This document shows, piece by piece, positions 1 to 64,000 of a stretch of 64,000 nt of DNA. This stretch comes from Candidatus Altimarinota bacterium. Its GTDB lineage: Bacteria; Patescibacteriota; Gracilibacteria; UBA4473. The stretch covers positions 1 to 64,000 of the forward strand of contig JAIPJB010000001.1 of the NCBI GenBank assembly GCA_021734395.1, read 5' to 3'. The position numbers and the translations under genes are program-made. The notes under the pieces are model-generated. The model did not search any database. It had not been told where the DNA came from and saw only the letters and a program-made list of their open reading frames with translations. Within the stretch, counting starts at the first letter, position 1. Every line of letters begins with the position of its first letter.

Positions 1-19
1 CCGTTGCCTCAAGGACTGA
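1..19 (+). CDS. 3' tail of a DGR variable target protein (partial)
   Basis: The window opens inside a reading frame: codons from base 2 read Arg-Cys-Leu-Lys-Asp and stop at TGA (17-19). Bases 1-18 are identical to bases 778-795 at the end of the template repeat next to the reverse transcriptase, and identity stops at base 19/796. An RCLKD-type ending is typical of the Fibrobacter succinogenes major paralogous domain (FISUMP), a C-type-lectin-like fold used as a DGR variable domain. This is therefore most likely the last codons of the variable repeat of a diversified surface protein whose body lies left of the window. Only 18 bases are visible, so the identity of the whole gene is inference. 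Confidence 0.7.
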
Positions 20-599
20 TAATTCGACCCTTTGACTTCTTTGTCTCTTTTTTCTTTGCGAGCGAAGCGAGCAAAGGGGTACTCCCAGTTAATTTCTTGT
101 CATTCCGGCGCACCTCTGTCATTCCTGCGCATGCAGGAATCTCTCTGTCATTCCGGTTCATAACGCAGTGGAGATACCGGAATCTCTCTGTCATTCCTGC
201 GCATGCAGGAATCCATCTCATCTTCTATTTCGGAGATCCTGGGACAAGCCCGGGATGACATAAAGAGTAAAGGTGTCGTTCCTCCCTTTCTGTCATTCCG
301 GCCGAAGTGCCGGAATCTTTTGTCATTCCGGTTCGTAACGCAGTGGAGATACCGGAATCTCATTTATCCATTCCCCAGATACTTTTAACAATAAAAAGAT
401 AATAACCGAGAAGGAAAGCTTGATTTTAATTTTTTATAAATTATATTAAAAAAGGTCAGGTTTTTTTGTGCTACGGTTCAAAAAAGAGAGCCATATCAGT
501 CCAATAGCCCCCTTGCTTTTCGTGCAAGGTATGATGAGGAGGTTCCTCGTTTCTTGTTTTTTTCTTAAAACAGGCAACAAATACAGTGGCTATCAAAAT
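20..599. repeat. Cluster of dispersed palindromes between DGR target and template repeat
   Basis: This gene-free stretch is mostly repeats. Several units have the form GTCATTCC, a palindrome, then GGAATC: a GCGCATGC-centred type near 117-141 and 201-213, and a GTTCGTAACGCAGTGG-centred type near 149-183 and 321-360. Another form ends GACAAGCCCGGGATGAC (243-260). From about 390 to 599 the DNA is AT-rich. The end of that part may be degenerate sequence related to the FISUMP coding region just upstream of the template repeat. No plausible gene is seen; short open frames here are by-products of the repeats. Confidence 0.75.
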
Positions 600-795
600 T
601 TTCAGCGCCTTTAGCTGGCTACCGAAATGTAACAGGAGGTTTCAACAATAGTGGATCAAATGCGAACGTCTGGTCGTCTTCTCAGAATAGCTCTACAAAT
701 GCATGGAGACGCAATCTGAATTCGGGCTACTCGACAATCAACCGTAATACAAACAATAAGAACAATGGCTTCTCCCTCCGTTGCCTCAAGGACTG
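600..795 (+). repeat. DGR template repeat (TR)
   Basis: Read in the frame of base 620 (GGC TAC CGA), this non-genic segment encodes a FISUMP-like C-terminus: GYRNVTGGFNN, then VWSSSQNSS, AWRRNLNSGYS and ending GFSLRCLKD. About 14 AAC/AAT codons fall between 641 and 770, the hallmark of a template repeat whose adenines are mutated during cDNA synthesis. Its 3' end (778-795) is identical to the variable-repeat tail at 1-18. The left boundary is uncertain; homology to the protein family can be followed in frame back to about 600. There is no start codon or ribosome site, so it is a template and not a gene. The transcript would read toward the reverse transcriptase at 1105. Confidence 0.85.
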
Positions 796-1104
796 GTTTT
801 ATTTCTTTCTTCTTGTCATTCCTGCGCCCATCTGTCATTCCTGCGCATGCAGGAATCTCTTTGTCATTCCGGTTCGACACATAGTGGAGATACCGGAATC
901 TTCGTCCTCTACCTAAGATCCCGGGACAAGCCCGGGATGACATAAAGAGTAAAGGTGTCGTTCCTCCCTTTCTGTCATTCCTGCGCATTCTTGTCATTCC
1001 GGTTCGTAACGCAGTGGAGATACCGGAATCTCCCCTAAAAATTAAATTTAGATAAATTTTTAATTTGTCATTCAATCATTGATTTTTTAGAATGAAATTA
1101 AAAT
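796..1104. repeat. Palindrome cluster between TR and reverse transcriptase
   Basis: The stretch holds at least four dispersed repeat units: GTCATTCCTGCGCATGCAGG (834-853), GTCATTCCGGTTCGACAC (863-880), a CCCGGGACAAGCCCGGGATGAC unit ending near 941, and GTCATTCCGGTTCGTAACGC (994-1013). The last 70 bases are AT-rich and lead into the reverse transcriptase gene. No gene is supported here. Part of this region could be the structured spacer RNA that follows the template repeat in a DGR transcript, but no specific fold was recognised. Confidence 0.7.
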
Positions 1105-2253
1105 ATGGAAGTCCCCCCTCATTTATTACAGGATCTTTTTCAAGCGTATTTTGATGCTCGAAGAAACAAAAGAAATACCAATAATCAGCTCCAATTTGAA
1201 CTGAATTATGAAAAAAATATTTTCGCCCTTTTTTCTCAATTAAAAGATAAATCCTACTCCATTTCCAAAAGTATTTGTTTTATTGTTTTTTATCCCGTAA
1301 AACGAGAAATTTTTGCTGGAGATTTTCGTGATAGAGTTATCCATCATTTAGTCTTCAATGCGCTCAATCCTCTCTTTGAAAAACTATTTATATACGATAG
1401 TTACAGTTGTAGAAAAGAAAAAGGTCCTCTTTTTGGTATAAAAAGAGTGCAATATTTTCATCGATCATGCTCTCGTAATTACCAAAAAGAATCTTTTTTC
1501 CTTAAATTGGATATTCAGGGATATTTTATGTCCATTGATCAAAAAATCCTTTTCCAAAAAATACAACGAGCAATCCAACGGAAACAGATCCCTTATGCGG
1601 AATTTTGGTTATGGCTTTTAGAACTTATTATCTTTCATGACCCCACAAAAAACTGCGTCATGAAAGGACACAAAAAAGATTGGGACGGGTTGCCTCCTTC
1701 CAAAAGTCTGTTTGGTACTTCGTGTGGAACAGGTCTTCCTATTGGCAATCTTACTTCTCAACTTTTCGGAAATGTATACCTCAATGATTTTGATCATTTT
1801 ATAAAATCTCAAATGAAGTGTCGGTATTATGGTCGTTATGTAGATGATTTCGTCATATTGGATAATGATAAAGAATTTCTCAAATTTCTTATTCCCAAAA
1901 TAAAAACATTCCTTCACGAAAACACAAGACTTATTTTACATCCCAAAAAAATTCATTTGCAACCCTGCAAAAACGGAATTCCTTTTTTGGGAGCAATTAT
2001 AAAGCCCTATAGAACCTATGTCAGAAATCGAACAAAAGGAGCTTTTTTCAAAAAAATTCAATATTGGGAAAATCAAATGCCTCTCTCTTCCAAAGAAAAA
2101 CAATCCTGTACTTCCTGCTTGCAATCATATTTGGGACTGATGAAACACTTCAATACTTCGCGTCTTCAGGAAAAAATGATCCAAAGAAACATGTCTCCTG
2201 AGTTACGAAAAATTTTTCACAAAAATAAACCTCCCATTTATGACCACATATAA
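1105..2253 (+). CDS. DGR reverse transcriptase
   Basis: A 382-residue group-II-intron-like reverse transcriptase of the diversity-generating retroelement type. The palm Asp of motif 3 is D136 in LDIQGYF. Motif 4 reads GLPIGNLTSQLFGN with I213-G-N-L-T-S-Q219, the IGxxxSQ signature that separates DGR enzymes from other bacterial RTs (which have QGxxxSP). The catalytic YVDD is residues 245-248. Downstream IPFLGAII fits the primer-grip region. No maturase or endonuclease domain follows, as expected for the class. It would copy the template repeat at 600-795 into adenine-mutated cDNA that replaces the variable repeat of the target gene. It overlaps the Avd gene by 14 bases, suggesting co-translation. 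Start chosen at the first ATG; no clear ribosome site. Confidence 0.95.
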   Translation: MEVPPHLLQDLFQAYFDARRNKRNTNNQLQFELNYEKNIFALFSQLKDKSYSISKSICFIVFYPVKREIFAGDFRDRVIHHLVFNALNPLFEKLFIYDSYSCRKEKGPLFGIKRVQYFHRSCSRNYQKESFFLKLDIQGYFMSIDQKILFQKIQRAIQRKQIPYAEFWLWLLELIIFHDPTKNCVMKGHKKDWDGLPPSKSLFGTSCGTGLPIGNLTSQLFGNVYLNDFDHFIKSQMKCRYYGRYVDDFVILDNDKEFLKFLIPKIKTFLHENTRLILHPKKIHLQPCKNGIPFLGAIIKPYRTYVRNRTKGAFFKKIQYWENQMPLSSKEKQSCTSCLQSYLGLMKHFNTSRLQEKMIQRNMSPELRKIFHKNKPPIYDHI

Positions 2254-2617
2254 TAATTTACCGCTTTATAAAGGCAGTTATGACTTTCTCTTGGCAACTT
2301 TTCAAATTTGTAAGCATTTTAGCAAAGAATATAAATATACAATCGGCGATGATCTCAAAAAAGAAATAACTCTCCTCGTAAAAAATATTTATCATGCCAA
2401 TGGAAGTCAAAAAAATCGCGTGCAATATATTCAGCAAGCACAGGAAAATGTTGAAACAATCCGCCTTTATATTCGTCTTCTCAAAGATCTTCATCAAATC
2501 AATATCGAAAAATTCACAACACTCAACGAAAAACTGGAATCAATCTCCAAGCAGCTTTCTGCATGGAAAAAATATTCAGAAGCAAATCAACCCCAAAAAT
2601 CTAGTTCTTTTTGTTGA
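2240..2617 (+). CDS. avd: Avd-like DGR accessory protein (four-helix bundle)
   Basis: A 125-residue, largely helical basic protein. The opening LPLYKGSYDFLLATFQICKH, then GDDLKKEITLLVKNIYHAN and a C-terminal TIRLYIRLLKDL helix match the pattern of the Avd/23S-rRNA-intervening-sequence four-helix-bundle family. In studied DGRs Avd forms a pentamer that binds the reverse transcriptase and template RNA and is needed for mutagenic homing. Its start lies 14 bases inside the end of the RT gene, in a different frame. In the Bordetella phage DGR avd lies upstream of the TR; here it follows the RT. The call rests on pattern plus position beside a DGR RT. Confidence 0.85.
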   Translation: MTTYNNLPLYKGSYDFLLATFQICKHFSKEYKYTIGDDLKKEITLLVKNIYHANGSQKNRVQYIQQAQENVETIRLYIRLLKDLHQINIEKFTTLNEKLESISKQLSAWKKYSEANQPQKSSSFC

Positions 2618-2996
2618 TATTGCTTTTTCAGCTTTATCATTCCTGCGCACCTCTGTCATTCCTGCGTATGCAGGAATCTCTTTGTCATTCTGGTTCGGCA
2701 CGCAGTGAAGATATCAGAATCTTCGTCCTCTACCTAAGATCCCGGGACAAGCCCGGGATGACACAATCAGGAATCTCATTTATCTATTTCTGAGATACCG
2801 GTATGTCGCTCCGCTCCAACCGGTATGACAACTTTTTTCTGTCATTCCTGCGCATGCAGGAATCCATCTCATCTTCTATTTCGGAGATCCCGGGACAAGC
2901 CCGGGATGACATAATACTGTCATCCTGACACACTCTTGTCATTCCTGCGTATTCTTGTCATTCCGGCCGAAGTGCCGGAATCTTTATATTCCTCTT
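2618..2996. repeat. Palindrome cluster downstream of the DGR
   Basis: No gene. The stretch is a string of the same repeat types as on the other side of the DGR: GTCATTCCTGCGTATGCAGG (2656-2675), CCCGGGACAAGCCCGGGATGAC units ending near 2762 and 2911, an ACCGGTATGTCGCTCCG unit (2798-2814) ending in CCGGTATGAC (2820-2829), GTCATTCCTGCGCATGCAGG (2841-2860), and a GTCATTCCGGCCGAAGTG unit at 2957. The DGR is thus bounded on both sides by the same palindrome families. Confidence 0.75.
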
Positions 2997-3411
2997 GTCA
3001 TTCCGGCTGAAGTGCCGGAATCTCCTCCAATACTTGACTTCATCAAAAACGCTATGACAAAATAGAATTATGAAAACTTATTATGTATATATCCTCACGA
3101 ATAAAAAACAAGGAGTTCTGTACATAGGTGTCACCAATAATATAACCCGAAGAATATACGAACACAAAAAAGGAATCTTTGAAGGCTTTTCCAAAAAATA
3201 CAACTTAAAAAAACTTGTTTGGTTTGATGAAACGAACGATGTTTCTGCGGCTATTGAGACAGAAAAACGAATGAAGAAATGGAAGCGCCAGTATAAAATA
3301 AATGTTATAGAAGCATTAAATCCTTCTTGGAGAGATTTAAGTGAAGATTTCTTGGATATGGATTGGATGGAATGAGATACCGGTATGTCGTTTCACTCCA
3401 ACCGGTATGAC
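2997..3411. mobile_element. GIY-YIG cassette 1 with palindromic ends
   Basis: A 415-bp unit that begins with GTCATTCCGGCTGAAGTGCC (a palindrome closed by GGAATC) and ends with an ACCGGTATGTCG...CCGGTATGAC palindrome, so the outer ends are GTCAT and ATGAC in inverted orientation. It encloses only the GIY-YIG gene at 3070-3375. Two other GIY-YIG genes in the window (4021-4403 and 42285-42660) are boxed the same way with unrelated palindrome cores. Calling it a mobile element is inference from this shared architecture. Confidence 0.5.
3070..3375 (+). CDS. Small GIY-YIG nuclease-domain protein
   Basis: A 101-residue single-domain GIY-YIG protein of the UvrC N-terminal/YhbQ-like type. The GIY motif is seen as YYVYILTNKK near residues 4-13 and YIG as VLYIGVTNNI near 17-26, followed by RRIYEHK with the catalytic Arg and His, and a later conserved Glu in AAIETEKRMKKW. 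The NPSWRDLSEDFL ending is shared with the copies at 42322 and, less closely, 4058. Proteins of this size lack a DNA-recognition domain. Their cellular role is not established; roles in repair and in repeat or homing activity have been proposed for relatives. It sits alone between palindromic repeats with no operon partner. Confidence 0.9.
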   Translation: MKTYYVYILTNKKQGVLYIGVTNNITRRIYEHKKGIFEGFSKKYNLKKLVWFDETNDVSAAIETEKRMKKWKRQYKINVIEALNPSWRDLSEDFLDMDWME

Positions 3412-3654
3412 AATTTTTTTTCTGTCATTCCTGCACACTTTTGTCATTCCTGCGCATGCAGGAATCTCATTTATCTATTTCTAAGATACCGGTATGTCGC
3501 TCCGCTCCAACCGGTATGACAACTTTTTCTTTTATCATTCCTCCCTTTGTTGTCATTCCTGCGCACCTCTGTCATTCCGGCCGAAGTGCCGGAATCTTTT
3601 TATTTTTTCTTGTTTTTTTTATGCTCAAAGTGCTATCATGAGAACAATAAAAAA
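3412..3654. repeat. Palindrome cluster
   Basis: A further run of dispersed units: GTCATTCCTGCGCATGCAGG (3441-3460), an ACCGGTATGTCGCTCCG unit ending in GGTATGAC (3487-3521), and GTCATTCCGGCCGAAGTGCC (3570-3589). After 3600 the DNA becomes AT-rich, with TATCAT at 3633 as a weak -10 candidate for the frameshifted gene that follows. Confidence 0.65.
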
Positions 3655-4016
3655 ATGAAAAACTCATATTGTCCGTTGCCTTGGTTTCTGTTGCCAGCAT
3701 AGGTATTGTTTTGGGGTATGGAACCAATCGTATCGATGCTTTGGATGATGCAGGATTGAGTCTTTTTGATAACGATTCCAATGGTATTTTTATTCAAGAT
3801 GGTGGAAATGTGGGCATCGGGACGACTGCTCCTACTCAAGCCCTTGATGTAAACGGTCGTGTCCGCCTCCGAGCAAACGGAAAAGGCACGTGTGACGCGG
3901 ATGCCGCTGGAGCCATCGCATACGAAGAGACTGCCAATGTCGGTTACTTCTACGGCTGTAAAAAAACCGGCGAAGCGACCTATCAGTGGTTCGTGCTGGA
4001 GATATTTGGGGAGTAA
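3655..4016 (+). pseudogene. Secreted S74/tail-fibre-like small protein, frameshifted after codon 3
   Basis: From ATG 3655 the frame reads MKNSYCPL and stops within 50 bases. One base added to the A run at 3658-3662 would give MKKLILSVALVSVASIGIVLG, a good signal peptide, and continue in the open frame that runs from 3669 to TAA at 4014. The mature part contains VGIGTTAPTQALDVNGRVRL, the motif found before trimeric S74-type or tail-fibre-like domains, then two Cys (KGTCDADAAG and YFYGCKKT). The lesion is a single-base loss in a homopolymer: it may be real, phase-variable, or a sequencing error. An alternative TTG start at 3669 would give a 115-residue product that keeps most of the hydrophobic core of the signal. 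Confidence 0.7.
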
Positions 4017-4020
4017 GAAA

Positions 4021-4403
4021 GTCATCCCCGTGAAGACGGGGATCCAAAGCTTTTCAATTGATGGAACCAAAACAACCAGCGGTGTATATCCTAGCCAATA
4101 AAAAGAACGGCACTCTGTACATAGGAGTAACGAGTGATTTAGAACATCGTGTCTGGGAACACAAACAGGAAAAAATACCTGGATTCACAAAAAAATATTC
4201 CATAAACAAGCTCGTGTACTATGAGCTTTATGAGAACATAAGAAATGCGATCCAACGAGAAAAAGATCTCAAGCATTGGAATCGACTTTGGAAGTTGAGA
4301 TTGATAAATCAATATAATTCGAATTGGAAAGATTTATACGAAGACATCGCGAGATAAAAATAATGCGTGCGAAGGTTTGGGTTCCCGCCTCCGCGGGAAT
4401 GAC
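4021..4403. mobile_element. GIY-YIG cassette 2 with palindromic ends
   Basis: A 383-bp unit starting GTCATCCCCGTGAAGACGGG and ending with a palindrome that finishes CCGCGGGAATGAC. It contains a single GIY-YIG gene. The left end starts 4 bases after the stop codon of the frameshifted gene before it, suggesting insertion right at a gene end. Architecture matches cassettes 1 and 3; mobility is inferred, not shown. Confidence 0.5.
4058..4357 (+). CDS. Small GIY-YIG nuclease-domain protein
   Basis: A 99-residue single-domain GIY-YIG protein (start ATG 4058 or the adjacent in-frame ATG at 4061). Motifs: AVYILANKKNG (GIY position), TLYIGVTSDLEHRVWEHK (YIG plus catalytic Arg/His), PGFTKKYSINKLVYYE, and AIQREKDLKHWNRLWK with the metal-binding Glu. 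It resembles the copies at 3070 and 42322 but is clearly diverged, so these are not recent duplicates. The upstream palindrome ends 13 bases before the start codon, leaving no room for an independent promoter outside the repeat. Confidence 0.9.
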   Translation: MMEPKQPAVYILANKKNGTLYIGVTSDLEHRVWEHKQEKIPGFTKKYSINKLVYYELYENIRNAIQREKDLKHWNRLWKLRLINQYNSNWKDLYEDIAR

Positions 4404-4598
4404 TACTGAAATTTTGGTATCCTCAAGGGTACGAATCCAAAATCATTCCTGTCATTGCGAGAACGATCCCGCAAATGCGGGAAAGGACGTGGCAATCTCA
4501 GGGAATTATTTTGAGATTGCTTCGTCATCCCGCCTTGGCGGTATTCCTCGCAATGACAAGGAAAAGCCAAGACCGGTCTTGAAATACAAAACTGGAAT
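4404..4598. repeat. Long palindromic repeat with GTCATTGCGAG ends
   Basis: Bases 4452-4558 form one element that starts GTCATTGCGAGAACGATC and ends CCTCGCAATGAC, with inner GATCCCGCAAATGCGGG and GGCAATCTC/GAGATTGC arms. A related element lies at 14040-14165. A GGTATCC...GGGTACGAATCC palindrome (about 4416-4438) lies just before it. An AAGACCGGTCTT palindrome (4569-4580) follows, near the 3' end of the minus-strand surface-protein gene, and could serve as its terminator; the same motif recurs downstream of the gene ending at 53465. Confidence 0.65.
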
Positions 4599-7190
4599 CT
4601 ACTTCATCTCCAACACCAGCTTCACCGCTTCCGCCCGAGTCAGCGGCGCGTGAGGACGAAATGTCCCGTCCTCATATCCTTTAACAATTCCTCGACGAGC
4701 CGCTTCCCCAACCCACGGACGTTCCCAACCGTGAACATCTGTAAACCCTCCCCCTTTGAAAAAGGGGGAGGTGGAGGGGGATTTTTCAGGATTCGTATCC
4801 TGGGGATACGAATCCAATACGGGCTCATCTGATACAGGCTCAAAACCATCCGCCGCCAAAAGAATCTTGACCCCTTCGGCTCGAGTGAGATTCTGCAGGG
4901 GACGAAATGTCCCGTCTTCATATCCTTTGATAATTCCCTGCCCGACCAAAGCCATCACGGCGTTATAAAATTCGGAAGTCTCTGGAACATCCTGAAACCC
5001 CGATTCTTTCGGATTCGTATCCCTTGAAGGATACGAATCCAATTGTACGACCATCTTCACAAAATCCCCCCGATCAATCGCCCGATCCAGATGCAATTTC
5101 CCATTGAGCTCTGGTTCTAGTAAATCTTTTTTCACCGCCTGTATCGCGTATCCAGCCGCCCAGTGAGACGGATCAAAATCCCGAAAAAAAGCACGATCAG
5201 AAGGAATCGGCTCACTCCTCTGTCCTTCTCGGACAGACAGACACCGAAAAGCCGTGCAAAATTCTACCTGCGAGCTCACTCCAAAAGCCTCGGCCACAAA
5301 CTCCGGAAACCGAACAAAAAGTTCTTTTTGCGCTTCTGAAAAAGGGGCAATCTCAATCAGCGTGTCCGGATCCACTCGGTCAGGATAATCAAATTGTTGC
5401 CACAGAATGCTTTCAGGATTCGTATCCTGGGGATACGAATCCAAAGAAATAGGATACAACGGCACGCCTCCAGAAAATCGTGCATTCGTTTGGGGAGAGA
5501 ATAATTCCGGATCCTGCAATCGGAGTATTTCCCGCTCGATATTTCTTTTTTTTAGATCAAATTCTAAATTTTGATCGCTGAAGTGTGAAATCGAACTCAA
5601 TTTGGCCTCCAATTCGCTTCTCTGAGTGCTTTGATCAAAGAACGATGTCTGTATCCCAAAACTCCGTCCCAAGGCCAACAGGGCGTCAATAAATTCGATT
5701 TGGGATTCGGACTCCGGGAAATGAGGATTCCTATCCTCGGGATAGAAATCCAAAACAAATAATTTCAAAATTTCCGCTATTTTTCGTGCTCCCCAGACTC
5801 GAGACAAAAAAGCGGCTTCTTTTTTCTGATCTGCCCAAAACGGCACCGTTTTTCGTCCCGTAAAAAAAACAGGCCACTTTCGAACACCGGCCTGATATTC
5901 TGTCGGCAACACTTCAGAAAAATTTTTTGATCCGTCGGAAAAAGAAATTTTCTCTCGCCAGTTCTCCCATCGATCCAAAAAATCTTCTTTTTCTGGAAGA
6001 CCTGTCGCGCTCTGAAACAGTTTTTGAAAAAATCCACCGGACAGTTTCGCGAACAAATGCAGGTTTTTATTTTCAGGAGAGAAAGAAAATGCAATCACCG
6101 AAGCAGGCAAGACCTCCGGATCGATCCAAAAGTCCTGGTCGGTAAAAAGGACGACTGTTCCTTCAGAAAAATCGGAGGGAATACTGATTCCTTTTGTAAA
6201 TGTTCCGTCTCCCACAGGCTTCATGCGCTCCAGCGCCTGAGAGAAATCTCGCCGAAAAGCAAAATCATTGTCCGAAAATCCGTCCTCATACTCTTCCCAT
6301 CCTTCGCCAAGAAAGGCGAAAGAAACCTCCTTTCCGTCCCACAGCTCCAAGAGAAACGAAAGCCATTCTTGCACGCGATCCCATTTTTCTCCCAGCATCG
6401 AGCCGGTCCGATCCACGAGAAACAATATTTTTTGGGGATTTTTTTTCTCTTCCCTCGGTTGAAAAAATCCCCGATACACATGTTCTCTCAAATCGTATTC
6501 GAGAACAGGACGATCTTTGGTACTCCAGAAAAAAGAAAAATGCTGATCTGGCGAAAAGAAAGCTTTTTTAATCAAGAATGCTGTCTGATCCGAGCCTTTT
6601 TCTACCAACGCTTCGTCTTGCAAAGAAGCAAGAAATCCCGTCAGCGGCTCATCATGAGAGAGTGAGAAAGCCAGCTCCCACGCCTCACTCTTGATCCCGT
6701 CCGCGAGAAATATCTGCTGGTATTGGAAATCATCAATGACTTGAGGGGTTGATTCAAACGTCAACTTGAGTGATTTTTTCTCGCCGGGCGAAAACATGAT
6801 CGAATCCGAAATAAAAATTCGCGACCACTGTCCCAGAGAAAAAAACCGATGATCCCGATGCAATGCTGCTTTTTCAAAAAGAAATGCTCGGGCTTCTTCT
6901 TCTTTGAGTATCCCAAAAGGATGTCCCCCACTCTGCACAAAAAAAGAAATATTTTCTGCCTTTTCGGGCAGAGGAAAAACAAATCGTAATTCTTGAGGCT
7001 GATCGGTTGTATTGTGTAGTTGATCTCTTATTTCCGTGCGAGTAATTCCTTCTCCGGCATATATTTGTACTCGCCGCTCTGTACGGAAAAACAAAGATTC
7101 AAATGATTGCGTTGAAGTATCCCACGAAAAAAAAGCATATCCATTTCCCCACAAGAGAATCCCCCAGCAAGCGACGATGAGTCGTTTCAT
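4599..7190 (-). CDS. VIT/VWA surface protein with C-terminal SLH domains
   Basis: Start chosen at ATG 7190 (MKRLIVACWGILLWGNGYAFF), a clear signal peptide; the open frame extends 28 codons further upstream without one. The 863-residue product has a VIT-like N-domain (FESLFFRTERRVQIYAGEG, then RFVFPLPEKA), a von Willebrand A domain with a degenerate MIDAS (FLVDRTGSM, first Asp about residue 260), a long linker, and two to three S-layer-homology repeats in the last 200 residues (twice IKGYEDGTFRP/VKGYEDGTFRP, then LTRAE). SLH domains usually anchor proteins to the cell-wall or S-layer polymer. It ends the minus-strand envelope cluster, 37 bases after the PKD gene. Four in-frame palindromes encode LDSYPQDTNP-like peptides, and a further repeat adds a PSTSPFFKGGG peptide. 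Confidence 0.9.
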   Translation of the reverse strand: MKRLIVACWGILLWGNGYAFFSWDTSTQSFESLFFRTERRVQIYAGEGITRTEIRDQLHNTTDQPQELRFVFPLPEKAENISFFVQSGGHPFGILKEEEARAFLFEKAALHRDHRFFSLGQWSRIFISDSIMFSPGEKKSLKLTFESTPQVIDDFQYQQIFLADGIKSEAWELAFSLSHDEPLTGFLASLQDEALVEKGSDQTAFLIKKAFFSPDQHFSFFWSTKDRPVLEYDLREHVYRGFFQPREEKKNPQKILFLVDRTGSMLGEKWDRVQEWLSFLLELWDGKEVSFAFLGEGWEEYEDGFSDNDFAFRRDFSQALERMKPVGDGTFTKGISIPSDFSEGTVVLFTDQDFWIDPEVLPASVIAFSFSPENKNLHLFAKLSGGFFQKLFQSATGLPEKEDFLDRWENWREKISFSDGSKNFSEVLPTEYQAGVRKWPVFFTGRKTVPFWADQKKEAAFLSRVWGARKIAEILKLFVLDFYPEDRNPHFPESESQIEFIDALLALGRSFGIQTSFFDQSTQRSELEAKLSSISHFSDQNLEFDLKKRNIEREILRLQDPELFSPQTNARFSGGVPLYPISLDSYPQDTNPESILWQQFDYPDRVDPDTLIEIAPFSEAQKELFVRFPEFVAEAFGVSSQVEFCTAFRCLSVREGQRSEPIPSDRAFFRDFDPSHWAAGYAIQAVKKDLLEPELNGKLHLDRAIDRGDFVKMVVQLDSYPSRDTNPKESGFQDVPETSEFYNAVMALVGQGIIKGYEDGTFRPLQNLTRAEGVKILLAADGFEPVSDEPVLDSYPQDTNPEKSPSTSPFFKGGGFTDVHGWERPWVGEAARRGIVKGYEDGTFRPHAPLTRAEAVKLVLEMK
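4789..4815. repeat. In-frame palindromic element in SLH gene (copy 1)
   Basis: GGATTCGTATCC and its reverse complement GGATACGAATCC separated by 3 bases; on the coding strand this gives LDSYPQDTNP in the open frame. It lies between two SLH repeats. A second repeat type, AT the 4747-4783 stretch of CCCCTTTGAAAAAGGGGG, follows it directly and encodes SPFFKGGG. Confidence 0.85.
5011..5040. repeat. In-frame palindromic element in SLH gene (copy 2)
   Basis: GGATTCGTATCC and GGATACGAATCC with a 6-base centre, encoding LDSYPSRDTNP on the minus strand. It lies in the first SLH repeat, between KMVVQ and KESGFQDV. Confidence 0.85.
5416..5442. repeat. In-frame palindromic element in SLH gene (copy 3)
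   Basis: Sequence identical to copy 1 (3-base centre), encoding SLDSYPQDTNPES in the linker between the VWA and SLH parts. Perfect identity between copies 600 bases apart suggests recent spread or gene conversion. Confidence 0.85.
5725..5751. repeat. In-frame palindromic element in SLH gene (copy 4, diverged)
   Basis: GGATTCCTATCC and GGGATAGAAATCC, a diverged member encoding VLDFYPEDRNPHF. Compensatory changes keep both the palindrome and the open frame. Confidence 0.7.
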
Positions 7191-7227
7191 TTTTTTTATA
7201 GTATTTGGGAACTCCACAAAAAACAAA

Positions 7228-9498
7228 TTACTCCTCTTCCTCAAGGAGAACCGTCTCTCTCGTAGTCGAAACAACGCCCTTATTGTCGGTAATCTTTAAC
7301 TGCACGGTATATTCTCCCGGAAAACGATAAGTATGTGTCGGTTTAAATTCTCGTGAGGTTTCTCCGTCACCGAAATCCCATACATATTGCGTGAAGGTTC
7401 CACTTGAGCTCGTCGGATCAAAGGAAACCGTCAGTGGATCATCTTCTTCATAGAGAACCTCAAAGCGAGCCTGCAAAGGCTGTGCTCGCACGGAAATCAT
7501 AAACGTCGATTCATCCATTTCTCCTTCTGAAGTCAAAACTCGAAGTCGAACCGGAAAATTTCCGACCGATGTAAATTCATACGATATTTGCGCTCCATAG
7601 CTGATGGGATCTTTTCCCGGAAACTGCCAGAAATAATTCACGATTTCTCCTTTGTCGGTCGTGGAAGCCGATCCGTCAAATTCAACCGTCATTGGCACGA
7701 CCCCTGATGCTGGTTGCGCAGTAATTTTTGCTTGGGTTCCAGCTCTCCCCACGATGACCTGATGCTGGGTGGAGTATTGTTTGTCCGCTGCATCCAAGAC
7801 GACGAGTTTTACTGGATATACCCCAGGTTTTCGAAAAATATATCGAGCGACCCGGTCGTAGCTATCCACGATCCCGTCATTTTCAAAATCCCAGCGCCAT
7901 TCGACCGCATTTTTTATCTGAGAATTGGAAGGGTCAAAAGCTACTTCAAAAGGAACTGTCCCACGAGTAATTCCCTCTTGATCCGCTGATGGCGTGGTAC
8001 GAATAGACAATTCTACCTTCGTTTGCCCGTCAGTAACAACAATTGTCTCGGTTGTTTTGGCTTTTTCCCCGAGATCATTTTCGACGGTCAAAGAAACTTT
8101 GTATTCTCCGGGAGAACGAAATGTTCTCTGAATTTTCCGACCGACAACGGCCTTTTCTTCCCCCTCAATAAACCATTCATAGCGGACAATCTCTCCAAAT
8201 CGGGTAAAGGATTGAGAACCATCGAGCGTGACCCTGAAAGGTGCAGCGCCACTCAAACCTTCATCACCGATAATTTCCGCACGCAGATTTTCTTCGGACT
8301 CAGAAACGACAATAACCTGTTCCGAGACAGATGTGTCGTTATTTGCTCCGGTAACACGTAAACGCACCATGAACTCACCGACTTTAGAAAATGTTTTTTC
8401 TAGGGTCGATTCCTCTATCCCCCGTATTTCGTATTCTCCATCACTATCCAAATCCCATTCATACAAAACGATAGAACCGTCCGGATCACGAGATTTCTGA
8501 GCTGAAAATCGAACCGTTAGAGGCACTGGTCCTGTCTCCGGATCGGCCTGAATAAGGGAAACAACCGCTTCGTTGGCAATAATAACTTCTCGGTTTGTAG
8601 TAAATTCACGTTCTTCCTGTGCCGAAGGGGAAAAATATTTCACCGTGGCTGTAACGGGAAAACGTCCATTTGCCTTGCCTTTATCCAAAAATCGATGGGT
8701 CACGGTTGGTCCAGAAGCATCGATTTGCCCATCTCCGTCAAAATCCCAATTGATCTGACGAATGAGACTCGGGTCAATATTTTCGAAGAGTTGTTGCTCC
8801 AGATCAAATTCCACCGTAACCGGAGAAGTCAGACCGATAACATTTTGCGGGTCGGTCTGGATCAGCGACTGAGAAAACTGACGTTCTTCCAATGTCGCAT
8901 GAGTAATCAGCCAAAAAAGACTGATCCATATCGCACAGAAAAAGAGAAATACTCCCAGAAAAACACCTGATTTTACGATATAATCGCGTCGATTTTCTGC
9001 ATCTTTTCCGATAATCAACCACTGAAAAAATTTGATCAGCGTTCCAATGAGAAAGAGGAGCGATAAAAATCCAAAGAGCGAATTTGTCATCAAGAGCAAC
9101 GTTTGTTGCAGCTCTACCGGCTGAATTCCAAGTGTCTCGAAGAGTGGGTTCGAAACATTCCCAGAAAGAAGTCCCCACAAAAGCACAAAGTAAAAAATAC
9201 TCAGCAGTCCTGCCGCCAGAATAAAAAACCACTTCAAAAGAAAGTGTGAGCCTGTTCTGGTTTCTTCCTCCTCTGAAGTTATGTCTCCTGAATCAGAAGA
9301 GTCACTTTTTTGAGAACGAGGAGGATTCTTTGAAGAATCTTCTTTTTTCTTTTTGTCTGGATCATCTTCATTTCCTTCCGGCACGATAGGCGGAGGAACG
9401 ACAGGAGGAATCCCGCCTGCTCCACCGGATCCTGTCGGAGGTGGGGTTTGAGAAGGATTTGGCGTTTGTTCTGGATTTTGGTTTTTGTTTTCGTCCAT
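7228..9498 (-). CDS. Membrane-anchored protein with multiple PKD domains
   Basis: A 756-residue protein: a Pro/Asn-rich cytoplasmic-type N-terminus (residues 1-85), three hydrophobic segments at about 88-112 (FLLKWFFILAAGLLSIFYF), 138-165 and 174-200, then an extracellular chain of about six PKD (polycystic-kidney-disease-type Ig-like) domains. Repeated signs are DFDGDGQIDASG, EWDLDSDGEYE, WDFENDGIVDS and the final FTQYVWDFGDGETSRE. PKD domains usually mediate surface adhesion or carbohydrate and protein contacts. It has no signal peptide of its own and uses the membrane segments as anchor. It sits between the pilin-like/PKD gene and the SLH protein on the same strand, so a shared surface structure is plausible. 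Confidence 0.85.
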   Translation of the reverse strand: MDENKNQNPEQTPNPSQTPPPTGSGGAGGIPPVVPPPIVPEGNEDDPDKKKKEDSSKNPPRSQKSDSSDSGDITSEEEETRTGSHFLLKWFFILAAGLLSIFYFVLLWGLLSGNVSNPLFETLGIQPVELQQTLLLMTNSLFGFLSLLFLIGTLIKFFQWLIIGKDAENRRDYIVKSGVFLGVFLFFCAIWISLFWLITHATLEERQFSQSLIQTDPQNVIGLTSPVTVEFDLEQQLFENIDPSLIRQINWDFDGDGQIDASGPTVTHRFLDKGKANGRFPVTATVKYFSPSAQEEREFTTNREVIIANEAVVSLIQADPETGPVPLTVRFSAQKSRDPDGSIVLYEWDLDSDGEYEIRGIEESTLEKTFSKVGEFMVRLRVTGANNDTSVSEQVIVVSESEENLRAEIIGDEGLSGAAPFRVTLDGSQSFTRFGEIVRYEWFIEGEEKAVVGRKIQRTFRSPGEYKVSLTVENDLGEKAKTTETIVVTDGQTKVELSIRTTPSADQEGITRGTVPFEVAFDPSNSQIKNAVEWRWDFENDGIVDSYDRVARYIFRKPGVYPVKLVVLDAADKQYSTQHQVIVGRAGTQAKITAQPASGVVPMTVEFDGSASTTDKGEIVNYFWQFPGKDPISYGAQISYEFTSVGNFPVRLRVLTSEGEMDESTFMISVRAQPLQARFEVLYEEDDPLTVSFDPTSSSGTFTQYVWDFGDGETSREFKPTHTYRFPGEYTVQLKITDNKGVVSTTRETVLLEEEE

Positions 9499-9554
9499 AA
9501 GGAAATGGATTATTTTTCTGCGTCATAATGACGCATTCATGTCCTCTTTGTCAA

Positions 9555-12224
9555 TCAGGGAGCTTGGACTTGAATATCGAGCGGCGAAGAGTCAACCGGA
9601 TCACTCACCTGATCATCAATAGTCAGAATAACCTGCACTGATCCTGCGTTTTCATAGGTATGAGACGTCGAAATTGTCTGTACCTGATCTGAAGGAGGGA
9701 GTGTGCCCGTATCCGTATTTCCATCCCCAAAATCCCACGTGTAATGGAGACTGTCCCCATCTTCATCCTGAATATCCACAGAGAAAGTTACTTCCTGACC
9801 AACATCAGGAGCAGAAGAAGGCGAAGCAGAGAGAGGACCAGTGACTTCGGGGGGCACATTTCCACCACTGAGAAGCACCATAAAAGGAGCCGTCTGCTCA
9901 GACGCTGTATCTCCGTCATTATCTTCTGCTATCCCCTTGAAATAAAACCAGTGCTCTCCCGATCCCTGATTATTGAGATTGAAGTAGGTCGTTTTCTCGG
10001 TCAAGATCTGGCTCTCTTTTATTTCTCCGGCCTCAAGTAATTGAAATGTATACTGATCGATAACTCCATCTTCATCGGAGGCATTGATCGTCACCTGCGT
10101 ATTGGCCGGCACGGAATGATCCTCAATCACACTGTCTACTGTCGGCGGAATGTTTTCGACGAGAACGGGAAATTCTGCTGTATCCCCTACCGAAGGATCC
10201 CCAGGACGCGAAACCTTGAGGCGAATCGCATACGTTTGAACATCATTGAGACGAGAAGGAATTTGTGCGGGACCAGAAACAATCGTGCCGTCTACCGACC
10301 AAGTTTCTGTCATCGTGGAAGGATGTGGACTGGTATTTCCAAATTCATCCAGAGAGTTTGAGGAAAAACTGACCGCATCATTTCGTTGAATTGTCACGGA
10401 TGTTGGATCTTCTTGAGAAATACCATTCACCGTCACGACAGGGATTGCTATAAAAACGCCTTCTTCGCGAACATAGATTGTTTTTGTTCGTGAATTTGTT
10501 TCTCCTGCTTTTGTTCCGGTAAGAGTTATTTCATGCGGTCCAGCTTGTGTGAAAGAAGCTCGCACGTTGGGGATAGTAATCGGATCCAAAACAGTTGCTT
10601 CTGTCGGGAATGTCCATGCATACGCTTCAGCTCCAGGGCTTTGAGCGCGAAAAGTAAAGATTTCATCTTTATCCAGAGGCTCTACTGGAACCGTAAAATC
10701 TACCGCTAATGTCTGAACCCCTGAGACGGTTTTTGTGACCGGATCTGATTCTCGGGTTTGTCCTCCATAATTCTGACTCACAAAAAGAGTAATGGTTTTG
10801 TCCCCTGGACTGGGAAATGTATACGAAAACGTTGCGTAAGAAGTCGTTTTCTGAACACCGGCAAAATCCCAGTGATACGTCAATCCCGTCGTACCGCCGG
10901 ATAAATTGCGACTCCCGCTCGCATCAAACGCATACTGAGCGGGGTTCGAGGCTCCACCGGATTGTTCCCAACTAAAGTTTGGATCTGCCACAGGCATATC
11001 ACTCTGTACAGAAATATCTTTTGAAGTAGAGGCCGTCATGCTGTTCACATTCGTTGTGACAGTAAGCGTTACTGTATGATCTCCAGCTTCAGAAAAAGAA
11101 GTAGTAAATTGCTCTCCCGTTCCCGGAGCAAAACATCCTGCTCCTCCGGTGCATTCCCAGCCATAACTCACAATTGACCCTACCGCAGTACTCGAACTAC
11201 CTGCATTAAAGGTTACTGACTCTCCAACAATAGGATTTTGTTTACTGACTGAAAAACCTGCCTGAATCCCTCCAACAATAAGATTTTTGGAGCCGATAAG
11301 TCGGTCTCCATTAGAATTTTCTGCAAAAACCTTGATGGCATAATTTTTTTCCGTACCAAACTGATGTGTCGTTGCCGAAGTGCCGCTGAGTTCTTCTTGA
11401 ATACCATCTCCAAAATTCCAAAGCAGACTTTCTATTTCTCCCACACTCAAGGAAAAATCGAGTCCCGCTTGTGCCTGCTCCAAACTCACAATCGCAGTGT
11501 TGCCAAATCCGCCAGCACCACCAATCTCGATATTTCCGGAAACATCGATCACTTCTCCGCTCCCAGGAATATCACCCCCTCCTTCTTCCAAACGACACCG
11601 ACGAGAACAATCAGGATCAGGGCTATCAATACTAAATTCACATTCTTCCCCTTTTTCTTTGATACCATTTCCACATGTCGCCCGACACGAAGTGGGGCAA
11701 GCATCTGTAACACCGTCTACATTCCCTCCTCCATCATCACAGTCTTCCCCAATCTCAATAATGCCATTTCCACATTCAGCTCTGTCATCGCCACCTACTG
11801 GAGCATTGACAATGAGGGTATTGACCAAAGCATACGAAACCAGTATTACCAAAACTCCTATCGCCGCATATGCCACGATATTTTTGGCTTTATCGGCCTG
11901 AGCATCATCTCCCTGAGCGGTCACATAGAGAAATCCAGCATAGATAATCATTGCCACCGCAAGAATCCCCAAAAAGGACAACAGAAAATTTAAAACATTC
12001 AAGATATATTCTCGCAGAGATGTATTCTGACCGATCTGATTAAATTCATCCGCATTGGGAAGTTTGAATTCTCCATCAGGCACTCCTTTTCCGGTAATAT
12101 CCCCCCAGATTTCCTCCCCCATTTCTCCCATGCCTTCCCAAAAAGGACTCTGTGCTTCTGCGCCATGAAAAAAAATCAGACTCAATGACAAAAGGAAAAA
12201 AAGGAAACAGAAAAATTTTTTCAT
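9555..12224 (-). CDS. Pilin-like (Mbov_0395-type) protein fused to Cys-rich and PKD domains
   Basis: An 889-residue protein with signal peptide (MKKFFCFLFFLLSLSLIFFH), two membrane segments in the pattern of the CPR Mbov_0395 pilin-like family (ILNVLNFLLSFLGILAVAMIIYAG near 70-95 and AYAAIGVLVILVSYALVNTL near 113-135), then two cysteine-rich units of DUF4215 flavour (CGNGIIEIGEDCDDGGG and CGNGIKEKGEECEF), and a long run of PKD-type domains to the C-terminus, the last with YTWDFGDGNTDTG. It starts 4 bases inside the stop of the smaller pilin-like gene, so the two are translationally coupled. The fusion suggests a surface fibre or adhesin; the exact role is inference. Confidence 0.85.
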   Translation of the reverse strand: MKKFFCFLFFLLSLSLIFFHGAEAQSPFWEGMGEMGEEIWGDITGKGVPDGEFKLPNADEFNQIGQNTSLREYILNVLNFLLSFLGILAVAMIIYAGFLYVTAQGDDAQADKAKNIVAYAAIGVLVILVSYALVNTLIVNAPVGGDDRAECGNGIIEIGEDCDDGGGNVDGVTDACPTSCRATCGNGIKEKGEECEFSIDSPDPDCSRRCRLEEGGGDIPGSGEVIDVSGNIEIGGAGGFGNTAIVSLEQAQAGLDFSLSVGEIESLLWNFGDGIQEELSGTSATTHQFGTEKNYAIKVFAENSNGDRLIGSKNLIVGGIQAGFSVSKQNPIVGESVTFNAGSSSTAVGSIVSYGWECTGGAGCFAPGTGEQFTTSFSEAGDHTVTLTVTTNVNSMTASTSKDISVQSDMPVADPNFSWEQSGGASNPAQYAFDASGSRNLSGGTTGLTYHWDFAGVQKTTSYATFSYTFPSPGDKTITLFVSQNYGGQTRESDPVTKTVSGVQTLAVDFTVPVEPLDKDEIFTFRAQSPGAEAYAWTFPTEATVLDPITIPNVRASFTQAGPHEITLTGTKAGETNSRTKTIYVREEGVFIAIPVVTVNGISQEDPTSVTIQRNDAVSFSSNSLDEFGNTSPHPSTMTETWSVDGTIVSGPAQIPSRLNDVQTYAIRLKVSRPGDPSVGDTAEFPVLVENIPPTVDSVIEDHSVPANTQVTINASDEDGVIDQYTFQLLEAGEIKESQILTEKTTYFNLNNQGSGEHWFYFKGIAEDNDGDTASEQTAPFMVLLSGGNVPPEVTGPLSASPSSAPDVGQEVTFSVDIQDEDGDSLHYTWDFGDGNTDTGTLPPSDQVQTISTSHTYENAGSVQVILTIDDQVSDPVDSSPLDIQVQAP

Positions 12225-12760
12225 GAGAAAAAGATCAGAAAAGAATCGGGCAAAAGTCCGAGTGTCGAACCAAATCGTGCTTCCATAAGAGTGTTTACGA
12301 TCGCATACGCCCCCAAAATAAGCAGGATCCCAACCACCGTCCAGATGACTACATTTTTGGCCGTTTCAATACGAGAATCATCACCCATAGCCGTCACATA
12401 GGTAAATCCAGCCCAGACCAGTGCTACCACTGCTAAAACAGCCGTGAGTCCTAATAAAAAATTCATCCAGCCAATAATCAGCTTTCTGAGATCTTTTTCT
12501 TTGGAAATATTATCGTCCAGTTGACAGCGAACCAATCGCGCTCCTTTTTTGGTGCCCGGCCCGTCAAAGACGGGTTCTTCATCGCTAAAACTGAATTCAA
12601 AATCCACACTCAAATCAATAATGCATTCAATGTCTTCTGCCGCACCTACGACATCATCCCACCAAGCAGCTTGCACAAAAGCAGGAATCAGTAACAAAAA
12701 TCCTGCAGCCAAGCCACATAAAAAATTTTTGCTTTTGCACCATACGTTAAAATATCTCAC
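12221..12760 (-). CDS. Mbov_0395-type pilin-like protein
   Basis: Start proposed at GTG 12760, giving a signal peptide (FLCGLAAGFLLLIPAFVQA); an ATG at 12787 in the same frame would add 9 residues and overlap the PurL gene more. The mature part has an acidic region and two Cys (ECIIDL, VRCQLDD) and the paired membrane segments of the family: WMNFLLGLTAVLAVVALVWAGFTYVTAMGDD, then NVVIWTVVGILLILGAYAIVNTLM. Such proteins are widespread in CPR genomes and are annotated as pilin-like, but their assembly is not worked out. Its stop overlaps the next gene start by 4 bases. Confidence 0.8.
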   Translation of the reverse strand: MRYFNVWCKSKNFLCGLAAGFLLLIPAFVQAAWWDDVVGAAEDIECIIDLSVDFEFSFSDEEPVFDGPGTKKGARLVRCQLDDNISKEKDLRKLIIGWMNFLLGLTAVLAVVALVWAGFTYVTAMGDDSRIETAKNVVIWTVVGILLILGAYAIVNTLMEARFGSTLGLLPDSFLIFFS

Positions 12761-13781
12761 GCAGTGTATTTTCCCATTTTTCAGCATACAACGTCAAATC
12801 TTCCGACAGAATTTCTTGATCTTCATTTTTAATTCGCAATTGAAAATTAGAAATCGTCTTCCCCAGAAAGAAAGCCTGAGCCCCAAATAACTGTGATACA
12901 TGGTCAGGATCTGAAGTCGCCAAGATGACTCCCGGGCTTTCTGAAAAAAGAAATGCGGGAATGTCTTTCTGCATTTCTTCTGGAATTTTAATTTCAGCAC
13001 CGATGTGATTTTCTATACAGGCAGTCGCCACCGCGGTCAAAAGTCCCCCCCTCAAAATCGGACATGCGGCAGAAAGAATTCCTTTTTGGGCGGCCTGTCG
13101 CAAAAGCTTCATCCATTTCTTTCCCTCTAAAAAATCCAACTGAGGAATGCGCGTATCTTCTTTTTGGCACGTTCGTAAAAACTCTGATCCTCCGAGATTT
13201 TTCGAACGCGGTCCTACCCAAAATAATGTCTGCTCTGAAGCAGGAAAAAAACTCATCGGAACTTGTTTTGGATCTGGGACTCGCGCGAAAACTGTTACGA
13301 GCGCACTGGGAGGAATCGAGCGACCGGAAGATTCGTTGTACAGAGAAACATTTCCCGAAACAATCGGAATATCAAGTACTTCGCAAGCTGTCCGTAATCC
13401 TTCAATGCCCTCAACAAATTCTCCCATCTGATCTGATTTTTCGGGATTTCCAAAATTCAAACAATCCGTTGCGGCCAAAGGCTCGCCGCCCACACACGAT
13501 ACTTTTATTGTTGCCTCCATCAGAGCATTCAGAGCTGCTGAGCGAGCAGAAATACGTGCCAGAGAAGGGTTTCCCCCTGTGGCAACCGCTAGGCCTGTGC
13601 GAGAAGATTTCTCGGATAATTCCGGAAAATCCCGAAAAGGAACCGTGACTGATGCGGCGACCTTTCCTCGCTCCCACACCGTATTGCCCTGAACATTTTT
13701 GTCGTATTTTTCAAAAATAGGTTTTTGACTGACTACATTGGGAGAACTCATAATTTTCTCCAAAACCGCATTTATTTTCAT
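12747..13781 (-). CDS. purL: C-terminal half of PurL (phosphoribosylformylglycinamidine synthase)
   Basis: A 344-residue protein matching only the second half of bacterial PurL (full small-type PurL is about 740 residues). Family signs are SPNVVSQKPIFEKYDKNVQGNT at the start, AVATGGNPSLARISARSAALNALMEA, ATDCLNFGNPEKSDQM, and IPIVSGNVSLYNES. The first half, with the other ATP-site lobe, is absent: an in-frame TAA lies 6 codons upstream of ATG 13781, and the DNA beyond is repeats. PurL is the ATP-dependent FGAM synthase of purine synthesis. The half present could be a remnant, or one part of a split enzyme whose partner lies elsewhere. No purQ or purS is nearby. It precedes the pilin-like genes by overlap. 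Confidence 0.8.
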   Translation of the reverse strand: MKINAVLEKIMSSPNVVSQKPIFEKYDKNVQGNTVWERGKVAASVTVPFRDFPELSEKSSRTGLAVATGGNPSLARISARSAALNALMEATIKVSCVGGEPLAATDCLNFGNPEKSDQMGEFVEGIEGLRTACEVLDIPIVSGNVSLYNESSGRSIPPSALVTVFARVPDPKQVPMSFFPASEQTLFWVGPRSKNLGGSEFLRTCQKEDTRIPQLDFLEGKKWMKLLRQAAQKGILSAACPILRGGLLTAVATACIENHIGAEIKIPEEMQKDIPAFLFSESPGVILATSDPDHVSQLFGAQAFFLGKTISNFQLRIKNEDQEILSEDLTLYAEKWENTLREIF

Positions 13782-14268
13782 CGTTCGTATTGTCGAGATT
13801 TAAAAAAAAGAATCAAGCGAGGGACATAATTAATCTTCAATCTTCAATTATCAATCTTCAATTCGAGTCAACGAGTTTGCGAATCTGGAATAACAAGGCA
13901 AAGTTTCTCTGTAGGGTCCAGACATATCTGGACCTTAGGGAACACACATGTGTGTTCCCTACAAAATTCATCCTCATTACAAAACTTGTTTTGGATTCGA
14001 ACCCCAAACATCCCAGAGTTCGTATCCAGAATTATTCCCGTCATTGCGAGGACGATCCCGCAAATGCGGGAGAGGACGCGGCAATCTCATTTTTCGCCAT
14101 AACAAGGAATCTCTTTGAACAGGGAGGAAGGAGATTGCCACGCTCCCTCCGGTCACTCGCAATGACGAGTTTTTATCTATTCACTGAGGATTCGAGCAAA
14201 AAAATTGACATTTTCAAAAAATGAATTAAAAAGGGGATACAAAATAAAAAATAAACACACACAAGAAA
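13782..14268. repeat. Repeat-rich intergenic region
   Basis: No gene. From left: an ATCTTCAATTATCAATCTTC tract (13835-13860) of the same family found inside the 23S rRNA inserts; GTCCAGACATATCTGGAC (13917-13934) joined to GGAACACACATGTGTGTTCC (13939-13958), two palindromes bounded by GTAGGG...CCCTAC; a GGATTCGAACCCC...GTTCGTATCC unit (13992-14029); and a GTCATTGCGAG...CTCGCAATGAC element (14040-14165). A TTGACA at 14207 has no clear -10 partner. An ACACACAC/TGTGTGTG hairpin (about 14253-14279) covers the first possible start codon of the next gene. Confidence 0.75.
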
Positions 14269-15120
14269 ATGTGTGTGTCTTTTCTTATGTTTTTTTCTCT
14301 TCTCTTGGCCGGCAATTTATTTTTCAGCGATTTTCTCTCGTTGGCCCCCTCATATCATGCTTCGCCAACACAATACCACGCCTGGAAAAGAGAAAGAAAA
14401 AATGTGATTCCCCGTCAAAAACCATTTGTGGAATTAAAAGCTCCGTGGGATGGTCATTTCTCAGCAAAAAATTTTTCTCTCCGAGGAACTGACTCCCTCC
14501 AGCTCCAGAATATCAAGCACGACCTCAAAAAAGCACTCCTGAGTCTGCCTTTTCAGCATACTGAAAAACTCCACAATCTCGAAATCCGAAATCAATCACA
14601 TCTTTCTCGCGGTATGGCCAACAGCAAAAAATTAATCCTTCACACACGATCTATCGCTGACAGTGACGAACTTATTTCTGTCTTTATCCACGAAATGGGA
14701 CACATCGTTGATCTGGGATATTTGCGGAGTATTAATGGTGGGAAAACCGAATTTCAAGACGGAGATATCCCGATCTTTGAAGATGATCCGAGTGTTTATT
14801 TTTATCGCCTCTCCTGGCTGAGTGCAAAAGAGAAAAAATCTTCGGCACACCGAGAGGATTTTGTTTCCGGGTATGCGATGGAAAATTGCTTTGAAGATTT
14901 TGCGGAAAGCTATCTGATGTATCGTTTACACGGAGAAAAATTTCGCCATCTTATGAAAGAATCTGATCTTCTGACTCAAAAATATGAATTTCTGAAAACA
15001 GAAGTCTTTGATGGACAGGAATTTCAAACAAACAAGCTCAATCTCTCTGATTTTGATAAAAAATTCTGGGATGCCACTCTCTTGAATATTGACTCGGAAA
15101 ATCTGATCGGCAAGCAATAA
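14269..15120 (+). CDS. Secreted zinc metallopeptidase-like protein
   Basis: Up to 283 residues (ATG 14269; ATG 14287 gives a cleaner signal peptide starting MFFSLLLAGNLFF and avoids the hairpin at the first ATG). The zinc motif is HEMGHIVD in SVFIHEMGHIVDLGYL, followed about 75 residues later by FEDFAESY, whose Glu could be the third ligand as in gluzincins. Size and layout match small bacterial zincin-like proteins acting outside the membrane. It is followed after 23 bases by the nucleotidyltransferase gene. Substrate unknown. Confidence 0.75.
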   Translation: MCVSFLMFFSLLLAGNLFFSDFLSLAPSYHASPTQYHAWKRERKNVIPRQKPFVELKAPWDGHFSAKNFSLRGTDSLQLQNIKHDLKKALLSLPFQHTEKLHNLEIRNQSHLSRGMANSKKLILHTRSIADSDELISVFIHEMGHIVDLGYLRSINGGKTEFQDGDIPIFEDDPSVYFYRLSWLSAKEKKSSAHREDFVSGYAMENCFEDFAESYLMYRLHGEKFRHLMKESDLLTQKYEFLKTEVFDGQEFQTNKLNLSDFDKKFWDATLLNIDSENLIGKQ

Positions 15121-15143
15121 AATTTGTGCCACAATAGATTCTG

Positions 15144-15764
15144 ATGATCCCAGAAAAACAGAAACTCAAAGCAAAAAAATACGCCCGTATTTTGGGAATG
15201 CTTCCGGGAGTACGTGCTCTTTTTTTGTCGGGATCCCTCGCTCAAGGTCGGGGAAATGAAAATTCGGATATTGATTTTTTTATCATTGCTCGAGAAGGAC
15301 AGATCTGGACAGCCCGTTTTTTTGTTTTTTTGACTTTGGGGATCACAAGTCAGCTTCGACGAGAAAAAAACACTGCCGGAAAAATCTGCCCCAATCATTT
15401 TATTACGGATCAACATCTCAAAATTCGTGAGCGTGATGCATACAGCGCTCATCTTTTTACACATAATATTCCTCTGTACGATCCACGGAATATTTTTGCT
15501 GATTTTGTCGAAGAAAATCAGGAATGGGTACAAAAATTCGGAGAATCTTTTGCCGCAAAGCAGGATCTAAATCCAAGCATTTCAGGACTCGAATCCAAAA
15601 AGAGAAACTTCTTCTGGTCTTGGCTCGAATCCTGCCTACAATTGGCGCAAATGGAAAAAATCAAACGCAACCCTGATTTTCGAATCCCAGGCGCAAAAAT
15701 TATCTTGGACGATTGCGAGCTCCGCTTTCATCCCCATCCTCGCAATAAAAATTTTCAAAAATAA
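15144..15764 (+). CDS. Minimal nucleotidyltransferase-domain protein
   Basis: A 206-residue protein with the DNA polymerase beta-type nucleotidyltransferase motif GSLAQGRGNENSDIDFF near residues 30-46 (GS, then DxD). The C-terminal part is rich in Trp and basic residues. Members range from antibiotic adenylyltransferases to toxin-antitoxin partners; nothing here assigns a substrate. Codons near residues 140-151 (QDLNPSISGLES) come from a palindromic repeat at 15563-15596, inserted in frame. It is 3 bases from the next gene, so the two are probably co-transcribed. Confidence 0.75.
   Translation: MIPEKQKLKAKKYARILGMLPGVRALFLSGSLAQGRGNENSDIDFFIIAREGQIWTARFFVFLTLGITSQLRREKNTAGKICPNHFITDQHLKIRERDAYSAHLFTHNIPLYDPRNIFADFVEENQEWVQKFGESFAAKQDLNPSISGLESKKRNFFWSWLESCLQLAQMEKIKRNPDFRIPGAKIILDDCELRFHPHPRNKNFQK
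15563..15596. repeat. In-frame palindromic element in the nucleotidyltransferase gene
   Basis: GGATCTAAATCC and GGACTCGAATCC separated by 10 bases, a diverged relative of the GGATTCGTATCC elements in the SLH gene and ribD. It encodes DLNPSISGLES in the open frame. Confidence 0.55.
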
Positions 15765-15767
15765 AGA

Positions 15768-16643
15768 ATGTTTTTTTTCTGGGCATTGATTTCTATGTTG
15801 GGCTACTCCGTGCAGGGAACTCTTTTGGCGAAATACGCCAGAAGTCTCGATCCGCTCTCTGTTTCAATGTACCGAACACTTTCTTTTGTTGTGACGCTTT
15901 CACCACTTTTGTTTTTTGCGAACGGAGAAGAAATTGTTCACGTTCTTCGTTTTTGGCCTCAAATTCTAGGATCGGCTTTCTTGGGGGCGGTTGCTTCTTG
16001 GGCATTTTTACAATCGATTACATTTATCCCAGTAGGAGTCCAGGTCGCCCTGACGACGGGAACCCGAACGCTTCTGATTATTGTCGGAGGCATGATTTTC
16101 TTCCGAGAATACCTTTCCTTGTGGGAATTTCTTTTTATACTCCTCATCCTCGGTGGAGGAGCGTTTTTAACTCTCAAGCGCAATCAATTTGAACATCTGG
16201 ATAAAAAGGCTCATCGGGGAATTATACTCGCCATTATTGCCGGATTTTTGGCGACCGGTATGATTTTGTTGCTTGCTCAGGTTTCTCGGGAAGCGAATCC
16301 TTTCGCCGCAGGATACTTTTGGGAAATATCAATCGGTATACTGAGTTTTTTCCTGGGACTTCTGCGGTGGGCTGGAAATGGCATTCCACTACAAAAAATT
16401 TCATTGCCAGATTTCCAAAAAATCGCACTGGCTTCTTGGCCAACTCTTTTGGGAACCGGTGGTATGACATTGGCGATCAGCATGGGAGAAGTCGGCATTG
16501 TATCGGCTATTGGTGCGGCAGGAATCTTGGTGACCACTCTCCTCTGTCATTTTCTCTATCACGAAAAGCTCTCTCCTTGGCAGTGGGTGGCACTTTTTAT
16601 TGTCGCAGTAGGAATTGCCGGACTCAAGCTTGCTGGGGCATAA
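15768..16643 (+). CDS. EamA/DMT-family transporter
   Basis: A 291-residue integral membrane protein with about ten hydrophobic segments in two EamA-like halves. Features include the start MFFFWALISMLGYSVQGTLLAKYA, a VALTTGTRTLLIIVGGMIFFRE segment closing the first half, and GTGGMTLAISMGEVGIVSAI leading to LLCHFLYHEKLSPWQWVALFIV at the end of the second, where the helix pair before the last follows the family pattern. The family exports or imports small metabolites; the substrate cannot be told. Its end overlaps the convergent HAD gene by 20 bases. Confidence 0.85.
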   Translation: MFFFWALISMLGYSVQGTLLAKYARSLDPLSVSMYRTLSFVVTLSPLLFFANGEEIVHVLRFWPQILGSAFLGAVASWAFLQSITFIPVGVQVALTTGTRTLLIIVGGMIFFREYLSLWEFLFILLILGGGAFLTLKRNQFEHLDKKAHRGIILAIIAGFLATGMILLLAQVSREANPFAAGYFWEISIGILSFFLGLLRWAGNGIPLQKISLPDFQKIALASWPTLLGTGGMTLAISMGEVGIVSAIGAAGILVTTLLCHFLYHEKLSPWQWVALFIVAVGIAGLKLAGA

Positions 16644-17310
16644 TTCCCAAGAGCGAAGGAACTTCTCGAATACTATGAAGTCTCTTATCGGCCCGAGAAA
16701 AATCCATATTTTGGGTGAATTTTGTAGGAATGACCCAACACTCTAAACCGGCTTCTTTTGCCGAAAGAAGGCCTCTTTCACTATCTTCTATAACCAGAAT
16801 ATCTGATTTTGAAATTTTAGAATTATTCCTTTGTTTTAGTTTTTGAAATGCTGTTTCGTAGGGCTCGGGGTGGGGTTTACTGTGAGCGAAATCTTCTCGA
16901 GCCAGGATAAAATCAAAAAAATCAAAAAATCCTGTTTTCTCGTGAATCATGTCCAGATGATGCCGCAGACAAGAAGTCACAAGTACCAGCGAGAGCGAAG
17001 ATGATTTGAGCTGTAATAAAACTTCTTTTGCTCCGGGAATAATGGGAATTTCTTGAGAGAGGAGTGTTTCATAATTTTCATCTCGTTCTGCTCTCAGATC
17101 ATTGATCTGAGATTCAGAAAGATTCAACTTTTCTCGAATCTGATCCCATACATGACGCCCCTGTCGAACCGTATATTCTAAATATAACTTTTCTGCGTCA
17201 GCTGAAAATCCAAGCCGATCAAATACCTGTTGTACTGCCTGTGCATACAGGGGCTCTGTATCCACCAAAATTCCGTCATTGTCCCAGAAAATTGCTCGAT
17301 ATTGCTTCAT
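16624..17310 (-). CDS. HAD-family phosphatase (beta-phosphoglucomutase-like)
   Basis: Start set at ATG 17310 (MKQYRAIFWDNDGILVDTE), since the HAD motif 1 DxD (D10, D12) must lie near the N-terminus; the open frame continues upstream but only over the divergent gene. The 228-residue product has the helical cap after VDTEPLYA, motif 2 in VLVTSCLR, the Lys-bearing motif 3 near FAHSKPHPEPYETA, and motif 4 in ILVIEDSERGLLSAKEAGLE. This layout fits the subfamily of small sugar-phosphate phosphatases and phosphomutases. It is divergent from the membrane protein gene at 17339 with 28 bases between starts. Confidence 0.85.
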   Translation of the reverse strand: MKQYRAIFWDNDGILVDTEPLYAQAVQQVFDRLGFSADAEKLYLEYTVRQGRHVWDQIREKLNLSESQINDLRAERDENYETLLSQEIPIIPGAKEVLLQLKSSSLSLVLVTSCLRHHLDMIHEKTGFFDFFDFILAREDFAHSKPHPEPYETAFQKLKQRNNSKISKSDILVIEDSERGLLSAKEAGLECWVIPTKFTQNMDFSRADKRLHSIREVPSLLGIMPQQA

Positions 17311-17338
17311 TTGCGGAATGAATGATACCCGATTTATA

Positions 17339-17896
17339 ATGCCCAAAGAAATGAATCTGGTATTTTGGATTGGCATCGGAGGGGCAATTATCCTGGTCGC
17401 AGGATCAGCTTGGCCCGACACAAAATCAAAGCCTTATACATCTATTCGAAATTGGCTTCTGGCATTAGGGGGACTGTTTCTTTTGGTATATGCCTGGCTC
17501 AATTATCTGAACGGAGGCTCCGTCTTTTTTGTTTTTCTGGAAGGATTGATCAATGTGGCGAGTATTTGCATGATGCTGGGAACACGAGAAAAAGTCAGCA
17601 CGTCTCTTATTTCTGTTCTGGCATTTCTTTTGATTCTTTGGTCGCTGTCTATTTTTGAAGGATACGACACGCTCTTTTTTATTCTGGGACTGAGTGGTAT
17701 CAGTCTTGGGTATGTGCTCAAACCACAAACCGCTCGACGAAATCTCTCTTTGATGCTTGGAAGTATTTTGGTGGCACTTTTTAGCTTCTTTGAAGCCAGT
17801 TGGATTTTCTTTTGGCTCAATGTTTTCTTTGCGATTTTTTCGGGATACTACGCGTGGAAATGGAGAAGAAAAGGGAAAGGAAATATTAAGTATTAA
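17339..17896 (+). CDS. Small multi-pass membrane protein, function unknown
   Basis: Start set at ATG 17339 (MPKEMNLVFWIGIGG); an earlier in-frame ATG at 17279 would overlap the divergent HAD gene. About 185 residues with roughly six hydrophobic helices and a basic tail (WKWRRKGKGN). The pattern of short helices with LGTREK and LKPQTARR loops resembles small PnuC-like or uncharacterised membrane proteins, but no diagnostic motif was recognised. Confidence 0.6.
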   Translation: MPKEMNLVFWIGIGGAIILVAGSAWPDTKSKPYTSIRNWLLALGGLFLLVYAWLNYLNGGSVFFVFLEGLINVASICMMLGTREKVSTSLISVLAFLLILWSLSIFEGYDTLFFILGLSGISLGYVLKPQTARRNLSLMLGSILVALFSFFEASWIFFWLNVFFAIFSGYYAWKWRRKGKGNIKY

Positions 17897-17976
17897 GTAT
17901 CAGGTATAAAGAAAAAATTATTTTTTATTCCAGACCGATCTGAATTATTTGGAAATTAATAATTGAAGATTCATTA

Positions 17977-19797
17977 TTACTCCCACTCGATCGTTCCTGG
18001 GGGTTTGGACGTCACATCCAGAAAAACCGCGGAGATTTTTTCATCCTTGAGGATTTCCGCCGCTACCCGCCCAAAAAATTCCCAGGGCAATTTCCCGACC
18101 GATGCCGACATGGCGTCGAGCGAATCAATAGGCCGGAGAACAATCGATTCTTCTCCGGTATTATTGAATGACACCGGAATCAAAACGACCGGAAACTGCC
18201 ATACGTCATCATAGACCTTCATCTTGTGGAGCGTTTGCGTCACAATATCATCGGCTTTTTGAAGCGTCTTCACTCTTTCTTTTTGAACAAATTTTTTGTT
18301 CAATGAAATATTCCGAATATCCCCCGAGAAATTCTTGTCCAACAAAAACAAACACCGATTGATTTCGCTGTAATGATTGATGAGTTTTGTAGCGAGTTTT
18401 TCGAGTTCTTCCAGATCTTTGGGCGCATTTTTGCTCTGCAGTCTCAGGACTGCGGGATGTTTATAGGTGCGAAAATCTCCCTGCACTCCCACTGAATGAA
18501 CGGGTAAGGTGACAAAGGGTTTTCTGTTTTTTTGGAGCGTAAAAGCATTGACATCCTGTGCAGCAGACTCTGTTATTTTCTGATCACTGCACAAAATCCG
18601 AACACCCAATCCCGGCCCCGGGAAAGGATGACGCCAGACAAGCTGGTGGGGCAAGCCCAGAAATTCACCGAGTTTTCGGACTTCGTCTTTGTAGAGCTCT
18701 TTGAGTGGCTCCACAATCTTTCCCTGATCAATGAGTTTTTGGACTTCCGGCGCTCGATTGTGATGGGTTTTTATTTTATCCGCGTGCTTGGTGCCACCGG
18801 TTTCAATAGTATCGGGATAGATGGTTCCCTGCGCCAAAAGCCACTCATCATGCAATTTGTGCTGAGTGAAAAAATCATGCTGTACTTCCAGAAACGCATG
18901 TCCGATAATCTCTCGTTTTTTTTCGGGATCAGCTACCCCTTTTAATTTTTCTAAAAATCGATCTTCTTCGTGCAGTACTGTCAGATCCGCTCCAATCTCT
19001 CGCAGAGATTTGGAAACCAGTTCGACTTCGTTTTTCCGCAAAAGTCCCGTATCGACAAAAAGTCCCTTTACACGATCTGGGCCAAATATTTTCGTCAGAA
19101 AGCCAAAGGCGACACTCGAATCCACGCCGCCCGAAACAAAGAGAAAAATATTCTTATTGCCAACCTGAGATTGCAATCGCTTCTTTTCTTCTTCAAAAAA
19201 CTGCTCAATCGTCCAGTCATACGAAACACCACAAATCTCCAGAAAATTTTTGAAAACCTGATTACCATAAGGAGAATGCGACACTTCTAGATGACACTGA
19301 ACCGAAAATATTTTTTTCTCCGGATGCCAATACGCCGCATGCTGACACTGAGTGGTTGAACCGCAACCAACAAATCCAGGAGCCAGCTCTCCCACCTCGT
19401 CTACATGATTCATCCAGAAAACCGCTTTTTCAGGAACATTTTCAAATAATGGGCATTTTTTGTCGTGGATTAATTCGGCCCGACCAAATTCTCCAGTATG
19501 CCCAGGGGCAACTTTGCCGCCGAGAGCTTGCGTGATGTACTGGTGACCATAGCAAATACCGAGAATCGGAATTCCCAAGTCAAAAAGAGCCTTATCACAG
19601 CTCGGACTTTCGGGCTCAAAAACACTCTGCGGACCGCCAGAGAGAATAATCCCTTTAATATTTTCTTTTTTGATCTGAGAAATTTCTATCGATTCCGGAT
19701 CAGCGATTTCGGCCAGCACATTCATACGCCGAATACGACTCGCGATCAGATGCGCGTACTGTCCTCCAAAATCCAGGATCAATATCTTCTCGTGCAT
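17977..19797 (-). CDS. guaA: GMP synthase (glutamine-hydrolysing)
   Basis: A 606-residue GMP synthase. The class I glutamine amidotransferase domain has its nucleophile at C82 (GICYGHQYI) and the His-Glu pair in SVQCHLEVSHS (HLE, near 170). The ATP pyrophosphatase domain has the PP-loop SGGVDSS near residue 220, and the dimerisation domain ends in the usual PPGTIEWE. It converts XMP to GMP. It is longer than the common 510-525-residue form, with extra sequence in the dimerisation region (LEELEKLATKLINHYSEINRCLFLLDKN). A short palindrome at 18283-18304 lies inside the gene and recurs in thrS. Expression is probably from its own promoter, with TACACT 6 bases before the ATG as a weak -10. Confidence 0.95.
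   Translation of the reverse strand: MHEKILILDFGGQYAHLIASRIRRMNVLAEIADPESIEISQIKKENIKGIILSGGPQSVFEPESPSCDKALFDLGIPILGICYGHQYITQALGGKVAPGHTGEFGRAELIHDKKCPLFENVPEKAVFWMNHVDEVGELAPGFVGCGSTTQCQHAAYWHPEKKIFSVQCHLEVSHSPYGNQVFKNFLEICGVSYDWTIEQFFEEEKKRLQSQVGNKNIFLFVSGGVDSSVAFGFLTKIFGPDRVKGLFVDTGLLRKNEVELVSKSLREIGADLTVLHEEDRFLEKLKGVADPEKKREIIGHAFLEVQHDFFTQHKLHDEWLLAQGTIYPDTIETGGTKHADKIKTHHNRAPEVQKLIDQGKIVEPLKELYKDEVRKLGEFLGLPHQLVWRHPFPGPGLGVRILCSDQKITESAAQDVNAFTLQKNRKPFVTLPVHSVGVQGDFRTYKHPAVLRLQSKNAPKDLEELEKLATKLINHYSEINRCLFLLDKNFSGDIRNISLNKKFVQKERVKTLQKADDIVTQTLHKMKVYDDVWQFPVVLIPVSFNNTGEESIVLRPIDSLDAMSASVGKLPWEFFGRVAAEILKDEKISAVFLDVTSKPPGTIEWE
18283..18304. repeat. AT-rich palindrome shared with thrS (copy in guaA)
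   Basis: A 22-base stretch with core GAACAAATTTTTTGTTC is identical to 41780-41801 in thrS. In guaA it is read as LNKKFVQ, in thrS as IEQKICSI, so the two copies are in different frames. Confidence 0.7.
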
Positions 19798-19834
19798 AGA
19801 GCAAGTGTAGCGGAAAATATTTTTTTGGGGAGAG

Positions 19835-19864
19835 TTGACAATATTTGTTAAAATGTGCTATAAT
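19835..19864 (+). promoter_or_regulatory. Sigma70-type promoter for the gene at 19891
   Basis: TTGACA (19835-19840) and TATAAT (19859-19864) with an 18-base spacer. Transcription should start about 19871, leaving a leader of about 20 bases. Confidence 0.75.
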
Positions 19865-19890
19865 AAAAGGTAATAGCTGAATATAAAAAT

Positions 19891-20196
19891 ATGGGAGTAG
19901 AAAAACCAGAAAATTTCATAGAATACCTTGAAGATCAAGGGATTGTCTTTAATGGGGAGAATCAATTAGAAGATGTGATAACAGTGCTTCAGTCTTATCA
20001 TGCTACTTCAGAACAAGCAATACTAAATGCGTTTTCTACTTTGAGAGAGGCGAAGGAAAAAGGTCTTGAAATAATCTATGTTCGGAAATGGCTTAATAGT
20101 GGATCTAATGATATTAAATTAACAAAAGAAGAAGGAGGAACAAATGGGTGTTTAATCTCTGGAGGGAGTGGGCAACCAACCCATCATTGTGCCTAG
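19891..20196 (+). CDS. Small protein of unknown function with Gly-Gly and Cys-containing tail
   Basis: A 101-residue protein with its own strong promoter and terminator. The first 75 residues are an acidic amphipathic helical region (IEYLEDQGIVFNG, LREAKEKGLEIIYVRKWL). The tail reads KEEGG, then TNGCLISGGSGQPTHHCA. A helical acidic leader followed by Gly-Gly and a short Cys-containing tail resembles the layout of a double-glycine leader peptide, but no transporter-peptidase or modifying enzyme is adjacent, so this is only a resemblance. No family was recognised. Confidence 0.6.
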   Translation: MGVEKPENFIEYLEDQGIVFNGENQLEDVITVLQSYHATSEQAILNAFSTLREAKEKGLEIIYVRKWLNSGSNDIKLTKEEGGTNGCLISGGSGQPTHHCA

Positions 20197-20216
20197 AGTA
20201 CTATTTTCAAAACATT

Positions 20217-20245
20217 AGACCGCGAGCAATCGCTGTCTTTTTTTA
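20217..20245 (+). terminator. Rho-independent terminator
   Basis: Stem AGAC-GCGA / TCGC-GTCT with a GCAA loop and one bulged pair, followed by seven T, 20 bases after the stop of the 19891 gene. Confidence 0.75.
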
Positions 20246-20267
20246 TTTATTATTTTGAGGGAGGACA

Positions 20268-20296
20268 TTGACAAAATCAACCCTTATTTCTAAAAT
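20268..20296 (+). promoter_or_regulatory. Promoter for a leaderless transcript
   Basis: TTGACA (20268-20273), 17-base spacer, TAAAAT (20291-20296). The expected start of transcription coincides with the ATG codons at 20301/20304, so the message would have almost no 5' leader. Confidence 0.7.
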
Positions 20297-20300
20297 AGAA

Positions 20301-20498
20301 ATGATGGAAAAAGAAAAAAGCACTGAAACAGAAGAAACTTCCATTGTCTATAATCCTCGAGAAGTAAGTTCAGAAGACGAAACCGAAGATACTCGCTCTC
20401 CAAAGGAACGCGCTGATGATGTCATCCGACAAAAAAAAGCAATGATTTTCGCCGCACTCGCTCAAAACAAATCCGCTCAAATCCCTGACTCAGAATGA
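20301..20498 (+). CDS. Small acidic protein, function unknown
   Basis: Start set at ATG 20301 (or 20304) because the upstream in-frame TTG at 20268 is itself the -35 element of a canonical promoter. The 65-residue product is very hydrophilic: Glu/Thr/Ser-rich (STETEETS, SSEDETEDTRS), then a basic/Ala helix (ADDVIRQKKAMIFAALAQNK). Its stop overlaps the next start (ATGA), so it is coupled to the 288-residue gene. No family recognised; a small partner or antitoxin-like protein is conceivable but unsupported. Confidence 0.6.
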   Translation: MMEKEKSTETEETSIVYNPREVSSEDETEDTRSPKERADDVIRQKKAMIFAALAQNKSAQIPDSE

Positions 20499-21361
20499 GA
20501 GAAAATTTTGATATCCCCTCTTCTTCGGATCAAGAAAAAAAAGATTGGAAGGACCTTTTTCGAGAAAAAATAGAAAAGGTTCTTTCGTTCTTTCAGAAAG
20601 ATGACGATCTTTTCAATTCTGCGCAAGAATATTCTTTTGACGAAGAAAATAACGAAGAAGGATTTGTGATCACTTCTGGTGTCAAAGAAGCAGTTGTCGA
20701 AAAAACAATCCTTCAGAATCCCGCTTCTTCCAATCCTGCTGAAAAAGCAAAGTGGTTCCCTCCTTCAGAAAGGAGTACGAATGATGGGGAGGGTTTTCGT
20801 CTTTCCACCAATAAAGAAATAGAAATAAAAAATGATCGTGAAGAAGCACCTCTCAATGAATGGCAAAAACTGCTCAATAAAGAGAAACAAAATACCATTC
20901 ACTTTTCGTTGTCCGATCTCAAGAATTTCTCTCTTCTGGAAAATGTTTTTACCCATTGGAATTGCCCTTCCGAAACTAGTCGGTCATTCGAATACAAAGA
21001 ACAAAAATTTCTGATCATCCGTGATTTCTCGAAAAAAACTTTTTTTATTCGTCCTGATCCCACGCCCTCTGGTGCGACTCAATTCAGGATCAATGGAGAT
21101 CTCAAAAAGAATACCGCTACCTTTCGAGGAAGAATGTGTTCTTCGAAAGCTCGATTGGTGTTCGAAAAAATGATCCAAACTCTGTCAGAAGAATATCTTA
21201 CTTCTTCCGAAGAAACCGCAACCACACATCCCCCTCTAAATGCTCTTGTCGATTCAGTGAAAAATCAGACAAATCAATTGATCGAGAAAATGAAGCCATC
21301 CCCCGACCAAATATCTCTGGTGCCACAAAGAGATCCATCTGATCAACCAACTGCTGAGTAA
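20495..21361 (+). CDS. Hydrophilic protein, function unknown
   Basis: 288 residues, no signal peptide or membrane segment. An acidic, disordered-looking first 120 residues is followed by a more ordered region (IHFSLSDLKNFSLLENVFTHWN, EYKEQKFLIIRDFSKKTFFIRPD, RGRMCSSKARLVFEKMIQTL). Its last 54 codons overlap the 3' end of ribD on the other strand by 164 bases, an unusually long convergent overlap. Style resembles the ATPase gene at 36828 and the gene at 63281, which may reflect a lineage-specific set. Confidence 0.65.
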   Translation: MRENFDIPSSSDQEKKDWKDLFREKIEKVLSFFQKDDDLFNSAQEYSFDEENNEEGFVITSGVKEAVVEKTILQNPASSNPAEKAKWFPPSERSTNDGEGFRLSTNKEIEIKNDREEAPLNEWQKLLNKEKQNTIHFSLSDLKNFSLLENVFTHWNCPSETSRSFEYKEQKFLIIRDFSKKTFFIRPDPTPSGATQFRINGDLKKNTATFRGRMCSSKARLVFEKMIQTLSEEYLTSSEETATTHPPLNALVDSVKNQTNQLIEKMKPSPDQISLVPQRDPSDQPTAE

Positions 21362-22343
21362 GCAGCTCCCCTGCCAGTGTTGGACCACATTCGGTGAGAA
21401 TCGAATCAATACCTTTTTCTGCGCATTGAGAAAAAATTTCTCGCAAATCACGACTATCGAACCAATGGATTTTTCGATGGGGAATAGAAAATATTTTTGC
21501 GGAAGGAGGAATGTCTTCTTTTTTTCCGAGAACAATGATCTGCGGATCTGATGTTTTCCTCCCCCTTTGTCTGCCCTGAGCGAAGCCGAAGGGAAAAAGG
21601 GGGAAAGATTCGCGCTTGTGCGAATCAGGGGGATTTAAATCTCCCTCTAACTCCCTCTTTGCCAAAGAGGGAGGATTAATTCGGCAATTGAGCAACGGAT
21701 CGTCAGCAAGAATAGTTTTCGTCGTGGTCAAGACAGCCGAGTACTGAGCCCGCATCTCGTGCACTTTTTGGCGAGAAAATTCATTACTGATATATTTGGA
21801 TTCGTATCCCTGAGGATACGAATCCTGATCTCGAACAACTTTTCCGTCCAGACTCTGTGCCATCTTGAATGTCACATACGGCAATTTTTGGGTGATATAT
21901 TTTTCAAAAAAAGAATTGAGCTCTTCGCATTTTTTATTTTTCTGAAACTCCACATTGATGCCAGCTTTTTGTAATCGTTCTAAATTTTTTCCTTGGAATT
22001 GCGGATCCAGTGCTCCGACGACAATTTTTTTGGGTTTCTGGCGAAGCAACAAGTCCGTACAGCTGGGCGTTTTTTTACCCTCAAAATGATCGCAGGGTTC
22101 AAGTGTGATATATACCTCTAAATTAGATTCGAATCCCAAATTTCTCGGATTCGAATCCTGAAGCATTCGAAAAGTATTTGCTTCCGCATGCGCTCCGCCG
22201 AACTTCTCGTGAACTCCTTCGGCAATAATCTTGCCGTTTCGCACAATGACGCACCCCACTCGTGGATTGGGGCTGGTGAGATGAGGATCAATTGTTGCGG
22301 CCAATTCTGCCGCGGAATCAAGAAAGTCCGCATTATTACTCAT
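21198..22343 (-). CDS. ribD: Riboflavin biosynthesis deaminase/reductase
   Basis: A 381-residue bifunctional RibD. The N-terminal deaminase has zinc ligands in GGAHAEAN (H, E) and in PCDHFEGKKTPSC (two Cys). The C-terminal reductase begins PYVTFKMAQSLDGKV and contains SILTECGPTLAGELL. It catalyses the second and third steps from GTP toward riboflavin. Three insertions interrupt otherwise normal spacing, all in frame: residues about 62-74 (QDSNPRNLGFESN), about 173-182 (QDSYPQGYES), and a run of about 40 residues (from INPPSLAKRELEGDLN through FGFAQGRQRGRK) encoded by 21554-21676. All match intergenic repeat families. The start overlaps the end of ribE by 8 bases. Confidence 0.9.
   Translation of the reverse strand: MSNNADFLDSAAELAATIDPHLTSPNPRVGCVIVRNGKIIAEGVHEKFGGAHAEANTFRMLQDSNPRNLGFESNLEVYITLEPCDHFEGKKTPSCTDLLLRQKPKKIVVGALDPQFQGKNLERLQKAGINVEFQKNKKCEELNSFFEKYITQKLPYVTFKMAQSLDGKVVRDQDSYPQGYESKYISNEFSRQKVHEMRAQYSAVLTTTKTILADDPLLNCRINPPSLAKRELEGDLNPPDSHKRESFPLFPFGFAQGRQRGRKTSDPQIIVLGKKEDIPPSAKIFSIPHRKIHWFDSRDLREIFSQCAEKGIDSILTECGPTLAGELLTQQLVDQMDLFVAPEIFGRGMASFSRSIDLSDFSLNRQEHLEGDVWLRFLRKK
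21554..21676. repeat. Compound repeat inserted in frame in ribD
   Basis: Two repeat blocks back to back: CCTCCCCCTTTGTCTGCC through AAAAAGGGGG (with the CTGAGCGAAGCCGAAGGG unit at 21576-21593), and CTCCCTCTTTGCCAAAGAGG near 21650-21671, joined by a GATTCGCGCTTGTGCGAATC palindrome (21607-21626). The same CCCCCTTT...CTTCGGCTTCGCTCAGGG block occurs between genes at about 51143-51203, 53092-53152 and 62105-62150. Confidence 0.85.
21798..21825. repeat. In-frame palindromic element in ribD (reductase part)
   Basis: GGATTCGTATCC and GGATACGAATCC with a 4-base centre, encoding QDSYPQGYES on the minus strand. Relative to the SLH-gene copies it has a different centre length, so its second arm is read in another frame. 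Confidence 0.85.
22125..22158. repeat. In-frame palindromic element in ribD (deaminase part)
   Basis: AGATTCGAATCC and GGATTCGAATCC around a 10-base centre, encoding DSNPRNLGFES between the zinc-ligand His-Glu motif and the Cys motif. Confidence 0.75.
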
Positions 22344-22956
22344 TGTTCATTGTTGATTGATAATTGATCGCATACTTCCCCAGAATATCAAATTCCAGAT
22401 TTACGGGATCGCCTTCTTTTTTTGTATGGAGATTGGTCTGCTCCCACGTATGAGAAATAATCGAAACCTCAAACCAATATTTCCCAAGCTTCGGTTCTGG
22501 ATTTTTTGAACCTCGGTTTGCAAGATCGGAAATCGTCAGCGAAATACCATCGACCGCCACAGATCCTTTTTGAACTATGAATAGCGCATTCTCTGGATCA
22601 ATCGAAATCCGAAACAGCCAGAAATCATCTTTTTTTTCGAGCTTGAGGATGGTGCCGACCTGATCGATATGACCGGTCACATGGTGTCCGGAATTTCTTT
22701 GTCCAATCTTTGCCGAACGCTCCAGATTTACCAAATCCCCTTCCTGGGCCGAACCAAAAACTGTCCTGTCCCGCGATTCTTTCATGATTTCTACCGCAAA
22801 CGAGCTGTTGTAAATTTCTACAACAGTCGCGCACATACCATTAAGCGCAATGGATTCTCCGATCTCAAAGGTTTCCGAATAATTATGGGAAATTTCGAAC
22901 CGATTGTCTTCGATTATTTTTATTCTCCCGACCTGCTGAATAATTCCGGTAAACAT
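22336..22956 (-). CDS. ribE: Riboflavin synthase alpha chain
   Basis: Start set at ATG 22956 because MFTGIIQQVG is the near-invariant N-terminus; the open frame runs 6 codons further. The 206-residue product has two lumazine-binding repeats: ESIALNGMCATVVEI with a first-half GHIDQVG, and GSVAVDGISLTI in the second half. It joins two 6,7-dimethyl-8-ribityllumazine molecules to make riboflavin. Only ribE and ribD are here; ribA/B and ribH must lie elsewhere or be missing. The upstream region lacks the conserved blocks of an FMN riboswitch; it holds palindromic repeats instead. Confidence 0.9.
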   Translation of the reverse strand: MFTGIIQQVGRIKIIEDNRFEISHNYSETFEIGESIALNGMCATVVEIYNSSFAVEIMKESRDRTVFGSAQEGDLVNLERSAKIGQRNSGHHVTGHIDQVGTILKLEKKDDFWLFRISIDPENALFIVQKGSVAVDGISLTISDLANRGSKNPEPKLGKYWFEVSIISHTWEQTNLHTKKEGDPVNLEFDILGKYAINYQSTMNNE

Positions 22957-22977
22957 TCGTAAATCTTTTAGCATAAA

Positions 22978-23036
22978 GTAGGGGCGTATTGCAATGTGCC
23001 CCTACCGCAAGGACGGAACAATGTTCTGTCCTTACC
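22978..23036. repeat. GTAGGG-type palindromes upstream of ribE
   Basis: GTAGGGGCGTATTGCAATG...CCCCTAC (22978-23005) and AAGGACGGAACAATGTTCTG TCCTT (23011-23035, split here for length). Both are perfect or near-perfect palindromes of the family also seen at 13911-13964, 46766-46789, 62010 and 63211. Confidence 0.7.
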
Positions 23037-23640
23037 ATTTATAATTCTCCAATTCATTCAACCAACTTTGAATTTCTTTTTCACTCCGCTTTCTCGTCAT
23101 TCCCAGAATTTTTTGATCGATTTTTTTTACCCCACAATACTGAAACGCTCGTTTCACCTGAGAAAAAAGAACATTTTTCCACCAGAAAAGACGGTAGTAC
23201 CACTCTGGTCCATCGGCTGTCCACACGCAAAGTACACGCCGCGCTTTCATGAGCCCGACAGGTCTGGCTTCGGGAATTATTTTCCCCATGCCCGGCAAGG
23301 AGGCTAAAAACTTTAGAATCGGATGAGGAACGAAGCGGAATAATTTTTTGGACTGGATCACTCCGTCTAAGAAATTTTTAAGGGCAGCTGGAGCGCCAAA
23401 ATTCCACATCGGACACACCACGACCACCACATCACAGTCAGTCAATTTTTGCGTAGGATCGTCAAAAATTTTCGGAAATCCATGACGAATAGGATTGTGT
23501 GGGAGCAAGGGGTATTCGGTCGCTGAATATCGATGAACGGTGAATTTTTGTTTTTTTCCTGCCTTTTCCAGAGCATCAGCATTTGCCTTGCACAAGCTGT
23601 CCGAATCCGGATGAGCGGTGATGAGGACGAGAGATTTCAT
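23032..23640 (-). CDS. Flavodoxin-fold NAD(P)H:quinone oxidoreductase-like protein
   Basis: A 202-residue protein of the NAD(P)H dehydrogenase (quinone)/KefF-like flavodoxin fold. The start MKSLVLITAHPDSDSLCKAN has the HPxxxS phosphate-binding loop for FMN/FAD; VVVVCPMWNFGAPAALKNFLD is the conserved second loop. The last third (RRVLCVWTADGPEWYYRLFW) fits the end of the fold. It would pass two electrons from NAD(P)H to a quinone or similar acceptor. Its place just upstream of riboflavin genes on the same strand suggests a shared flavin context. Confidence 0.85.
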   Translation of the reverse strand: MKSLVLITAHPDSDSLCKANADALEKAGKKQKFTVHRYSATEYPLLPHNPIRHGFPKIFDDPTQKLTDCDVVVVVCPMWNFGAPAALKNFLDGVIQSKKLFRFVPHPILKFLASLPGMGKIIPEARPVGLMKARRVLCVWTADGPEWYYRLFWWKNVLFSQVKRAFQYCGVKKIDQKILGMTRKRSEKEIQSWLNELENYKW

Positions 23641-23696
23641 GTAGTTTTATTGTGCAAAATAGAAAAAAAAGCACAACCATAATATGTGACATAAAA

Positions 23697-23716
23697 ATTG
23701 GCAGCGCCAAGGGGAA
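23697..23716. repeat. Direct repeat of the tRNA-Glu 3' end
   Basis: ATTGGCAGCGCCAAGGGGAA is identical to 23873-23892, which spans the CCA end, acceptor 3' strand and part of the T arm of the tRNA-Glu gene. The two copies are 176 bases apart in the same orientation, the arrangement left by site-specific integration at a tRNA 3' end. Confidence 0.75.
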
Positions 23717-23872
23717 ACAATCACTTCATTTCACTTCGTGAAATTTTATTCTTGGAGATGTTCCAGCCACTCGCTTTGTTCGTGGGGAACATTGCGAACC
23801 CTGGGTTCAGATTCCCTTTTTAGCAAACTAAAAATCCCGGGAACTAAGGTGACAAGCACCTCACTTCTCGGG
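23717..23872. other. Structured segment between tRNA-end repeats
   Basis: The 156 bases hold several hairpins: TTTTTAG-CAAA-CTAAAAA (23816-23833), then ATCCCGGGAA (23833-23842) paired with TTCTCGGGAT (23865-23874) enclosing AGGTG-ACAAG-CACCT. GGGTTCAGATTCCC near 23803-23817 resembles a tRNA T arm. No gene. It could be a degraded tRNA-like or a short integrated element; the function is unknown. Confidence 0.5.
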
Positions 23873-23874
23873 AT

Positions 23875-23949
23875 TGGCAGCGCCAAGGGGAATCGAACCC
23901 CTGTTACCAGGATGAGAACCTGGCGTCCTAACCACTAGACGATGGCGCC
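23875..23949 (-). tRNA. tRNA-Glu (anticodon CTC)
   Basis: Cloverleaf on the minus strand: acceptor GGCGCCA pairs with TGGCGCT (one G-T), D arm around TAGTGGTTAGGA, anticodon stem CCAGG/CCTGG with loop TTCTCAT giving CTC, T arm GGGGTTCGATTCCCC, discriminator G and an encoded CCA. It reads GAG codons. Confidence 0.97.
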
Positions 23950-23997
23950 TTAAAGACGGGGAAATTCTCCAAATTTCTCAAAAACTTGCAAGTAAAA

Positions 23998-24633
23998 TTA
24001 TACCTCCTGAAATTGTGCAATGACTTTTTTTCGTTTTCCTCGTTCCTGCTTCATCAAAAAACTTCCCACCACGACAATATCAGCTCCTGCGGAAGCAATA
24101 TTTCCAACATTTCCCAACGTCACTCCTCCATCCACTTCGATCTCCCCGACAAAAAGTCTTTCGCGAAGTTGCTGAATTTTGTGGAGTGATTCGGGCATAA
24201 AATCTTGTCCGCCTTTTCCGGCTTTGACCGACATGACCAAAACTAAATCTGCCGCCTCCAGAACCGCATCAGATAATTCCGAGACAGGAGTAAAACCGTC
24301 GATACAGATGCCTGCCCGAATCCCCTGACGTTGGAGTTTTCGGAGCAATTGCAAAGTTTTCGTTTCGTCTTGTGTCTCAATATGAAACGTAATTCCCTCA
24401 CAGCCGAGCTCTTGAAATTCTTCAAAGTATGACTCGGGATCTTCGACCATCAGGTGCGCTTCTGTGGGAACTGGGAATGTAATTTTTGAAATATCTGATG
24501 CTCGAAATGTTGCTTGGGGAACATACTTCCCGTCCATAATATCCAAATGGATTCTGTCAGCAGAAGCAATCGATTTGACTTCCTCGTTTAATCGAGAAAA
24601 ATCAGCATTCAAAATCGAAGGAGAAATTTTCAT
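23998..24633 (-). CDS. rpe: Ribulose-phosphate 3-epimerase
   Basis: Start set at ATG 24633 (MKISPSILNADFSRL), the standard N-terminus; upstream codons overlap the divergent PBP gene. The 211-residue TIM barrel has the metal and catalytic residues in RIHLDIMDGKYVP (His, Asp), AHLMVEDP (His) and EVDGGVTLGNVGNI (Asp). VMSVKAGKGGQDF gives the phosphate loop, where the usual Pro of VNPGFGGQ is replaced. It interconverts ribulose-5-phosphate and xylulose-5-phosphate. It is divergent from the PBP gene with 38 bases between starts. Confidence 0.93.
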   Translation of the reverse strand: MKISPSILNADFSRLNEEVKSIASADRIHLDIMDGKYVPQATFRASDISKITFPVPTEAHLMVEDPESYFEEFQELGCEGITFHIETQDETKTLQLLRKLQRQGIRAGICIDGFTPVSELSDAVLEAADLVLVMSVKAGKGGQDFMPESLHKIQQLRERLFVGEIEVDGGVTLGNVGNIASAGADIVVVGSFLMKQERGKRKKVIAQFQEV

Positions 24634-24671
24634 CGGTTTTGATTTTATGCTAAAACCATTCCGAACCAAAA

Positions 24672-27600
24672 ATGAAAATTCGTCGTTTTCACTCCCGTCG
24701 CTCTTTTTTCCGCCGTTTGGGAGAATGGCTGCGCCTACGAAAACCGGCTTCCTCCTGGAAAAAACGGATTGCTTGGGGAATTGGACTCTTTTTCGGAGGA
24801 TTATTTTTGTATGGATGGCTCGTCCTGCCATCAGTCGATGATGCCGATCAACTGTCTTTTGCTGAATCAACCATTATCTATAACCGAGAAGCCCTCGAAG
24901 AAGGAGAGGATCCGAACGATCACATTTTATACGTTATCCATGGAGATGAGAATCGAGAATATATTCCTCTCGAAGAGATTCCCGAATCCATGCAACAGGC
25001 AACTATCGCCATCGAGGACGGCGGCTTTTACCATCATTTTGGATTTGATATCGGTGGTATCATCAAGGCTGGACTCAATTATTTCTTTGGAATCGGAAAC
25101 CAGCGCGGAGGATCGACTATTACTCAACAGCTCGTTAAAAACACATTTTTGTCGCGAGAACGCACACTCACGAGAAAATTTAATGAATTGCTCCTCGCCA
25201 TAAAAATGGAATGGTATTATTCAAAGGATGAAATCTTGGAACTGTATTTGAATAATATCCCTTACGGAAACAATGCCCATGGTATCGAAGCCGCGTCAAA
25301 AACATTTTTTGGAAAATCAGCCCGAGAGCTGACCATTGCCGAATCATCTATTTTGGCAAGTCTGCCAATTGCTCCCACTCGATTTAGTCCGTACGGAACT
25401 AATAAAGATCTCTTGATGGGATTTTATGAGTACAACGAAGAAACCGGCGAAAAAGAATACAAAAAAGGACGAAAAGATTTAGTGCTTCAACGAATGCTAG
25501 ACCTCAAAATGATCACGTTCGAAGAATTCAAGCAGGCTTGGGCAGAAGCCAAGACCATAGAATTTAAGCAATATCGAACCGATATCAAAGCGCCACATTT
25601 TGTATTTTATGTTCGGGAAAAAATCGAAGAAAAATACGGAAAAGAATTTCTCAAAAATGGAGGATTGCGCATTTATACCACTCTTGATCCAGATCTACAG
25701 GAACTCGCCGAAGAAACGATCCAAACAAAGTCTGCCCACTACCAAGAGACCTATGGAGCGAAAAATACAGCACTGGTAGCCGTCAATCCCGACAACGGAC
25801 AACTCTTGGCTTATGTCGGAGGAAAAGATTATTTCGACCAAGAAAATGATGGTCAGGTCGATGTCCTGACGTCCCGTCGTCAGCCCGGATCGAGCTTTAA
25901 ACCATTTGTATATGCGGCAGCATTCGAGCAGGGATATACTCCCGCAACCGTTGTTTTCGATGTCGAAACAGATTTCGGGGGCAATTATCAACCACAAAAC
26001 TTCGATGGAAAATTTCTCGGACCCGTCTCTCTCAGAGACGCACTTAACAGAAGCTTGAATATTCCAGCGATCAAAGTCTCCTATCTCGCCACACCCGAAA
26101 GAGTACTAAAACTGGCTGAAAAATTAGGAATTAAATACGAAGGAAATGCTGACATACACGGCGTAGCACTCGGAATCGGAGTCGCGGAAGTCGAACCCCT
26201 TTCTCATATCAATGCCTTCCAGGTTTTTGCGGGAGACGGAAGTTATTATGAACCAAGCGCTATTTTAGAAGTACACAACTCTGAAGGGGAAATTCTCGAG
26301 AAATTTGATCCTGCGAAAACAAAACACGAAGGCATCGATCCTGAAATAGCCGCACTTCTACGGCATGTTTTGACTGATGAATCGACAAGACCTACCACTG
26401 ATGGATTTGACTGGAATAAACTTCTTCAGCTTGAGAATTATAATAATGGAGCCAAAACCGGAACTTCCAACCGCCGCATAGAAAATCCAGAATTTAACGA
26501 AGAAGAACCCGAGGATGAAGATGAAAATCCGAAATTTATTACCGCCCCTGGAGATTCTTGGACGATTGGATTTACACCCCATCTGGTCTCAGGTGTCTGG
26601 GTGGGAAATAACCGTGGCGAACCCATGAGGCCCGGAGCCACGGGATTAGCCGTTGCCGCCCCTATCTGGAAGAAATTCATGAGTGACGCCCATCAGTCCT
26701 TAGTGGAATCCGGTGCCGATCCCGAAAAACTGTACAATGAACCAACGCCACTTCAGGTTCGTCATGTCAATAAATTCTCCGGAAAGATAGCGACTGATTT
26801 TACCCCTCCCAAGCTCGTTCGAGAAGAAGTCTTTCCTTCTTTTTCCGTCCCCACAGAGCTGGACAATTCTGTCGAGCAAATCGAGATCGATAAAATATCA
26901 GGTCGCCCAGCAACTCGCTATACCCCATTTTATGCTCGTACCAGGAAGTATTCTCTGACAGGACTCCAGTCTATCAAGCCTTCCATGCCCAACTGGCAAA
27001 ATCCCGTAGAGGAATGGCTCCAGTCTCATCCGAAATTTCTGACATCTCTGGGATCCATCATGGACGAAGAGCAGGAAACAGAACTTTCGCCTACTTCCCC
27101 TGTACGAGATCGGCTTATTTCTCGACTTCCTTCTCTCCAGGATGATGTCCACAATCGCTATACCCAACGCAATGCCCCAAAAATAAAAATCACCTCTCCT
27201 CGAAATGGAGGCATTGTGGCACGAGGGGTTGTTGAAGTCTCGGTTTCGGTTTCCGCACAATTCGGCATGAAAGCGGTAGAATACTATTTTGATAACAAAC
27301 TTATTGCCGACAGTACCCAATTTCCTTGGACGGGCAGATTTGAAATTCCAACAAATATAGATTTCAACACCCAGCATACGATCCGAGCCGTCGCTGTCGA
27401 CACACTTTTCCATAGTTCTGAAGATGAGATCGAGGTTACCGTTGCTCCCGATCAAGCGGGACCAGTTATTACTTTCTATGGTCCTATAGGACAACAGCGA
27501 ATCCCGATTCATTCTCTGGTTCATATCTTGGTAGACGTGAAAGACGAAGCCTCAGGTGTAAAAGTTGTGGAATTTTTTGTAGACGGAAAAAGCATTGGCT

Positions 27601-28019
27601 TCGCCGAAAAAGCCCCCTATCAAAAATCATTCTTTGCTTCTGGGGATCTAGGGCGACATGAAATCAGTGCCAAAGCTTGGGATTTTCATGGAAACGTAAG
27701 TGAAAGAACGCTTCCCGTCATATACGAAAGACAAAAACTTCTGCAGGATTCCAATCCCAAAATCGATGATATCCATACCTACCGAAATTCCTTATCAGTG
27801 GATGTCATTTTTCCTGAGCCAGAGCAGATTGAATGGGCTGAAATTATTGTCGATCAAAACGCAGAAATTATTTTTATTCAGCGACTTACTGATCCTCCGA
27901 AATTTGCGCAATTCCAGATTCTCAAAAATCTAGGAGGGCGAGCCGACATCAAACTCATTACCAAATGGAAAGAAAAAGCCGATCCTGAGCAGTCGGATGT
28001 CCGACGTATAGATTTGTAG
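24672..28019 (+). CDS. Class A penicillin-binding protein with C-terminal Ig-like domains
   Basis: A 1115-residue bifunctional peptidoglycan synthase. A basic N-terminus and one membrane helix (about 35-55) lead to a GT51 glycosyltransferase domain, with catalytic E115 in AIEDGGFYHHFGFD and the RGGSTITQQLVKN motif. The transpeptidase has S407-S-F-K410, SLN in NRSLNIPAIK, and K595-T-G-T-S. The last 400 residues add two Ig-like/Big domains (ITSPRNGGIVARGVVEVSV; HILVDVKDEASGVKVVEFFVDG), common in CPR and Gram-positive PBPs. It polymerises and cross-links the wall. LLQDSNPKI near residue 1025 hints at another diverged palindromic insertion. Confidence 0.95.
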   Translation: MKIRRFHSRRSFFRRLGEWLRLRKPASSWKKRIAWGIGLFFGGLFLYGWLVLPSVDDADQLSFAESTIIYNREALEEGEDPNDHILYVIHGDENREYIPLEEIPESMQQATIAIEDGGFYHHFGFDIGGIIKAGLNYFFGIGNQRGGSTITQQLVKNTFLSRERTLTRKFNELLLAIKMEWYYSKDEILELYLNNIPYGNNAHGIEAASKTFFGKSARELTIAESSILASLPIAPTRFSPYGTNKDLLMGFYEYNEETGEKEYKKGRKDLVLQRMLDLKMITFEEFKQAWAEAKTIEFKQYRTDIKAPHFVFYVREKIEEKYGKEFLKNGGLRIYTTLDPDLQELAEETIQTKSAHYQETYGAKNTALVAVNPDNGQLLAYVGGKDYFDQENDGQVDVLTSRRQPGSSFKPFVYAAAFEQGYTPATVVFDVETDFGGNYQPQNFDGKFLGPVSLRDALNRSLNIPAIKVSYLATPERVLKLAEKLGIKYEGNADIHGVALGIGVAEVEPLSHINAFQVFAGDGSYYEPSAILEVHNSEGEILEKFDPAKTKHEGIDPEIAALLRHVLTDESTRPTTDGFDWNKLLQLENYNNGAKTGTSNRRIENPEFNEEEPEDEDENPKFITAPGDSWTIGFTPHLVSGVWVGNNRGEPMRPGATGLAVAAPIWKKFMSDAHQSLVESGADPEKLYNEPTPLQVRHVNKFSGKIATDFTPPKLVREEVFPSFSVPTELDNSVEQIEIDKISGRPATRYTPFYARTRKYSLTGLQSIKPSMPNWQNPVEEWLQSHPKFLTSLGSIMDEEQETELSPTSPVRDRLISRLPSLQDDVHNRYTQRNAPKIKITSPRNGGIVARGVVEVSVSVSAQFGMKAVEYYFDNKLIADSTQFPWTGRFEIPTNIDFNTQHTIRAVAVDTLFHSSEDEIEVTVAPDQAGPVITFYGPIGQQRIPIHSLVHILVDVKDEASGVKVVEFFVDGKSIGFAEKAPYQKSFFASGDLGRHEISAKAWDFHGNVSERTLPVIYERQKLLQDSNPKIDDIHTYRNSLSVDVIFPEPEQIEWAEIIVDQNAEIIFIQRLTDPPKFAQFQILKNLGGRADIKLITKWKEKADPEQSDVRRIDL

Positions 28020-28041
28020 AGTCCAGAGAAACTGATATACT
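28014..28041 (+). promoter_or_regulatory. Promoter for a near-leaderless transcript
   Basis: TTGTAG (28014-28019) overlapping the PBP stop, 16-base spacer, TATACT (28036-28041); ATG 28051 follows 9 bases after the -10. Confidence 0.5.
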
Positions 28042-28050
28042 GCGAATAAT

Positions 28051-28452
28051 ATGGAAATCGCAATATTCCTCGGATTGGGAATTCTTATTATCCTCCTAGG
28101 AGTTGTTTTTTTATGCTTTCGAAAAAAAGTTTCTCTGCCCTCTGATTTTGCAACACGGACTATTCATCAGATCAAAAACACGCATAATCTTGATCCAGCA
28201 CATGCACTTTTGGAATCGCATAAAATTTTTGTCTCAGCACTCGAAACCCTTTTCCCGAATCAGAAAAATATGACTGCTGCAGAGACCATCAGCAAAATAG
28301 CCCCCCGATTTACAAATGAACATGATATCTGGAAGTTTCACCGAATACGCAACAAGATCGCTCACGAGCCAGGAATCCGTATTTCCTATGAAGACTCGCA
28401 TGCTGCTCGACAGGCTTTTATTCGTGCTCTTCGCTCGGTTACAAAATCATAG
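28051..28452 (+). CDS. Membrane-anchored HEPN-like small protein
   Basis: A 133-residue protein: one N-terminal membrane helix (IAIFLGLGILIILLGVVFLCF), a helical region (ALLESHKIFVSALETLFP), then IWKFHRIRNKIAHEPGIRIS near residues 91-110. RNKIAH is an Rx4H motif in a helical setting, like that of HEPN domains, several of which are RNases. The Arg-Asn-x-Ile-Ala-His pattern is also common in non-catalytic DUF4145-type proteins, so catalysis is not claimed. It ends 6 bases inside the convergent TsaB-like gene. Confidence 0.6.
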   Translation: MEIAIFLGLGILIILLGVVFLCFRKKVSLPSDFATRTIHQIKNTHNLDPAHALLESHKIFVSALETLFPNQKNMTAAETISKIAPRFTNEHDIWKFHRIRNKIAHEPGIRISYEDSHAARQAFIRALRSVTKS

Positions 28453-29049
28453 TGGCGGAAATTCATAGTCGGGCAAAAAATACTTTTGAGAAGACTCTTT
28501 TTTGAGCACTTGCAACAGTATCCCCGCCGTATTTTTCCAGGGAAGTGATAATTTGCGAGAAAAGAATTGAGCCTTGGAATCAGGAAGCATCCCCACAAAA
28601 ATTTCTGTATTTTCGTATTTCTGAGCGGCTTCCGAAACGGGCATACGCAAAAGTTTTCCTTGGTCACAGAGAAATACTCCAGAAGAGAATGAATTCAAGA
28701 CGAATGGAGTTTCCCGATATCCTCGATCATCCAAAAAAGCTCGAATCCATTTGTCCGCTCGAACTTGATAAACAGAATTCCGAGAAGCAAAACTCAGAGC
28801 ATTGAGTATTCCAGATCCAGCGCGCAAACTGGAAAACCCTCCCGGCCCAGACACTCCTCCCAAAAAAGTAAAAAAGTCCTGAGAATCCTGTGGTGATGTT
28901 TTTTTGCTCTGTATCTTTTCCAAAAATGCAAAAATTTCTCGCCCGTCCTGTTTCCGGTCTGTCCATTCTTGATATTGAAAAAGTTGACCGTGCTCATCAA
29001 AAAGAGCACAAAAATGAGGATCTACGGCCGTATTTAAAAGGAATTGCAC
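28447..29049 (-). CDS. tsaB: TsaB-like protein (tRNA t6A modification)
   Basis: A 200-residue ASKHA-fold protein. GGVSGPGGFSSLRAGSGILNALSFA near 63-87 matches the TsaB signature GPGSFTGLRIG. The start is GTG 29049 (MQFLLNTAVDPHFCALF); no ATG is available before an in-frame stop. The usual N-terminal IDTS phosphate loop is degenerate (LLNTAV), as in many inactive TsaB paralogs that act only as scaffold for TsaD in N6-threonylcarbamoyladenosine synthesis. No tsaD or tsaE is in view. It faces the HEPN-like gene. Confidence 0.75.
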   Translation of the reverse strand: MQFLLNTAVDPHFCALFDEHGQLFQYQEWTDRKQDGREIFAFLEKIQSKKTSPQDSQDFFTFLGGVSGPGGFSSLRAGSGILNALSFASRNSVYQVRADKWIRAFLDDRGYRETPFVLNSFSSGVFLCDQGKLLRMPVSEAAQKYENTEIFVGMLPDSKAQFFSRKLSLPWKNTAGILLQVLKKESSQKYFLPDYEFPPL

Positions 29050-29083
29050 ACCAGGATTGTAACGCTCAAAATACGTGAATCAA

Positions 29084-29833
29084 CTAGTCTTTCACGTTCT
29101 TAAAATATTCTTCAAAAAATTTCCGAGAATCAATGAGTGTTTCAAGTACTTTTTCGTCTTCCCCCTCATGCAGTGCTTTTGAAGAAAGCTTGAGGGTAAA
29201 ATTTCCCTGATATCGATTTTTGGCGAGTTTTGTCAAAAAACTTTCCAGAGGCAATATTCCGTTGGACAGAGTCGAATACGGCGTATTACGATGAACATTA
29301 GAAAGGTACACAAATCGCATTTTATCCCCCAGAAAATTAATGCTGCGCATAATTTCTTCTTTGCTCGCCCAGAGAGCTGACAAATCCAAACAGACAAATC
29401 CTTTTTGTCTCAGGGAAAAAAGTGAATTTTCCGTGCGCTGAGGAATCATCCCAAACATGAGCTGAAAAGGAGCATTCCGTCGATTGAGCTTGAGATCGTA
29501 TTTTTTGCAAAGCTTGGGAGCAATGTTCTCCATCCAGCGCTTGTATTTGAAAGCAAAAGACTGCGGAGAATTAAGATTCAGGTGTACTTTTGGAAATTCT
29601 TTTACCACTTCCTGAAATCCTTCAATCAAATCTTCTTCCTGTTTATGAGGAAGAGAAAAAGCCTTGATTGGCATTTCATATCGTTTTTCTAATTTTTTGA
29701 GATACGCGGCATTTTGCGTATCAAAATTTTCATTCACACCGATTTCTACTCCATCAAATCCCGCTTTGCGGGCAAATTCAAAAAATCGTTCGAGTCCATA
29801 ATGAGGAAATGATTGCGAATGCAGGAGAAGCAT
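29084..29833 (-). CDS. Sugar phosphate isomerase/epimerase-like TIM barrel
   Basis: 249 residues, AP-endonuclease-2/xylose-isomerase-like barrel: MLLLHSQSFPHYGLERFFEFA, then KAGFDGVEIGVNENFDTQN (first acidic metal ligand), VHLNLNSPQSF, LFSLRQKGFVCLDLSALW, and NRYQGNFTLKLSSKAL near the C-terminus. Metal ligands are less complete than in active endonuclease IV, so isomerase-like or uncharacterised activity is safer. It lies 75 bases downstream of the aminotransferase gene on the same strand. Confidence 0.7.
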   Translation of the reverse strand: MLLLHSQSFPHYGLERFFEFARKAGFDGVEIGVNENFDTQNAAYLKKLEKRYEMPIKAFSLPHKQEEDLIEGFQEVVKEFPKVHLNLNSPQSFAFKYKRWMENIAPKLCKKYDLKLNRRNAPFQLMFGMIPQRTENSLFSLRQKGFVCLDLSALWASKEEIMRSINFLGDKMRFVYLSNVHRNTPYSTLSNGILPLESFLTKLAKNRYQGNFTLKLSSKALHEGEDEKVLETLIDSRKFFEEYFKNVKD

Positions 29834-29907
29834 GATTTTGTTTTTATAATTCTATCTTCTTATTATAGCAGAAACAAGCGAAAATTTCAAGTCTCTTTCT
29901 CTCTTTT

Positions 29908-31113
29908 TCATTCTGAGAAACAACTCTGAATATACGCTTTAAATTTCCCGAGCCCTTCGTGAATTTGGGGAACATCGATCCCCGAATAAGCCAGCCGAAT
30001 ATATTTCTGATTTTCCGAAGGCAATGGGCTTCCGAAATGTTCGCGGGTACAAAAAGAAACGCCTGTTTTTTCCAGCATATGCAGACGAAAGGTTTCATAG
30101 GAATCTATATTCATTTTCTCCATAGCCTGGGTCACATTCACAAAAAGATAAAAGGTTGATTTTGGCTTGTGGACAATGATCCCCGGACAATCTCGGAGTA
30201 TTTCCAAACACGCATCACGACGTTTTTGCAATAATTTTCGAAGCTGTTGGCAATATTTCTCATCGCCTTTGAGCGCATCGATCCCCGCCCACTGGACAAA
30301 ATGGGTCGTGCAGGCTTCATCGTTCGTATTAATTTTATTGATTTTTTCGATGATATCTTTGGGACCAATCGCCGCACCCAATCGCCATCCAGTCATGGCG
30401 TATTTTTTAGAAAATGTAGAGAGAAGAACCGTTCGTTCTTTCATTCCGGGAAGCGAGACAATCGAACGCGGTGTCTCGTCATAGACGAGATCAAAGTACG
30501 CTTCATCCGAGAGCACCATCCAGTCATTTTTTATGGCCAAATCCGCAATCTTTTGCATTTCTTCGGAAGAAGAACAAACCCCCATGGGGTTCTGATAGTT
30601 GTTGTAGATCAATGCTGTCGTCTGAGAAGAGATAAGGGATTGAAAATAATCCATATCCATCACAAATTCATCTTTTTCTTCTCGGTAGATATAGGGCTTG
30701 GGAATACCTCCGAAAAAATTGATCTGAGATTCATAGATCGGATAGCCGGGAGTGGGATAGAGTACTTCATCTCCCTCTTCCATCACATTCATGAGGAATT
30801 TCCCGATCGTGGGTTTTCCGCCTGACTGAATAGAGACATTTTCCCATGTGTAATCGGTCCCATGTGTTCGATTGATTTCTTCTGCCATTGCCTCCCTCAA
30901 AGGTTTGATCCCCGCGGCTGGACAGTAGCCGGTTTTCCCTTCGTCGAGATATTTTTTGCAGGCAGAAGTGATATGAGGTGGTGTGGGACGATTGATATCC
31001 CCCAAATGAAAAGGATAGACCGTGTGGCCTTTTTCAGCATAGGCAGCAGCATCTCCTGCTACTGCATACGCCGTCTCGGTGCCGAGCCGGGACATGCGCT
31101 GTGCGAATTTCAT
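29908..31113 (-). CDS. Class I/II pyridoxal-phosphate aminotransferase
   Basis: A 401-residue fold-type I aminotransferase. Signs are HLGDINRPTPPHI near the N-terminus, the NPMG of YNNYQNPMGVCSS, DEAYFDLVYDE, the PLP Lys in STFSKKYAMTGWRLG, and a C-terminal Arg in KYIRLAYSGID that binds substrate carboxylate. This is the AspB/AAT-like group; amino-acid preference cannot be read. It follows the 2-hydroxyacid dehydrogenase gene by 10 bases; the pair could interconvert a hydroxy, keto and amino acid, for example around glycerate, serine or glyoxylate (inference). Confidence 0.88.
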   Translation of the reverse strand: MKFAQRMSRLGTETAYAVAGDAAAYAEKGHTVYPFHLGDINRPTPPHITSACKKYLDEGKTGYCPAAGIKPLREAMAEEINRTHGTDYTWENVSIQSGGKPTIGKFLMNVMEEGDEVLYPTPGYPIYESQINFFGGIPKPYIYREEKDEFVMDMDYFQSLISSQTTALIYNNYQNPMGVCSSSEEMQKIADLAIKNDWMVLSDEAYFDLVYDETPRSIVSLPGMKERTVLLSTFSKKYAMTGWRLGAAIGPKDIIEKINKINTNDEACTTHFVQWAGIDALKGDEKYCQQLRKLLQKRRDACLEILRDCPGIIVHKPKSTFYLFVNVTQAMEKMNIDSYETFRLHMLEKTGVSFCTREHFGSPLPSENQKYIRLAYSGIDVPQIHEGLGKFKAYIQSCFSE

Positions 31114-31123
31114 GAAGAAAAAA

Positions 31124-32095
31124 TTAAGAAAGAATGTCCGGATTTACCGGAGCGGGAATTTTTTCGCCCTTCACAAAGGCGAGAATATTTTCAGCGGCAA
31201 TACGAGCCATAGCTTCTCGTGTTTGACGGGAAGCAGAGCCGATATGCGGCAAAAGAATGACATTGTGAAGTTTCAGAAGGCTCGGGTGGATGCTCGGTTC
31301 TTCTTCGTATACATCCAGCCCCGCCCCCGCGATTTCTGCCGATTGCAGAGCTTCTCCCAACGCTTTTTCATCTACAATCGGGCCTCGTGCGGTATTGATC
31401 AGTATTCCGGAAGATTTCATCTGCTGGAATTCTTTTTTTCCGAGCAAATGATGGGTTTCTTCTTTCAGGGGGACATGAACCGAAACAAAATCCGATCGGC
31501 GCAAGAGTTCTTCTAGAGACACCCTCTCTGCCTGGCATTCCTCTTCTATTTTTTCTTTTGGTCGATGATCTGTATAGAGAATTTTCATATCAAATCCTCT
31601 ATACGCACGCCGCGCCATTGCTCTTCCAATCCTTCCGGCTCCGATAATCCCGAGTGTTGATCCATAGACTTCCTGTCCCAAAAATCCCAGAGGCTCCCAT
31701 GTATTAAATTTTCCTGCTCGGGTGAATCGATCGGCCGGAAGAATCTGTCGAGCACAGGAAATCAGAAGAGCAAATGCGAGATCAGCCGTAGTCTCTGTCA
31801 AAACTCCAGGGGTATTGGTCACGAGTATTTTTCGGCGAGTCGCTTCCTGAATATCGATATTATTGTAGCCTACAGCATAATTGGAAACCATTTTAAGTTT
31901 GGGTGCTGCAGCGAAAACTTCGCGGTCTATTTTGTCCGTTAAAAGGGACAGCAAAATATCTGTGTCCTGTATTTTTTGAATCAATTCCTGAGACGAAAGA
32001 ACTTTATTTTCTAAATTTTCTTGTACGTTCAATCCCCCTTCGCGTAACATTCGAGCAGCATTTTGGGGAATCGGGCGGGCAATAAAAACTTTCAT
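31124..32095 (-). CDS. D-2-hydroxyacid dehydrogenase (glyoxylate/hydroxypyruvate reductase-like)
   Basis: A 323-residue D-isomer-specific dehydrogenase. The NAD domain is GSTLGIIGAGRIGRAMARRA; the catalytic Arg lies in LINTARGPIVDEKAL, Glu in GLDVYEEEPSIHP, and His in VILLPHIGSASRQTREAM. The order and length fit the GyaR/GhrB group reducing glyoxylate or hydroxypyruvate. It heads the minus-strand set with the aminotransferase and TIM-barrel genes. Upstream, 285 bases separate it from the divergent comM gene; that gap has no gene, only AT-rich DNA. Confidence 0.9.
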   Translation of the reverse strand: MKVFIARPIPQNAARMLREGGLNVQENLENKVLSSQELIQKIQDTDILLSLLTDKIDREVFAAAPKLKMVSNYAVGYNNIDIQEATRRKILVTNTPGVLTETTADLAFALLISCARQILPADRFTRAGKFNTWEPLGFLGQEVYGSTLGIIGAGRIGRAMARRAYRGFDMKILYTDHRPKEKIEEECQAERVSLEELLRRSDFVSVHVPLKEETHHLLGKKEFQQMKSSGILINTARGPIVDEKALGEALQSAEIAGAGLDVYEEEPSIHPSLLKLHNVILLPHIGSASRQTREAMARIAAENILAFVKGEKIPAPVNPDILS

Positions 32096-32345
32096 GAAGA
32101 TATTGGTTCCATTCTACAGATTTTTTTTTCGAATACGAGATTCAGGGCGCTTTCCAAAAAGAAGAAAGTGCATATTTAGAGAACTTTTCTGCACTTTTAT
32201 TTCGAGAGTAAAAAAACAAAAAATACATAGTGCAAAGCATACTTTCACTCTTGAATTCTGCAGAGAGAACACCCCGTTCTGCAAAAAATTTTCATTTGTG
32301 CTGAATGAAAGAATATTTTTTTATAACAAAGGCAAGGGAAAAAAA

Positions 32346-32374
32346 TTGTCAAAAAGAATCCATCATTTCATAAT
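32346..32374 (+). promoter_or_regulatory. Promoter for a nearly leaderless comM transcript
   Basis: TTGTCA (32346-32351), 17-base spacer, CATAAT (32369-32374), with ATG at 32380 and 32383. A GAGGA purine block lies between; if this promoter is used the transcript starts at about the ATG and the block is not transcribed. Confidence 0.45.
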
Positions 32375-32379
32375 GAGGA

Positions 32380-33915
32380 ATGATGTTAGGAAAGCTGAAA
32401 ACCCTGACACTCCTTGGATTGTCCGGAGAAGAGGTCGAAGTAGAAGTCGATCTGCATCGTGGCATGCCGCAATTTACTATTGTGGGTTTAGCTGATACAG
32501 CCGTACAAGAAGCCAAAGAGCGGGTACGCAGTGCGATCAAAAATTCCGGATTTGATTTTCCTCGGGGGAAAATAGCCGTAAATCTTGCTCCCGCAGATCT
32601 CCGCAAACATGGACCACGATTTGATCTGCCGATTGCTCTGGGAATATTACATGCCGCAGGACAGATACAATTACCCGAAAACTGGGATGAAAAAGTTTTT
32701 GTCGGAGAGCTGAGTTTTCAGGGAGAACTTCGAAGTGTACCAGGGATTCTTCCCACCACAGCCAATGCCGCTGATCGCGGATTTCGTGAAATATTCGTTC
32801 CGGAAGAAAATGCGAGTGAGGCTAGTATTATTCAAGAGATTACTGTTTTTGGACTTCAGAATCTACGGCAACTCTGCAACCATTTTACGGACACTCAAAA
32901 ACTCATACCAACTCCACCTACCAAAGTGGAATCCCTGCAATCACCGCAAAATACCGACTATGACATGGCTCATATAAAGGGGCAAGAACAAGCCAAGCGA
33001 GCACTAGAAATTGCCGCCGCAGGAGGACATAATATTTTGATGTGCGGACCTCCAGGATCAGGGAAAACGATGCTGGCCAAATCACTCGCAACTATTCTGC
33101 CGCAAATGAATATCACTGAAGCCTTAGAAGTAAGCAAAATCCATTCTATCGCCAACCTCATAGACCAAAGACAACCCCTCAAACTCGAACGCCCTTTTCG
33201 CAGTGTGCACCACACAGCCTCAGGGGTAGCTATTGTGGGAGGCGGGAATCCTCCCCGTCCGGGAGAAATTTCACTCGCGCACCGAGGCGTTTTATTCCTC
33301 GACGAATTTCCCGAATTTCCGGTCAAAACACTCGAAGTGCTTCGCCAGCCACTCGAAGATGGGGTTATTACTATTTCTCGAGCCAGCGGAAGCTGTATCT
33401 TTCCGGCGAGAATTATGCTCATAGCCGCGATGAATCCGACTCCTTGCGGGTATGATCCAGAGGATAGTCGGTGTACCTCCACGGCTCATGAAATACAACG
33501 CTATCAAAGCAAGATTTCTGGTCCTTTACTCGATCGAATTGATCTGCATATACAAGTGCCTCATATCCCATTTGAAAAACTCTCTGATCTAAAAACCGGA
33601 GAAACCTCATCTGAAATTCGGAGACGCGTCGAAAAAGCCCGAGAAAAACAAAAACAACGCTTTAAAAATGAAAATATTCAGACCAATGCTGAAATGACCT
33701 CTCCTCTGGTAAAAAAATATTGCCCTCTCAACGAAGAAGGAAAACATTTACTACAATCAGCCGTCGTACAAATGCGTTTGAGTGGGAGAGCTTTTTATCG
33801 TATTCTCAAGCTCGCCCGAACTATTGCTGACTTGGAAGACCAAGAAAATATCCAGCTTTCTCATATAGCCGAAGCCATTCAGTATCGTGAGCAAATTTCT
33901 TCCGCCCTCTCATGA
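32380..33915 (+). CDS. comM: YifB/ComM-family AAA+ ATPase
   Basis: A 511-residue Mg-chelatase-like ATPase. The N-terminal Lon-protease-like fold is seen in FTIVGLADTAVQEAKERVRSAIKNSGFDFP; the AAA+ core has Walker A GPPGSGKTMLAKS near 222-234, Walker B GVLFLDEFPEF near 304, and PTPCGYDP; the C-terminal part is the Mg-chelatase helical lid. ComM promotes branch migration during natural transformation. Most CPR carry competence genes, which fits a DNA-scavenging life. The last codons overlap the next gene (ATGA). Confidence 0.95.
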   Translation: MMLGKLKTLTLLGLSGEEVEVEVDLHRGMPQFTIVGLADTAVQEAKERVRSAIKNSGFDFPRGKIAVNLAPADLRKHGPRFDLPIALGILHAAGQIQLPENWDEKVFVGELSFQGELRSVPGILPTTANAADRGFREIFVPEENASEASIIQEITVFGLQNLRQLCNHFTDTQKLIPTPPTKVESLQSPQNTDYDMAHIKGQEQAKRALEIAAAGGHNILMCGPPGSGKTMLAKSLATILPQMNITEALEVSKIHSIANLIDQRQPLKLERPFRSVHHTASGVAIVGGGNPPRPGEISLAHRGVLFLDEFPEFPVKTLEVLRQPLEDGVITISRASGSCIFPARIMLIAAMNPTPCGYDPEDSRCTSTAHEIQRYQSKISGPLLDRIDLHIQVPHIPFEKLSDLKTGETSSEIRRRVEKAREKQKQRFKNENIQTNAEMTSPLVKKYCPLNEEGKHLLQSAVVQMRLSGRAFYRILKLARTIADLEDQENIQLSHIAEAIQYREQISSALS

Positions 33916-34568
33916 ACCAATCCAATAAAATCGTCTGCCTGCGCAACGTGAATCTCTACGAAGATATTTCTGAATCAGAGATGATTCAGATCGCGAAAAC
34001 TGCTGTGGAATACCCCGTCGAGAAAAATACCATTCTTTTTTCGCCCGATTCGCCAGCACACGATGTGTATGTCCTCAAACAGGGAGAAGTCGAACTCTAC
34101 CACCAACAAAACGGGAAAAAGGTGATTTTTGAAACGCTTTTTCCGGGCGATATTTTTGGGGATTTTGGTGTGGGAAAAACCAGTTATTATGCGGTCACAA
34201 CCCGTCAGAGTTTTGTGTGTCGGACTCCCACAAATGAATTTCTCGCTATCGTCAAAGCTCATCCGGAAATCGCGCTCCGATTAATGAGAGTCTTGGCTGA
34301 AAAAACCAGTGACTACGAGCGCAAAATCGCCTCCCTTTCTCAGCCAGCAAAAGAGCAAATCTTGCACGAAATTCAGCGACTGCACGAAAAAAATCGCCGG
34401 AGTGTTTTCGCCAAAATGTTTCATATTCCGCTCCGCATTTCGCATCAGAAGCTCGCTGAAAAAACGGGTCTCAACCGCGTCACCGTGACAAAACTCCTAG
34501 GGGAATTGCGAAATGAAGGAAGAATCAAAATCCAGGAAAAGACCGGTGAAATACAGGTGATCAAGTGA
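33912..34568 (+). CDS. Crp/Fnr-family transcription regulator
   Basis: 218 residues: cyclic-nucleotide-binding beta-roll in the first half (NTILFSPDSPAHDVYVLKQGEVELYHQ, LFPGDIFGDFGVG), a dimer helix, then a winged helix with ISHQKLAEKTGLNRVTVTKLLGELRNEGRIKI near 175-206. There is no Cys cluster like FNR, so it is not an obvious iron-sulfur sensor; ligand unknown. It is translationally coupled to comM, suggesting it may regulate uptake or recombination functions, though that is inference. Confidence 0.9.
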   Translation: MNQSNKIVCLRNVNLYEDISESEMIQIAKTAVEYPVEKNTILFSPDSPAHDVYVLKQGEVELYHQQNGKKVIFETLFPGDIFGDFGVGKTSYYAVTTRQSFVCRTPTNEFLAIVKAHPEIALRLMRVLAEKTSDYERKIASLSQPAKEQILHEIQRLHEKNRRSVFAKMFHIPLRISHQKLAEKTGLNRVTVTKLLGELRNEGRIKIQEKTGEIQVIK

Positions 34569-34578
34569 TTTTATTTTT

Positions 34579-34602
34579 CGTTTACGTAATCGATTACATA
34601 AA
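34579..34602. promoter_or_regulatory. 22-base palindrome after the Crp-like gene
   Basis: TTTACGTAATCGATTACATAAA is a palindrome with one mismatched pair (shown as 20 or fewer bases per arm: GTAATCGATTAC is perfect). It lies between convergent genes, so it may be a bidirectional terminator or an operator; the centre is unlike the standard TGTGA-N6-TCACA Crp site. Confidence 0.35.
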
Positions 34603-34657
34603 CCATTTTCCTTTGTCATTGCGAGCGTAATACAGCAATGACAATATATTGAGAGTA

Positions 34658-35602
34658 TTACTCCTGCTCTGCCAGATAATGCTCCGCGTCCAATGCCGCC
34701 ATGCATCCCCAACCGGCGGCTGTAATCGCTTGACGATATCGCCAATCAGCCACATCCCCAGCCACGAAAACAGAAGGCACTTTTGTTCGGGTGGAGTTTT
34801 TCACTTTCAAATATTTATTGTCTTCCATTTCCAGATGACCTTCCAAGAAATCGGTATTCGGAATATGACCGATCGCAGCAAAAAGTCCGTCCAGCTTTAA
34901 TTCTGATGTTTTCTTGCTTTCCGAATCCGTGAGCTCGACTGCCTCAAGTTTTTTTTCTCCTTTCAGGTCGGTCACGTTTTTATTCCAGAGGACTTCAATT
35001 TTTTCGTTCTCAAAAACTCTCTGCTGCATAGGTTTGGAAGCGCGCAGTTCATCACGGCGATGAATGAGATAGACCTTTTTGGCGAATTTCGTGAGGAAGG
35101 TGGCTTCTTCACAAGCCGAATCTCCGCCGCCAACAACACCGACAATTTTGTCGCGATAAAAAGCTCCATCACACGTGGCACACGCCGTATATCCTTTGCC
35201 CCAATATTTTTTTTCCATTTCTTTTTTCTTTTCGCCATTATCAAAGGGAAGCCATCGTGCTCGTGCGCCAGTAGCAATAATAAGACTTTGCGCTTGGAGT
35301 TCTTCGTCTCCAGCCCAAAGTTTGAGATTTTTTTCGTCCGAAAAATCTACTTTTGTAATTCGTTTTTTTCCGTATCGAGTTCCAAATCGTTCGGCCTGCT
35401 GCTTCATATTTTGAATGAGCTGTGGTCCCATAATGCCATCCGGAAATCCCGGAAAATTTTCTACATCGGTAGTTGTCATCAGCTGTCCTCCCGGCTCTCC
35501 CCCTTCCAAAACCAAAGGCTCTAAATCTGCTCGTGCCGCATATAAAGCGGCAGTAAGTCCTGCCGGACCCGATCCGAGAATAATCAATCTTTCTTTTTTC
35601 AT
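34658..35602 (-). CDS. trxB: Thioredoxin reductase
   Basis: A 314-residue flavoprotein: FAD-binding GSGPAGLTAALYAARA, redox pair C141-A-T-C144 in ACATCDGAFY, NADPH-binding VVGGGDSACEEATFL, and the C-terminal FAD loop VFVAGDVADWRYRQAITAAGWGCMAALDAEHYL. It passes electrons from NADPH to thioredoxin. It is convergent with the Crp-like gene; a GTCATTGCGAGC...GCAATGAC repeat (34615-34640) lies between them. Confidence 0.95.
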   Translation of the reverse strand: MKKERLIILGSGPAGLTAALYAARADLEPLVLEGGEPGGQLMTTTDVENFPGFPDGIMGPQLIQNMKQQAERFGTRYGKKRITKVDFSDEKNLKLWAGDEELQAQSLIIATGARARWLPFDNGEKKKEMEKKYWGKGYTACATCDGAFYRDKIVGVVGGGDSACEEATFLTKFAKKVYLIHRRDELRASKPMQQRVFENEKIEVLWNKNVTDLKGEKKLEAVELTDSESKKTSELKLDGLFAAIGHIPNTDFLEGHLEMEDNKYLKVKNSTRTKVPSVFVAGDVADWRYRQAITAAGWGCMAALDAEHYLAEQE

Positions 35603-35667
35603 AACCAGAGAAATATTTGGTCACATCCTACTCTTTTTCCCCGCCTTGCCAAGATAAAGATGTGACT

Positions 35668-35697
35668 TTGACAACACCCAAGGGGCTTCCGTACAAT
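35668..35697 (+). promoter_or_regulatory. Promoter for mscS
   Basis: TTGACA (35668-35673), 18-base spacer, TACAAT (35692-35697), 20 bases before ATG 35718. Confidence 0.6.
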
Positions 35698-35717
35698 AGA
35701 TTCGTAAAATATATCAC

Positions 35718-36782
35718 ATGGAAATATTTGGATACGACATCAGTAGTCTCTTGGAAATGAGTATTTTCGGAAATTCCGTCCAGAGTTATGGAATTGCTAT
35801 CCTTCTTTTTGTTGGCTTTTGGATTGGGCTGAAGATTTTTCGGAGTGTGATACTCCGCCGATTAGAAAAAGTCAGCCAACGCACCAAAACAGAAATCGAC
35901 GATCGCATGGTAAAAGTTCTGGAAGAAATGTCCGGATTTTTTCTGTGGTTTGTGGCCTTTTATCTCACGATAAAAACACTGCGTATCAATGAAAGCATCG
36001 AAAATGTTTTGGACGGTCTATTTTTGGTACTGGTTGTGTGGGAGCTGATCAAAATCGTTCGACAGATTATGGAATTCGGACTCCAGAGAGTCAGTCACCG
36101 AAAAGACGAAACGATTGTGCATGGGCTGCGTCTCGTTCTCAACATTGCTATCTGGGCGACAGCAATATTGCTCGTGCTTTCCAATCTTGGATTTAATATT
36201 TCAGCTCTGGCGGCATCACTCGGAATCGGAGGTATTGCGATTGCTTTCGCTGCGCAAAATATCCTGGGAGATCTCTTTTCTTCGTTCACCATTTACTTCG
36301 ACAAACCTTTTCAGGTCGGCGACTATATAGTTGTTACTGGTGGAAACGGGACGGTAAACGGAGTCGTCAAACATATCGGACTCAAAACCACGCGCATTGC
36401 CTCACTCCAAGGAGAGGAAATCGTTGTGTCCAATAAGCAACTCACCGAATCCAATATCCAGAATTTCAAAAAACTCCATCAGCGACGAGTCGATTTCCAG
36501 ATCGGCGTCACCTACGATACGAAAACCGAAAAGCTCGAAAAAATCCCTGAACTCATTAAAAAAGCCATCGATCCCCTCAAAGGAGCGGAATTCGGACGGG
36601 CTCATTTTTATCAGTTTGCGGACTTTAGTTTGAATTTCAAAATCATGTATTACGTGGACAGTGGAGACTATGACGACTACCTCAATACTCAACAAAAAAT
36701 CAATCTGGGAATTCGCAAAGCATTTGAGAAAGAAGGTATTGAAATGGCTTTCCCAACCCAAACCCTCTACCTCAAGAAATAA
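35718..36782 (+). CDS. mscS: Small-conductance mechanosensitive channel
   Basis: A 354-residue MscS-family channel. Three to four helices precede the pore helix TM3, LAASLGIGGIAIAFAAQNILGDLFSSF, which has the Gly/Ala packing of the family. The cytoplasmic beta domain starts FTIYFDKPFQVGDYIVVTGGNGTVNGVVKHIGLKTT and ends with the alpha/beta vestibule. It would release solutes upon hypo-osmotic shock. It has a canonical promoter and is followed by the ATPase gene 45 bases on, which has its own promoter. Confidence 0.93.
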   Translation: MEIFGYDISSLLEMSIFGNSVQSYGIAILLFVGFWIGLKIFRSVILRRLEKVSQRTKTEIDDRMVKVLEEMSGFFLWFVAFYLTIKTLRINESIENVLDGLFLVLVVWELIKIVRQIMEFGLQRVSHRKDETIVHGLRLVLNIAIWATAILLVLSNLGFNISALAASLGIGGIAIAFAAQNILGDLFSSFTIYFDKPFQVGDYIVVTGGNGTVNGVVKHIGLKTTRIASLQGEEIVVSNKQLTESNIQNFKKLHQRRVDFQIGVTYDTKTEKLEKIPELIKKAIDPLKGAEFGRAHFYQFADFSLNFKIMYYVDSGDYDDYLNTQQKINLGIRKAFEKEGIEMAFPTQTLYLKK

Positions 36783-36792
36783 AACAAAGAAG

Positions 36793-36820
36793 TTGACAAA
36801 ATATCAATTCTGATTAGATT
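36793..36820 (+). promoter_or_regulatory. Promoter for a leaderless transcript
   Basis: TTGACA (36793-36798), 16-base spacer, TAGATT (36815-36820), and ATG at 36828, 7 bases after the -10; transcription would begin at the start codon. Confidence 0.65.
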
Positions 36821-36827
36821 TCGACAA

Positions 36828-38183
36828 ATGCGAAATCTCGAAGACAAAAATCTGAATTCCGAACAAGAAAACCCTGAAGCACATCCCCCCTTTCAAGAAA
36901 ATATACAAAATCTGATCGATGAGATTTCTCGCTATGGAGTGAAAGAACTCCCTTCTGATTTTTTTACAGAGGAAAAAATAGAGCTCTTGCAAAAAGCGCT
37001 CTTTTTTTTCGAGGAACGCTTTGATTCACAAAAAATAGAAAAAATAAATACAGAGAGTTTCTTCGCTCTTCTGGATACCGAGAATCGAACAACCGAAGAC
37101 AATGCCCATCTCTTTGCTTTTATAGAACAGATAAGAGTGTTTTTGGAATTGGCTGAAAGAGACAGGGAAAAAGAAGAGAATATCAAAAAAGAATTGTCTT
37201 CTATCCTCACGGCTTTTTCCGAATTAGAATCGTTTTCTCCCCAAACACTCTTTACCGAAAAAATTCTTTCTCTCTCACAAGAAGAAAAGGAAAAAATACA
37301 GCAGGAGGTAAATATAATCAAAGCAATCATCCCAAAAATCAGAAGTCTGAGTAATTACAATCCTATTCCGAGATCTTTTGATCATGATTCCGCGATGGCC
37401 TTTCAGCCATTTGTAAACACTCTTCCTCTTGTTCTTGATGCCCCAGAAGAAGATTCTCCGGATATAAAGGAGTTATTACAGTCGGAATCTTTTGAGCGCT
37501 ATCATCAACAATTTGTTGAAGTAAAATATTGGCTTTTCGTTCTCGCTGAAAAATTAGGAATCAATCATAAAAAAATTTCTCTTTCAGAATTTTCTACTGA
37601 TCTGCGATCTTTTGAGGAATATAGCTTCTCAAGAACTCGAGAAAACGAAAATGCACAAGAGTACAAAACTCATATTGATTTTGAAATATCTCCTGAAGAA
37701 TTAAACAAAAATGTCCCCCTGTCAGGGGAATTATTTTGGAAATTTCTCAATGGTATTCGAAATGCAGCTATTCACGGCAATGCCAATACAATAAAAGCAA
37801 GAATAAACAGCGACACTTCTGAAGACGAAATAGAAATTAAAATTCTCGATAACGGATCTGGAATTGATCGGCAAAAAGTTTTGACTGTGGCAAAAGAAAA
37901 AAATGTTCTTCCCGATTCTCTTTCTTCTCTGTCGGATCAAGAAATAGATAACCTTGTATTTCATCCCAAAATTTCTACCAGTAGTACTGGATTAGGTCTT
38001 AAAATTTTTACGCGTGGTTTCGCCGAAAGAGGGCACTTACAAATGAAGGGAGATGACGGACTCCCAAATAAAACAGGTGGTTTCGGAGCAAAATTAATAC
38101 TGAGTATCCGAAAAGGAAGAGAACAATGTCCAGATTCTACTCAAGAAAAAGTAGAAGCCGTTCTGGCGGAATCAGCAAAATAG
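36828..38183 (+). CDS. GHKL-type ATPase, histidine-kinase-like without clear phosphoacceptor domain
   Basis: A 451-residue soluble protein. The first 230 residues are a Glu/Lys-rich helical region with no PAS, HAMP or membrane segment. The C-terminal 170 residues are a HATPase_c domain: N box FLNGIRNAAIHGNA (N308, N312), G1 box ILDNGSGID near 340, G2 box STGLGLKIF near 381, and GGFGAKLILSI. No typical H-box (HExxxP or similar) precedes the ATPase. It may be a variant histidine kinase, an anti-sigma-type kinase or an ATPase with another role. No response regulator is next to it. Confidence 0.7.
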   Translation: MRNLEDKNLNSEQENPEAHPPFQENIQNLIDEISRYGVKELPSDFFTEEKIELLQKALFFFEERFDSQKIEKINTESFFALLDTENRTTEDNAHLFAFIEQIRVFLELAERDREKEENIKKELSSILTAFSELESFSPQTLFTEKILSLSQEEKEKIQQEVNIIKAIIPKIRSLSNYNPIPRSFDHDSAMAFQPFVNTLPLVLDAPEEDSPDIKELLQSESFERYHQQFVEVKYWLFVLAEKLGINHKKISLSEFSTDLRSFEEYSFSRTRENENAQEYKTHIDFEISPEELNKNVPLSGELFWKFLNGIRNAAIHGNANTIKARINSDTSEDEIEIKILDNGSGIDRQKVLTVAKEKNVLPDSLSSLSDQEIDNLVFHPKISTSSTGLGLKIFTRGFAERGHLQMKGDDGLPNKTGGFGAKLILSIRKGREQCPDSTQEKVEAVLAESAK

Positions 38184-38192
38184 GAAAAAAAT

Positions 38193-38220
38193 TTGACAAA
38201 GCGAGAGGGTGACTTACAAT
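38193..38220 (+). promoter_or_regulatory. Promoter for tuf
   Basis: TTGACA (38193-38198), 16-base spacer, TACAAT (38215-38220); the leader to ATG 38263 is about 36 bases. Confidence 0.7.
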
Positions 38221-38262
38221 CCGCCCGTATTTTTGTCTTGTACCCTTTAATTCCCTTTTCTC

Positions 38263-39456
38263 ATGTCTGCAAAATTCGACAGATCCAAACCGCATGTAAA
38301 TGTCGGTACTATCGGTCACGTTGACCATGGTAAGACTACTCTTACCGCTGCTATTACGAAAGTTTTGGCTGAGCGTTTGCCCACCGAAACCAATAAATTC
38401 GTTGCTTTCGATCATATCGATAATGCCCCAGAAGAAAAAGCCCGTGGTATTACGATCGCGACTTCTCACCAGGAGTATGAATCTGAAAAACGTCACTACG
38501 CACACGTAGACTGTCCCGGTCACGCCGACTACGTCAAAAACATGATTACCGGTGCGGCTCAAATGGACGGTGCTATTTTGGTTGTTGCCGCTACTGACGG
38601 TCCAATGCCTCAGACCAAAGAACACATTCTTTTGGCTCGACAAGTTGGCGTTGAAAATATCATTGTATTTTTGAATAAATGCGACATGGTCGATGATCAG
38701 GAAATGATCGACCTTGTGGAAATGGAGGTTCGCGAAGAACTTTCCAAGCGTGAATATGACGGTGACAATGCTGTCATTATTCGTGGATCAGCGCTCAAAG
38801 CATTGGATGATCCAAAAGGAGAATGGGGGGACAAAATTATGGATTTAGTGAAAGCTCTGGATGAACATATTCCTGAGCCAAAACGAGATGTTGATAAAAA
38901 TTTCTTGATGTCGGTCGAAGACATCTTCTCAATCAAAGGACGAGGAACAGTTGCCACCGGACGTGTGGAACAGGGAATCGTTCATGTCAATGACGAAGTA
39001 GAAATCGTCGGTTTGGGAGAAACCCGAAAGACAGTTGTGACGGGAGTCGAGATGTTCAAGAAAATGCTCGACGAAGGGATGGCCGGAGACAATGTTGGAT
39101 TGCTCTTGCGAGGAATCGAACGGGAAGATATCGAACGAGGTCAGGTCTTGGCAAAGCCAGGATCCATCACTCCTCACACAGAATTTGAAGCCGAAGTCTA
39201 CGTTTTGAAGAAAGAAGAAGGAGGACGACACACTCCATTCTTCAAAGGATACAAACCTCAGTTCTTCATCCGAACGACGGATGTTACGGGCGAAATCATT
39301 CTCCCTGATGGTGTAGAAATGGTTATGCCTGGTGATAATGCGAAATTCAAAGCCACGCTTGGAAAACCTATCGCTCTGAACGAAGGAACTCGCTTCGCTA
39401 TTCGTGAAGGAGGACGAACCGTTGGAGCTGGAGTGGTGACCAAAATTCTGAAATAA
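38263..39456 (+). CDS. tuf: Elongation factor Tu
   Basis: A 397-residue EF-Tu, normal length. G1 GHVDHGKT, G2 RGITI, G3 [23 protein letters not shown]4 NKCD and G5 GSALKAL are intact; domains 2 and 3 follow ([28 protein letters not shown]). It delivers aminoacyl-tRNA to the ribosome. Codon choice is unlike flanking genes in its consistent GGT/GTT pattern early on, fitting high expression. It stands alone with its own promoter and a strong terminator. Confidence 0.98.
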
Positions 39457-39813
39457 GTGAGACTCGACGATCCCGCCTTCGCGGGAGAGTCATCAGTTGA
39501 GCTTATCCTGAGCGAAGCGAAGGATCCCTTCCTCACTCAAGACAAAGTAAGCCAATCAAAACCCCCGCCTCGGCGGGGGTTTTTTAATATTTAAGTCATT
39601 CCAGCTTGTCTGGAATTATGTGCGGCAAGAAAAACTTCGTTCTGCCAAAGAATTTCTATACTCATAGGATCCTGGACAAGCCAGGATGACTTATGAAAGG
39701 GCGAACACCGTTTGCCCCCCTGCTTCCGTCATCAGCACGAAACAAACGTTCGTATCAATTTTTTTATCTTGAGAGCTTTGGATTCCCTTCTTCAAGGGAA
39801 TGACAAAGACAGA
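39457..39813. repeat. Intergenic region with tuf terminator and palindromes
   Basis: No gene. After the tuf stop come GATCCCGCCTTCGCGGGA (39469-39486), a TGAGCTTATCCTGAGCGAAG unit, the tuf terminator (39561-39586), GTCATTCCAGCTTGTCTGG (39596-39614), a CCTGGACAAGCCAGGATGAC unit (39671-39690), and GGATTCCCTTCTTCAAGG closing with GAATGAC (39780-39803). Two of these again carry the GTCAT/ATGAC outer ends. Confidence 0.7.
39561..39586 (+). terminator. Rho-independent terminator of tuf
   Basis: ACCCCCGCC-TC-GGCGGGGGT stem followed by six T. Confidence 0.93.
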
Positions 39814-40269
39814 TTAATTTTCTTTTTCTATTGGTTTAATATCTACTGGAACACCATTGAGCTTTATTCCTAAGCTGGAAGATATTCTCGAATTCTCTGA
39901 AAGAGTAGCTCCCATTTCTTTGCCTTGAGTAATTATTTTTTTAGTACAAACCTCAGGAATTGAAAATTCATAAAAAATTACCCCATTCTCTTCTTTCTGT
40001 CTTGGGTGATGCCATAAATTATTTTTATTTTTTAGTTTTTTCTTCCATATCACCCCTACCTTCCAACAATCAACATCTAATTGAAAGTGACCTCTTTCAT
40101 CCCCCCGTGGATCTAATCTTAATTGCAATCTATATTCCCCCTCTTCCGTTTGCATACTTTCATAGTAAAATAAATGTTTCGATCCCCTTTTTGGAAACAT
40201 TTTATGTGTTTCTCCCGTGTCTTTATCAACCACCTCTGCAGAAAAAATTTCAAATTTTGGATTACCCAT
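39814..40269 (-). CDS. Hypothetical protein, function unknown
   Basis: A 151-residue soluble protein, no signal peptide: GNPKFEIFSAEVVDKDTGE, HLFYYESMQTEEGEYRLQLRLDPRGDERGHFQLD, KVGVIWKKKLKNKNNLWHH, and a Lys/Ser-rich end. It starts 2 bases after the thrS stop on the same strand, so it is probably co-transcribed with thrS. No family recognised. Confidence 0.65.
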   Translation of the reverse strand: MGNPKFEIFSAEVVDKDTGETHKMFPKRGSKHLFYYESMQTEEGEYRLQLRLDPRGDERGHFQLDVDCWKVGVIWKKKLKNKNNLWHHPRQKEENGVIFYEFSIPEVCTKKIITQGKEMGATLSENSRISSSLGIKLNGVPVDIKPIEKEN

Positions 40270-40271
40270 TT

Positions 40272-42026
40272 TTATTTCAATAATCCTAAAAACTCTTCCA
40301 TTTTCATTGCTTGGTCTTTCTCTTCCCCATACCGACGAACGGTTACTGTTGTATCGTTTACTTCCTTGTCCCCGACGATCAGAGCAAACGGAATTTTTTG
40401 TTTCTGAGAGTTTCTGATACGTTTCCCCAGTGTTTCAGAAGCGTCGTGCAGCTCAGCACGACCATTCACATTTTCTATTTGTTGAAGAATTTGTGCGGCA
40501 TATTTCTCATGCTGACCAGCGACCGGCAAAATATGGGCCTGTACCGGTGCCAGCCATGAAGGAAATGCTCCGGCAAAATGCTCGATAATCACCGACATAA
40601 ATCGTTCCAGAGATCCGGCAATAGCTCGATGAATCATGATGGGACGATCCTTTTCGCCTTTTTCATTGATGTATTCCAATCCAAACCGTTCTGGCATAAC
40701 AAAGTCAATCTGAATAGTTGCTAATTGCCATTCTCGTCCTAATGCATCCTGGAACATAAAATCCAATTTTGGCCCGTAAAAAGCTGCTTCTCCTTCGATT
40801 CGTTTGGCATGAAGTTTTTCTTCTTTTGCTATCTCCTCCAAAAATTTCTCCGCTTTCTCCCAATTTTTGGGATCACCGAGATATTTCTCGATTTCTTGGG
40901 GATCTCGTACCGAAAGGGAAACCCAAAACTTTCCTTCTTCGAACATACCCAGTTTCGTATAAAATTCACGAACGACTTTCACAATATTACAGGCTTCTTG
41001 TTTTACCTGATCCATACGACAAAACACGTGCCCGTCATCTTGAGTCAGCGAACGCACACGAGAAAGTCCCAAAAGTTCTCCTGGCTGTTCGTCTCGATAG
41101 CAAGTCGTGACTTCACTGAAACGCACCGGCAAATCTCGGTACGAACGCATCTGTGAGGCATAAATCTGTGTGTGATGCGGACAGTTCATGGGTTTCATCA
41201 CGAATTCCGTATCACCTTTCCCTTTCACGTGAAACAGATCTTCTTTGAATTTCTGCCAATGCCCGGAGGTTTCGTAGAGATCTTTCTTGGTAATGTGCGG
41301 AATACAGACCTTTTCGTATCCGTATTGCTCTTGGATTTCTTGGATTGTGTCGGCAATTTTATTCCGAATAAATGTTCCTTTGGGTGTAAAAAGCGGCAGT
41401 CCGGCACCGACTTTCTCGGAAAAGGCAAAGAGTCCCAATTCTGCGCCCAATTTTCGATGATCTCGACGTTCGGCTTCGGCGAGCATCTCTTCGTATTTTT
41501 GAAGTTCTTCTTTATCTTTGAAAGCTACCCCGTAAATACGGGTCAGCATTTTATTGTTTTCATTCCCTCGCCAGTACGCTCCAGCTAAGCGAGTTAATTT
41601 AAAAACGCCCAGCTGTCCTGTAGATTCCAAATGCGGCCCCGCGCACAAATCATCATAAAAAACATTGTCTCTCTCATCCGCAAATGCATAAATACTGATT
41701 TTTTCACCTTTTTCTTCCAGCCCGCGAATGAGTTCTTGCTTGTATTCATCGCCTTCGAAGTGTTCTTTTGCTTCCTTTATTGAACAAATTTTTTGTTCAA
41801 TAGAAAAGTCTTTATTCACAATCCAGCGCATCTTCTTTTCTATTTTTTTAAGATCACTTTCGGAAATCTTTTCTTCTCCGAAATCAAAGTCCTGATAAAA
41901 TTCTTTGTCAGTCCAGGGACCTACACCACGTTTGATGTCGGGAAAAATCATTTTCACCGCTGCGGTCATCACGTGTGACCCAGTATGACGACGGCGAATT
42001 TCGAAGTCGGAAGCAGATTTATTCAT
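40272..42026 (-). CDS. thrS: Threonyl-tRNA synthetase lacking the N-terminal TGS domain
   Basis: Start at ATG 42026 (MNKSASDFEIRRRHTGSHVM). The 584-residue enzyme begins directly with the editing domain (HTGSH as HxxxH; CAGPH as Cys/His ligands), followed by the class II core: motif 1 near GAGLPLFTPKGTFIRNKI, motif 2 FSEVTTCYRDEQPGELLGLSRVRSLTQDDGH, zinc ligand Cys in KPMNCPHH, motif 3 near PIMIHRAIAGSLERFM, and the anticodon-binding domain to the end. Many bacterial ThrS proteins carry an extra TGS domain; this one does not. A leader peptide of seven Thr codons and a terminator precede it. A palindrome shared with guaA lies at 41780-41801. Confidence 0.96.
   Translation of the reverse strand: MNKSASDFEIRRRHTGSHVMTAAVKMIFPDIKRGVGPWTDKEFYQDFDFGEEKISESDLKKIEKKMRWIVNKDFSIEQKICSIKEAKEHFEGDEYKQELIRGLEEKGEKISIYAFADERDNVFYDDLCAGPHLESTGQLGVFKLTRLAGAYWRGNENNKMLTRIYGVAFKDKEELQKYEEMLAEAERRDHRKLGAELGLFAFSEKVGAGLPLFTPKGTFIRNKIADTIQEIQEQYGYEKVCIPHITKKDLYETSGHWQKFKEDLFHVKGKGDTEFVMKPMNCPHHTQIYASQMRSYRDLPVRFSEVTTCYRDEQPGELLGLSRVRSLTQDDGHVFCRMDQVKQEACNIVKVVREFYTKLGMFEEGKFWVSLSVRDPQEIEKYLGDPKNWEKAEKFLEEIAKEEKLHAKRIEGEAAFYGPKLDFMFQDALGREWQLATIQIDFVMPERFGLEYINEKGEKDRPIMIHRAIAGSLERFMSVIIEHFAGAFPSWLAPVQAHILPVAGQHEKYAAQILQQIENVNGRAELHDASETLGKRIRNSQKQKIPFALIVGDKEVNDTTVTVRRYGEEKDQAMKMEEFLGLLK
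41780..41801. repeat. AT-rich palindrome shared with guaA (copy in thrS)
   Basis: Same 22 bases as 18283-18304 (core GAACAAATTTTTTGTTC), read as IEQKICSI in thrS. The region falls within the editing domain (SIEQKICSIKEAKEHF). Confidence 0.7.
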
Positions 42027-42084
42027 GGTGGTGAAATTATAGTTCTTTTTTGCCTCTCTGAGTACCCCTCGTTTACTCAAGAGA

Positions 42085-42113
42085 ATAATAAAAAATCTCC
42101 GCTTTCACGGAGA
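42085..42113 (-). terminator. Attenuator terminator upstream of thrS
   Basis: On the minus strand, TCTCCG-TGAAAG-CGGAGA (42113-42096) is followed by TTTTTTATT (42095-42087), a Rho-independent terminator 60-70 bases before the thrS start. Its 5' arm (42104-42113) can instead pair with 42131-42140, forming the antiterminator. Confidence 0.85.
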
Positions 42114-42140
42114 AAAGGTGCACGACCATGTCTCCGTGAA
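42104..42140 (-). promoter_or_regulatory. Antiterminator hairpin of the thrS leader
   Basis: TTCACGGAGA (minus strand, 42140-42131) is an exact 10-base complement of TCTCCGTGAA (42113-42104). This stem excludes the terminator. The 5' arm begins one base after the leader-peptide stop codon (42143-42141), so a ribosome that finishes the leader would cover it, while one stalled in the Thr run would leave it free. Confidence 0.8.
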
Positions 42141-42182
42141 TTACGGGTGAGTTGTGGTGGTCGTGGTGGTGATATTTCTCAC
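42141..42182 (-). CDS. thrS leader peptide with seven consecutive Thr codons
   Basis: GTG at 42182, then AGA AAT ATC, seven threonine codons (ACC ACC ACG ACC ACC ACA ACT), CAC CCG and TAA (42143-42141): peptide MRNITTTTTTTHP. An in-frame stop lies four codons upstream, so the frame is confined to this peptide. No Shine-Dalgarno is evident; TAAACT 6 bases before the GTG suggests a leaderless start. The run of the cognate amino acid before thrS, with switchable hairpins just downstream, is the layout of classic amino-acid attenuation, as in E. coli thrL. It would let thrS be made when charged tRNA-Thr is scarce. Confidence 0.8.
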   Translation of the reverse strand: MRNITTTTTTTHP

Positions 42183-42284
42183 GAAGTCAGTTTAGTGAAA
42201 AAACAGAAAAAGCAAAAATAAAATTCATGTTCAGTCTATAATTCTTTTTTGTTTTTATTTTTGTAAAATTTTTATAATATTTTT

Positions 42285-42660
42285 GTCATCCCGCATTTAT
42301 TGCGGGATCTAACCTTCACAAATGCGAAAATTATATTATGTATATCTCCTTACGAACCCCACCAGAACGGTTTTTTATGTTGGAGTTACGAATAATTTAA
42401 TAAGACGTTGTTACGAACATAAAAATAAACTCATTGATGGATTCACAAAAAAATATAATTGTTCCCAACTTATGTACTTTGAAGAAACCAATGATATATC
42501 TATAGCCATAACAAGAGAAAAACAGCTCAAACACTATTCTCAAAAATGGAAATCAAATCTTATTCGGGAAATAAATCCTGAGTGGCGAGATTTGAGTTCT
42601 GATTTTTTATAATTCAGAATGTTCTTTCCTGTTTAGACCCCGGAACAAGTCCAGGGTGAC
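42285..42660. mobile_element. GIY-YIG cassette 3 with palindromic ends
   Basis: A 376-bp unit starting GTCATCCCGCATTTATTGCG (closed by GGATCT) and ending with a GACCCCGGAACAAGTCCAGG-GTGAC palindrome. It encloses the GIY-YIG gene at 42322-42612 and stands alone between thrS and gapA, far from the other two cassettes. The lone placement supports the idea that gene plus palindromes is the unit. Confidence 0.5.
42322..42612 (+). CDS. Small GIY-YIG nuclease-domain protein
   Basis: 96 residues: LYYVYLLTNPTRT (GIY position), VFYVGVTNNLIRRCYEHK (YIG position changed to YVG, catalytic Arg and His kept), DGFTKKYNCSQLMYFEE, AITREKQLKHYSQKW with the metal-site Glu, and ending NPEWRDLSSDFL, nearly the same end as the copy at 3070. 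The start codon lies 11 bases after the 5' palindrome. Confidence 0.9.
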   Translation: MRKLYYVYLLTNPTRTVFYVGVTNNLIRRCYEHKNKLIDGFTKKYNCSQLMYFEETNDISIAITREKQLKHYSQKWKSNLIREINPEWRDLSSDFL

Positions 42661-42742
42661 ACGAAATTTCTAATTTCTCTTTTTTTCTGCCCCTATTTGA
42701 CTACAATAAAAGCAATAAAATCTAACCCTCCCTCATATTCCC

Positions 42743-43747
42743 ATGAGTAAAAAACGCATCGCTATCAATGGCTTTGGCCGTATCGGTCGGGCTGCAGCTC
42801 GGATAATCCTTCACGATCATGCCGATGATTTAGAGTTAGTCGCCATTAATGATCCCTCTCCCACCGAAACCTCTGCACATCTTTTCGAATTCGATTCCAA
42901 TTACGGCCGATATCCCGGAACCGTAAAAGTGGAAAAAGACGGCACAGTTCTGGATATCAACGGCACAAAAGTAAAGAAATTTACCACACGTGAGATCTCA
43001 GAACTTCCTTGGGGAGAATTAGGAATTGATGTTGTACTAGAGTGTACCGGTGTTTTTCGAAAAGGATCTCAGTGTGAGCCTCATCTCAAGCAAGGAGCCA
43101 AAAAAGTACTTTTGTCCGCTCCCGCCAAAGACGACCAATTCAAAACATTTGTCTTGGGCGTGAATGACCAAAACCTTACGGGAGAAGAAAAATTTATTTC
43201 GTGTGCTTCCTGTACGACCAATGGTTTGGCTCCTGTGGCGAAAGTTCTGCATGAAAATTTCGAAATTGTATCAGGTTTAATGACCACCATTCATGCCTAC
43301 ACCAACGATCAGAGGATTCTGGACGTAGGACATAAAGATCTCCGTCGAGCACGCGCCGCGGCTCTCAATATGATCCCGACTTCTACCGGAGCGGCAAAAG
43401 CCGTGGGGCTTGTCCTGCCCGAACTCAATGGAAAACTGAACGGCTTGGCTGTTCGCGTCCCAACGCCAACCGTTTCGCTGATCGATCTCACCGTCAAGCT
43501 CGGGAAAAAAGTGACTGTCGATCAGGTAAATGCTGCCCTCAAAAAAGCATCCGACTCCATGCCTCATATTTTGGGATACGAAGAACGTCCCCTGGTTTCA
43601 CTCGACTACAAAGGAGACAGCCGGAGTTCTATTGTCGATGCCGCCGAAACCAAAGTCATCGGTGATGACTTGGTTAAAATTTTGGCCTGGTATGACAATG
43701 AATGGGGCTACAGTTGCCGACTTGTCGAACTCGCGGCAAAACTCTAG
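42743..43747 (+). CDS. gapA: Glyceraldehyde-3-phosphate dehydrogenase
   Basis: A 334-residue GAPDH of normal length. NAD fold NGFGRIGRAAARI at the N-terminus; catalytic C157 in SCASCTTNGLAP; HAYTNDQ; the phosphate sites in RRARAAALNMIPTSTGAAKAVGLVLPEL; and WYDNEWGYSCRLVEL near the end. Residue after strand 2 (VAINDP) suggests NAD preference. It catalyses the NAD-linked step of lower glycolysis, the main energy route in many CPR. Its stop overlaps the convergent gene's stop by 4 bases. Confidence 0.97.
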   Translation: MSKKRIAINGFGRIGRAAARIILHDHADDLELVAINDPSPTETSAHLFEFDSNYGRYPGTVKVEKDGTVLDINGTKVKKFTTREISELPWGELGIDVVLECTGVFRKGSQCEPHLKQGAKKVLLSAPAKDDQFKTFVLGVNDQNLTGEEKFISCASCTTNGLAPVAKVLHENFEIVSGLMTTIHAYTNDQRILDVGHKDLRRARAAALNMIPTSTGAAKAVGLVLPELNGKLNGLAVRVPTPTVSLIDLTVKLGKKVTVDQVNAALKKASDSMPHILGYEERPLVSLDYKGDSRSSIVDAAETKVIGDDLVKILAWYDNEWGYSCRLVELAAKL

Positions 43748-44589
43748 TCCTGCTTTTCCAAAATCAGTTTTCCCTTCTCTGTCTCAAGCTCTGTCTGAGG
43801 AATATATGATTTCCGGCGATAATCATAACGGTAGAGATTTTTGTCGGTATCAACAGCGTATTGGTGAAAACTTTCCCCCGCGACTGATCGGTGGAAAGAA
43901 ACCCACAGACGAGCCGTTGGTTGTATTGTTCCGATTGTTTTTTGATGTGAATCGAGAATCGGCAGTGCTTTTTTTTCTTGTGTGTCAAAAACCAATACCT
44001 GATGGATTGCATTCCCTTTTTCATAATATCCAATCTGAAATTCCTTCTCGAGTTCCGCCCGAGTAAGTGTCGATCGAAGAGTTTTCGTTTTTTCTTGTTT
44101 TGTGTTTGTGATTTCTTTGTCAGAATGCTTCTTCTCAAGCGCTCCAACCAGAGCGGCGAGAGTATTTTTTCCGGCCATGCCGTCCTGCGTCAGACCATGC
44201 GCTTTCTGAAATTCCAGTACCGCTTTCTGTGTATTACTTCCATTTTTTCGAACGTATTCTGCTTTATTGACAGCTTTTCTCCACCCCTCGGCTTGTGCGG
44301 AAGCAGCGTATATTCCATCGATCTGTCCACAGTCAAAATCTAATTTTTGAAGTACTACCTGCAGACAAAAGATTAAATCTGCTCGCCCGTGAAGCGATTC
44401 TTGCCCTTTTAATTTCTCTCGAAGAAAGGAATTTTCTATCTGATGGATATCTGTCCCGATAGATTCTTGAAGATCTCCCAATTGATCATATACCCATGGG
44501 ATCTGATCTGGAGAAAGACTCGGTCCCTCTATAGAGCGAAATAGAAACCGGGAGGAATCGAAAATGGAAGTTTTGTAATACTGTCTCAT
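43744..44589 (-). CDS. Peptidoglycan-binding-domain protein
   Basis: Start set at ATG 44589 (MRQYYKTSIFDSSRFLFRS), directly after a promoter; the open frame extends upstream across the divergent RNase J promoter. The 281-residue product has a PGBD-like unit in residues about 85-165 (LIFCLQVVLQKLDFDCGQIDGIY; NTQKAVLEFQKAHGLTQDGMAGKNTLAALV). The C-terminal half (YYEKGNAIHQVLVFDTQEKKALPI) looks like a beta domain. No signal peptide was seen, which is odd for a wall-binding protein; it may act inside or use another route. Confidence 0.75.
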   Translation of the reverse strand: MRQYYKTSIFDSSRFLFRSIEGPSLSPDQIPWVYDQLGDLQESIGTDIHQIENSFLREKLKGQESLHGRADLIFCLQVVLQKLDFDCGQIDGIYAASAQAEGWRKAVNKAEYVRKNGSNTQKAVLEFQKAHGLTQDGMAGKNTLAALVGALEKKHSDKEITNTKQEKTKTLRSTLTRAELEKEFQIGYYEKGNAIHQVLVFDTQEKKALPILDSHQKTIGTIQPTARLWVSFHRSVAGESFHQYAVDTDKNLYRYDYRRKSYIPQTELETEKGKLILEKQD

Positions 44590-44595
44590 CTCTTT

Positions 44596-44624
44596 ATTAT
44601 ACCAGAAAACAAACATTTTTACAA
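44596..44624 (-). promoter_or_regulatory. Promoter for a leaderless transcript (PGBD gene)
   Basis: On the minus strand, TTGTAA (44624-44619), 17-base spacer, TATAAT (44601-44596), then AAAGAG and ATG 44589: transcription is expected to start at the ATG. Confidence 0.65.
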
Positions 44625-44633
44625 GAGAGGCAT

Positions 44634-44662
44634 TTGTCAAAAGATATCTTTTCGTGTATACT
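44634..44662 (+). promoter_or_regulatory. Promoter for the RNase J gene
   Basis: TTGTCA (44634-44639), 17-base spacer, TATACT (44657-44662). The leader to ATG 44785 is about 115 bases and contains a TTTCCG-TTTTTA-CGGAA hairpin (44672-44688), a possible site of autoregulation. Confidence 0.6.
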
Positions 44663-44784
44663 GCATTTGACTTTCCGTTTTTACGGAATTGAAACAAGGG
44701 GGACAGATTTGACGCCATACTCATGTCAGACTGTATCAAAGCGCCGAAAGCGAGCGCACATTCTACTTTTTTACTCACTTTTAC

Positions 44785-46728
44785 ATGTCCGCAGACAAAC
44801 TCAGCCAATGGCTGGCAGGAGAAGGTTTGACTTCTCCTTCTGGCAAGAAAAATTTACCTCATAACTCTTCTGGTTCTCAAAAAACACAATCCAAGAATCA
44901 AGCACCACAAAAGAAACAAGAGCCTCGAAAACTACAGAAAAAAAATACGACTTCCTCTCAAAAAAATTCGAACAGGAATCAGAAAACAAGACACTCTTCA
45001 TCTCACAATCCAACAGTAGGTCGTCCTACTTTTGCAAAGCGCGAAAAATTTCATCCGACTAATTTTCTCAAAGGAGGAAAATCGGGGGACATTCGTGTCG
45101 TCCCGCTCGGGGGAATGGAGCAGGTCGGATCGAATATGATGTTTTTGGAATGGGGCAATGATATCATTGTCATCGATATGGGGCTTCTTTTTCCGAGTCC
45201 CGAGCACTTAGGAGTCGATATGCTGGTACCCGATATCTCCTATCTGATCAAAAATAGACGCAAAATACGCGGCGTTGTTTTTACGCACGGACATTTGGAT
45301 CATATCGGCGGTGTGCCGTATTTGGCCGAAGAACTCGGATTTCCACCTATGTATGCGACCAAACTGACCAAAGAACTGATCTTTGCCAACAGCGAAGAAC
45401 ATGGGATCAATAAAAAATTAAAAGTGACCGAAATAAATCCCAAATCCAAAATACGATTGGGACAATTTCAGTTGGAATTTTTTCACATCAATCACTCGAT
45501 TCCTGATGGAGTTGGGATTGTAGTCAAAACCCCCTACGGAAGCCTTGTGAATACATCTGATTTTAAAATCGATCATCATCCTTCCGACGACCAACCGGCC
45601 GATCTGGGGCGTATTTCCAAAATCGGTCATGAAGGAGTATTACTCGCCATGGTGGATTCGACCAATGCTCTGAGGCCAGGACATTCCCTGTCAGAGACAG
45701 TCATCGAAAACCAACTCGCAAAAATCGTCAGAGACACAAACGGAAGGCTTATTATCACAACATTTGCCAGTAATATCGGACGCATCGGAAAGATCGTCCA
45801 GACCGCGGAAGAGCAAGGGCGCACTGTTTTTGTCTCCGGTCGATCAATGGAGCGAAATCTCGCCATCGCCAAAAAACTCAACTACATCAAATACCGTGAA
45901 TCAACCATTCAGAGAATGGGAGCAAAAGCAGAAAAAATGCCGCCCGAGAAAGTACTCATTCTTTCTACTGGATCGCAAGGGGAAGAGCTTGCCGCTCTGA
46001 CCCGAATGTCGGCTGGGGTACACCGTGATGTGACACTCCGACCCAATGATACAGTGGTCTTTTCTTCTTCCCCGATCCCGGGGAATGAAATGGCGGTCGT
46101 GTCCGTGATGAATAATCTTGCGGAAATTGGTGTCAATATGATCGATAACAAGCAACTCGACACCCATGTCTCGGGACACGGGCATGCGGAGGAGGTCAAG
46201 CTGATGACCGCGCTTCTCAATCCACGCTATTTCGCGCCTATCCATGGAGAACTCTACATGCGCGTCGGACACAAGAAACTCGCCATGAGCGAGCTGGGGA
46301 TTCCCGAAGAGCGAATTTTTATCATGTACAACGGTCGAGGTGTCGTCATCAATGAAAAGGGAGTCCGTCCTATGAGCGATAAAGAAGCAATTCCCGCCAA
46401 AGAAATACTGATCGAGCTCGGCGAAAAACTCGGAGAACACACACTTGCCGAACGAACACTCATGGCCAAAGCAGGAGCAATATTTATCGGTATTCAGCAC
46501 GACAAAGGAAAATTCAAAAAAGCGGACATCCGCTCACGCGGCTTCCTCTACATGGATATCAACCATCAAATTTTCCAACAATTGGGGCAGGAGATGAAGC
46601 AGGTCTTTGATCGCAACTATGACCCTTCTCGACCCGAAAAAGCACTGGAAGAAACTCTGCGCAAATCCGCCCAGAAATTCTTTTACCAGAAATTCAAAAA
46701 AGAGCCATTGGTCGAAGTGGTGATGTAA
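44785..46728 (+). CDS. rnj: Ribonuclease J
   Basis: A 647-residue metallo-beta-lactamase/beta-CASP RNase. The zinc motif THGHLDHIGG starts at H168 (H168, H170, D172, H173); further ligands are in HINHSIPDG and SDFKIDHHP; the beta-CASP part has TTFASNIGRIGKIVQTAEEQGR and the C-terminal VSGHGHAEEVKLM and PIHGELYMR. The first 100 residues are an Asn/Gln/Ser/Lys-rich, disordered tail, longer than in Bacillus RNase J, possibly binding RNA or partners. RNase J has 5'-3' exo- and endonuclease activities and acts in mRNA and rRNA processing. The rRNA genes follow convergently, beyond a repeat region. Confidence 0.95.
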   Translation: MSADKLSQWLAGEGLTSPSGKKNLPHNSSGSQKTQSKNQAPQKKQEPRKLQKKNTTSSQKNSNRNQKTRHSSSHNPTVGRPTFAKREKFHPTNFLKGGKSGDIRVVPLGGMEQVGSNMMFLEWGNDIIVIDMGLLFPSPEHLGVDMLVPDISYLIKNRRKIRGVVFTHGHLDHIGGVPYLAEELGFPPMYATKLTKELIFANSEEHGINKKLKVTEINPKSKIRLGQFQLEFFHINHSIPDGVGIVVKTPYGSLVNTSDFKIDHHPSDDQPADLGRISKIGHEGVLLAMVDSTNALRPGHSLSETVIENQLAKIVRDTNGRLIITTFASNIGRIGKIVQTAEEQGRTVFVSGRSMERNLAIAKKLNYIKYRESTIQRMGAKAEKMPPEKVLILSTGSQGEELAALTRMSAGVHRDVTLRPNDTVVFSSSPIPGNEMAVVSVMNNLAEIGVNMIDNKQLDTHVSGHGHAEEVKLMTALLNPRYFAPIHGELYMRVGHKKLAMSELGIPEERIFIMYNGRGVVINEKGVRPMSDKEAIPAKEILIELGEKLGEHTLAERTLMAKAGAIFIGIQHDKGKFKKADIRSRGFLYMDINHQIFQQLGQEMKQVFDRNYDPSRPEKALEETLRKSAQKFFYQKFKKEPLVEVVM

Positions 46729-47134
46729 ATAGTATTAAGTATTACGTATCAGGTATTTGGTATTTGTAGGGATCAGCCATGGCTGATCCTTTTTAATATT
46801 CTCTTTTTCAAAAGAGACGCAGCATGCTGCGTCTCTACAAAAAAATTATGATTAAATTCTGACTGGTTTGGCTGGATTCCCGATCAAGTCGAGAATGACC
46901 ATAGTATAAAATCACGAACTCCGTTTAGGGGGTCGCGAATTCTTCTTGTAGGGAACAGCCATGGCTGTTCCTTATATATTTATAATATTTTCTCTTTTCG
47001 AAAAAAGACGCAGCATGCTGCGTTTCTCCAAAAAATTATGAGTGAGCTTTGGCTGGTGCCGAAGCGAGCGAATACAGATTTTAGGGGGATTCCTAAAGGG
47101 GGGACAAAGTCCCTTCTTTAATAAAAAAGGCTCA
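46729..47134. repeat. Palindrome-rich region between RNase J and 5S rRNA
   Basis: No gene. GTAGGGATCAGCCATGGCTG-ATCC followed by five T (46766-46794) is likely the RNase J terminator. AGACGCAGCATGCTGCGTCT (46813-46832), GTAGGGAACAGCCATGGCTG-TTCC (46950-46973) and a second AGACGCAGCATGCTGCG (47007-47023) are two pairs of related palindromes in the same order, so a unit of about 190 bases appears duplicated. A GGGACAAAGTCCC hairpin (47101-47113) follows, just downstream of the 5S gene. Confidence 0.7.
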
Positions 47135-47252
47135 GTGTTGATGTCGACCTACTTTCCCAGGGCTAACCCCAAGTATCATTGGCGCTGAAGGGCTTAACGG
47201 CCGTGTTCGGAATGGAAACGGGTGTACCCCCTTCGCTACAGACATCAACACC
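47135..47252 (-). rRNA. rrf: 5S ribosomal RNA
   Basis: Minus strand, about 117 bases: terminal stem TGTTGATGTC/GACATCAACA, loop A with ACACCCGTTTCCATTCCGAA CACGGC (positions about 47190-47220), and the 3' half ending in GGGAAAGTAGGTC. It lies 174 bases after the 3' end of 23S. Confidence 0.95.
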
Positions 47253-47709
47253 AAGCCTTCTGACCTGGTGGAGTACGGAATATTGAACAAGTCGCCCAAT
47301 CAAGATCGGGATGCAGGATTTTTTATTTTTACTGCGTCGCCGTTTTCACGGGGTTCTTGTTCGAAGTAAATGATTGTACTTTCTCCAAATTGCTCACCGC
47401 TGAGATAAACAAAGACTGAAAGAAAAAAGTTCGTTCGACCAATTAGTACTGCTCGGCTAAACATATTGCTATGCGTACACCTGCAGCCTATCAACCTGCT
47501 TGTCTCGCAGGGGTCTTATGTTCGCCGAAGCGAACAGGGGAATCTTATCTTGGGAGAGGCTTCGCGCTTAGATGCTTTCAGCGTTTATCCTGTCCGAACG
47601 TAGCTACCCGGCAATGCCGTTGACACGACAACCGGTACACCAGAGGTTCGTCCACTCCGGTCCTCTCGTACTAGGAGCAGCTTCCCTCAAATTCCCAAAC
47701 GCGCACAGA

Positions 47710-47747
<38 letters not shown>

Positions 47748-47748
47748 A

Positions 47749-47790
<42 letters not shown>

Positions 47791-48354
47791 GGTGCTTCCC
47801 CCCCAGGATGCGATGGGTCGACATCGAGGTGCCGAACCAGGTCGTCGATGTGAACTCTTGGACCTGACTAGCCTGTTATCCCTAGGGTAACTTTTATCCG
47901 TTGAGCGATGGCTCACCCACGTGATGCCACCGGATCATTTTCACCGAGTTTCCTCCCTGCTCGGCTTGTAAGCCTTACAGTCAGGCTGGCTTTTGCGAAT
48001 ACACGTCCACGTCGATTTCCATCCGACGCAAGCCAACCATTGCGCGCCTCCGTTACTTTTTAGGAGGCGACCGCCCCAGTCAAACTCCCCACCTATCAAT
48101 GTTCCCAGACCGGATTACGGCCCAAGTAAGAACTCCCAACATAAAGAGGGTGGTATCTCAAGGATGACTCCATCCGCCTAGCGACGGACTTCACAGTCTC
48201 CCACCTATCCTGCACACTTCATGCAGAAGTTCAATGACAAGCTAGAGTAAAGCTCCATAGGGTCTTTTCGTCCTACTGCGCGTAAACGGCATTTTTACCG
48301 TTTCTGCAATTTCACCGGGTCTAAGCTTGAGACAGTTTCCAGATCGTTACCCCA

Positions 48355-48429
<75 letters not shown>

Positions 48430-48561
48430 AGGGCTTCAATTCGCAGCTTGCACCGCTCCTCTTAACCTTCTGGCACTGGGCAGGGGTCAGCCCGTATACA
48501 TCCTCTTACGAGTTAGCACGGACCTGTGTTTTTGATAAACAGTCGCCTGGAATCTTTTACT

Positions 48562-48690
48562 GCGCCCCAGTCGCTTCTCGCTACGCTCGAAGCTCAAATC
48601 TTCAATTCTCAATTATTAATCTTCAATAGTTGTTTTTCATTGAAGATTGGAGATTGTAGATTTCGTTTCGACCATAGGGAGAAACGACCA
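48562..48690 (-). other. 23S insert in helix 63 made of intergenic repeat
   Basis: Between TTCGGGATAAGGACTCCC and the conserved ACTGTTTATC block the gene carries a long hairpin whose arms contain AATCTCCAATCTTCAATG and ATTGAAGATTAATAATTG, the AT-rich repeat also found between genes at 13835, 17950 and 62165-62335. Helix 63 is a known expansion site in other lineages. Total added length about 100 bases. Confidence 0.75.
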
Positions 48691-49041
48691 GGGAGTCCTT
48701 ATCCCGAAGTTACGGACGTTGTATTGCCGAGTTCCTTAAGCTTAGTTATCCCGTTCGTCTGAGTATTCTCAACCCACCCACGAGTGTCCGTTTGCGGTAC
48801 GGTCACGCACAACTTAAGTTTAGACACTTTTCTCGGCACCAGAATCATTTCTTTGGCTCCGTATCGCTACGAAGCAAGTATGCATCACATCTCGCGAAAT
48901 CTGACGGATTTGCCTATCAGACCATAAGCTTGATGTTTGCCCCGGAATTCATTAACCGGAAGAAAATTTTCCCAATGCGTCATGCCATCACAGTTGTGTA
49001 TGGTACAGGAATATTAACCTGTTTTCCATCGGCTACGCCTT

Positions 49042-49072
<31 letters not shown>

Positions 49073-49221
49073 CCTGACTGCCAGTGGATCGGAAACCTTG
49101 GGTGTTCGACGATGATGGTTTTCACATCATTAAAGTTACTTATGCCAACATTCTCACTTGTGATCGCTCCACCCGATCTCACAATCGAGCTTCACAGCTA
49201 CACAACGCTCTCCTACCGCAC

Positions 49222-49312
49222 TAGTAGCTAGATGCTAGATGCTGGTCACTAGAAATAAAAAAATAAAATTTTCTTAAAATCTAGCCACTAGCCTCTAGAA
49301 ACTAACCACTAG
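49222..49312 (-). other. 23S insert in helix 45
   Basis: Between the GAAGACGCGGGTA side and GCGGTAGGAGAGCG the gene carries about 90 bases with tandem CTAGTGGTTAG/CTAGTGGCTAG-type motifs and a complementary CTAGCATCTAGCTACTAG arm, folding as a long hairpin. Helix 45 is one of the two classic sites of 23S intervening sequences in enterobacteria. Confidence 0.75.
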
Positions 49313-49921
49313 TACCCGCGTCTTCGGTTATCACCTTTAGCCCCGTTGAATTTTCGGCGCAAGATCATTCGACCAGTAAGCTATTACGCACTTTTTAAAT
49401 GGTGGCTGCTTCTAAGCCAACATCCTGGCTGTTTGGACAATCTCACATCCTTTCCCACTAAGATGATATTTGGGACCTTAGACGGCGGTCAGGGCTCTTT
49501 CCCTCGCGTCCATGGCACTTCGCTGTCACGGACTGACTCCCCAACTGATACGGTGGTATTCGAAGTTTGTCAGAGGTCGGTACAGTGTTTAACCGCCCTT
49601 CCCCAAACAGAGCTCTACCCCCACCGATAATATTGGAGGCTATACCTAAATATATTTCGGAGAGAACCAGCTATTTCCAGGTTCGATAAGCATTTCACCT
49701 CTTACCACAAATCATCCAAGAGTTTTGCTGCACTCCTTGGTTCGGTCCTCCCTCCGGCTTTACCCGGAGTTCGACCTGTTCATGGTAGGCTCACCTGGTT
49801 TCGGGTCTAGCGCATGAGATAAACGCCCTTATCGGACTCGCTTTCGCTGTGGCTCCGGCTGAAACTGCCTTAACCTACCCCATACGACTAACTCGTTGGC
49901 TCATTCTACAAAAGGCACGCG

Positions 49922-50045
49922 GTCAAGCGCTCCTCGCTATGCTCGTCGCTCTAATCTTCAATTCTCAATTATCAATCTTCAATAATTATTTCTCATTGAA
50001 GATCGAAGATTGAAGATTTCGTTCCGAACACAGTGAGGAACGCCC
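49922..50045 (-). other. 23S insert in helix 25 made of intergenic repeat
   Basis: Between GGAGTGGGAGGGCG and GACCGCGTGCCTTTTGTA the gene carries about 120 bases: GAAATCTTCAATCTTCGATC, a short loop, then TTGAAGATTGATAATTGAG, capped by GCGAGGAGCGC-type arms. The repeat is the same as in the helix 63 insert. Helix 25 is the other classic site of 23S intervening sequences. Confidence 0.8.
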
Positions 50046-50096
50046 TCCCACTCCTTGAAAGTGTATAATTTCACGATCTATTTCACTCCCCTTCCC

Positions 50097-50137
<41 letters not shown>

Positions 50138-50238
50138 TGATCTGGTGTTCTTTTTAGCCTTGGATGGTGGTCCACCCAGATTCACGCCGGATTACACGTG
50201 TCCGACGCTACTCAGGAATCTCCTTCCAAACAGCATGC

Positions 50239-50270
<32 letters not shown>

Positions 50271-50610
50271 GACTCTTTCCAGAGTCTTTTTCTATACAAA
50301 CGGTTCAGATTTGGAGTCCTACAACCCCCCACCGAAGCGGGGTTTGGGCTGTTCCCTTTTCGCTCGTCGCTACTCAGGGAATCTCTTTTGATTTCTTTTC
50401 TCCGGCTACTGAGATATTTCAGTTCGCCGACTTCCCTCCATCACCTTAATTGATTGGGGTGACAGTACCCCGCCGAAGCGGGGTGGATTTCTCCATTCGG
50501 ATATCTTCGGATCATAGCGTGATTGCTCGCTCCCCGAAGCTTTTCGCAAGCTTCAACGTCCTTCATCGGAAACACCAGTCGAGGGATCCGTTATACACTC
50601 ATATGTAACT

Positions 50611-51073
50611 TTTTTCTTTTCCCCGCCGAAGCGGGGAACTCAGACTTGTTCATCTTTCGATGAGCAAATTACAGAAAGCACATGAATCTGCTTTGAGTGA
50701 AACGAAAAGGATATTTATGTGTCCTCGCGAAAGCGGGGACCTCATCCTCTTCTTCAAAACAAATTCGATGTATTTTGGACGGGAAATCCAAAATACAAAT
50801 TTACTTCTATTCCGTTCTCGTAAAAGAGCCACATACTCTCGACGAACGAAAGCCGAGCGATTGTATAAATTTAAGCATGCCTGTCAAATGATTTTGGGGG
50901 GAATTTTTATTGAGGATTCAAACTCTGGAAACAGGATTCGAACTCTGAGCTACTTTTGAGTTCGAATCCAAAATTATTCTTTTCATTGCGATCCGCCTCA
51001 AGCGAAAAGGCGATCTTTTTTTGGAAACCATCCCTCCGGCAGACTCCAGCGAGAATTCAAAATAACAACACTT
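50611..51073. other. Gene-free region upstream of 23S rRNA
   Basis: No gene and no 16S or tRNA. The CCCCGCCGAAGCGGGG hairpin at 50622-50637 is shared with helix tips inside the 23S 5' region (50470-50485 and, diverged, 50326-50343). A GGATTCAAACTCTGG...CAGGATTCGAAC...GTTCGAATCC unit lies at 50913-50970. This stretch should hold the promoter and processing sites for the 23S-5S transcript, but none stood out. Confidence 0.5.
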
Positions 51074-51332
51074 GTCATTCCCGCGGAGGCGGGAATCGCA
51101 TCACAATAGCACTCCTCAAAAATTTCAGCAGAAAGATCAAAATCCCCCTCATTCCCCCTTTTTCCCTTCGGCTTCGCTCAGGGTAGGCAAAGGGGGAGGA
51201 AAATCCCCTCCGTCTTTCGAAAAGAAGGAGATTTATAACATACCGCAACAAAATGAAGATACTCAAAAAATATTCTGCTTTCCATTTTTACACGATGTTC
51301 TTTCTCAGGATTCCCGCCTCCGCGGGAATGAC
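51074..51332. mobile_element. 259-bp MITE-like element, copy 1
   Basis: Starts GTCATTCCCGCGGAGGCGGG-AATC and ends with its exact reverse complement, giving 24-base terminal inverted repeats that are themselves the dispersed palindrome. Inside are the CCCCCTTT...CTTCGGCTTCGCTCAGGG repeat and a CTTTCGAAAAGAAGGAG segment. It encodes no convincing protein. A second copy, about 95 percent alike over the interior by eye, lies at 53024-53281 in the same orientation on the other side of the metzincin gene. Confidence 0.75.
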
Positions 51333-51765
51333 GAGAAAAACAAAATCTTCTTTTCGAAGGAAAAAATATCAGTACAATATATTTACAAAAAAACAAAAAT
51401 ATGTTATAATTATAAGTAGGAAGGATATGTTCTTTTGAAGCTCGAAGCGATACTTCTGTTCTGGACGATGTCGGTTTGATTTTCTTCTCGAAAACACCGG
51501 CTCTCGAGGGCAGATTTTCTATTTGAGCAGTTCTTTGACACAATCGGATAAACGGATGTGCTGACTTCACACGAAGGAGTGAAATTTTTTCCCTCCCTCT
51601 TTTACAAAGAGGGAGCAGGAGGGAGATTTCAAAATCCCCCTTCATTCCCCCTTTTTCCTTCGGCTTCGCTGAGGGCAGGGAGAAGGTTTTTCTCCTTCGT
51701 GCGCAAGAAAGCACACATGGAAAGTTTTATAATAAATCAATAACAAATCAAACAAGGAGGTCGTG
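51333..51765. other. Region before the metzincin gene
   Basis: No gene. TATAAT at about 51402 with AT-rich flanks may be a promoter. A second CCCCCTTTTTCCTTCGGC repeat block covers about 51585-51700, preceded by CCCTCTTTTACAAAGAGGG. AAGGAGG at 51754-51760 is a strong ribosome site for the next gene, unusual in this window. Confidence 0.5.
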
Positions 51766-52971
51766 ATGAAACGACTTATTTTATTTGTGCTGATGATGAG
51801 TGCTTGGATAGCACTCCAGGCACAGCCGACTCCGATCCCTCATCGTGAGCTTGCTCCCGATGATACAGTCCGGATCGTCTCCCCCGTCTTTGACGGGATG
51901 GAGTTTCCTCTCGCTGAATTTGAAGCGAGAGGGTACGAGATTGAAACGTATCTCGCCAGTAAAGGACTCTTCTACACAGTAGAAGTAGATCCTTATTTTA
52001 CAGATATTTCCAGCTATGGAGATAGTATTGCTGGCGTAAGATATATATTCCAACAATATGCACCAGGAAGAACATTATATGATTCTCTCCAGACATGGAG
52101 AGCGATGTATAATAGCGACTTGATTGTATTTATCGTCGAAGGAGGAACAAAACCCGGCAGCTCTCTCTATGACTTTTGTCTCGCTGGAGTTCGCAAGGAT
52201 GCCTTTTTGGAAGACAGTCTTGCTTTTGTCTATGGTCATGAGACGGGACATCTTTTTGGTGCTCATCATTATGATACCGTCTGGGATTCTGTGTCCCAGC
52301 GATGGTCCATTATTCATGCCATTGGTCCACGCGGACTTTTTGTCTCCGATACCAGCGCCTGGCGTTTTATCCGGACGTGGAGTGTGGGGATGTCAGGACC
52401 GTACGCATTTAGTATTTCTGATAGCACTATCGTACACCCTGACAGTGTTACTCTGAAATGGCGACCAGCTCTCACTGATACGATAGGAGGTCAGTACTCC
52501 TATCGCTATCAGCTCCGCAAAGATGGCAGTGTCGTCCAGGATGAAGTCCTAGCTGATACAGTCCTCACTCTCGCCTCACTCGAAAACAACACTGAATACC
52601 AGTGGCGGTTGAGAGCCGAGCATGAAAGCGAGATGAGTAGCTGGAGCCCGTGGTTTACATTCACCACCGACAATATGGTGGATATAGACGACGAACCAGC
52701 AGTTCCTCAATTGTTTGCACTTTCCCAAAACTATCCCAATCCGTTTAATCCCTCGACAACCATTGAGTTTTCACTGCCGCAATCTGGCAATATAAAACTC
52801 GTGGTATATGATATCTTAGGCAGAGAAGTGGCGATACTGATCGATGAATGGCAACATTCTGGTCAGCATTCTGTACACTTCGACGCCTCTCATCTTTCTG
52901 CGGGTATGTATGTCTACCGCCTCACGGCGAGTAGCTCTACTACCACAAAGAAAATGATACTGCTCAAATAA
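51766..52971 (+). CDS. Secreted metzincin-like protease with type IX secretion sorting domain
   Basis: 401 residues, start ATG 51766 set by AAGGAGG five bases upstream. Signal peptide MKRLILFVLMMSAWIALQAQ. The zinc motif is HETGHLFGAHH, H158-E159-xx-H162-xx-G165-xx-H168, a full metzincin HExxHxxGxxH. A fibronectin-like domain follows (SVTLKWRPALTDTIGG...YQWRLRAEHES), then a C-terminal domain with LSQNYPNPFNPSTTIEF, IKLVVYDILGREV and MYVYRLTA...KKMILLK, the type A sorting signal of type IX secretion typical of Bacteroidota, Ignavibacteria and relatives. No T9SS gene is in view. Strong ribosome site, terminator and flanking element copies suggest acquisition from an FCB-group donor. Confidence 0.92.
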   Translation: MKRLILFVLMMSAWIALQAQPTPIPHRELAPDDTVRIVSPVFDGMEFPLAEFEARGYEIETYLASKGLFYTVEVDPYFTDISSYGDSIAGVRYIFQQYAPGRTLYDSLQTWRAMYNSDLIVFIVEGGTKPGSSLYDFCLAGVRKDAFLEDSLAFVYGHETGHLFGAHHYDTVWDSVSQRWSIIHAIGPRGLFVSDTSAWRFIRTWSVGMSGPYAFSISDSTIVHPDSVTLKWRPALTDTIGGQYSYRYQLRKDGSVVQDEVLADTVLTLASLENNTEYQWRLRAEHESEMSSWSPWFTFTTDNMVDIDDEPAVPQLFALSQNYPNPFNPSTTIEFSLPQSGNIKLVVYDILGREVAILIDEWQHSGQHSVHFDASHLSAGMYVYRLTASSSTTTKKMILLK

Positions 52972-52975
52972 TCCC

Positions 52976-53016
52976 AAGACCGGTCTCTGTATTTTCGAGA
53001 CCGGTCTTTTTCGTAT
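52976..53016 (+). terminator. Rho-independent terminator of the metzincin gene
   Basis: Twelve-base perfect stem AAGACCGGTCTC / GAGACCGGTCTT around a nine-base loop, followed by a T run, starting 5 bases after the stop codon. Confidence 0.93.
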
Positions 53017-53023
53017 TCTTTTT

Positions 53024-53281
53024 GTCATTCCGGCCTGGCCGGAATCCCATCATAAGCGCACTCCTCAAAAATTTCAGCAGAAAGATCGAAATCCCCCTCA
53101 TTCCCCCTTTTTCCCTTCGGCTTCGCTCAGGGCAGGCAAAGGGGGAGGAAAACCCCCTCCGTCTTTCGAAAAGAAGGAGATTTATAACATACCGCAACAA
53201 AATGAAGATACTCAAAAAATATTCTGCTTTCCATTTTTACACGATATTCTTTCTCAGGATTCCGGGCAAGCCCGGAATGAC
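53024..53281. mobile_element. 258-bp MITE-like element, copy 2
   Basis: Starts GTCATTCCGGCCTGGCCGG and ends GATTCCGGGCAAGCCCGG-AATGAC. The interior, from CACTCCTCAAAAATTTCAGC to TTCTTTCTCAGGATTCC, is nearly identical to copy 1, while the terminal palindrome cores have been replaced by different ones. The end palindromes thus appear exchangeable. Confidence 0.75.
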
Positions 53282-53464
53282 TGTGTAATATTTCTGGATT
53301 GTGATTCGAACTCTGAAGCAAAGAGTGTTCGTCATTCCCGCCCCCGATCAAGTCGAGGACAGGCTCCGGCGGGATTCCTCTCAATGACAAGGAAAAGCTA
53401 AGACCGGTCTCTATATTTTGGAGACCGGTCTTGAAATCATCAGAAATTAACTTTCAGAAGGTTA
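53282..53464. repeat. Repeats downstream of the Cys-rich gene
   Basis: A GTCATTCCCGCCCCCGATC...GGATTCCTCTCAATGAC unit (53331-53388) and an AAGACCGGTCTC...GAGACCGGTCTT hairpin (53401-53434). Read on the minus strand, the hairpin could terminate the giant gene ending at 53465. The same order, CAATGACAAGGAAAAGC then AAGACCGGTCTT, occurs at 4552-4580. Confidence 0.6.
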
Positions 53465-56400
53465 TTATGGCCCCCAACACTGTTCGTTAGAGAAAACAGG
53501 ATCTTGATAACAACTCACCCACTGCGGAGCGGGACCTACGGCATTCAGACAATAGCCATCCGTTACAGTCGTCCCATCGGCCTTACAAACGACCGAAGTG
53601 ACCTGCCTTTTCCCACGATTTTGATCACATGTGATATAGGGAGGAGGATTCTCTACACAACACTCGCAATAATATCCCGTACCAGTCACTTCCCAAGAAT
53701 ACGTGGTCGGAGCGGGAGGAACGTTACACTCCCAAGACGTATCGGGTTTGGGACTTGGACAATAACTGTCTGACACCGTCGCTCCATCCGGACTTCTCTT
53801 GCACCGAACCGAGCGAGTGTAGTTCGAACACGGACATTGGACGACATCTGCAATCAGATTGTTTGGCACGACCAATGATGCCAGAAGATTTCTGTCAGGT
53901 CCTTTCATTTCGATATTCGGGCATCCCCAGCTACCGGTGTCCCAGTAATAGCTTGTTTCGGCACAACCTCCTTGGTAGGCGATTCGCCCCGAACCACATT
54001 TCCACTCACATTTTCGGCTGGTACAACTATTGACGGGTATTTTGGTCACATTGGAGGTCAGATTGGTGTTGTCCCCAGTACACATACTCGAGTTATTGGG
54101 TGTCGTGCCCGTGCATTCACAGCCAGTATAGCTCGTACAGCTCTGGCTGGTAGAGGGTTTTGCTCCGATCATACCCAAGCATTGATAATCCGTAACTGTC
54201 TGACCAGCTCCAGTCTTACAGGTAACACTGCGACTCTGAGTTCCTGAACCACAAGTCGTCGAACACGTTCCCCAGGATCCGGTCACCCAGTGAACACACA
54301 CACTCGGGTTTGCACTCGTGCAGGCCCAGCCACTCTCGACCTGACATACAGAATTACATCCATCACCACTGGAAGTGTCCCCATCATCACAAGACTCTCC
54401 TGTCTGCAACTGTCCATTTCCACAGACAGCATCTTTAACACAAGCACCTGCTCCTCCTCCCGCTTCAGAATCCCAGTGATAATTACTCGCACATTTGAAC
54501 TGACATGAGTCAGTCGATCCCCAGGTGCGATAGTTGGTCGTGGTATCGGTCTCGGGGTCCCAGGCAGCGCCATCCCAGTTTTGTGCATAACTGGAAACCG
54601 TATTCCAGACCGTGCCGGTGGATGGCTTTGCCGGACAAGTGTAGGTGCGAGAATTGCTGATACAGCTATTGCCACTCTGATGGTAGCCGCTATTACAGCT
54701 CACCACCTGACACTGACTCCAGCTATTGGTCCCCCAATTCCATGTCTGCTGACCGGTTCCGTTGGGGACCAAACACGATCGCGTATTGATACAAGAGCTA
54801 CCACTTTTGACGTATCCCTGATTACAGGTGTATTCGCATTTCGTACTGGTCGTGCATGAGCTGACAACAGTCTTCAAGACAGAAGATGTCAGATTGGTAT
54901 TGTCTCCTGAGCAGATACTCGCATTGCTGGGAGTCGATCCCGCACAGACATACGGCGTACAAGCTTGAATTCCTGTCAGATAATATGAGTATTGGTCACA
55001 TTTGTAACGACACGAAGTCGAAGAAGCTGTTGTATTATAATCAGTAAATGGATCATCAGCTGGCGTCCAAGATGATCCGTTCCAGCTCTGTGTATAGCTC
55101 GGTACTGTATTCCAGGTCGTGTGATCCGGCAGAGGGCTATTACAGCTATAAGTACGCGTCGTAGCACCGGGAGAGATACCTCCTGATGGGAATTCTCCGG
55201 ACCAGCTACTATTTCTCGCTGGGAAATCAATATCTACTGCCTGAACCCGATACTGATAGTCTGATCCCGAGCTGACATTCGTGTCGGTATAACTGGTACC
55301 CGTATGATAGGAGGCTACTCCAGACCAACTTCCCCATTCTCCTTGTCCAATGATGTCTGCTGTCAGCCATCGGCGAAAGATATTCGTCGGAGCAGAAGAA
55401 CTCGCGATACCGCTTCTGACTCGTCTCTCGACATTATAGGCATCTGCCCCTGAGACACTACCCCAGCTGACACTAATCTGTCCGGGACTACTCCCTCCAG
55501 ATGTTGATCCAGGAGGATTGAGTACCGGCTCACAGACACTGCCCGTATAGACATAGTTACTCGCACATGTGTAGCGGCACGAAGTCGAGGAAGCCGTTGT
55601 ATTATAATCGGTTACCCCATCGCTCGGAGGATTCCAAGTGGTACAGGAGCTTCCGTTGGAAGCGGTACAATCCTGAGGATAGCTCGACACTGTATTCCAG
55701 AGAGTTCCCGTACTGGGTTTTGGATTACAACTGTAGGTTCTGCTTTCCCAGGTACAATTGGACGCGCATCCGTCGCCATTGGATGTATTGCCATCGTCGC
55801 ATTCCTCCCCTTCACCAATATCCACATGCCCATCCCCACATGCTGGAGCTGGCGGAATAGTTTCACAAAGTTGTTTTTCAGTATTCCACTGATACCCTGA
55901 CGCACATTTGTAGCGACAGGACTCTGTGGAAGAAGTAGCATTGTAATCTGTATTTGAATCACTCACTGGGTTCCAAGTCGTACACGAACTTCCATTAGAA
56001 GCGGTACAAGCTTGTTGGTATTCATAGACCGTATTCCAAATCGTTCCGGTGGCAGGCTTATCGTTACAAGTGTAGGTTCGAGATTCCCAGGTACAGCTAG
56101 ATGAGCAACCATCGCCATTGGATATATTGCCATCATCGCATTCCTCGCCCGAATCGACCGTTCCATCTCCGCACGCTGGGTCGGGCGGAATAACCTCACA
56201 CACTTGAGATTCGGTATTCCATTGGTATCCAGATGTACATGTGTACTGGCAGGAGGTATCCGACGGGGTCGCATTATAATTGGTCGTCAGATCATCGTCC
56301 GGATCCCAGCGGGTGCAGATTGATCCGTTGGACTCCGTACAGGTCTGCTCGTAGTTCGACACGGTATTCCAAATCGTTCCTGTTGCTGGCTTGGCATTAC

Positions 56401-57388
56401 AAGAAAAGGTTTTTGTTTCCCAGGTACAGTTAGACGCACACCCATCCCCATTGGCGGTGTTGCCATCATCACAACTCTCTCCCTGGTCGATATTCCCATC
56501 TCCACAGGAAGGATCGGGGGGGATTTCTTCACATAATGATGATTCACTATTCCATTGATATCCACTCGCACATGTATACCGACATTCATCGCTTGCAGGA
56601 GTCGCATTGTAGTCGGTATCCGGATCGCTGACCGGACTCCAAAGTGTACACGATGTTCCATTGGAAGCCGCACAGGTTTGTTCGTATTGCGAAACAGTGT
56701 TCCAGCTTGTTCCCACGGCCGGCTTTGGATTACAAGAATACGTGCCCGTTTCCCACGCACAGCTTGAGGAGCATCCATCTCCATCGCTGGTATTATTATC
56801 ATCACAGGCTTCACCCGGATCCACCGTGCCATCTCCGCAGGAAGGAAGCGCTTCACACTGCTCTGTTCCACTATTCCAGCTATAACCACCTTCACAGACA
56901 AAGTGGCAGTCTTCAGTACTCTGGGTCGCATTATAGATAGCAGATTTAGAGGCCGGGGTAAAAGCTCCCCCCTGCCAGGTCTGCGTAAATGTTCCACTAA
57001 CATTCCAAATCGTATTCGCCGGTTTGGAATCACAATTTCCCTGTTGGGTAATGGTTCCCGACACAACACATCGAGGACTTCCATCTTCGTTGATCCCCGT
57101 CAACATCTCTCCGCCGGTACACCCAACTATGAGATTTTCACGAATAGATCGCAGGAAAAAAAGAATCTTATTCCATGAAGTGGCATTGACTTTGTCTCCA
57201 TCTTGGAATGTTCCTCCTTCCCCCGATCCCTGAACCTTTACAAAATCACTAAAACTAAAGTCGTTCCAACCGTTATTGAGTTCTACAACTCCTTGGGCGG
57301 AAAGAGCAGGAGTCAGGAAAAATAAAGCACTCAGGAAGACAATCCCTGCGCACAAAAAGCGAGCCAGCCGGGAAGATTTCTTTTTCAT
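53465..57388 (-). CDS. Giant secreted Cys-rich protein with DUF4215-like, Fn3-like and TSP1-like repeats
   Basis: 1307 residues with signal peptide (FLCAGIVFLSALFFLTPALSAQG). An N-domain (NGWNDFSFSDFVKVQGSGEGG; NKILFFLRSIREN) is shared with the paralog at 57524-61136. Five units of the CGDGxVDxGExCDDGNxxxGDGCxxxC type (Myxococcus Cys-rich/DUF4215) alternate with Cys/Trp repeats (FSCNAKPATGTIWNTVSNYEQTC and variants). A fibronectin-like domain (ISVSWGSVSGADAYNVERR) sits mid-protein, and TSP1-like units (WGTCSTTCGSGTQSRSVTC) near the C-terminus. No anchor or sorting signal is seen. Likely a surface adhesin or fibre; disulfides would be formed outside the membrane. Confidence 0.88.
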   Translation of the reverse strand: MKKKSSRLARFLCAGIVFLSALFFLTPALSAQGVVELNNGWNDFSFSDFVKVQGSGEGGTFQDGDKVNATSWNKILFFLRSIRENLIVGCTGGEMLTGINEDGSPRCVVSGTITQQGNCDSKPANTIWNVSGTFTQTWQGGAFTPASKSAIYNATQSTEDCHFVCEGGYSWNSGTEQCEALPSCGDGTVDPGEACDDNNTSDGDGCSSSCAWETGTYSCNPKPAVGTSWNTVSQYEQTCAASNGTSCTLWSPVSDPDTDYNATPASDECRYTCASGYQWNSESSLCEEIPPDPSCGDGNIDQGESCDDGNTANGDGCASNCTWETKTFSCNAKPATGTIWNTVSNYEQTCTESNGSICTRWDPDDDLTTNYNATPSDTSCQYTCTSGYQWNTESQVCEVIPPDPACGDGTVDSGEECDDGNISNGDGCSSSCTWESRTYTCNDKPATGTIWNTVYEYQQACTASNGSSCTTWNPVSDSNTDYNATSSTESCRYKCASGYQWNTEKQLCETIPPAPACGDGHVDIGEGEECDDGNTSNGDGCASNCTWESRTYSCNPKPSTGTLWNTVSSYPQDCTASNGSSCTTWNPPSDGVTDYNTTASSTSCRYTCASNYVYTGSVCEPVLNPPGSTSGGSSPGQISVSWGSVSGADAYNVERRVRSGIASSSAPTNIFRRWLTADIIGQGEWGSWSGVASYHTGTSYTDTNVSSGSDYQYRVQAVDIDFPARNSSWSGEFPSGGISPGATTRTYSCNSPLPDHTTWNTVPSYTQSWNGSSWTPADDPFTDYNTTASSTSCRYKCDQYSYYLTGIQACTPYVCAGSTPSNASICSGDNTNLTSSVLKTVVSSCTTSTKCEYTCNQGYVKSGSSCINTRSCLVPNGTGQQTWNWGTNSWSQCQVVSCNSGYHQSGNSCISNSRTYTCPAKPSTGTVWNTVSSYAQNWDGAAWDPETDTTTNYRTWGSTDSCQFKCASNYHWDSEAGGGAGACVKDAVCGNGQLQTGESCDDGDTSSGDGCNSVCQVESGWACTSANPSVCVHWVTGSWGTCSTTCGSGTQSRSVTCKTGAGQTVTDYQCLGMIGAKPSTSQSCTSYTGCECTGTTPNNSSMCTGDNTNLTSNVTKIPVNSCTSRKCEWKCGSGRIAYQGGCAETSYYWDTGSWGCPNIEMKGPDRNLLASLVVPNNLIADVVQCPCSNYTRSVRCKRSPDGATVSDSYCPSPKPDTSWECNVPPAPTTYSWEVTGTGYYCECCVENPPPYITCDQNRGKRQVTSVVCKADGTTVTDGYCLNAVGPAPQWVSCYQDPVFSNEQCWGP

Positions 57389-57523
57389 GAAAAAGAGTTT
57401 ATGTGTATTTTTCCTGCATTGTACTACAATTTTGGAATTGTAAAAAAATTTTTTTAAGACACTCTGCGAAAAAAGAAAGGATGATTATCCCAAAATGACA
57501 GATTTTTTCTTCCCGAAAATGTA

Positions 57524-60500
57524 TCAAAATGCAGTGGTTCCGGAACATTCTTCTGCGGTCCATTGCAATCCTGTATACGAGCAAGAGACCTCAAAAGCCG
57601 GAACCGACTGACCCGAGCAATAAGAATTGCTGACGGTATTTCCTTCCGAAGACTCACACCAGTAGCTTTGTCGACGTTTCCATCCGGTACACTGCCATCG
57701 GTAGACATTATAAGGATATCCTCCGATATAAGTGCAGCTCCCGCAGCCGGTGCCACCCGAACGACAGCAATAATTACAGCCTCCATAGGTCGCTTCCCAG
57801 CCATAAGTTATTGGATTTGCAGGACACGGAGCATTCTGACAGGATTGTAATCGGGAAGGCTTACTGCCCGAATCACAATAAAAATCATAACGAGTCGTTG
57901 ATCCTGATGAATTTTGACAGACCACATCACAGCGCCTTTCTCCAGGACATGTACTGGCGGCCAAAAGATTCAGAATATTCGTTTCTGCGGAAGCTATATA
58001 CAGAGGATTTTGTGCTATCAAACCACAAGGACCACAATTGACCTGCGCCCAGCTATAAGATTTACAACCATAACATCCGTCAGACAGACTGCTATTGCCG
58101 TCATCACATTCTTCTCCGTACCCCGGATCCACAACCCCGTCACCGCAGTGCCATACACAGGAGGTCCCGACTTTTTTGTAGCCACTGCCACACTCAACCT
58201 GACATACAGAGCTACAGCCATCGCCAGAAACCACATTTCCATCATCACATTCTTCCCCACTGTCTACTGTCCCATTTCCACACACTGCATCTTCTGCACA
58301 AGAACTTCCATTCCAAGAGTATCCACTCGAACACAGAAAATTACAGGCCGATCCATATCCGTAGGTATTGCTTTTTGTGGGCGACCAGGTCACCCCACAC
58401 ATATATCCGTAGAACGTCCAGTTGGACGTCTGCGTGTAGGCACTAGGACCAGTTCTGTATTGTCCTGTACTCAGACTCGGGCAATTTTTCGTTCGGGTCG
58501 AGGAAGAAGGGAGTCCGTATTCACACGCACCATTACCGGTATCTGTGCTGTCAGTACTATTGAAATGCCAATAGTACGTAGAAGAACCCTGATACGTCCC
58601 GTCCCCGCTATAAGCTTGACACCCACTCGCGACTGATCCGCTGCAAGATTTTGTGGTCGCTACACACTGATTGCCGCTAATTTGGTATCCACTATCACAA
58701 GATGTCGGCGTACAGGTCCCCCAGGAATTTATTTCCGGATCCCACGTCTGCTGACCGGTTCCATGGAGAATAGAGCACGATCGAGTATTGAGAACACAAG
58801 AGCTTCCACTTTTAATATATCCTTGGTTACAGGTATATTCGCATTTCGTCCCCGAGGTACAGCTGGAAACCAATGTTTTGGTCACGTCTCCTCCGATAAT
58901 ATTCGACGCATCACCGGAACAGAGAGTGGCATTGGAAGGGGTTGTTCCACGACAGGTATTTTTCACGCACCCACTATATTGATAGTTATAATACGGGTTA
59001 CAAGTGTACTCACACTTCGTCCCTGAGGTGCAACTAGAAACTAATGTTTTGGGAGTATTTTCCGTCAGACCGGCAGCATCTCCTGTACAAAGATTTGTAT
59101 TGGAGGGAGTTGTCCCTGTACAGCTACATCCAGAGGTATCACTACAACTCTGACTTGTTACTGGTTTTATCCCCGAACAATAGGCATCTGATATTGTGTT
59201 TCCCATGCCGTCTTTACAGACAACACTCCGAGTCTGTGTCCCTGTCCCACACGTGGTACTACAACTGCTCCACCCTCCCGCAACCCAACTCGTAGTCGTA
59301 CAGGTATTATTGATCCGCTGATATCCACTCGCACACTCATACCGACAGGAGGTCGAAGAAGGACTTGTATTATAGTCAGTGGTAGAATCACTTGACGGAC
59401 TCCAAGACGTACACAAACTTCCATTGGAAGAGGTACAGGTCTGCAGATAACTCGAAACCCTGTTCCAAGATGTCCCTGTGGATGGCTTTGGGCTACAGGA
59501 ATAAGTATTTGTTTCCCAACTGCAGTTGGACGCACATCCATCTCCACTGGAGGTATTGCCGTCATCACATTCCTCTCCCGAATCAACATTCCCGTCTCCG
59601 CACGCTGGAGCCGGAGGAATCACTTCACACGAACTTCCATTCCATTGATATCCAGATGCACATTTGTAACGACAAGAGGTCGAAGAAGGACTTGTATTAT
59701 AGTCGGTGGTAGAATCACTTGACGGACTCCAAGACGTACAGGAGCTTCCGTTCGAAGAAGTACAATTTTGAGGATATTCATACACCGTATTCCAGACAGT
59801 CCCCGTAGATGGCTTGTTATTACAAGAATACGTTCTTGATTCCCAATTACAGTTGGACGCACAGCCATCTCCACTGGAAGTATTGCCGTCATCACATTCC
59901 TCTCCCGAATCAACATTCCCGTCTCCACACGCTGGAGCCGGTGGAATCTCTTCGCAAGCCTGCGAGCTACTATTCCACTGATATCCTGATGCGCATTTAT
60001 AACGACAGGAAATCTCAGTAGGATTTTCATTGTGATTTGTCGTCAGGTCATCATCAGGATCCCATCGATTACAAATCGAGCCATTCGAACTCTGACAGGT
60101 CTGTTCATAATTCGAGACGGTATTCCAAACCGTGCCCGTATTTGGCTTTGCATTACAGGAAAAAGTTTTTGTTTCCCAGCGACAACCTGATGCACACCCA
60201 TCTCCATTAGAGGTATTTCCATCATCACATTCTTCTCCAGAATCAACATTTCCGTCTCCGCAAGAGGGAGCCGGAGGAATCTCTTCGCAAGCCTGCGAAC
60301 CGCTATTCCACTGATATCCTGATGCGCATTTATAACGACATTCATCGCTTACAGGAGTCGCATTGTAGTCGGTATCTGGATCACTCGCTGGACTCCAAGC
60401 CGTACAAGATGTGCCATTGGAAGCAGTACAGGTCTGATCATATTGGGCTACTGTATTCCAGCTTGTTCCGATCGCCGGCTTTGGATTACAAGAAAATATA

Positions 60501-61136
60501 TCGCTCTCCCAATTACAACTCGAAGAACATCCATCACCATTCGCTGTATTGGCATCGTCACACTCTTCCCCCGTGTCTATACTTCCATCTCCACAGGTCG
60601 GAACGGCTTCACATTGTCCTATCCCACTATTCCAAGTATACCCAGTCTGACACACGAAATGACAATCTTCACTGCTCTGAGTCGCATTGTAGACAGCCGA
60701 TTTAGAAGCTGGAGTAAAAGCTCCCCCCCTGCCAGGTTTGCGTAAATGTGTCACTGATATTCCAGATCGTATTGGCTGGTTTCGGATCACAGCTCTCTTG
60801 TTGGGTGATGGTTCCTGTATCGACACAACGAGGACTACCGTCCGCGTTAATACCAGTCAACATCTGTCCTCCAGAGCATCCAACCAAAAGATTCTGTCGG
60901 AGCAAACGCAAAAAACGCATAATTTTATTCCATGAATTTGCATCGACAGGATCCCCTTCCTCAAAAACTCCTTCCGTTCCCGATCCACGAACCTCTACAA
61001 AATCTCCAAAATTAAAATTATTCCAACCGTTTCCGAGCTCATCAAACCCTTGAGCCGAAACCGTCAATACGCAAAACACAAAAAAAAATGCTCCTGCCCA
61101 CAAAAAAGGTTTTGTTCGCAGAAATTTTTTCTTCAT
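57524..61136 (-). pseudogene. Paralogous giant Cys-rich protein, frameshifted at a G tract
   Basis: The N-terminal part (ATG 61136, signal peptide FLWAGAFFFVFCVLTVSAQG) reads to WQGG and then runs out of frame, stopping at 60702. The rest (six DUF4215-like units, TSP1-like WSSCSTTCGTGTQTRSVVC, ending EECSGTTAF) is open in the next frame to 57524. At the junction this gene has seven C on the plus strand (60723-60729, within CTCCCCCCCTGCC) where the intact paralog has six at the same codons. Removing one base restores WQGGAFTPASKSA and a protein of about 1204 residues. It may be a phase-variable tract, a true lesion, or an assembly error. Confidence 0.85.
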
Positions 61137-61220
61137 ATAAGAAGTTTATGTGTATTTTTTTAAATTGTACTCTCAAAAAGAAGATTGTAAAAAATTTTTT
61201 TTTGTGAAAAATACAAACCC

Positions 61221-62009
61221 ATGAAACGTTTTGCTCTCATCGGTGATCCGGTCGCTCACTCTCACTCTCCTCAATTGCATCGTGCAGCCCTCCAACAACA
61301 CGAAATCGAAGGAGAGTTTGTTTCGGTCAAAGTGACATCCGCTCAACTCCCTCAATGGATGAAATACGAAGCGCCCCAATTTGATGGCATTGCGGTCACC
61401 AGTCCTCACAAAGAAAACGTCTTAGAATTCATCCACCAAGAAAGTGAAGCCACTCAAAAAATCGGAGCCGTGAATACGATCTTTCAGAAAAAGGGACAAC
61501 TTATCGGCACGAATACTGATAGCATAGGAGCGCTCCGAGCACTCCAAACCGCCGTCAATCCTAATGGCCTACGGGTTCTGGTTTTGGGAGCGGGCGGGGC
61601 GGCACGAGCAATTATTTTTGCACTCAAAATGACTCGCTCTGATATCACGGTTTGGAATAGAACTGCACCCCGAGCCGAAAAACTCGCGCAAGAGTTTAAA
61701 ATTCAGTACGAAAAAAATCTGGAAGATATCAATCCTGATGATTATAACGTCATTATCAATGCCACATTGGTCGGCATGAACGAATGGAAATCCCTGCTTT
61801 CTGAAAACTTCTGGCAACCACATCACACGGCAATGGACGTCATCTATACACCACTGGAGACAAAATTTTTGGCTGATGCGACCCAATCGGGCGCCAAAAC
61901 TATTACCGGAGACCTGATGCTCGTCTATCAAGCCGTCGAGCAATTTCGTATCTGGCACGGAGAAGAAATCGACCCGGATATCATGGCCGAAGCCTTTTTG
62001 AAAGAGTAG
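61221..62009 (+). CDS. aroE: Shikimate dehydrogenase
   Basis: 262 residues, normal length. Shikimate site LIGDPVAHSHSPQLHRAAL and the catalytic Lys in AVTSPHKENVLEF; INT(D) part in AVNTIFQKKGQLIGTNTDSIGALRAL; NADP site VLVLGAGGAARAIIFAL followed by WNRTAPRAEKLA. It reduces 3-dehydroshikimate with NADPH. No other aro gene is in view. It is divergent from the Cys-rich gene with 84 AT-rich bases between. Confidence 0.95.
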   Translation: MKRFALIGDPVAHSHSPQLHRAALQQHEIEGEFVSVKVTSAQLPQWMKYEAPQFDGIAVTSPHKENVLEFIHQESEATQKIGAVNTIFQKKGQLIGTNTDSIGALRALQTAVNPNGLRVLVLGAGGAARAIIFALKMTRSDITVWNRTAPRAEKLAQEFKIQYEKNLEDINPDDYNVIINATLVGMNEWKSLLSENFWQPHHTAMDVIYTPLETKFLADATQSGAKTITGDLMLVYQAVEQFRIWHGEEIDPDIMAEAFLKE

Positions 62010-62335
62010 GGACAGAACAGTGTTCTGTCCGATTCTGCAGTGTGTCTGGGATACGAATTCTCTTTTAAAGAGGAAATATTGGCAAAGGAAAATGAGAATC
62101 TAAATCCCCCTCATTCCCCCTTCGGCTTCGCTCAGGGCAGGGAGAAGAAGTATAAAGTATTGAATGTTCAGTATGAAGAATCGAAAATTAATAATAATTG
62201 ATAATTGAAGATTGATTATAGAGTTTTGGATTCGAACCCAAAATATCCGAGGGTTCGAATCCTATTATTATCTTTCCTCCAATTGAAGATTAATAATTAA
62301 TAATTAATAATTACTCATTCCTCATTATTCATTAT
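62010..62335. repeat. Repeat-rich intergenic region
   Basis: No gene. GGGACAGAACAGTGTTCTGTCC (62010-62031, a palindrome; 20 bases within GGACAGAACAGTGTTCTGTC), the CCCCCTTCGGCTTCGCTCAG block (62114-62133), an ATTGATAATTGAAGATTG tract (62196-62213), GGATTCGAACCCAAAATATC with its arm GGGTTCGAATCC (62228-62262), and further ATTGAAGATTAATAATTAAT tracts to 62335. Nearly every dispersed repeat family of the window is represented here. Confidence 0.7.
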
Positions 62336-63007
62336 TCATTTCCCCCCTCTGCCTCGGATTAAATTTCGAAAAGTTCGAAATCCTTCTCTCCACCCTTGTC
62401 CTTTACTGAGGGAATATTCGGAATATTCTACATAAATAGGAACTTCGTGAATCCGAAGCCCCATTTCCTGAATCTCAGAAAGAAACAGCGAAGCAAACTC
62501 AAACCCGTCTGCAAAAAGATGAAGTTCTCGTGCCACCTTCCGAGTAAATCCTCGAACTCCAGTCTGCGAGTCGCTCACCCATACCCCAAAAAAGAATCCC
62601 GTAATAATATTGGCTATTTTATTAGCCAAACGACGACTCAGAGGAATGCTGTTTTTCTGTAAAAAACGAGACCCCAAGACACAGACATGATTTTGGAGAG
62701 CGGTCAGAACCACAAGTAAGTCTGAGGCTTTTTGCTGTCCGTCTGCATCAATCGTAAGAAAATATTTGAATTCGTGTGCTAATCCGTATTCAATTCCCCG
62801 CTGAGTTGCGGCGCCCATCCCTCGATTTTTTTCACGGCGGAGAACCAGTGCTCCTGATCTTTTAGCAAGAGTGGCTGTTTGGTCAGCAGATCCATCATCG
62901 ATAACAACAACATGAGGAAAACCTGATCGGCGAACATCAGACACCACTCTCCCAATTGTTTCTTCTTCGTTGAAAGCGGGAATAATCACCAGTGTTTGGC
63001 TTCTCAT
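62336..63007 (-). CDS. Family 2 glycosyltransferase (dolichyl/polyprenyl-phosphate mannosyltransferase-like)
   Basis: 223 residues, GT-A fold. VIIPAFNEEETIGRVV at the N-terminus, VVVIDDGSADQTATLA with the first nucleotide-sugar Asp, REKNRGMGAATQRGIEYGL, and the DxD-type FLTIDADGQQ near residue 92. The C-terminal WVSDSQTGVRGFTRKVARELHLFADGFEF matches the DPM1/polyprenyl-phosphate glycosyltransferase group. It may supply lipid-linked sugars for surface glycans. No C-terminal membrane helices, so it would attach to the membrane peripherally. Confidence 0.88.
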   Translation of the reverse strand: MRSQTLVIIPAFNEEETIGRVVSDVRRSGFPHVVVIDDGSADQTATLAKRSGALVLRREKNRGMGAATQRGIEYGLAHEFKYFLTIDADGQQKASDLLVVLTALQNHVCVLGSRFLQKNSIPLSRRLANKIANIITGFFFGVWVSDSQTGVRGFTRKVARELHLFADGFEFASLFLSEIQEMGLRIHEVPIYVEYSEYSLSKGQGWREGFRTFRNLIRGRGGK

Positions 63008-63083
63008 ACAGCTTCCAATGTGCTATAATACTGAAAATTTGGCAAGCCTGATTTTCGCATTACAATGCGACGTGTTCTTCCTC

Positions 63084-63158
63084 GCCCTCATAGCTCAACG
63101 GATAGAGCAGCGGCCTTCTAAGCCGACGATCCAGGTTCGATTCCTGGTGAGGGTACCA
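63084..63158 (+). tRNA. tRNA-Arg (anticodon TCT)
   Basis: Acceptor GCCCTCA/TGAGGGT (first pair G-T), D arm GCTC-AACGGATA-GAGC, anticodon loop CTTCTAA giving TCT, T arm CCAGGTTCGATTCCTGG, discriminator A and encoded CCA (63156-63158). Confidence 0.96.
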
Positions 63159-63210
63159 TCGCTTGTTTTGAGACAAGCAACGAGCAAAGCGAGAAAACGA
63201 CCTGATACTT

Positions 63211-63236
63211 GTAGGGAACAGACATGTCTGTTCCTC
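63211..63236. repeat. GTAGGG-type palindrome after tRNA-Arg
   Basis: GTAGGGAACAGACATGTCTG-TTCCTC, the same family as the palindromes at 13911, 22978, 46766 and 46950; it could end the tRNA transcript. Confidence 0.6.
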
Positions 63237-63280
63237 AAAAAATCTGAAAAAAGAATTTTTATTCTTTTTTTTTATTCCTT

Positions 63281-63841
63281 CTATTGCGCCCCAGATTTTT
63301 TGAATCTTCGCGCCCCATTGGTGGGAAAATTTTCTCGGGCTTTTTTGTTCGGATTTTTCCAATCTGATCCTTTCGGAGAAAACCCTATTGCTTCACAGGC
63401 CTCCTTAACCTGAGAATGTGGATTTTGAAATCGCTCCGAGAGTCCATCCATTTTGTCCCACAATTCTGGATATTGGGGATGATCAAGAAATTTTTTTCGA
63501 GCTGATTTCCCGGCACGCACAAAGGGAATATAGAGTTTGTGATTTTCATATTCCGTGATGATGTCTTTCAAACGAAGATAATATTTTTCTACGAGTAAAG
63601 CGCCACTATGACTTTCGGGAGTTGGAAGATCTATAAATTCATCGAGGAGATTTTCAAAATCAGAAACTTTTTCTTCGAAAAAAGAGAGAAAAGCCTCCAG
63701 ATCAGAAAACCACTCTTGTTGTTCTTGGATGTCTTTCCCTTCCGGATCGAGTTCGTTTTCTATCCGGAGAGGCTTATTGCCAGGAGAAGCAAAATATTCA
63801 AAATCTGAATTCAAAAATGTGCCATTGTTTTTTTCACTCAT
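63281..63841 (-). CDS. Hypothetical acidic protein, function unknown
   Basis: 186 residues, no signal peptide: an acidic helical first part (EQQEWFSDLEAFLSFFEEKVSDFENLLDEFIDLP), then YLRLKDIITEYENHKLYIPFVRAGKSARKKFLDHPQYPELWDKM, and a basic tail (KKARENFPTNGARRFKKSG). The layout suggests a soluble coiled-coil or nucleic-acid-associated protein. No family recognised. Confidence 0.65.
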   Translation of the reverse strand: MSEKNNGTFLNSDFEYFASPGNKPLRIENELDPEGKDIQEQQEWFSDLEAFLSFFEEKVSDFENLLDEFIDLPTPESHSGALLVEKYYLRLKDIITEYENHKLYIPFVRAGKSARKKFLDHPQYPELWDKMDGLSERFQNPHSQVKEACEAIGFSPKGSDWKNPNKKARENFPTNGARRFKKSGAQ

Positions 63842-63913
63842 ATAAAAATAGAATTAATAACAATGCTAAATATACGTATCTTTTGTTCTTTGTCAATGCT
63901 TTCAAAAAGAAAA

Positions 63914-64000
63914 TTACTTTTTCTTTTTCGGGAAAGAGCCCGCAAAATCCCATGATTTTCGAACGACAAACGTTCCCAAAAACAAGATCAACACTCCTCC
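63914..64000 (-). CDS. C-terminus of a membrane protein (partial)
   Basis: Enters from the right edge: GGVLILFLGTFVVRKSWDF then AGSFPKKKK and stop TAA (63916-63914). A hydrophobic segment plus Lys-rich tail suggests the last helix of an integral membrane protein. Only 28 codons are visible. Confidence 0.5.
   Translation of the reverse strand, partial: GGVLILFLGTFVVRKSWDFAGSFPKKKK

What the first reader, a model, noticed from the sequence alone, without database searches (positions are those of the whole stretch)
1..2617. Complete diversity-generating retroelement core in a Patescibacteria-like genome
The RT at 1105 carries IGNLTSQ and YVDD, the Avd-like gene overlaps it, and a non-genic segment at 600-795 encodes an Asn-codon-rich FISUMP C-terminus. 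This is the full set needed for targeted adenine mutagenesis. The gene order (target, TR, RT, avd) differs from the Bordetella phage order. DGRs are known from CPR genomes, so the class is established, but the target and order here would need comparison. The system would rapidly vary a surface-exposed lectin-like protein.
Basis: partly seen in the sequence, partly recalled or inferred. Interest (0 to 1): 0.8.

Follow-up and report, generated by a model that had tools for sequence, protein, structure and literature searches.

The report
Diversity-generating retroelement cut at contig end
A tiny uncultured bacterium of the Gracilibacteria group carries an ordinary protein-randomising gene cassette whose target gene is almost wholly missing from the assembly; its template is preceded by a folded RNA that, in related cassettes, ends where the randomised stretch begins.

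Summary
The window is the first 64 kb of a 296-kb contig. Its left end carries a real diversity-generating retroelement (DGR): a DGR-type reverse transcriptase (1105-2253), an overlapping Avd (2240-2617), and a non-genic, Asn-codon-rich template repeat (TR, about 600-796) encoding a FISUMP (C-type-lectin-like) C-terminus. The target is not in the assembly; only its last codons survive (bases 1-18 equal the TR 3' end, then TGA TAA). Adenine-specific mismatches cannot be tested here, but 13 of 20 related loci in the same class show them (82-100% of mismatches at TR adenines).

(2) A folded RNA at 455-600, a divergent relative of Rfam RT-7, directly precedes the TR. In 24 of 27 relatives its closing stem ends within -3 to +7 nt of the first TR-VR-homologous base, so it marks, and perhaps sets, the TR 5' boundary. 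(3) Same-orientation palindromic repeats fill the cassette's spacers.

Verdict: new member of a known kind. The RT-7/TR boundary relation is the part worth a specialist's attention; its novelty could not be fully checked.

The parts
1..22 (+). last codons (RCLKD) of the target gene's variable repeat, then TGA TAA; base 1 is the contig end
   Evidence: exact copy of 779-796 for 18 nt, E 0.017 in own genome; same junction in L050
28..78 (+). imperfect inverted repeat after the VR, possible equivalent of the BPP-1 hairpin; not above shuffles
94..361 (+). palindromic repeat cluster between VR and the RNA element (six GTCATTCC cores)
455..600 (+). RT-7-like structured RNA directly 5' of the TR; closing stem 504-509/588-593, hairpins 511-516/524-529, 536-540/544-548, 549-560/567-578
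   Evidence: Rfam RF03028 E 7.1e-8; own model R1 at 492-619 E 2.8e-13; fold z -3.4 for 470-600
600..796 (+). template repeat (TR), encodes a FISUMP C-terminus, 15 AAY codons; 3' end 779-796 = IMH* region
   Evidence: 5' boundary by analogy
815..1030 (+). palindromic repeat cluster in the TR-RT spacer (five cores)
1105..2253 (+). DGR reverse transcriptase, 382 aa
2240..2617 (+). Avd accessory protein, 125 aa, overlaps the RT gene by 14 nt
2634..3601 (+). palindromic repeat cluster after avd (nine cores), with a GIY-YIG ORF inside

Best explanation
This is a chromosomal DGR of a Gracilibacteria-class bacterium, probably functional. A transcript holding the RT-7-like RNA (455-600) and the TR (600-796) is the template. 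RT and Avd, made from overlapping genes, copy it from the 3' (IMH*) end and insert random bases opposite adenines. The junction-shaped RNA just 5' of the TR is where copying stops, or where the complex docks, so the cDNA ends at the TR boundary. The cDNA replaces the VR at the 3' end of a FISUMP-domain gene just beyond the contig end, varying up to 30 codons of a C-type-lectin-like, probably secreted, surface. Shown: the genes, the TR, the VR's last codons, the RNA element, and its position relative to TR-VR homology in relatives. Inferred: transcription, mutagenesis, the junction's role, the target's identity, and present activity.
For: RT and Avd profiles and PDB match. TR with Asn codons in a FISUMP frame. 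18-nt VR end with the stop at the junction, as in L050. Thirteen of 20 class-relative RT loci hold TR/VR pairs with 82-100% of mismatches at TR adenines in BLAST alignments (which listed only pairs at 75% or more; ten realigned). RNA element: six of seven closing-stem pairs change on both sides, 98.9% paired, in an alignment without the window; the model from it finds the window (E 2.8e-13) and 28 held-out hits at E<0.015, all on the RT strand, 24 of them 210-440 nt upstream of the RT. The closing stem ends -3 to +7 nt from the TR-VR homology start in 24 of 27 loci. Rfam RT-7 independently matches the same places. Among 192 class relatives the three strong hits lie beside DGR RTs.
Against: The VR is absent, so no adenine-specific variation is shown for this locus. 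Repeats fill both spacers; in Thiohalocapsa PB-PSB1 MITE-like arrays replaced DGR parts (PMC10907252), so decay is possible. In BPP-1 a structured 3' spacer recruits the RT-Avd complex (PMC12875486); here only about 20 nt separate the TR from the first repeat. The inverted repeat after the VR is weak. Some seed sequences of the RNA alignment were chosen partly by complementary arms.
Confidence: 0.85

Rival explanations
1. A decaying DGR: the cassette was once active, but repeat amplification split its spacers and the target may be lost or truncated; RT and avd survive for now.
For: Twenty repeat cores in 1-4000, six before the RNA element, five between TR and RT; TR-RT spacer 308 nt against a median near 95 in relatives; target not assembled; MITE-like arrays replaced DGR parts elsewhere (PMC10907252).
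Against: RT, avd, TR, RNA element and the VR end all look intact; no repeat lies inside them; TR adenines are kept at codon positions 1-2.
Confidence: 0.12
2. The RNA at 455-600 is not part of the template RNA but a regulatory leader or a separate small RNA of the DGR operon.
For: Rfam files RT-7 only as an sRNA; no transcript data; terminator-like hairpin patterns occur in the region.
Against: The closing stem meets the TR start within a few nt in 24 of 27 loci whatever the order of avd; arrays of TR-like units in Alistipes carry the element before many units.
Confidence: 0.2
3. Another type of reverse transcriptase system (group II intron, retron or defence RT), with the FISUMP-like segment a dead gene fragment.
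For: NCBIfam lists weak group II and defence-RT matches, all below their cut-offs.
Against: DGR RT and Avd profiles, TR/VR in relatives with the closest RTs, BPP-1 RT as best PDB match.
Confidence: 0.01

Closest known systems
BPP-1 DGR of Bordetella phage (mtd-avd-TR-brt)
   Same: RT family (best PDB match, E 8e-49), Avd family, TR/VR logic
   Different: avd follows the RT here but lies between VR and TR in BPP-1, where the TR abuts avd; an RT-7-like RNA precedes the TR here, while BPP-1 and five other phage DGR loci gave no hit to my model; bacterial chromosome, FISUMP target
Patescibacteria DGRs (L050 in G171; L092 Ca. Staskawiczbacteria; L093; L095 Ca. Moraniibacteriota)
   Same: RT 52-56% identical and in one supported group with the window (SH-aLRT 95); the RNA element; FISUMP targets; the same GACTG|G versus GACTG|A junction in L050
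   Different: avd lies upstream of the TR in all of them and spacers are shorter
Gracilibacteria family f10 DGRs with avd after the RT (L053, L055, L056, L067)
   Same: RT-avd order; VR-TR-RT-avd in L055 and L056
   Different: RTs fall in another group of the quick tree; these use code 25; L055 and L056 targets do not end like FISUMP
Rfam RF03028, RT-7 RNA
   Same: same topology; window 455-600 matches E 7e-8; nine relatives E 7e-14 to 4e-4
   Different: window scores 37.9 bits against a gathering score of 116.8, so standard annotation misses it
Thiohalocapsa PB-PSB1 DGR loci with MITE-like arrays (PMC10907252)
   Same: palindromic repeat arrays inside DGR loci
   Different: there arrays replaced DGR parts; here they lie only in the gaps, and no source element was traced

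Membership tests
Diversity-generating retroelement | DGR-type reverse transcriptase ([ILV]GxxxSQ and YxDD) | tested here: met
   IGNLTSQ, YVDD; PHROG 1423 E 9e-101; BPP-1 RT best PDB match
Diversity-generating retroelement | Avd accessory protein next to the RT | tested here: met
   bAvd PF22296 E 4e-16, over its cut-off; PHROG 3206
Diversity-generating retroelement | Non-coding template repeat near the RT, adenines at variable codons | tested here: met
   600-796: FISUMP frame without a start codon; 15 AAY of 66 codons
Diversity-generating retroelement | Variable repeat at the 3' end of a target gene | tested here: inconclusive
   only the last 18 nt and the stop codons lie on the contig
Diversity-generating retroelement | TR-VR differences only at TR adenines | tested here: inconclusive
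   the 18 assembled VR nt equal the TR; met in 13 related loci
Diversity-generating retroelement | TR and VR share their 3' end and diverge right after it (IMH*/IMH) | tested here: met
   identity up to 796/18, then GTTTT versus ATAAT; same junction in L050
Diversity-generating retroelement | hairpin/cruciform shortly after the VR (PMC3240598) | tested here: inconclusive
   imperfect inverted repeat at 28-78, energy not better than shuffles
Rfam RT-7 (RF03028) | score at or above the curated gathering score, 116.8 bits | tested here: not met
   37.9 bits, E 7.1e-8; called a divergent relative, not a member
Rfam RT-7 (RF03028) | same fold over the full model, beside an RT gene | tested here: met
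   aligned to model 1-191; pairs
C-type lectin fold of the target domain | structure matches C-type lectin folds | tested here: inconclusive
   model of the L102 FISUMP domain (pLDDT 65): top VIA-align rows are C-type-lectin-like, Z up to 7.2; Foldseek E>0.1; the window's own target is not available

The most novel reading that the evidence does not exclude
RT-7-type RNA is the 5' domain of the DGR template RNA in a broad set of bacterial DGRs (Patescibacteria, Bacteroidota and others): a junction whose closing stem fixes the 5' end of the mutagenised cDNA, and so the TR boundary, the job that a motif in avd mRNA does in BPP-1.
Probability: 0.45. Interest if true: 0.65.

Novelty: new member of a known kind. 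Interest (0 to 1): 0.42.

Why it matters
DGRs in Patescibacteria are well established, so the cassette adds one member. Two points are useful. An RNA that Rfam lists as RT-7 ends, in relatives with known VRs, almost exactly where TR-VR homology starts; if it sets that boundary, it explains how these DGRs delimit the mutagenised stretch, and it locates a TR even when the VR is missing, as here. And the cassette shows avd moved and repeats in both spacers while RT, avd, TR and the RNA element look intact, which hints that those spacers matter little in this group.

Tried and rejected
Target search: TR DNA at E<=10, PF09603 and the G010 FISUMP protein against the own genome, all contig ends, and two scans of IMG/VR found no target. 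I first took the RNA element to be absent from Rfam, because a gathering scan and a 4.5-kb E-value scan missed it; narrower scans showed RT-7, so 'new RNA family' was dropped. A loose scan for a closing stem plus hairpin next to the TR start hardly beat shuffles (54 of 57 against 43 expected) and is not used. A MAFFT alignment of Bacteroidota elements misplaced three 3' arms and was not counted. Code 25 (TGA = Gly), used by several class relatives, was considered: the window's RT has no TGA and avd ends at TGA, so the standard code is kept. A borderline R1 hit in G102 (E 0.008) has no RT, Avd or TR match beside it and is treated as chance. Foldseek gave no significant PDB match. DGR surveys by Wu et al. 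2018 and Paul et al. 2017, and the paper that I believe named RT-7 (Weinberg et al. 2017, from memory), are not held, so earlier notice of the RT-7/TR link cannot be excluded.

Full report
Where it is. The window is C6:1-64000 of a 1.02-Mb, six-contig, 81%-complete genome. Relatives in the same class include genomes named Candidatus Gracilibacteria (contigs of G144 and G189 match JAQTON010000003.1 and MNYO01000105.1 in length and RT position).

The proteins. The ORF at 1105-2253 is a DGR reverse transcriptase and the ORF at 2240-2617 is Avd. They overlap by 14 nt, which suggests coupled translation (inference).

The template. The frame through 578-796 has no start codon and encodes the end of a FISUMP domain. 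Of 66 codons, 15 are AAY and 30 can vary by adenine mutagenesis; about 10^27 protein sequences are reachable, and only three codons (AGA, AAG, AAG) could become stops. Bases 1-18 repeat 779-796 exactly and in frame, then read TGA TAA where the TR reads TGG. L050 in G171 has the same junction. The window therefore starts in the last codons of the target. No FISUMP domain other than the TR was found in the assembly.

Breaks at the VR. The contig of G171 also starts inside its VR. In G010, of the same family as this genome, a FISUMP gene of at least 353 aa with a signal-peptide-like start is cut by a contig end right after '...GFSAVLAGYR', where the TR-encoded segment begins. Such breaks are expected if VRs vary in the population or resemble a TR, but no reads were available, so this is only suggestive. 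G010's protein is the best available proxy for the missing target.

Mutagenesis in relatives. Of 20 RT regions fetched from class relatives (L050-L069), 13 gave TR/VR pairs with 82-100% of mismatches at TR adenines; the listing kept only pairs at 75% or more, and ten were realigned and read by eye. The class of system is not in doubt; the window's own VR is untested.

Gene order. Over 98 related RT loci, avd lies upstream of the RT on the same strand in 73, downstream in 5 (L053, L055, L056, L067, L161), on the other strand in 6, and was not found within 2 kb in 14. In a quick RT tree (the careful search did not finish) the window falls with avd-upstream Patescibacteria loci (11 rows, SH-aLRT 95), apart from the four family-f10 loci with avd downstream, so avd probably moved independently here.

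The RNA element. Just 5' of the TR the window folds into a closing stem (504-509/588-593) around three hairpins. Thirteen sequences from relatives, window left out, gave a closing stem with two-sided changes at six of seven pairs and 98.9% paired; some were picked partly by complementarity, which inflates this count. A covariance model from them hit the window at E 2.8e-13 and nothing else in 64 kb. In 87 other loci (859 kb) it gave 28 hits at E<0.015, all on the RT strand, 24 of them ending 214-434 nt upstream of the RT; two of the 28 are the same genome. Over 192 class relatives it found G000, G171 and G025, all beside DGR RTs, and one borderline hit. On 41 sequences aligned to the model, 143 cells show two-sided changes against 46 in shuffles (that alignment leans towards the structure).

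What it is. Rfam RT-7 (RF03028) matches the same places: the window at 455-600 with E 7e-8, and nine relatives with E 7e-14 to 4e-4, all far below the curated score of 116.8 bits; L050, L098, L129 and L185 did not reach E 0.05. It is a divergent relative of a known RNA, not a new one. BPP-1 and five other phage DGR loci gave no hit to my model; in BPP-1 the TR abuts avd.

The boundary. In 27 loci with a detected VR, TR-VR homology was extended towards 5' and its start compared with the end of the closing stem: the gap is -3 to +7 nt in 24, and 16, 28 and 83 in the others, the last being L050, whose VR is cut by its contig end. The VR is not used to find the RNA, so the agreement is independent of it. 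The simplest reading is that the junction stops or positions the reverse transcriptase at the TR's 5' end. In BPP-1 a motif in avd mRNA terminates reverse transcription and a structured 3' spacer recruits the RT-Avd complex (PMC12875486). The function is inferred.

The repeats. The core GTCATTCC occurs 20 times on the + strand in bases 1-4000 (0.06 expected from composition) and 5 times in the other 60 kb: six before the RNA element, five between TR and RT, none in RT or avd, nine after avd. The form GTCATTCCTGCGCATGCAGGAATC occurs in the genome only here (five exact copies, one with one mismatch); copies elsewhere are another variant. Local amplification, or arrival together with the DGR, are both possible. 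MITE-like arrays inside DGR loci are on record (PMC10907252).

The target domain. A model of the FISUMP domain of L102 (mean pLDDT 65) aligns best with C-type-lectin-like domains (8q4e and 8oks, Z 7.2; many others Z 5-6.5). Foldseek alone was not significant. This agrees with Roux et al. 2021, who report C-type lectin folds for annotated VR regions (PMC8144416).

Verdict. As a DGR it is ordinary. The RT-7/TR boundary relation is the most useful point, with the caution that key DGR and RT-7 papers could not be read.

Noticed in passing
L148 2454-5935; also L171, L122, L158, and L133 5259 and 5634: DGR loci of Alistipes, Rikenella and Prevotella hold arrays of TR-like units, several preceded by the same RT-7-type element (seven model hits in L148), that differ at many non-adenine sites: they look like banks of diverged templates beside one RT.
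   Followed up: partly
L051, L054, L129 (Gracilibacteria), L170 (Saccharibacteria): FISUMP targets of these DGRs start with a type IV pilin N-terminal motif (PF07963), i.e. DGR-diversified pilin-like proteins.
   Followed up: partly
window 4789-5442 and 21798-21825: A palindromic element GGATTCGTATCC-N-GGATACGAATCC occurs four times, three of them inside the 891-aa ORF at 4599-7274 on the - strand, giving repeated 'DSYPQDTNPE'-like peptides without breaking the frame.
   Followed up: partly
window 3655-4016: An ORF whose product starts like a signal peptide has no in-frame ATG; the ATG at 3655 is out of frame by one base next to a run of A, so a young frameshift or an assembly error.
   Followed up: no
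window 3070-3375 and 4058-4357: Two small GIY-YIG endonuclease ORFs lie among or beside the palindromic repeats downstream of avd.
   Followed up: no
L182 and L184 (G010:C146): In another genus of the family a FISUMP gene cut by the contig end at its VR start lies near homologs of the window's ORFs 4599-7274 and 7228-9498, in a different relative orientation.
   Followed up: partly
L070/L072 starts and L074/L077 ends (own genome, contigs C1/C2 and C3/C5): These contig ends share nearly identical sequence in pairs, so the assembly breaks at repeats elsewhere too.
   Followed up: no

Follow-up and report, generated by a model that had tools for sequence, protein, structure and literature searches.

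The thr, trp, his and phe operons of Escherichia coli share with the locus described here several successive codons for the amino acid concerned, a terminator and an antiterminator that exclude each other and, as proposed for our locus, the use of ribosome position as the sensor. Unlike in these biosynthetic operons, the gene concerned here encodes a tRNA synthetase, its leader is probably leaderless and the host belongs to the Gracilibacteria. The pheST genes of E. coli are attenuated via the pheM leader, so that there, as probably here, a synthetase gene is controlled through codons for its own amino acid, the pair being Phe and pheST in that case and Thr and thrS in ours. E. coli thrS is autoregulated by binding of ThrS to an operator on its own mRNA, for which the N-terminal domains of the enzyme are needed, the TGS domain being part of the operator-binding region. 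Attenuators are also said to have been the subject of comparative work by Vitreschak et al. in 2004.

Predicted attenuation of synthetase genes outside the Proteobacteria has likewise been described in bacilli, where his leader peptides were predicted at hisS paralogues and at hisZ (PMC2965389), and in Streptomyces, where attenuators were predicted for leuS and trpS (PMC1262725), that is, for other amino acids and in other phyla. In Streptomyces lividans TK24, a leaderless thrL was reported before thrS; two of its 18 codons are for Thr, and a clear terminator is lacking there (PMC8079986). A leader peptide upstream of thrS, leaderless there and probably so here, is common to that system and ours, the difference being that up to nine consecutive Thr codons and a clear terminator and antiterminator are found here. 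Additionally, the passages of PMC9031893 on Canestrari et al. 2020 describe leaderless poly-Cys short ORFs of mycobacteria that control the translation of downstream genes. As far as those passages go, the resemblance lies in a leaderless leader ORF whose run of one codon would act as amino-acid sensor, with translation controlled there and, in the proposed mechanism, transcription termination here.

The region upstream of thrS in the window (the whole stretch of 64,000 nucleotides that was analyzed) is very probably an attenuator at which the position of a ribosome decides on transcription, so that thrS expression would follow the amount of charged tRNA-Thr available. Such ribosome-mediated attenuation is a classical mechanism, known elsewhere, and the clade is what is new. 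The sequence-only reading that preceded this analysis had considered leader-peptide attenuation of thrS undescribed in CPR bacteria; the open-access literature, to which our search was largely confined since most subscription papers lay outside it, contained no report of such an attenuator in CPR bacteria, and the claim needs qualifying in that thrS leader peptides are not wholly without precedent, given S. lividans thrL. Very little is known about gene regulation in small-genome CPR bacteria, and a conserved attenuator would imply tight coupling of transcription and translation as well as sensing of charged tRNA in these organisms. It would also extend leader-peptide attenuation past the Proteobacteria, Actinobacteria and Firmicutes, and tie amino-acid sensing to leaderless translation.

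The identity of the downstream gene product as ThrS was confirmed by the Pfam domains tRNA_SAD, tRNA-synt_2b and HGTP_anticodon, which correspond to the SAD, catalytic and anticodon-binding domains; a TGS domain was not detected in the window ThrS by the Pfam domain search. The upstream neighbors, a GIY-YIG nuclease gene (42322-42612) and gapA (42743-43747), lie divergently on the opposite strand, and the terminator therefore cannot serve an upstream gene. As it sits between thrS and any promoter that could drive the leader, it can act solely as a premature terminator. The features of the region are compiled in Table 1, and the coordinates that the sequence-only reading had given for the leader, the arms and the terminator were all found to be correct when the minus strand was read again.

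Table 1. Positions of features in the thrS leader region of the window and of the argG leader elsewhere in the host genome.
Feature	Position	Strand	Remarks
thrS, threonyl-tRNA synthetase	40272..42026	minus	584 aa; PF07973, PF00587, PF03129
Leader peptide ORF MRNITTTTTTTHP	42141..42182	minus	13 codons; GTG start 42182-42180; stop TAA 42143-42141; sequence read directly
Thr run	42170-42150	minus	ACC ACC ACG ACC ACC ACA ACT, consecutive
Arm A TTCACGGAGA, antiterminator 5' arm	42131..42140	minus	begins 1 nt past the leader stop
Arm B TCTCCGTGAA	42104..42113	minus	common to antiterminator (A:B) and terminator (B:C)
Arm 1 CACGACCA	42158..42165	minus	within the Thr codons; partner is arm 2
Arm 2 TGGTCGTG	42121..42128	minus	complement of arm 1, 8 bp
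Intrinsic terminator	42090..42113	minus	TCTCCGT 42113-42107, loop GAAA, GCGGAGA 42102-42096, T6 42095-42090; 7 pairs; based on fold energy and relatives
Putative leader promoter	42189..42216	minus	-35-like TTTGCT 42216-42211; -10-like TAAACT 42194-42189; 16-nt spacer; 6 nt before GTG
Possible second -10 box, TATAAT	42036..42041	minus	9 nt before thrS ATG; downstream of terminator
argG Arg-run leader and intrinsic terminator	G000:C3 ~138018-138060 (L163:1516-1560)		relatives L206-L209, L211, L212, L215

The leader described by the sequence-only reading, with a GTG start and seven consecutive Thr codons, was borne out in the sequence: the start is followed by AGA AAT ATC, the seven Thr codons, CAC CCG and the stop. 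Arm A, which had been reported to pair perfectly with the 5' arm of the terminator, is indeed the exact reverse complement of arm B. The A:B duplex was calculated at -16.1 kcal/mol, with none of 200 shuffles of arm A equally good, and the terminator hairpin, including a short upstream stem, had a minimum free energy of -11.8 kcal/mol (z -2.35). Two elements had been overlooked, namely the TATAAT box at thrS and the pairing of arm 1 with arm 2, a duplex of -13.4 kcal/mol in the window for which again 0 of 200 shuffles were equally good. This 1:2 pairing is clear in the window and in some relatives (L005, L016, L019) but not in others. The use of GTG as start codon and the absence of a Shine-Dalgarno sequence were counted against the attenuator reading.

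At the sequence level, the locus thus presents the defining features of a leader-peptide attenuator: a Thr-rich leader linked to thrS, a terminator between leader and gene, and an antiterminator that excludes the terminator and whose 5' arm a ribosome halted on the stop codon would cover. The 1:2 hairpin is the exception, as not every member has it. In the proposed mechanism, RNA polymerase probably starts at the leader start codon or within a few bases of it, and a ribosome would follow on the leader. With ample Thr-tRNA, the ribosome would reach the stop codon and cover arm A, upon which B:C would pair and transcription would end at the T run. When Thr-tRNA is scarce, a ribosome stalled in the Thr run would block arm 1 and leave arm A free to pair with arm B, so that the terminator would be prevented and thrS transcribed. 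If no ribosome is present, 1:2 pairing in many members would separate A from B and lead to default termination, a default that is less clear in the window.

These states were modelled for 19 members by partition functions of equilibrium folding from which the ribosome footprint had been removed. For a ribosome placed on the stop codon, the mean predicted A:B probability was 0.00, with little or no antiterminator in any member, and that of B:C was 0.91, the exception being L064, where the terminator reached 0.10. Stalling at the fourth Thr codon gave means of 0.56 for A:B versus 0.32 for B:C, and three loci (L005, L012, L043) still favored the terminator in this state at equilibrium, which was counted against the reading. 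Without a ribosome, the terminator prevailed in most members (0.68), owing to pairing of the Thr codons with the sequence that follows arm A. The window itself was predicted to form the antiterminator at 0.98 when stalled and the terminator at 0.98 at the stop, in agreement with the direction of switching that the sequence-only reading had proposed. Its antiterminator value without a ribosome, 0.68, would drop if the 1:2 pairing forms first during transcription, a case that goes beyond equilibrium folding.

The thrS gene was searched for in the family, class and phylum of the window's organism and the upstream regions were read; the search in the order returned members of the same family only. 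Within the family, upstream sequence of sufficient length was available for 17 thrS loci. A Thr-rich leader occupies the corresponding place in 13 of them, and all 13 have a counterpart of the terminator. Amongst these leaders are MKSTTTTTTTTTE, MKNTTTTTTTITE, MINVTATTTTT, VKTIATTTTTYTD and MFVSCTCTTTRTTG, so the Thr run is kept in relatives, which the sequence-only reading had proposed as a check. The leader is absent in at least four of the 17 (L006, L011, L013, L014), and most other members of the class also lack it, both of which were counted against the attenuator reading. The full layout, defined as a Thr-rich ORF, arm A at its stop, arm B and the terminator, was found before thrS in 20 of the 89 loci sampled from the class when at least four Thr are required, with differing sequences and with one weak case (L079), and in 19 of 89 versus none in shuffles when at least five are required. 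The same layout with any other amino acid was found in at most one of the 89 loci, and ten sets of shuffled sequences yielded none. Thr runs in the leaders extend up to nine in a row, and arm A begins between -3 and +6 nt from the stop codon in almost every relative that has a leader. Additional likely cases, among them TGA-recoded members with leaders such as MLAQLETTTPISLF, lie below the thresholds. In other classes, the layout was seen in just one of 40 thrS upstream regions (L194, MKSLIVITTNTTTL).

The arms were also found to covary amongst these genomes, as the sequence-only reading had suggested should be examined. Their sequences vary by lineage (CGGAGG, TGGTGGGA, GTTAGTCAG, TGCAGAGGG, GGCTCT) and both the A:B and the B:C pairings are kept. 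The mean A:B energy was -14.7 kcal/mol for the own arms of a locus versus -8.45 kcal/mol when B arms were swapped between loci, and the corresponding B:C means were -12.3 and -7.3 kcal/mol; the counts of permutations that equalled the observed value (0 of 20000 for either pairing, 0 of 20000 for the family alone and 5 of 20000 for the seven other loci) are not strict probabilities because the loci share ancestry. In an alignment of 12 sequences, 88.7% of cells were paired in A:B and 84.5% in B:C, and displacing the helices by 1-3 columns gave 44-56% for A:B and 25-59% for B:C. Each helix has three pairs changed on both sides.

Transcription starting downstream of 42140 had been named by the sequence-only reading as an argument against attenuation. 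On this point, the predicted promoters of relatives, which lie just upstream of the leader, favor the attenuator, and the window's own promoter does not, being weak and not standing out from control positions there, which was counted against the reading. Of the 13 family leaders, 12 are preceded by a promoter-like pair, as are those of L044 and L064, with TAnnnT (or CATACT) as the -10 element and, in most, TTGACA or TTGACT as the -35 element; 7-10 nt separate its end from the leader start codon. This spacing suggests that the leader mRNA is probably leaderless. Across the whole genome, positions 6-9 nt ahead of gene starts show an approximately two- to four-fold enrichment of TANNNT, and just 7% of the starts have a Shine-Dalgarno-like motif. 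Leaderless mRNAs thus look common in this organism.

Both strands of the six contigs of the host genome (1,022,355 bases) were scanned in two ways, once for single-amino-acid runs in short ORFs ahead of a terminator and once for short ORFs that end directly at an arm able to pair with a terminator. The thrS leader ranked first in every ranking of both scans, and it is the sole locus with a run of seven, present as a single copy in the genome. Two Phe-containing candidates were dropped: a Phe-rich frame just upstream of the leader (MNFIFAFSVFSLN, ATG ~42228 to TGA ~42187), which is absent before the leaders of relatives, and a Phe-run ORF before a ribonucleotide-reductase-like gene, where the amino acid does not match the gene.

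Several other explanations for this arrangement were weighed. Isolated short ORFs occur often, whatever their composition, and a random Thr-rich ORF could in principle lie beside a terminator; such a coincidence has a negligible probability and is refuted by the absence of the layout from shuffled sequences as compared with its 20 occurrences in 89 loci, by the control with other amino acids, by the position of the leader at the top of the genome-wide scan and by its conservation across families. The terminator might also be regulated by ThrS, as the autoregulation of thrS in E. coli would suggest, or by another protein binding the leader RNA, with the Thr-rich ORF left untranslated. Conservation at these loci, however, tracks the reading frame (the start, Thr specified by varied synonymous codons, and the stop directly before arm A), and protein binding gives no reason for arm A to follow a stop codon. 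As the window ThrS has no detected TGS domain and operator binding in E. coli needs the N-terminal domains, control of this type is considered highly improbable. Still further down the scale, though above mere coincidence, comes a T-box or another tRNA-binding riboswitch, to which we would give hardly any weight. A T-box governs thrS in Firmicutes, and a terminator with an antiterminator is common to both types of control, but no T-box covariance-model match was found in the whole genome while control genomes did match, and the leader region had neither an Rfam match at the curated threshold nor a credible weak match, including to Thr_leader and other leaders. Moreover, leader and terminator lie too close together to accommodate a T-box, the model of which has 219 positions, and the Thr codons lie within a conserved ORF.

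The most substantial of these alternatives, though still an unlikely one, leaves the attenuator intact and makes it minor in this genome, with thrS transcribed mainly from a leaderless promoter at the TATAAT box. The position of this box is the one enriched genome-wide, which makes a second promoter possible and with it a leaderless thrS mRNA that would bypass the attenuator. The weakness of the window's leader promoter and the occurrence of TAnnnT at the same place in some relatives (L016, L017) point the same way. Against it stand the poor match of the -35 element (TACTCA), the lack of such a box in several relatives that bear the attenuator, and the intact arms and Thr run in the window, which imply selection. 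The possibility of this bypass is the chief reservation as to the strength of control that the switch would exert over thrS in the window's genome, the attenuator itself remaining the preferred reading.

The genome scan additionally revealed a short ORF ending in RRRR upstream of argG, and of the 11 argG loci in the family eight have an Arg-run leader, with MHLFAMVSQLRRRR, MNFKVLFTNLRRRP, MNIWNLVSQLRRRRL and MDYTKLYLHARRRRYRCAG among them. These leaders mostly have TTGACA promoters at the spacing seen at thrS leaders, and a clear terminator follows seven of the eight, the one after L215 being weak. The arm at the stop codon pairs clearly in some of the loci. Judged from these sequences, argG, the gene for argininosuccinate synthase, is probably controlled by an arginine attenuator. 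It seems somewhat likely that attenuation through leaderless leaders is general in Gracilibacteria, with Thr and thrS across many families and Arg and argG in at least one, in small CPR genomes that seemingly rely largely on leaderless, Shine-Dalgarno-free initiation. The thrS locus gains interest from the clade in which it occurs and from seeming to be part of such a wider habit of the group.

Elsewhere in the host genome, a Leu/Phe-rich short ORF, MFLWTIHTDDIKHFLFLLFLETG (G000:C1 ~37114-37256, scan hit at C1 ~37184, L133:17614-17755), has an arm at its stop codon that pairs with the following terminator. The gene after it encodes a 156-aa protein, and no correspondence was seen between this gene and the amino acids of the ORF. 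From its sequence, this locus is a possible further attenuator.

Many members of the class read TGA as a sense codon in thrS, a trait that points to the Gracilibacteria, while TGA is a stop in the window's own family. Six TGA-recoded loci (L083, L084, L086-L088, L098) have leaders that share, beyond the Thr codons, a common N-terminal LAxLxT, as in MLAQLETTT, LALLVTTPTT, SLAQLVTTTT and VALLVTSIVTTT. In those members, the peptide itself may matter.

Follow-up and report, generated by a model that had tools for sequence, protein, structure and literature searches.

Two repeat copies around a secreted-protein gene in a Candidatus Altimarinota genome are probable derivatives of a GIY-YIG nuclease unit bounded by CGTC-class REP hairpins

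Introduction

The closest described relatives of the repeats reported here are the CGTC-class REPs, which are defined by a (C)GTC tag leading into a stem of 8-9 bp that starts with AT, and by a loop of 4-5 bases, and which occur in several phyla, including dRS3 of Neisseria, RPE of Rickettsia and repeats in Wolbachia (Di Nocera et al. 2013, PMC3733652). In the account of the class given there, CGTC REPs 'apparently lack a dedicated transposase'. The hairpins of the present locus resemble these REPs, dRS3 among them, in the GTC tag, the AT-initial 8-bp stem, the loop of 4-5 bases, CCA as the commonest tail and the arrangement in inverted pairs; they differ in that a GIY-YIG gene recurs between the pairs, whereas the sections of that paper on the class report no transposase gene.

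Two further kinds of element invite comparison. REPINs and REPtrons, which are moved by RAYTs, likewise comprise two inverted REPs and a spacer, and exist in autonomous and non-autonomous forms; here, by contrast, a GIY-YIG gene takes the place of the Y1 transposase and a GTC tag that of GTAG. MITEs share with the present copies their shortness, lack of coding content, inverted ends and origin by internal deletion from a gene-bearing parent, but our copies show no target-site duplication and their ends vary from copy to copy. In Neisseria, the Ssn family of GIY-YIG site-specific single-strand nucleases is reportedly tied to NTS repeats, and there too a small free-standing GIY-YIG enzyme is linked to a repeated sequence; beside this link we set the units, gutted derivatives, filled and empty sites and matched ends observed here. 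The Neisseria work on Ssn and NTS probably covers part of the present findings, namely the nuclease-repeat link in that genus. Among the titles and abstract openings searched, none connects GIY-YIG genes to REPs, and the available portion of the RepRanger paper (PMC12306157) mentions neither RAYT nor transposase.

Results

Two repeat copies with REP hairpins as ends

The stretch analysed, hereafter the window, is the first 64000 bases of a 296-kb contig that belongs to a genome of 1.02 Mb and six contigs. Its two repeat copies, their parts and the gene between them are as follows.

51074-51332, plus strand: copy 1 (259 bp), a predicted non-autonomous, core-deleted unit with two identical CGTC-class REP hairpins as ends
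51074-51097, plus strand: left REP of copy 1, with GTC tag, 8-bp stem and GGAG loop
51137-51203, plus strand: another dispersed repeat, AATCCCCCTCATTCCCCC..., inside copy 1, with related stretches on contigs C3 and C1 and elsewhere on C6
51309-51332, minus strand: right REP of copy 1, the exact inverted repeat of its left REP
51766-52971, plus strand: gene lying between the two copies, with nothing tying it to either, for a secreted protein with a HETGHLFGAHHYD motif, an Fn3-like region and a Por secretion tail
53024-53281, plus strand: copy 2 (258 bp), a predicted core-deleted unit like copy 1, with other terminal REPs
53024-53046, plus strand: left REP of copy 2, from the hairpin pattern scan
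53258-53281, minus strand: right REP of copy 2, from the hairpin pattern scan

The initial annotation had described direct repeats of 259 and 258 bp around a protease gene, with exact 24-base terminal inverted repeats in copy 1, and comparison bore out both statements. The copies lie on the same strand and are 92-93% identical; across the 211 bases of their interiors (51098-51308 and 53047-53257) there are 8 differences, and the pair is therefore not fresh. Beyond the end hairpins, no alignment was found between the flanks of copy 1 and those of copy 2. The inverted ends of copy 1 are 0 edits apart, whilst the hairpins of copy 2 (left, GGCCTGGCC; right, GGGCTTGCCC) differ from them: the two ends of copy 2 are 3 edits from each other and 5-7 edits from the ends of copy 1, having been exchanged as entire blocks with the pairing preserved. 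The outermost ends of the pair, left of copy 1 and right of copy 2, are 7 edits apart. At full length, the element has these two copies in the genome. Further copies of the interior and target-site duplications had been named as features to look for; the CTTTCGAAAAGAAGGAG segment of the interior gave no other strong match anywhere in the genome, and no duplication was seen for copy 1, copy 2 or the pair, such that this mark of MITEs is lacking. Copy 2 is also bracketed by two terminator-like palindromes of 33 nt that are 94% identical, of which the first (52976-53008) follows the protease gene and the second (53400-53432) the DUF4215 gene of the opposite strand.

The copy 1 hairpin consists of GTC and a ATTCCCGC/GCGGGAAT stem closed by the loop GGAG, and those of copy 2 are similar; in both copies the tags of the terminal hairpins point outward. 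By tag, AT-initial stem and loop size, the window hairpins fall within the CGTC class. The pattern GTCATTCC-N10-GGAAT (≤1 mismatch) was found 11 times in the window, against 0.20 expected, and GTCATTCC-N4-16-GGAAT 32 times in the genome, against 0 for the reversed control pattern, in agreement with the initial view that the ends are built from a dispersed palindrome. Two further marks of the class, a CCA-like tail and many dispersed copies, are seen in these 32 genome matches and in the collected loci, where CCA is the commonest tail (192 of 384 distinct hairpins); the four window ends carry the tails CGC, CCC, CCT and CCT.

An intact unit in the same genome

At C5:32150-32523 of the same genome lies an intact GIY-YIG unit, in which a 109-aa protein is encoded between hairpins and the ends are as in the copies. 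Its GIY-YIG domain (PF01541, C5:32247-32465) scores 48.2 bits against a curated cut-off of 22.6. The stretch C5:32150-32509 matches only the ends of the copies, across their first 65 and last 55 bases, at 83-85% identity, and these ends contain fragments of the gene.

51085-51162, minus strand: C-terminal codon remnant in copy 1 (26 aligned residues, 62% to the C5 protein, tblastn E 5e-7)
53028-53111, minus strand: C-terminal codon remnant in copy 2 (28 aligned residues, 64%, tblastn E 6e-10)
51260-51314, minus strand: remnant of the GIY-YIG start region in copy 1 (85% to C5:32455-32509)

The window copies keep the two ends and gene fragments of this intact unit. In their core, the middle of the nuclease gene is replaced by the dispersed repeat together with the stretch that has no other strong match, and the derived junctions around the replaced core are common to both copies. 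As the copies share this derived interior, and neither flanks nor hairpins, the shortened unit itself reached a second place, with its boundaries at the hairpins. The suggestion that the copies are MITE-like gains from the presence in the same genome of a parent GIY-YIG gene with the same two ends, of which they have the form of internally deleted derivatives. We consider it likely that they are non-autonomous derivatives of a predicted mobile unit, a small free-standing GIY-YIG gene between outward-tagged CGTC-class REPs.

The window holds further genes of this family.

42285-42660, plus strand: complete 376-bp unit, an intact GIY-YIG gene with a GTC-tagged hairpin on either side
3079-4403, plus strand: two GIY-YIG genes (3079-3300 and 4079-4294) within a GTC-tagged hairpin cluster that spans 118-4403

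The cluster at 118-4403 resembles hairpin clusters of Neisseria, where a gonococcal GIY-YIG gene lies among 16 GTC-type hairpins in 3.3 kb. Elsewhere in the source genome (G000:C6:84018-84508), a small GIY-YIG gene is present in two tandem copies, each followed by what appears to be a repeated tRNA 3' end.

Hairpins next to small GIY-YIG genes in other genomes

For a survey of two sets of small GIY-YIG genes, a hairpin was counted where GTC led into a stem that starts with A-T and has 7 or more pairs, and was termed canonical where the tag faced outward from the gene. Set 1 comprised 125 genes among the matches listed, from 45 Gracilibacteria genomes, picked by protein family; long frames of the UvrC type and some twelve of the small genes listed are not part of it. 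Set 2 comprised 80 loci from GTDB genomes, picked by protein alignment and belonging, by record title, to Pseudomonadota, Bacteroidota, Chloroflexota, Omnitrophota, Spirochaetota and Patescibacteria; two of these loci (L252 and L253) duplicate genes of set 1, from the same genome.

Around the 125 set 1 genes among the matches listed, 18 GTC hairpins were tag-outward and 1 reversed within 150 nt upstream, and 23 were outward and 7 reversed within 250 nt downstream, with 0-4 per orientation in bins beyond 300 nt; seven permuted tags gave 8-22 matches each overall, against 97 for GTC. At least one canonical hairpin was found at 25 of these 125 listed genes, on both sides at 12. In set 2, 53 of 80 loci had a canonical hairpin, 33 of them on both sides, and in the nearest 150-nt bins outward hairpins outnumbered reversed ones by 35 to 12 upstream and by 48 to 12 downstream, where permuted tags gave 0-2. 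Under this definition no canonical hairpin was present at 100 of the 125 listed genes of set 1 or at 27 of the 80 loci of set 2. Hairpins differ from unit to unit, though they are often matched within one: left and right were identical in 7 of 12 set 1 units (shuffle mean 1.0) and 7 of 33 set 2 units (shuffle mean 0.7), a number reached in 0 of 10000 shuffles for either set. The same matched-end pattern is seen in copy 1 and, less exactly, in copy 2. Flanked genes belonged largely to one sequence subfamily (21 of 32 genes with its motif against 4 of 93 without), a subfamily that was defined after the data had been seen, and a labelled tree gave 9 changes, a count that comes without a shuffle control and is given no weight here. 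The association of GIY-YIG genes with outward REP hairpins is general, extending from Gracilibacteria to many phyla. At one locus (G055:C75, about 1501-1767), a REP-like hairpin lies within the GIY-YIG reading frame, which stays open.

Filled and empty sites

Between fnrL and a response regulator gene on Sphingobium megaplasmids, four sequences carry a unit (TomMM7A, TomMM15, TomTYG73, with a one-base gap in the nuclease frame, and TomTYG46) and five do not. At the same place TomTYG64 has one palindrome with the same stem and GTC on both sides, TomTYG74 a nearly identical palindrome and TomTYG65 another hairpin, and no hairpin was found there in TomTYG72 or S. herbicidovorans. The hairpin arms at this site give direct repeats of about 8 bases. 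A tree of the flanks places the filled sequences in a single clade (support 100). The unit-less sequences are resolved with supports of 50-96, and among them the left and right halves disagree.

On Sinorhizobium plasmids, the single palindrome of K101 corresponds in position to a gutted nuclease remnant of Ak57 with a hairpin on either side, and Shinella sumterensis showed no alignable stretch at this site. The gutted unit of Ak57 thus parallels, independently, the copies in the window. In both Sphingobium and Sinorhizobium a single hairpin palindrome occupies the empty site, and at the filled site two hairpins sharing its stem stand inverted to each other. Azospirillum lipoferum 4B has a nuclease gene and inverted hairpin pairs between sufB and sufC, where four relatives have neither nuclease gene nor hairpin; these unit-less sites are without any REP, and a resident REP is thus seen at some sites and not at others. 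At the Sinorhizobium purQ site the repeats around the nuclease gene are direct, not inverted. In Sinorhizobium sp. C101, a GIY-YIG gene lies between long direct repeats with a CTC-tagged hairpin inside, and Ak57 has a single degenerate hairpin copy at that site.

The gene between the copies

The protein encoded at 51766-52971 matches Por_Secre_tail above the Pfam cut-off, with its Fn3-like region just below; no metalloprotease family reached the cut-off in a profile search with the protein carrying the HETGHLFGAHHYD motif. A search of 145 relatives turned up no homologue of the protease domain, only matches to the secretion-tail end, and none of 76 stretches matched by a degenerate-pattern scan of GTDB was confirmed as a relative. 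The same-genus assembly G001 gave no 23S match. The gene had been called foreign, for which the Por_Secre_tail offers slight support; against this, such tails occur on another gene of the source genome (G000:C2, 1534-3306) and in relatives. Proteins with Por-type secretion tails are found in the small Gracilibacteria genomes G001, G011, G003 and G012 as well. The SprA_N profile of the T9SS matched 0 of 21 genomes, but control genomes likewise gave no match, so that this count carries no information on the system. The minus strand at 53465-60826 encodes a pair of neighbouring large proteins that are cysteine-rich and carry DUF4215 and TSP1 repeats.

Discussion

The likely origin of the window copies from a REP-bounded GIY-YIG unit carries with it a predicted mechanism, in which the GIY-YIG nuclease would be the mobilising enzyme. 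The nuclease may recognise the hairpin and cut the REP in single-stranded or cruciform form, single-strand cutting being suggested by analogy with what is said of the Ssn family. Repair from another copy, via the short homology of the hairpin arms, would then place the core between two copies of the local hairpin, and gutted copies would rely on nuclease supplied in trans. Such local-hairpin repair would explain why ends are matched within a unit and yet differ between copies of the same core. Insertion rather than deletion fits best as the source of the filled/empty difference; deletion between matching hairpin arms would yield an identical empty sequence, and so the direction is not certain. 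Several observations sit less easily with this explanation: the genes without a canonical hairpin (100 of 125 among the matches listed, and 27 of 80), the unit-less Azospirillum sites that hold no REP, and the three unit-less Sphingobium sequences without the same palindrome.

Palindromes are prone to deletion, and the hairpin arms offer direct repeats of about 8 bases, both of which would suit a reading in which nuclease genes simply lie in repeat-rich intergenic DNA, filled and empty sites reflect deletions through slippage from one hairpin arm to another, and the two window copies are relics left by chance. We regard this as quite unlikely, given the strict tag-outward orientation near genes, the matched ends within units, the sharp boundaries of the copies between unrelated flanks and the single clade formed by the filled Sphingobium sites. 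It is also unlikely, if slightly less so, that a Y1 (RAYT) transposase moves the copies as REPIN-like units, the nuclease gene being a passenger. The source genome has five Y1_Tnp matches, and across 60 genomes hairpin number tracks Y1 number slightly better than GIY-YIG number (Spearman 0.67 against 0.59), a point that tells against the nuclease too; RAYT mobilisation is kept as a reading because, compared across genomes, its correlation equals or exceeds that of the nuclease. RAYTs are, moreover, held to move GTAG REPs (PMC3733652). At the level of loci, however, the arrangement expected of REPINs and RAYTs is missing, with canonical GTC hairpins near 0 of 26 Y1 loci (26 from a longer list), and the sections on CGTC repeats in that same paper give no tyrosine transposase gene flanked by them. 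Neither G017, with 12 hairpins, nor G042, with 13, has a Y1 match; G042 has one weak PF01541 match, which counts against the nuclease as well.

The initial annotation saw in the two copies a composite element that could have carried the gene in. Direct repeats do stand on both sides of a gene whose protease domain has no homologue in 145 relatives, but for a composite transposon that brought the gene as one 2.2-kb unit one would look to the outermost ends, and these are 7 edits apart where the own ends of each copy differ by only 0 and 3. There is also no target duplication to be seen, the interiors differ at 8 of 211 positions in a pair that is not fresh, and no nuclease or transposase gene was recognised within the 2.2 kb. 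We consider this origin very improbable, and rejected it as the likely reading on account of the unmatched outer ends and the absent target duplication. Under the nuclease-unit explanation the protease gene probably just happens to lie between two unit arrivals, with nothing tying it to the copies. Its loss by recombination between the two copies is possible in principle.

A broader proposal, which we put forward tentatively and think somewhat less probable than its opposite, is that small GIY-YIG nucleases bracketed by CGTC REPs constitute a widespread, previously unassigned mobile class, which would home into single hairpin palindromes and duplicate the hairpin in inverted form, the unit thereby taking on the hairpin of its new site. 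The nuclease would then be the missing mobiliser of CGTC REPs, and the gutted window copies its MITEs. The recurrence of a nuclease gene inside pairs of matched hairpins, the sites with and without the unit and the gutted derivatives together provide a candidate enzyme and a bench-testable mechanism for CGTC REPs, and the unit points to a possible means of spread for one large class of hairpin repeats in bacteria.
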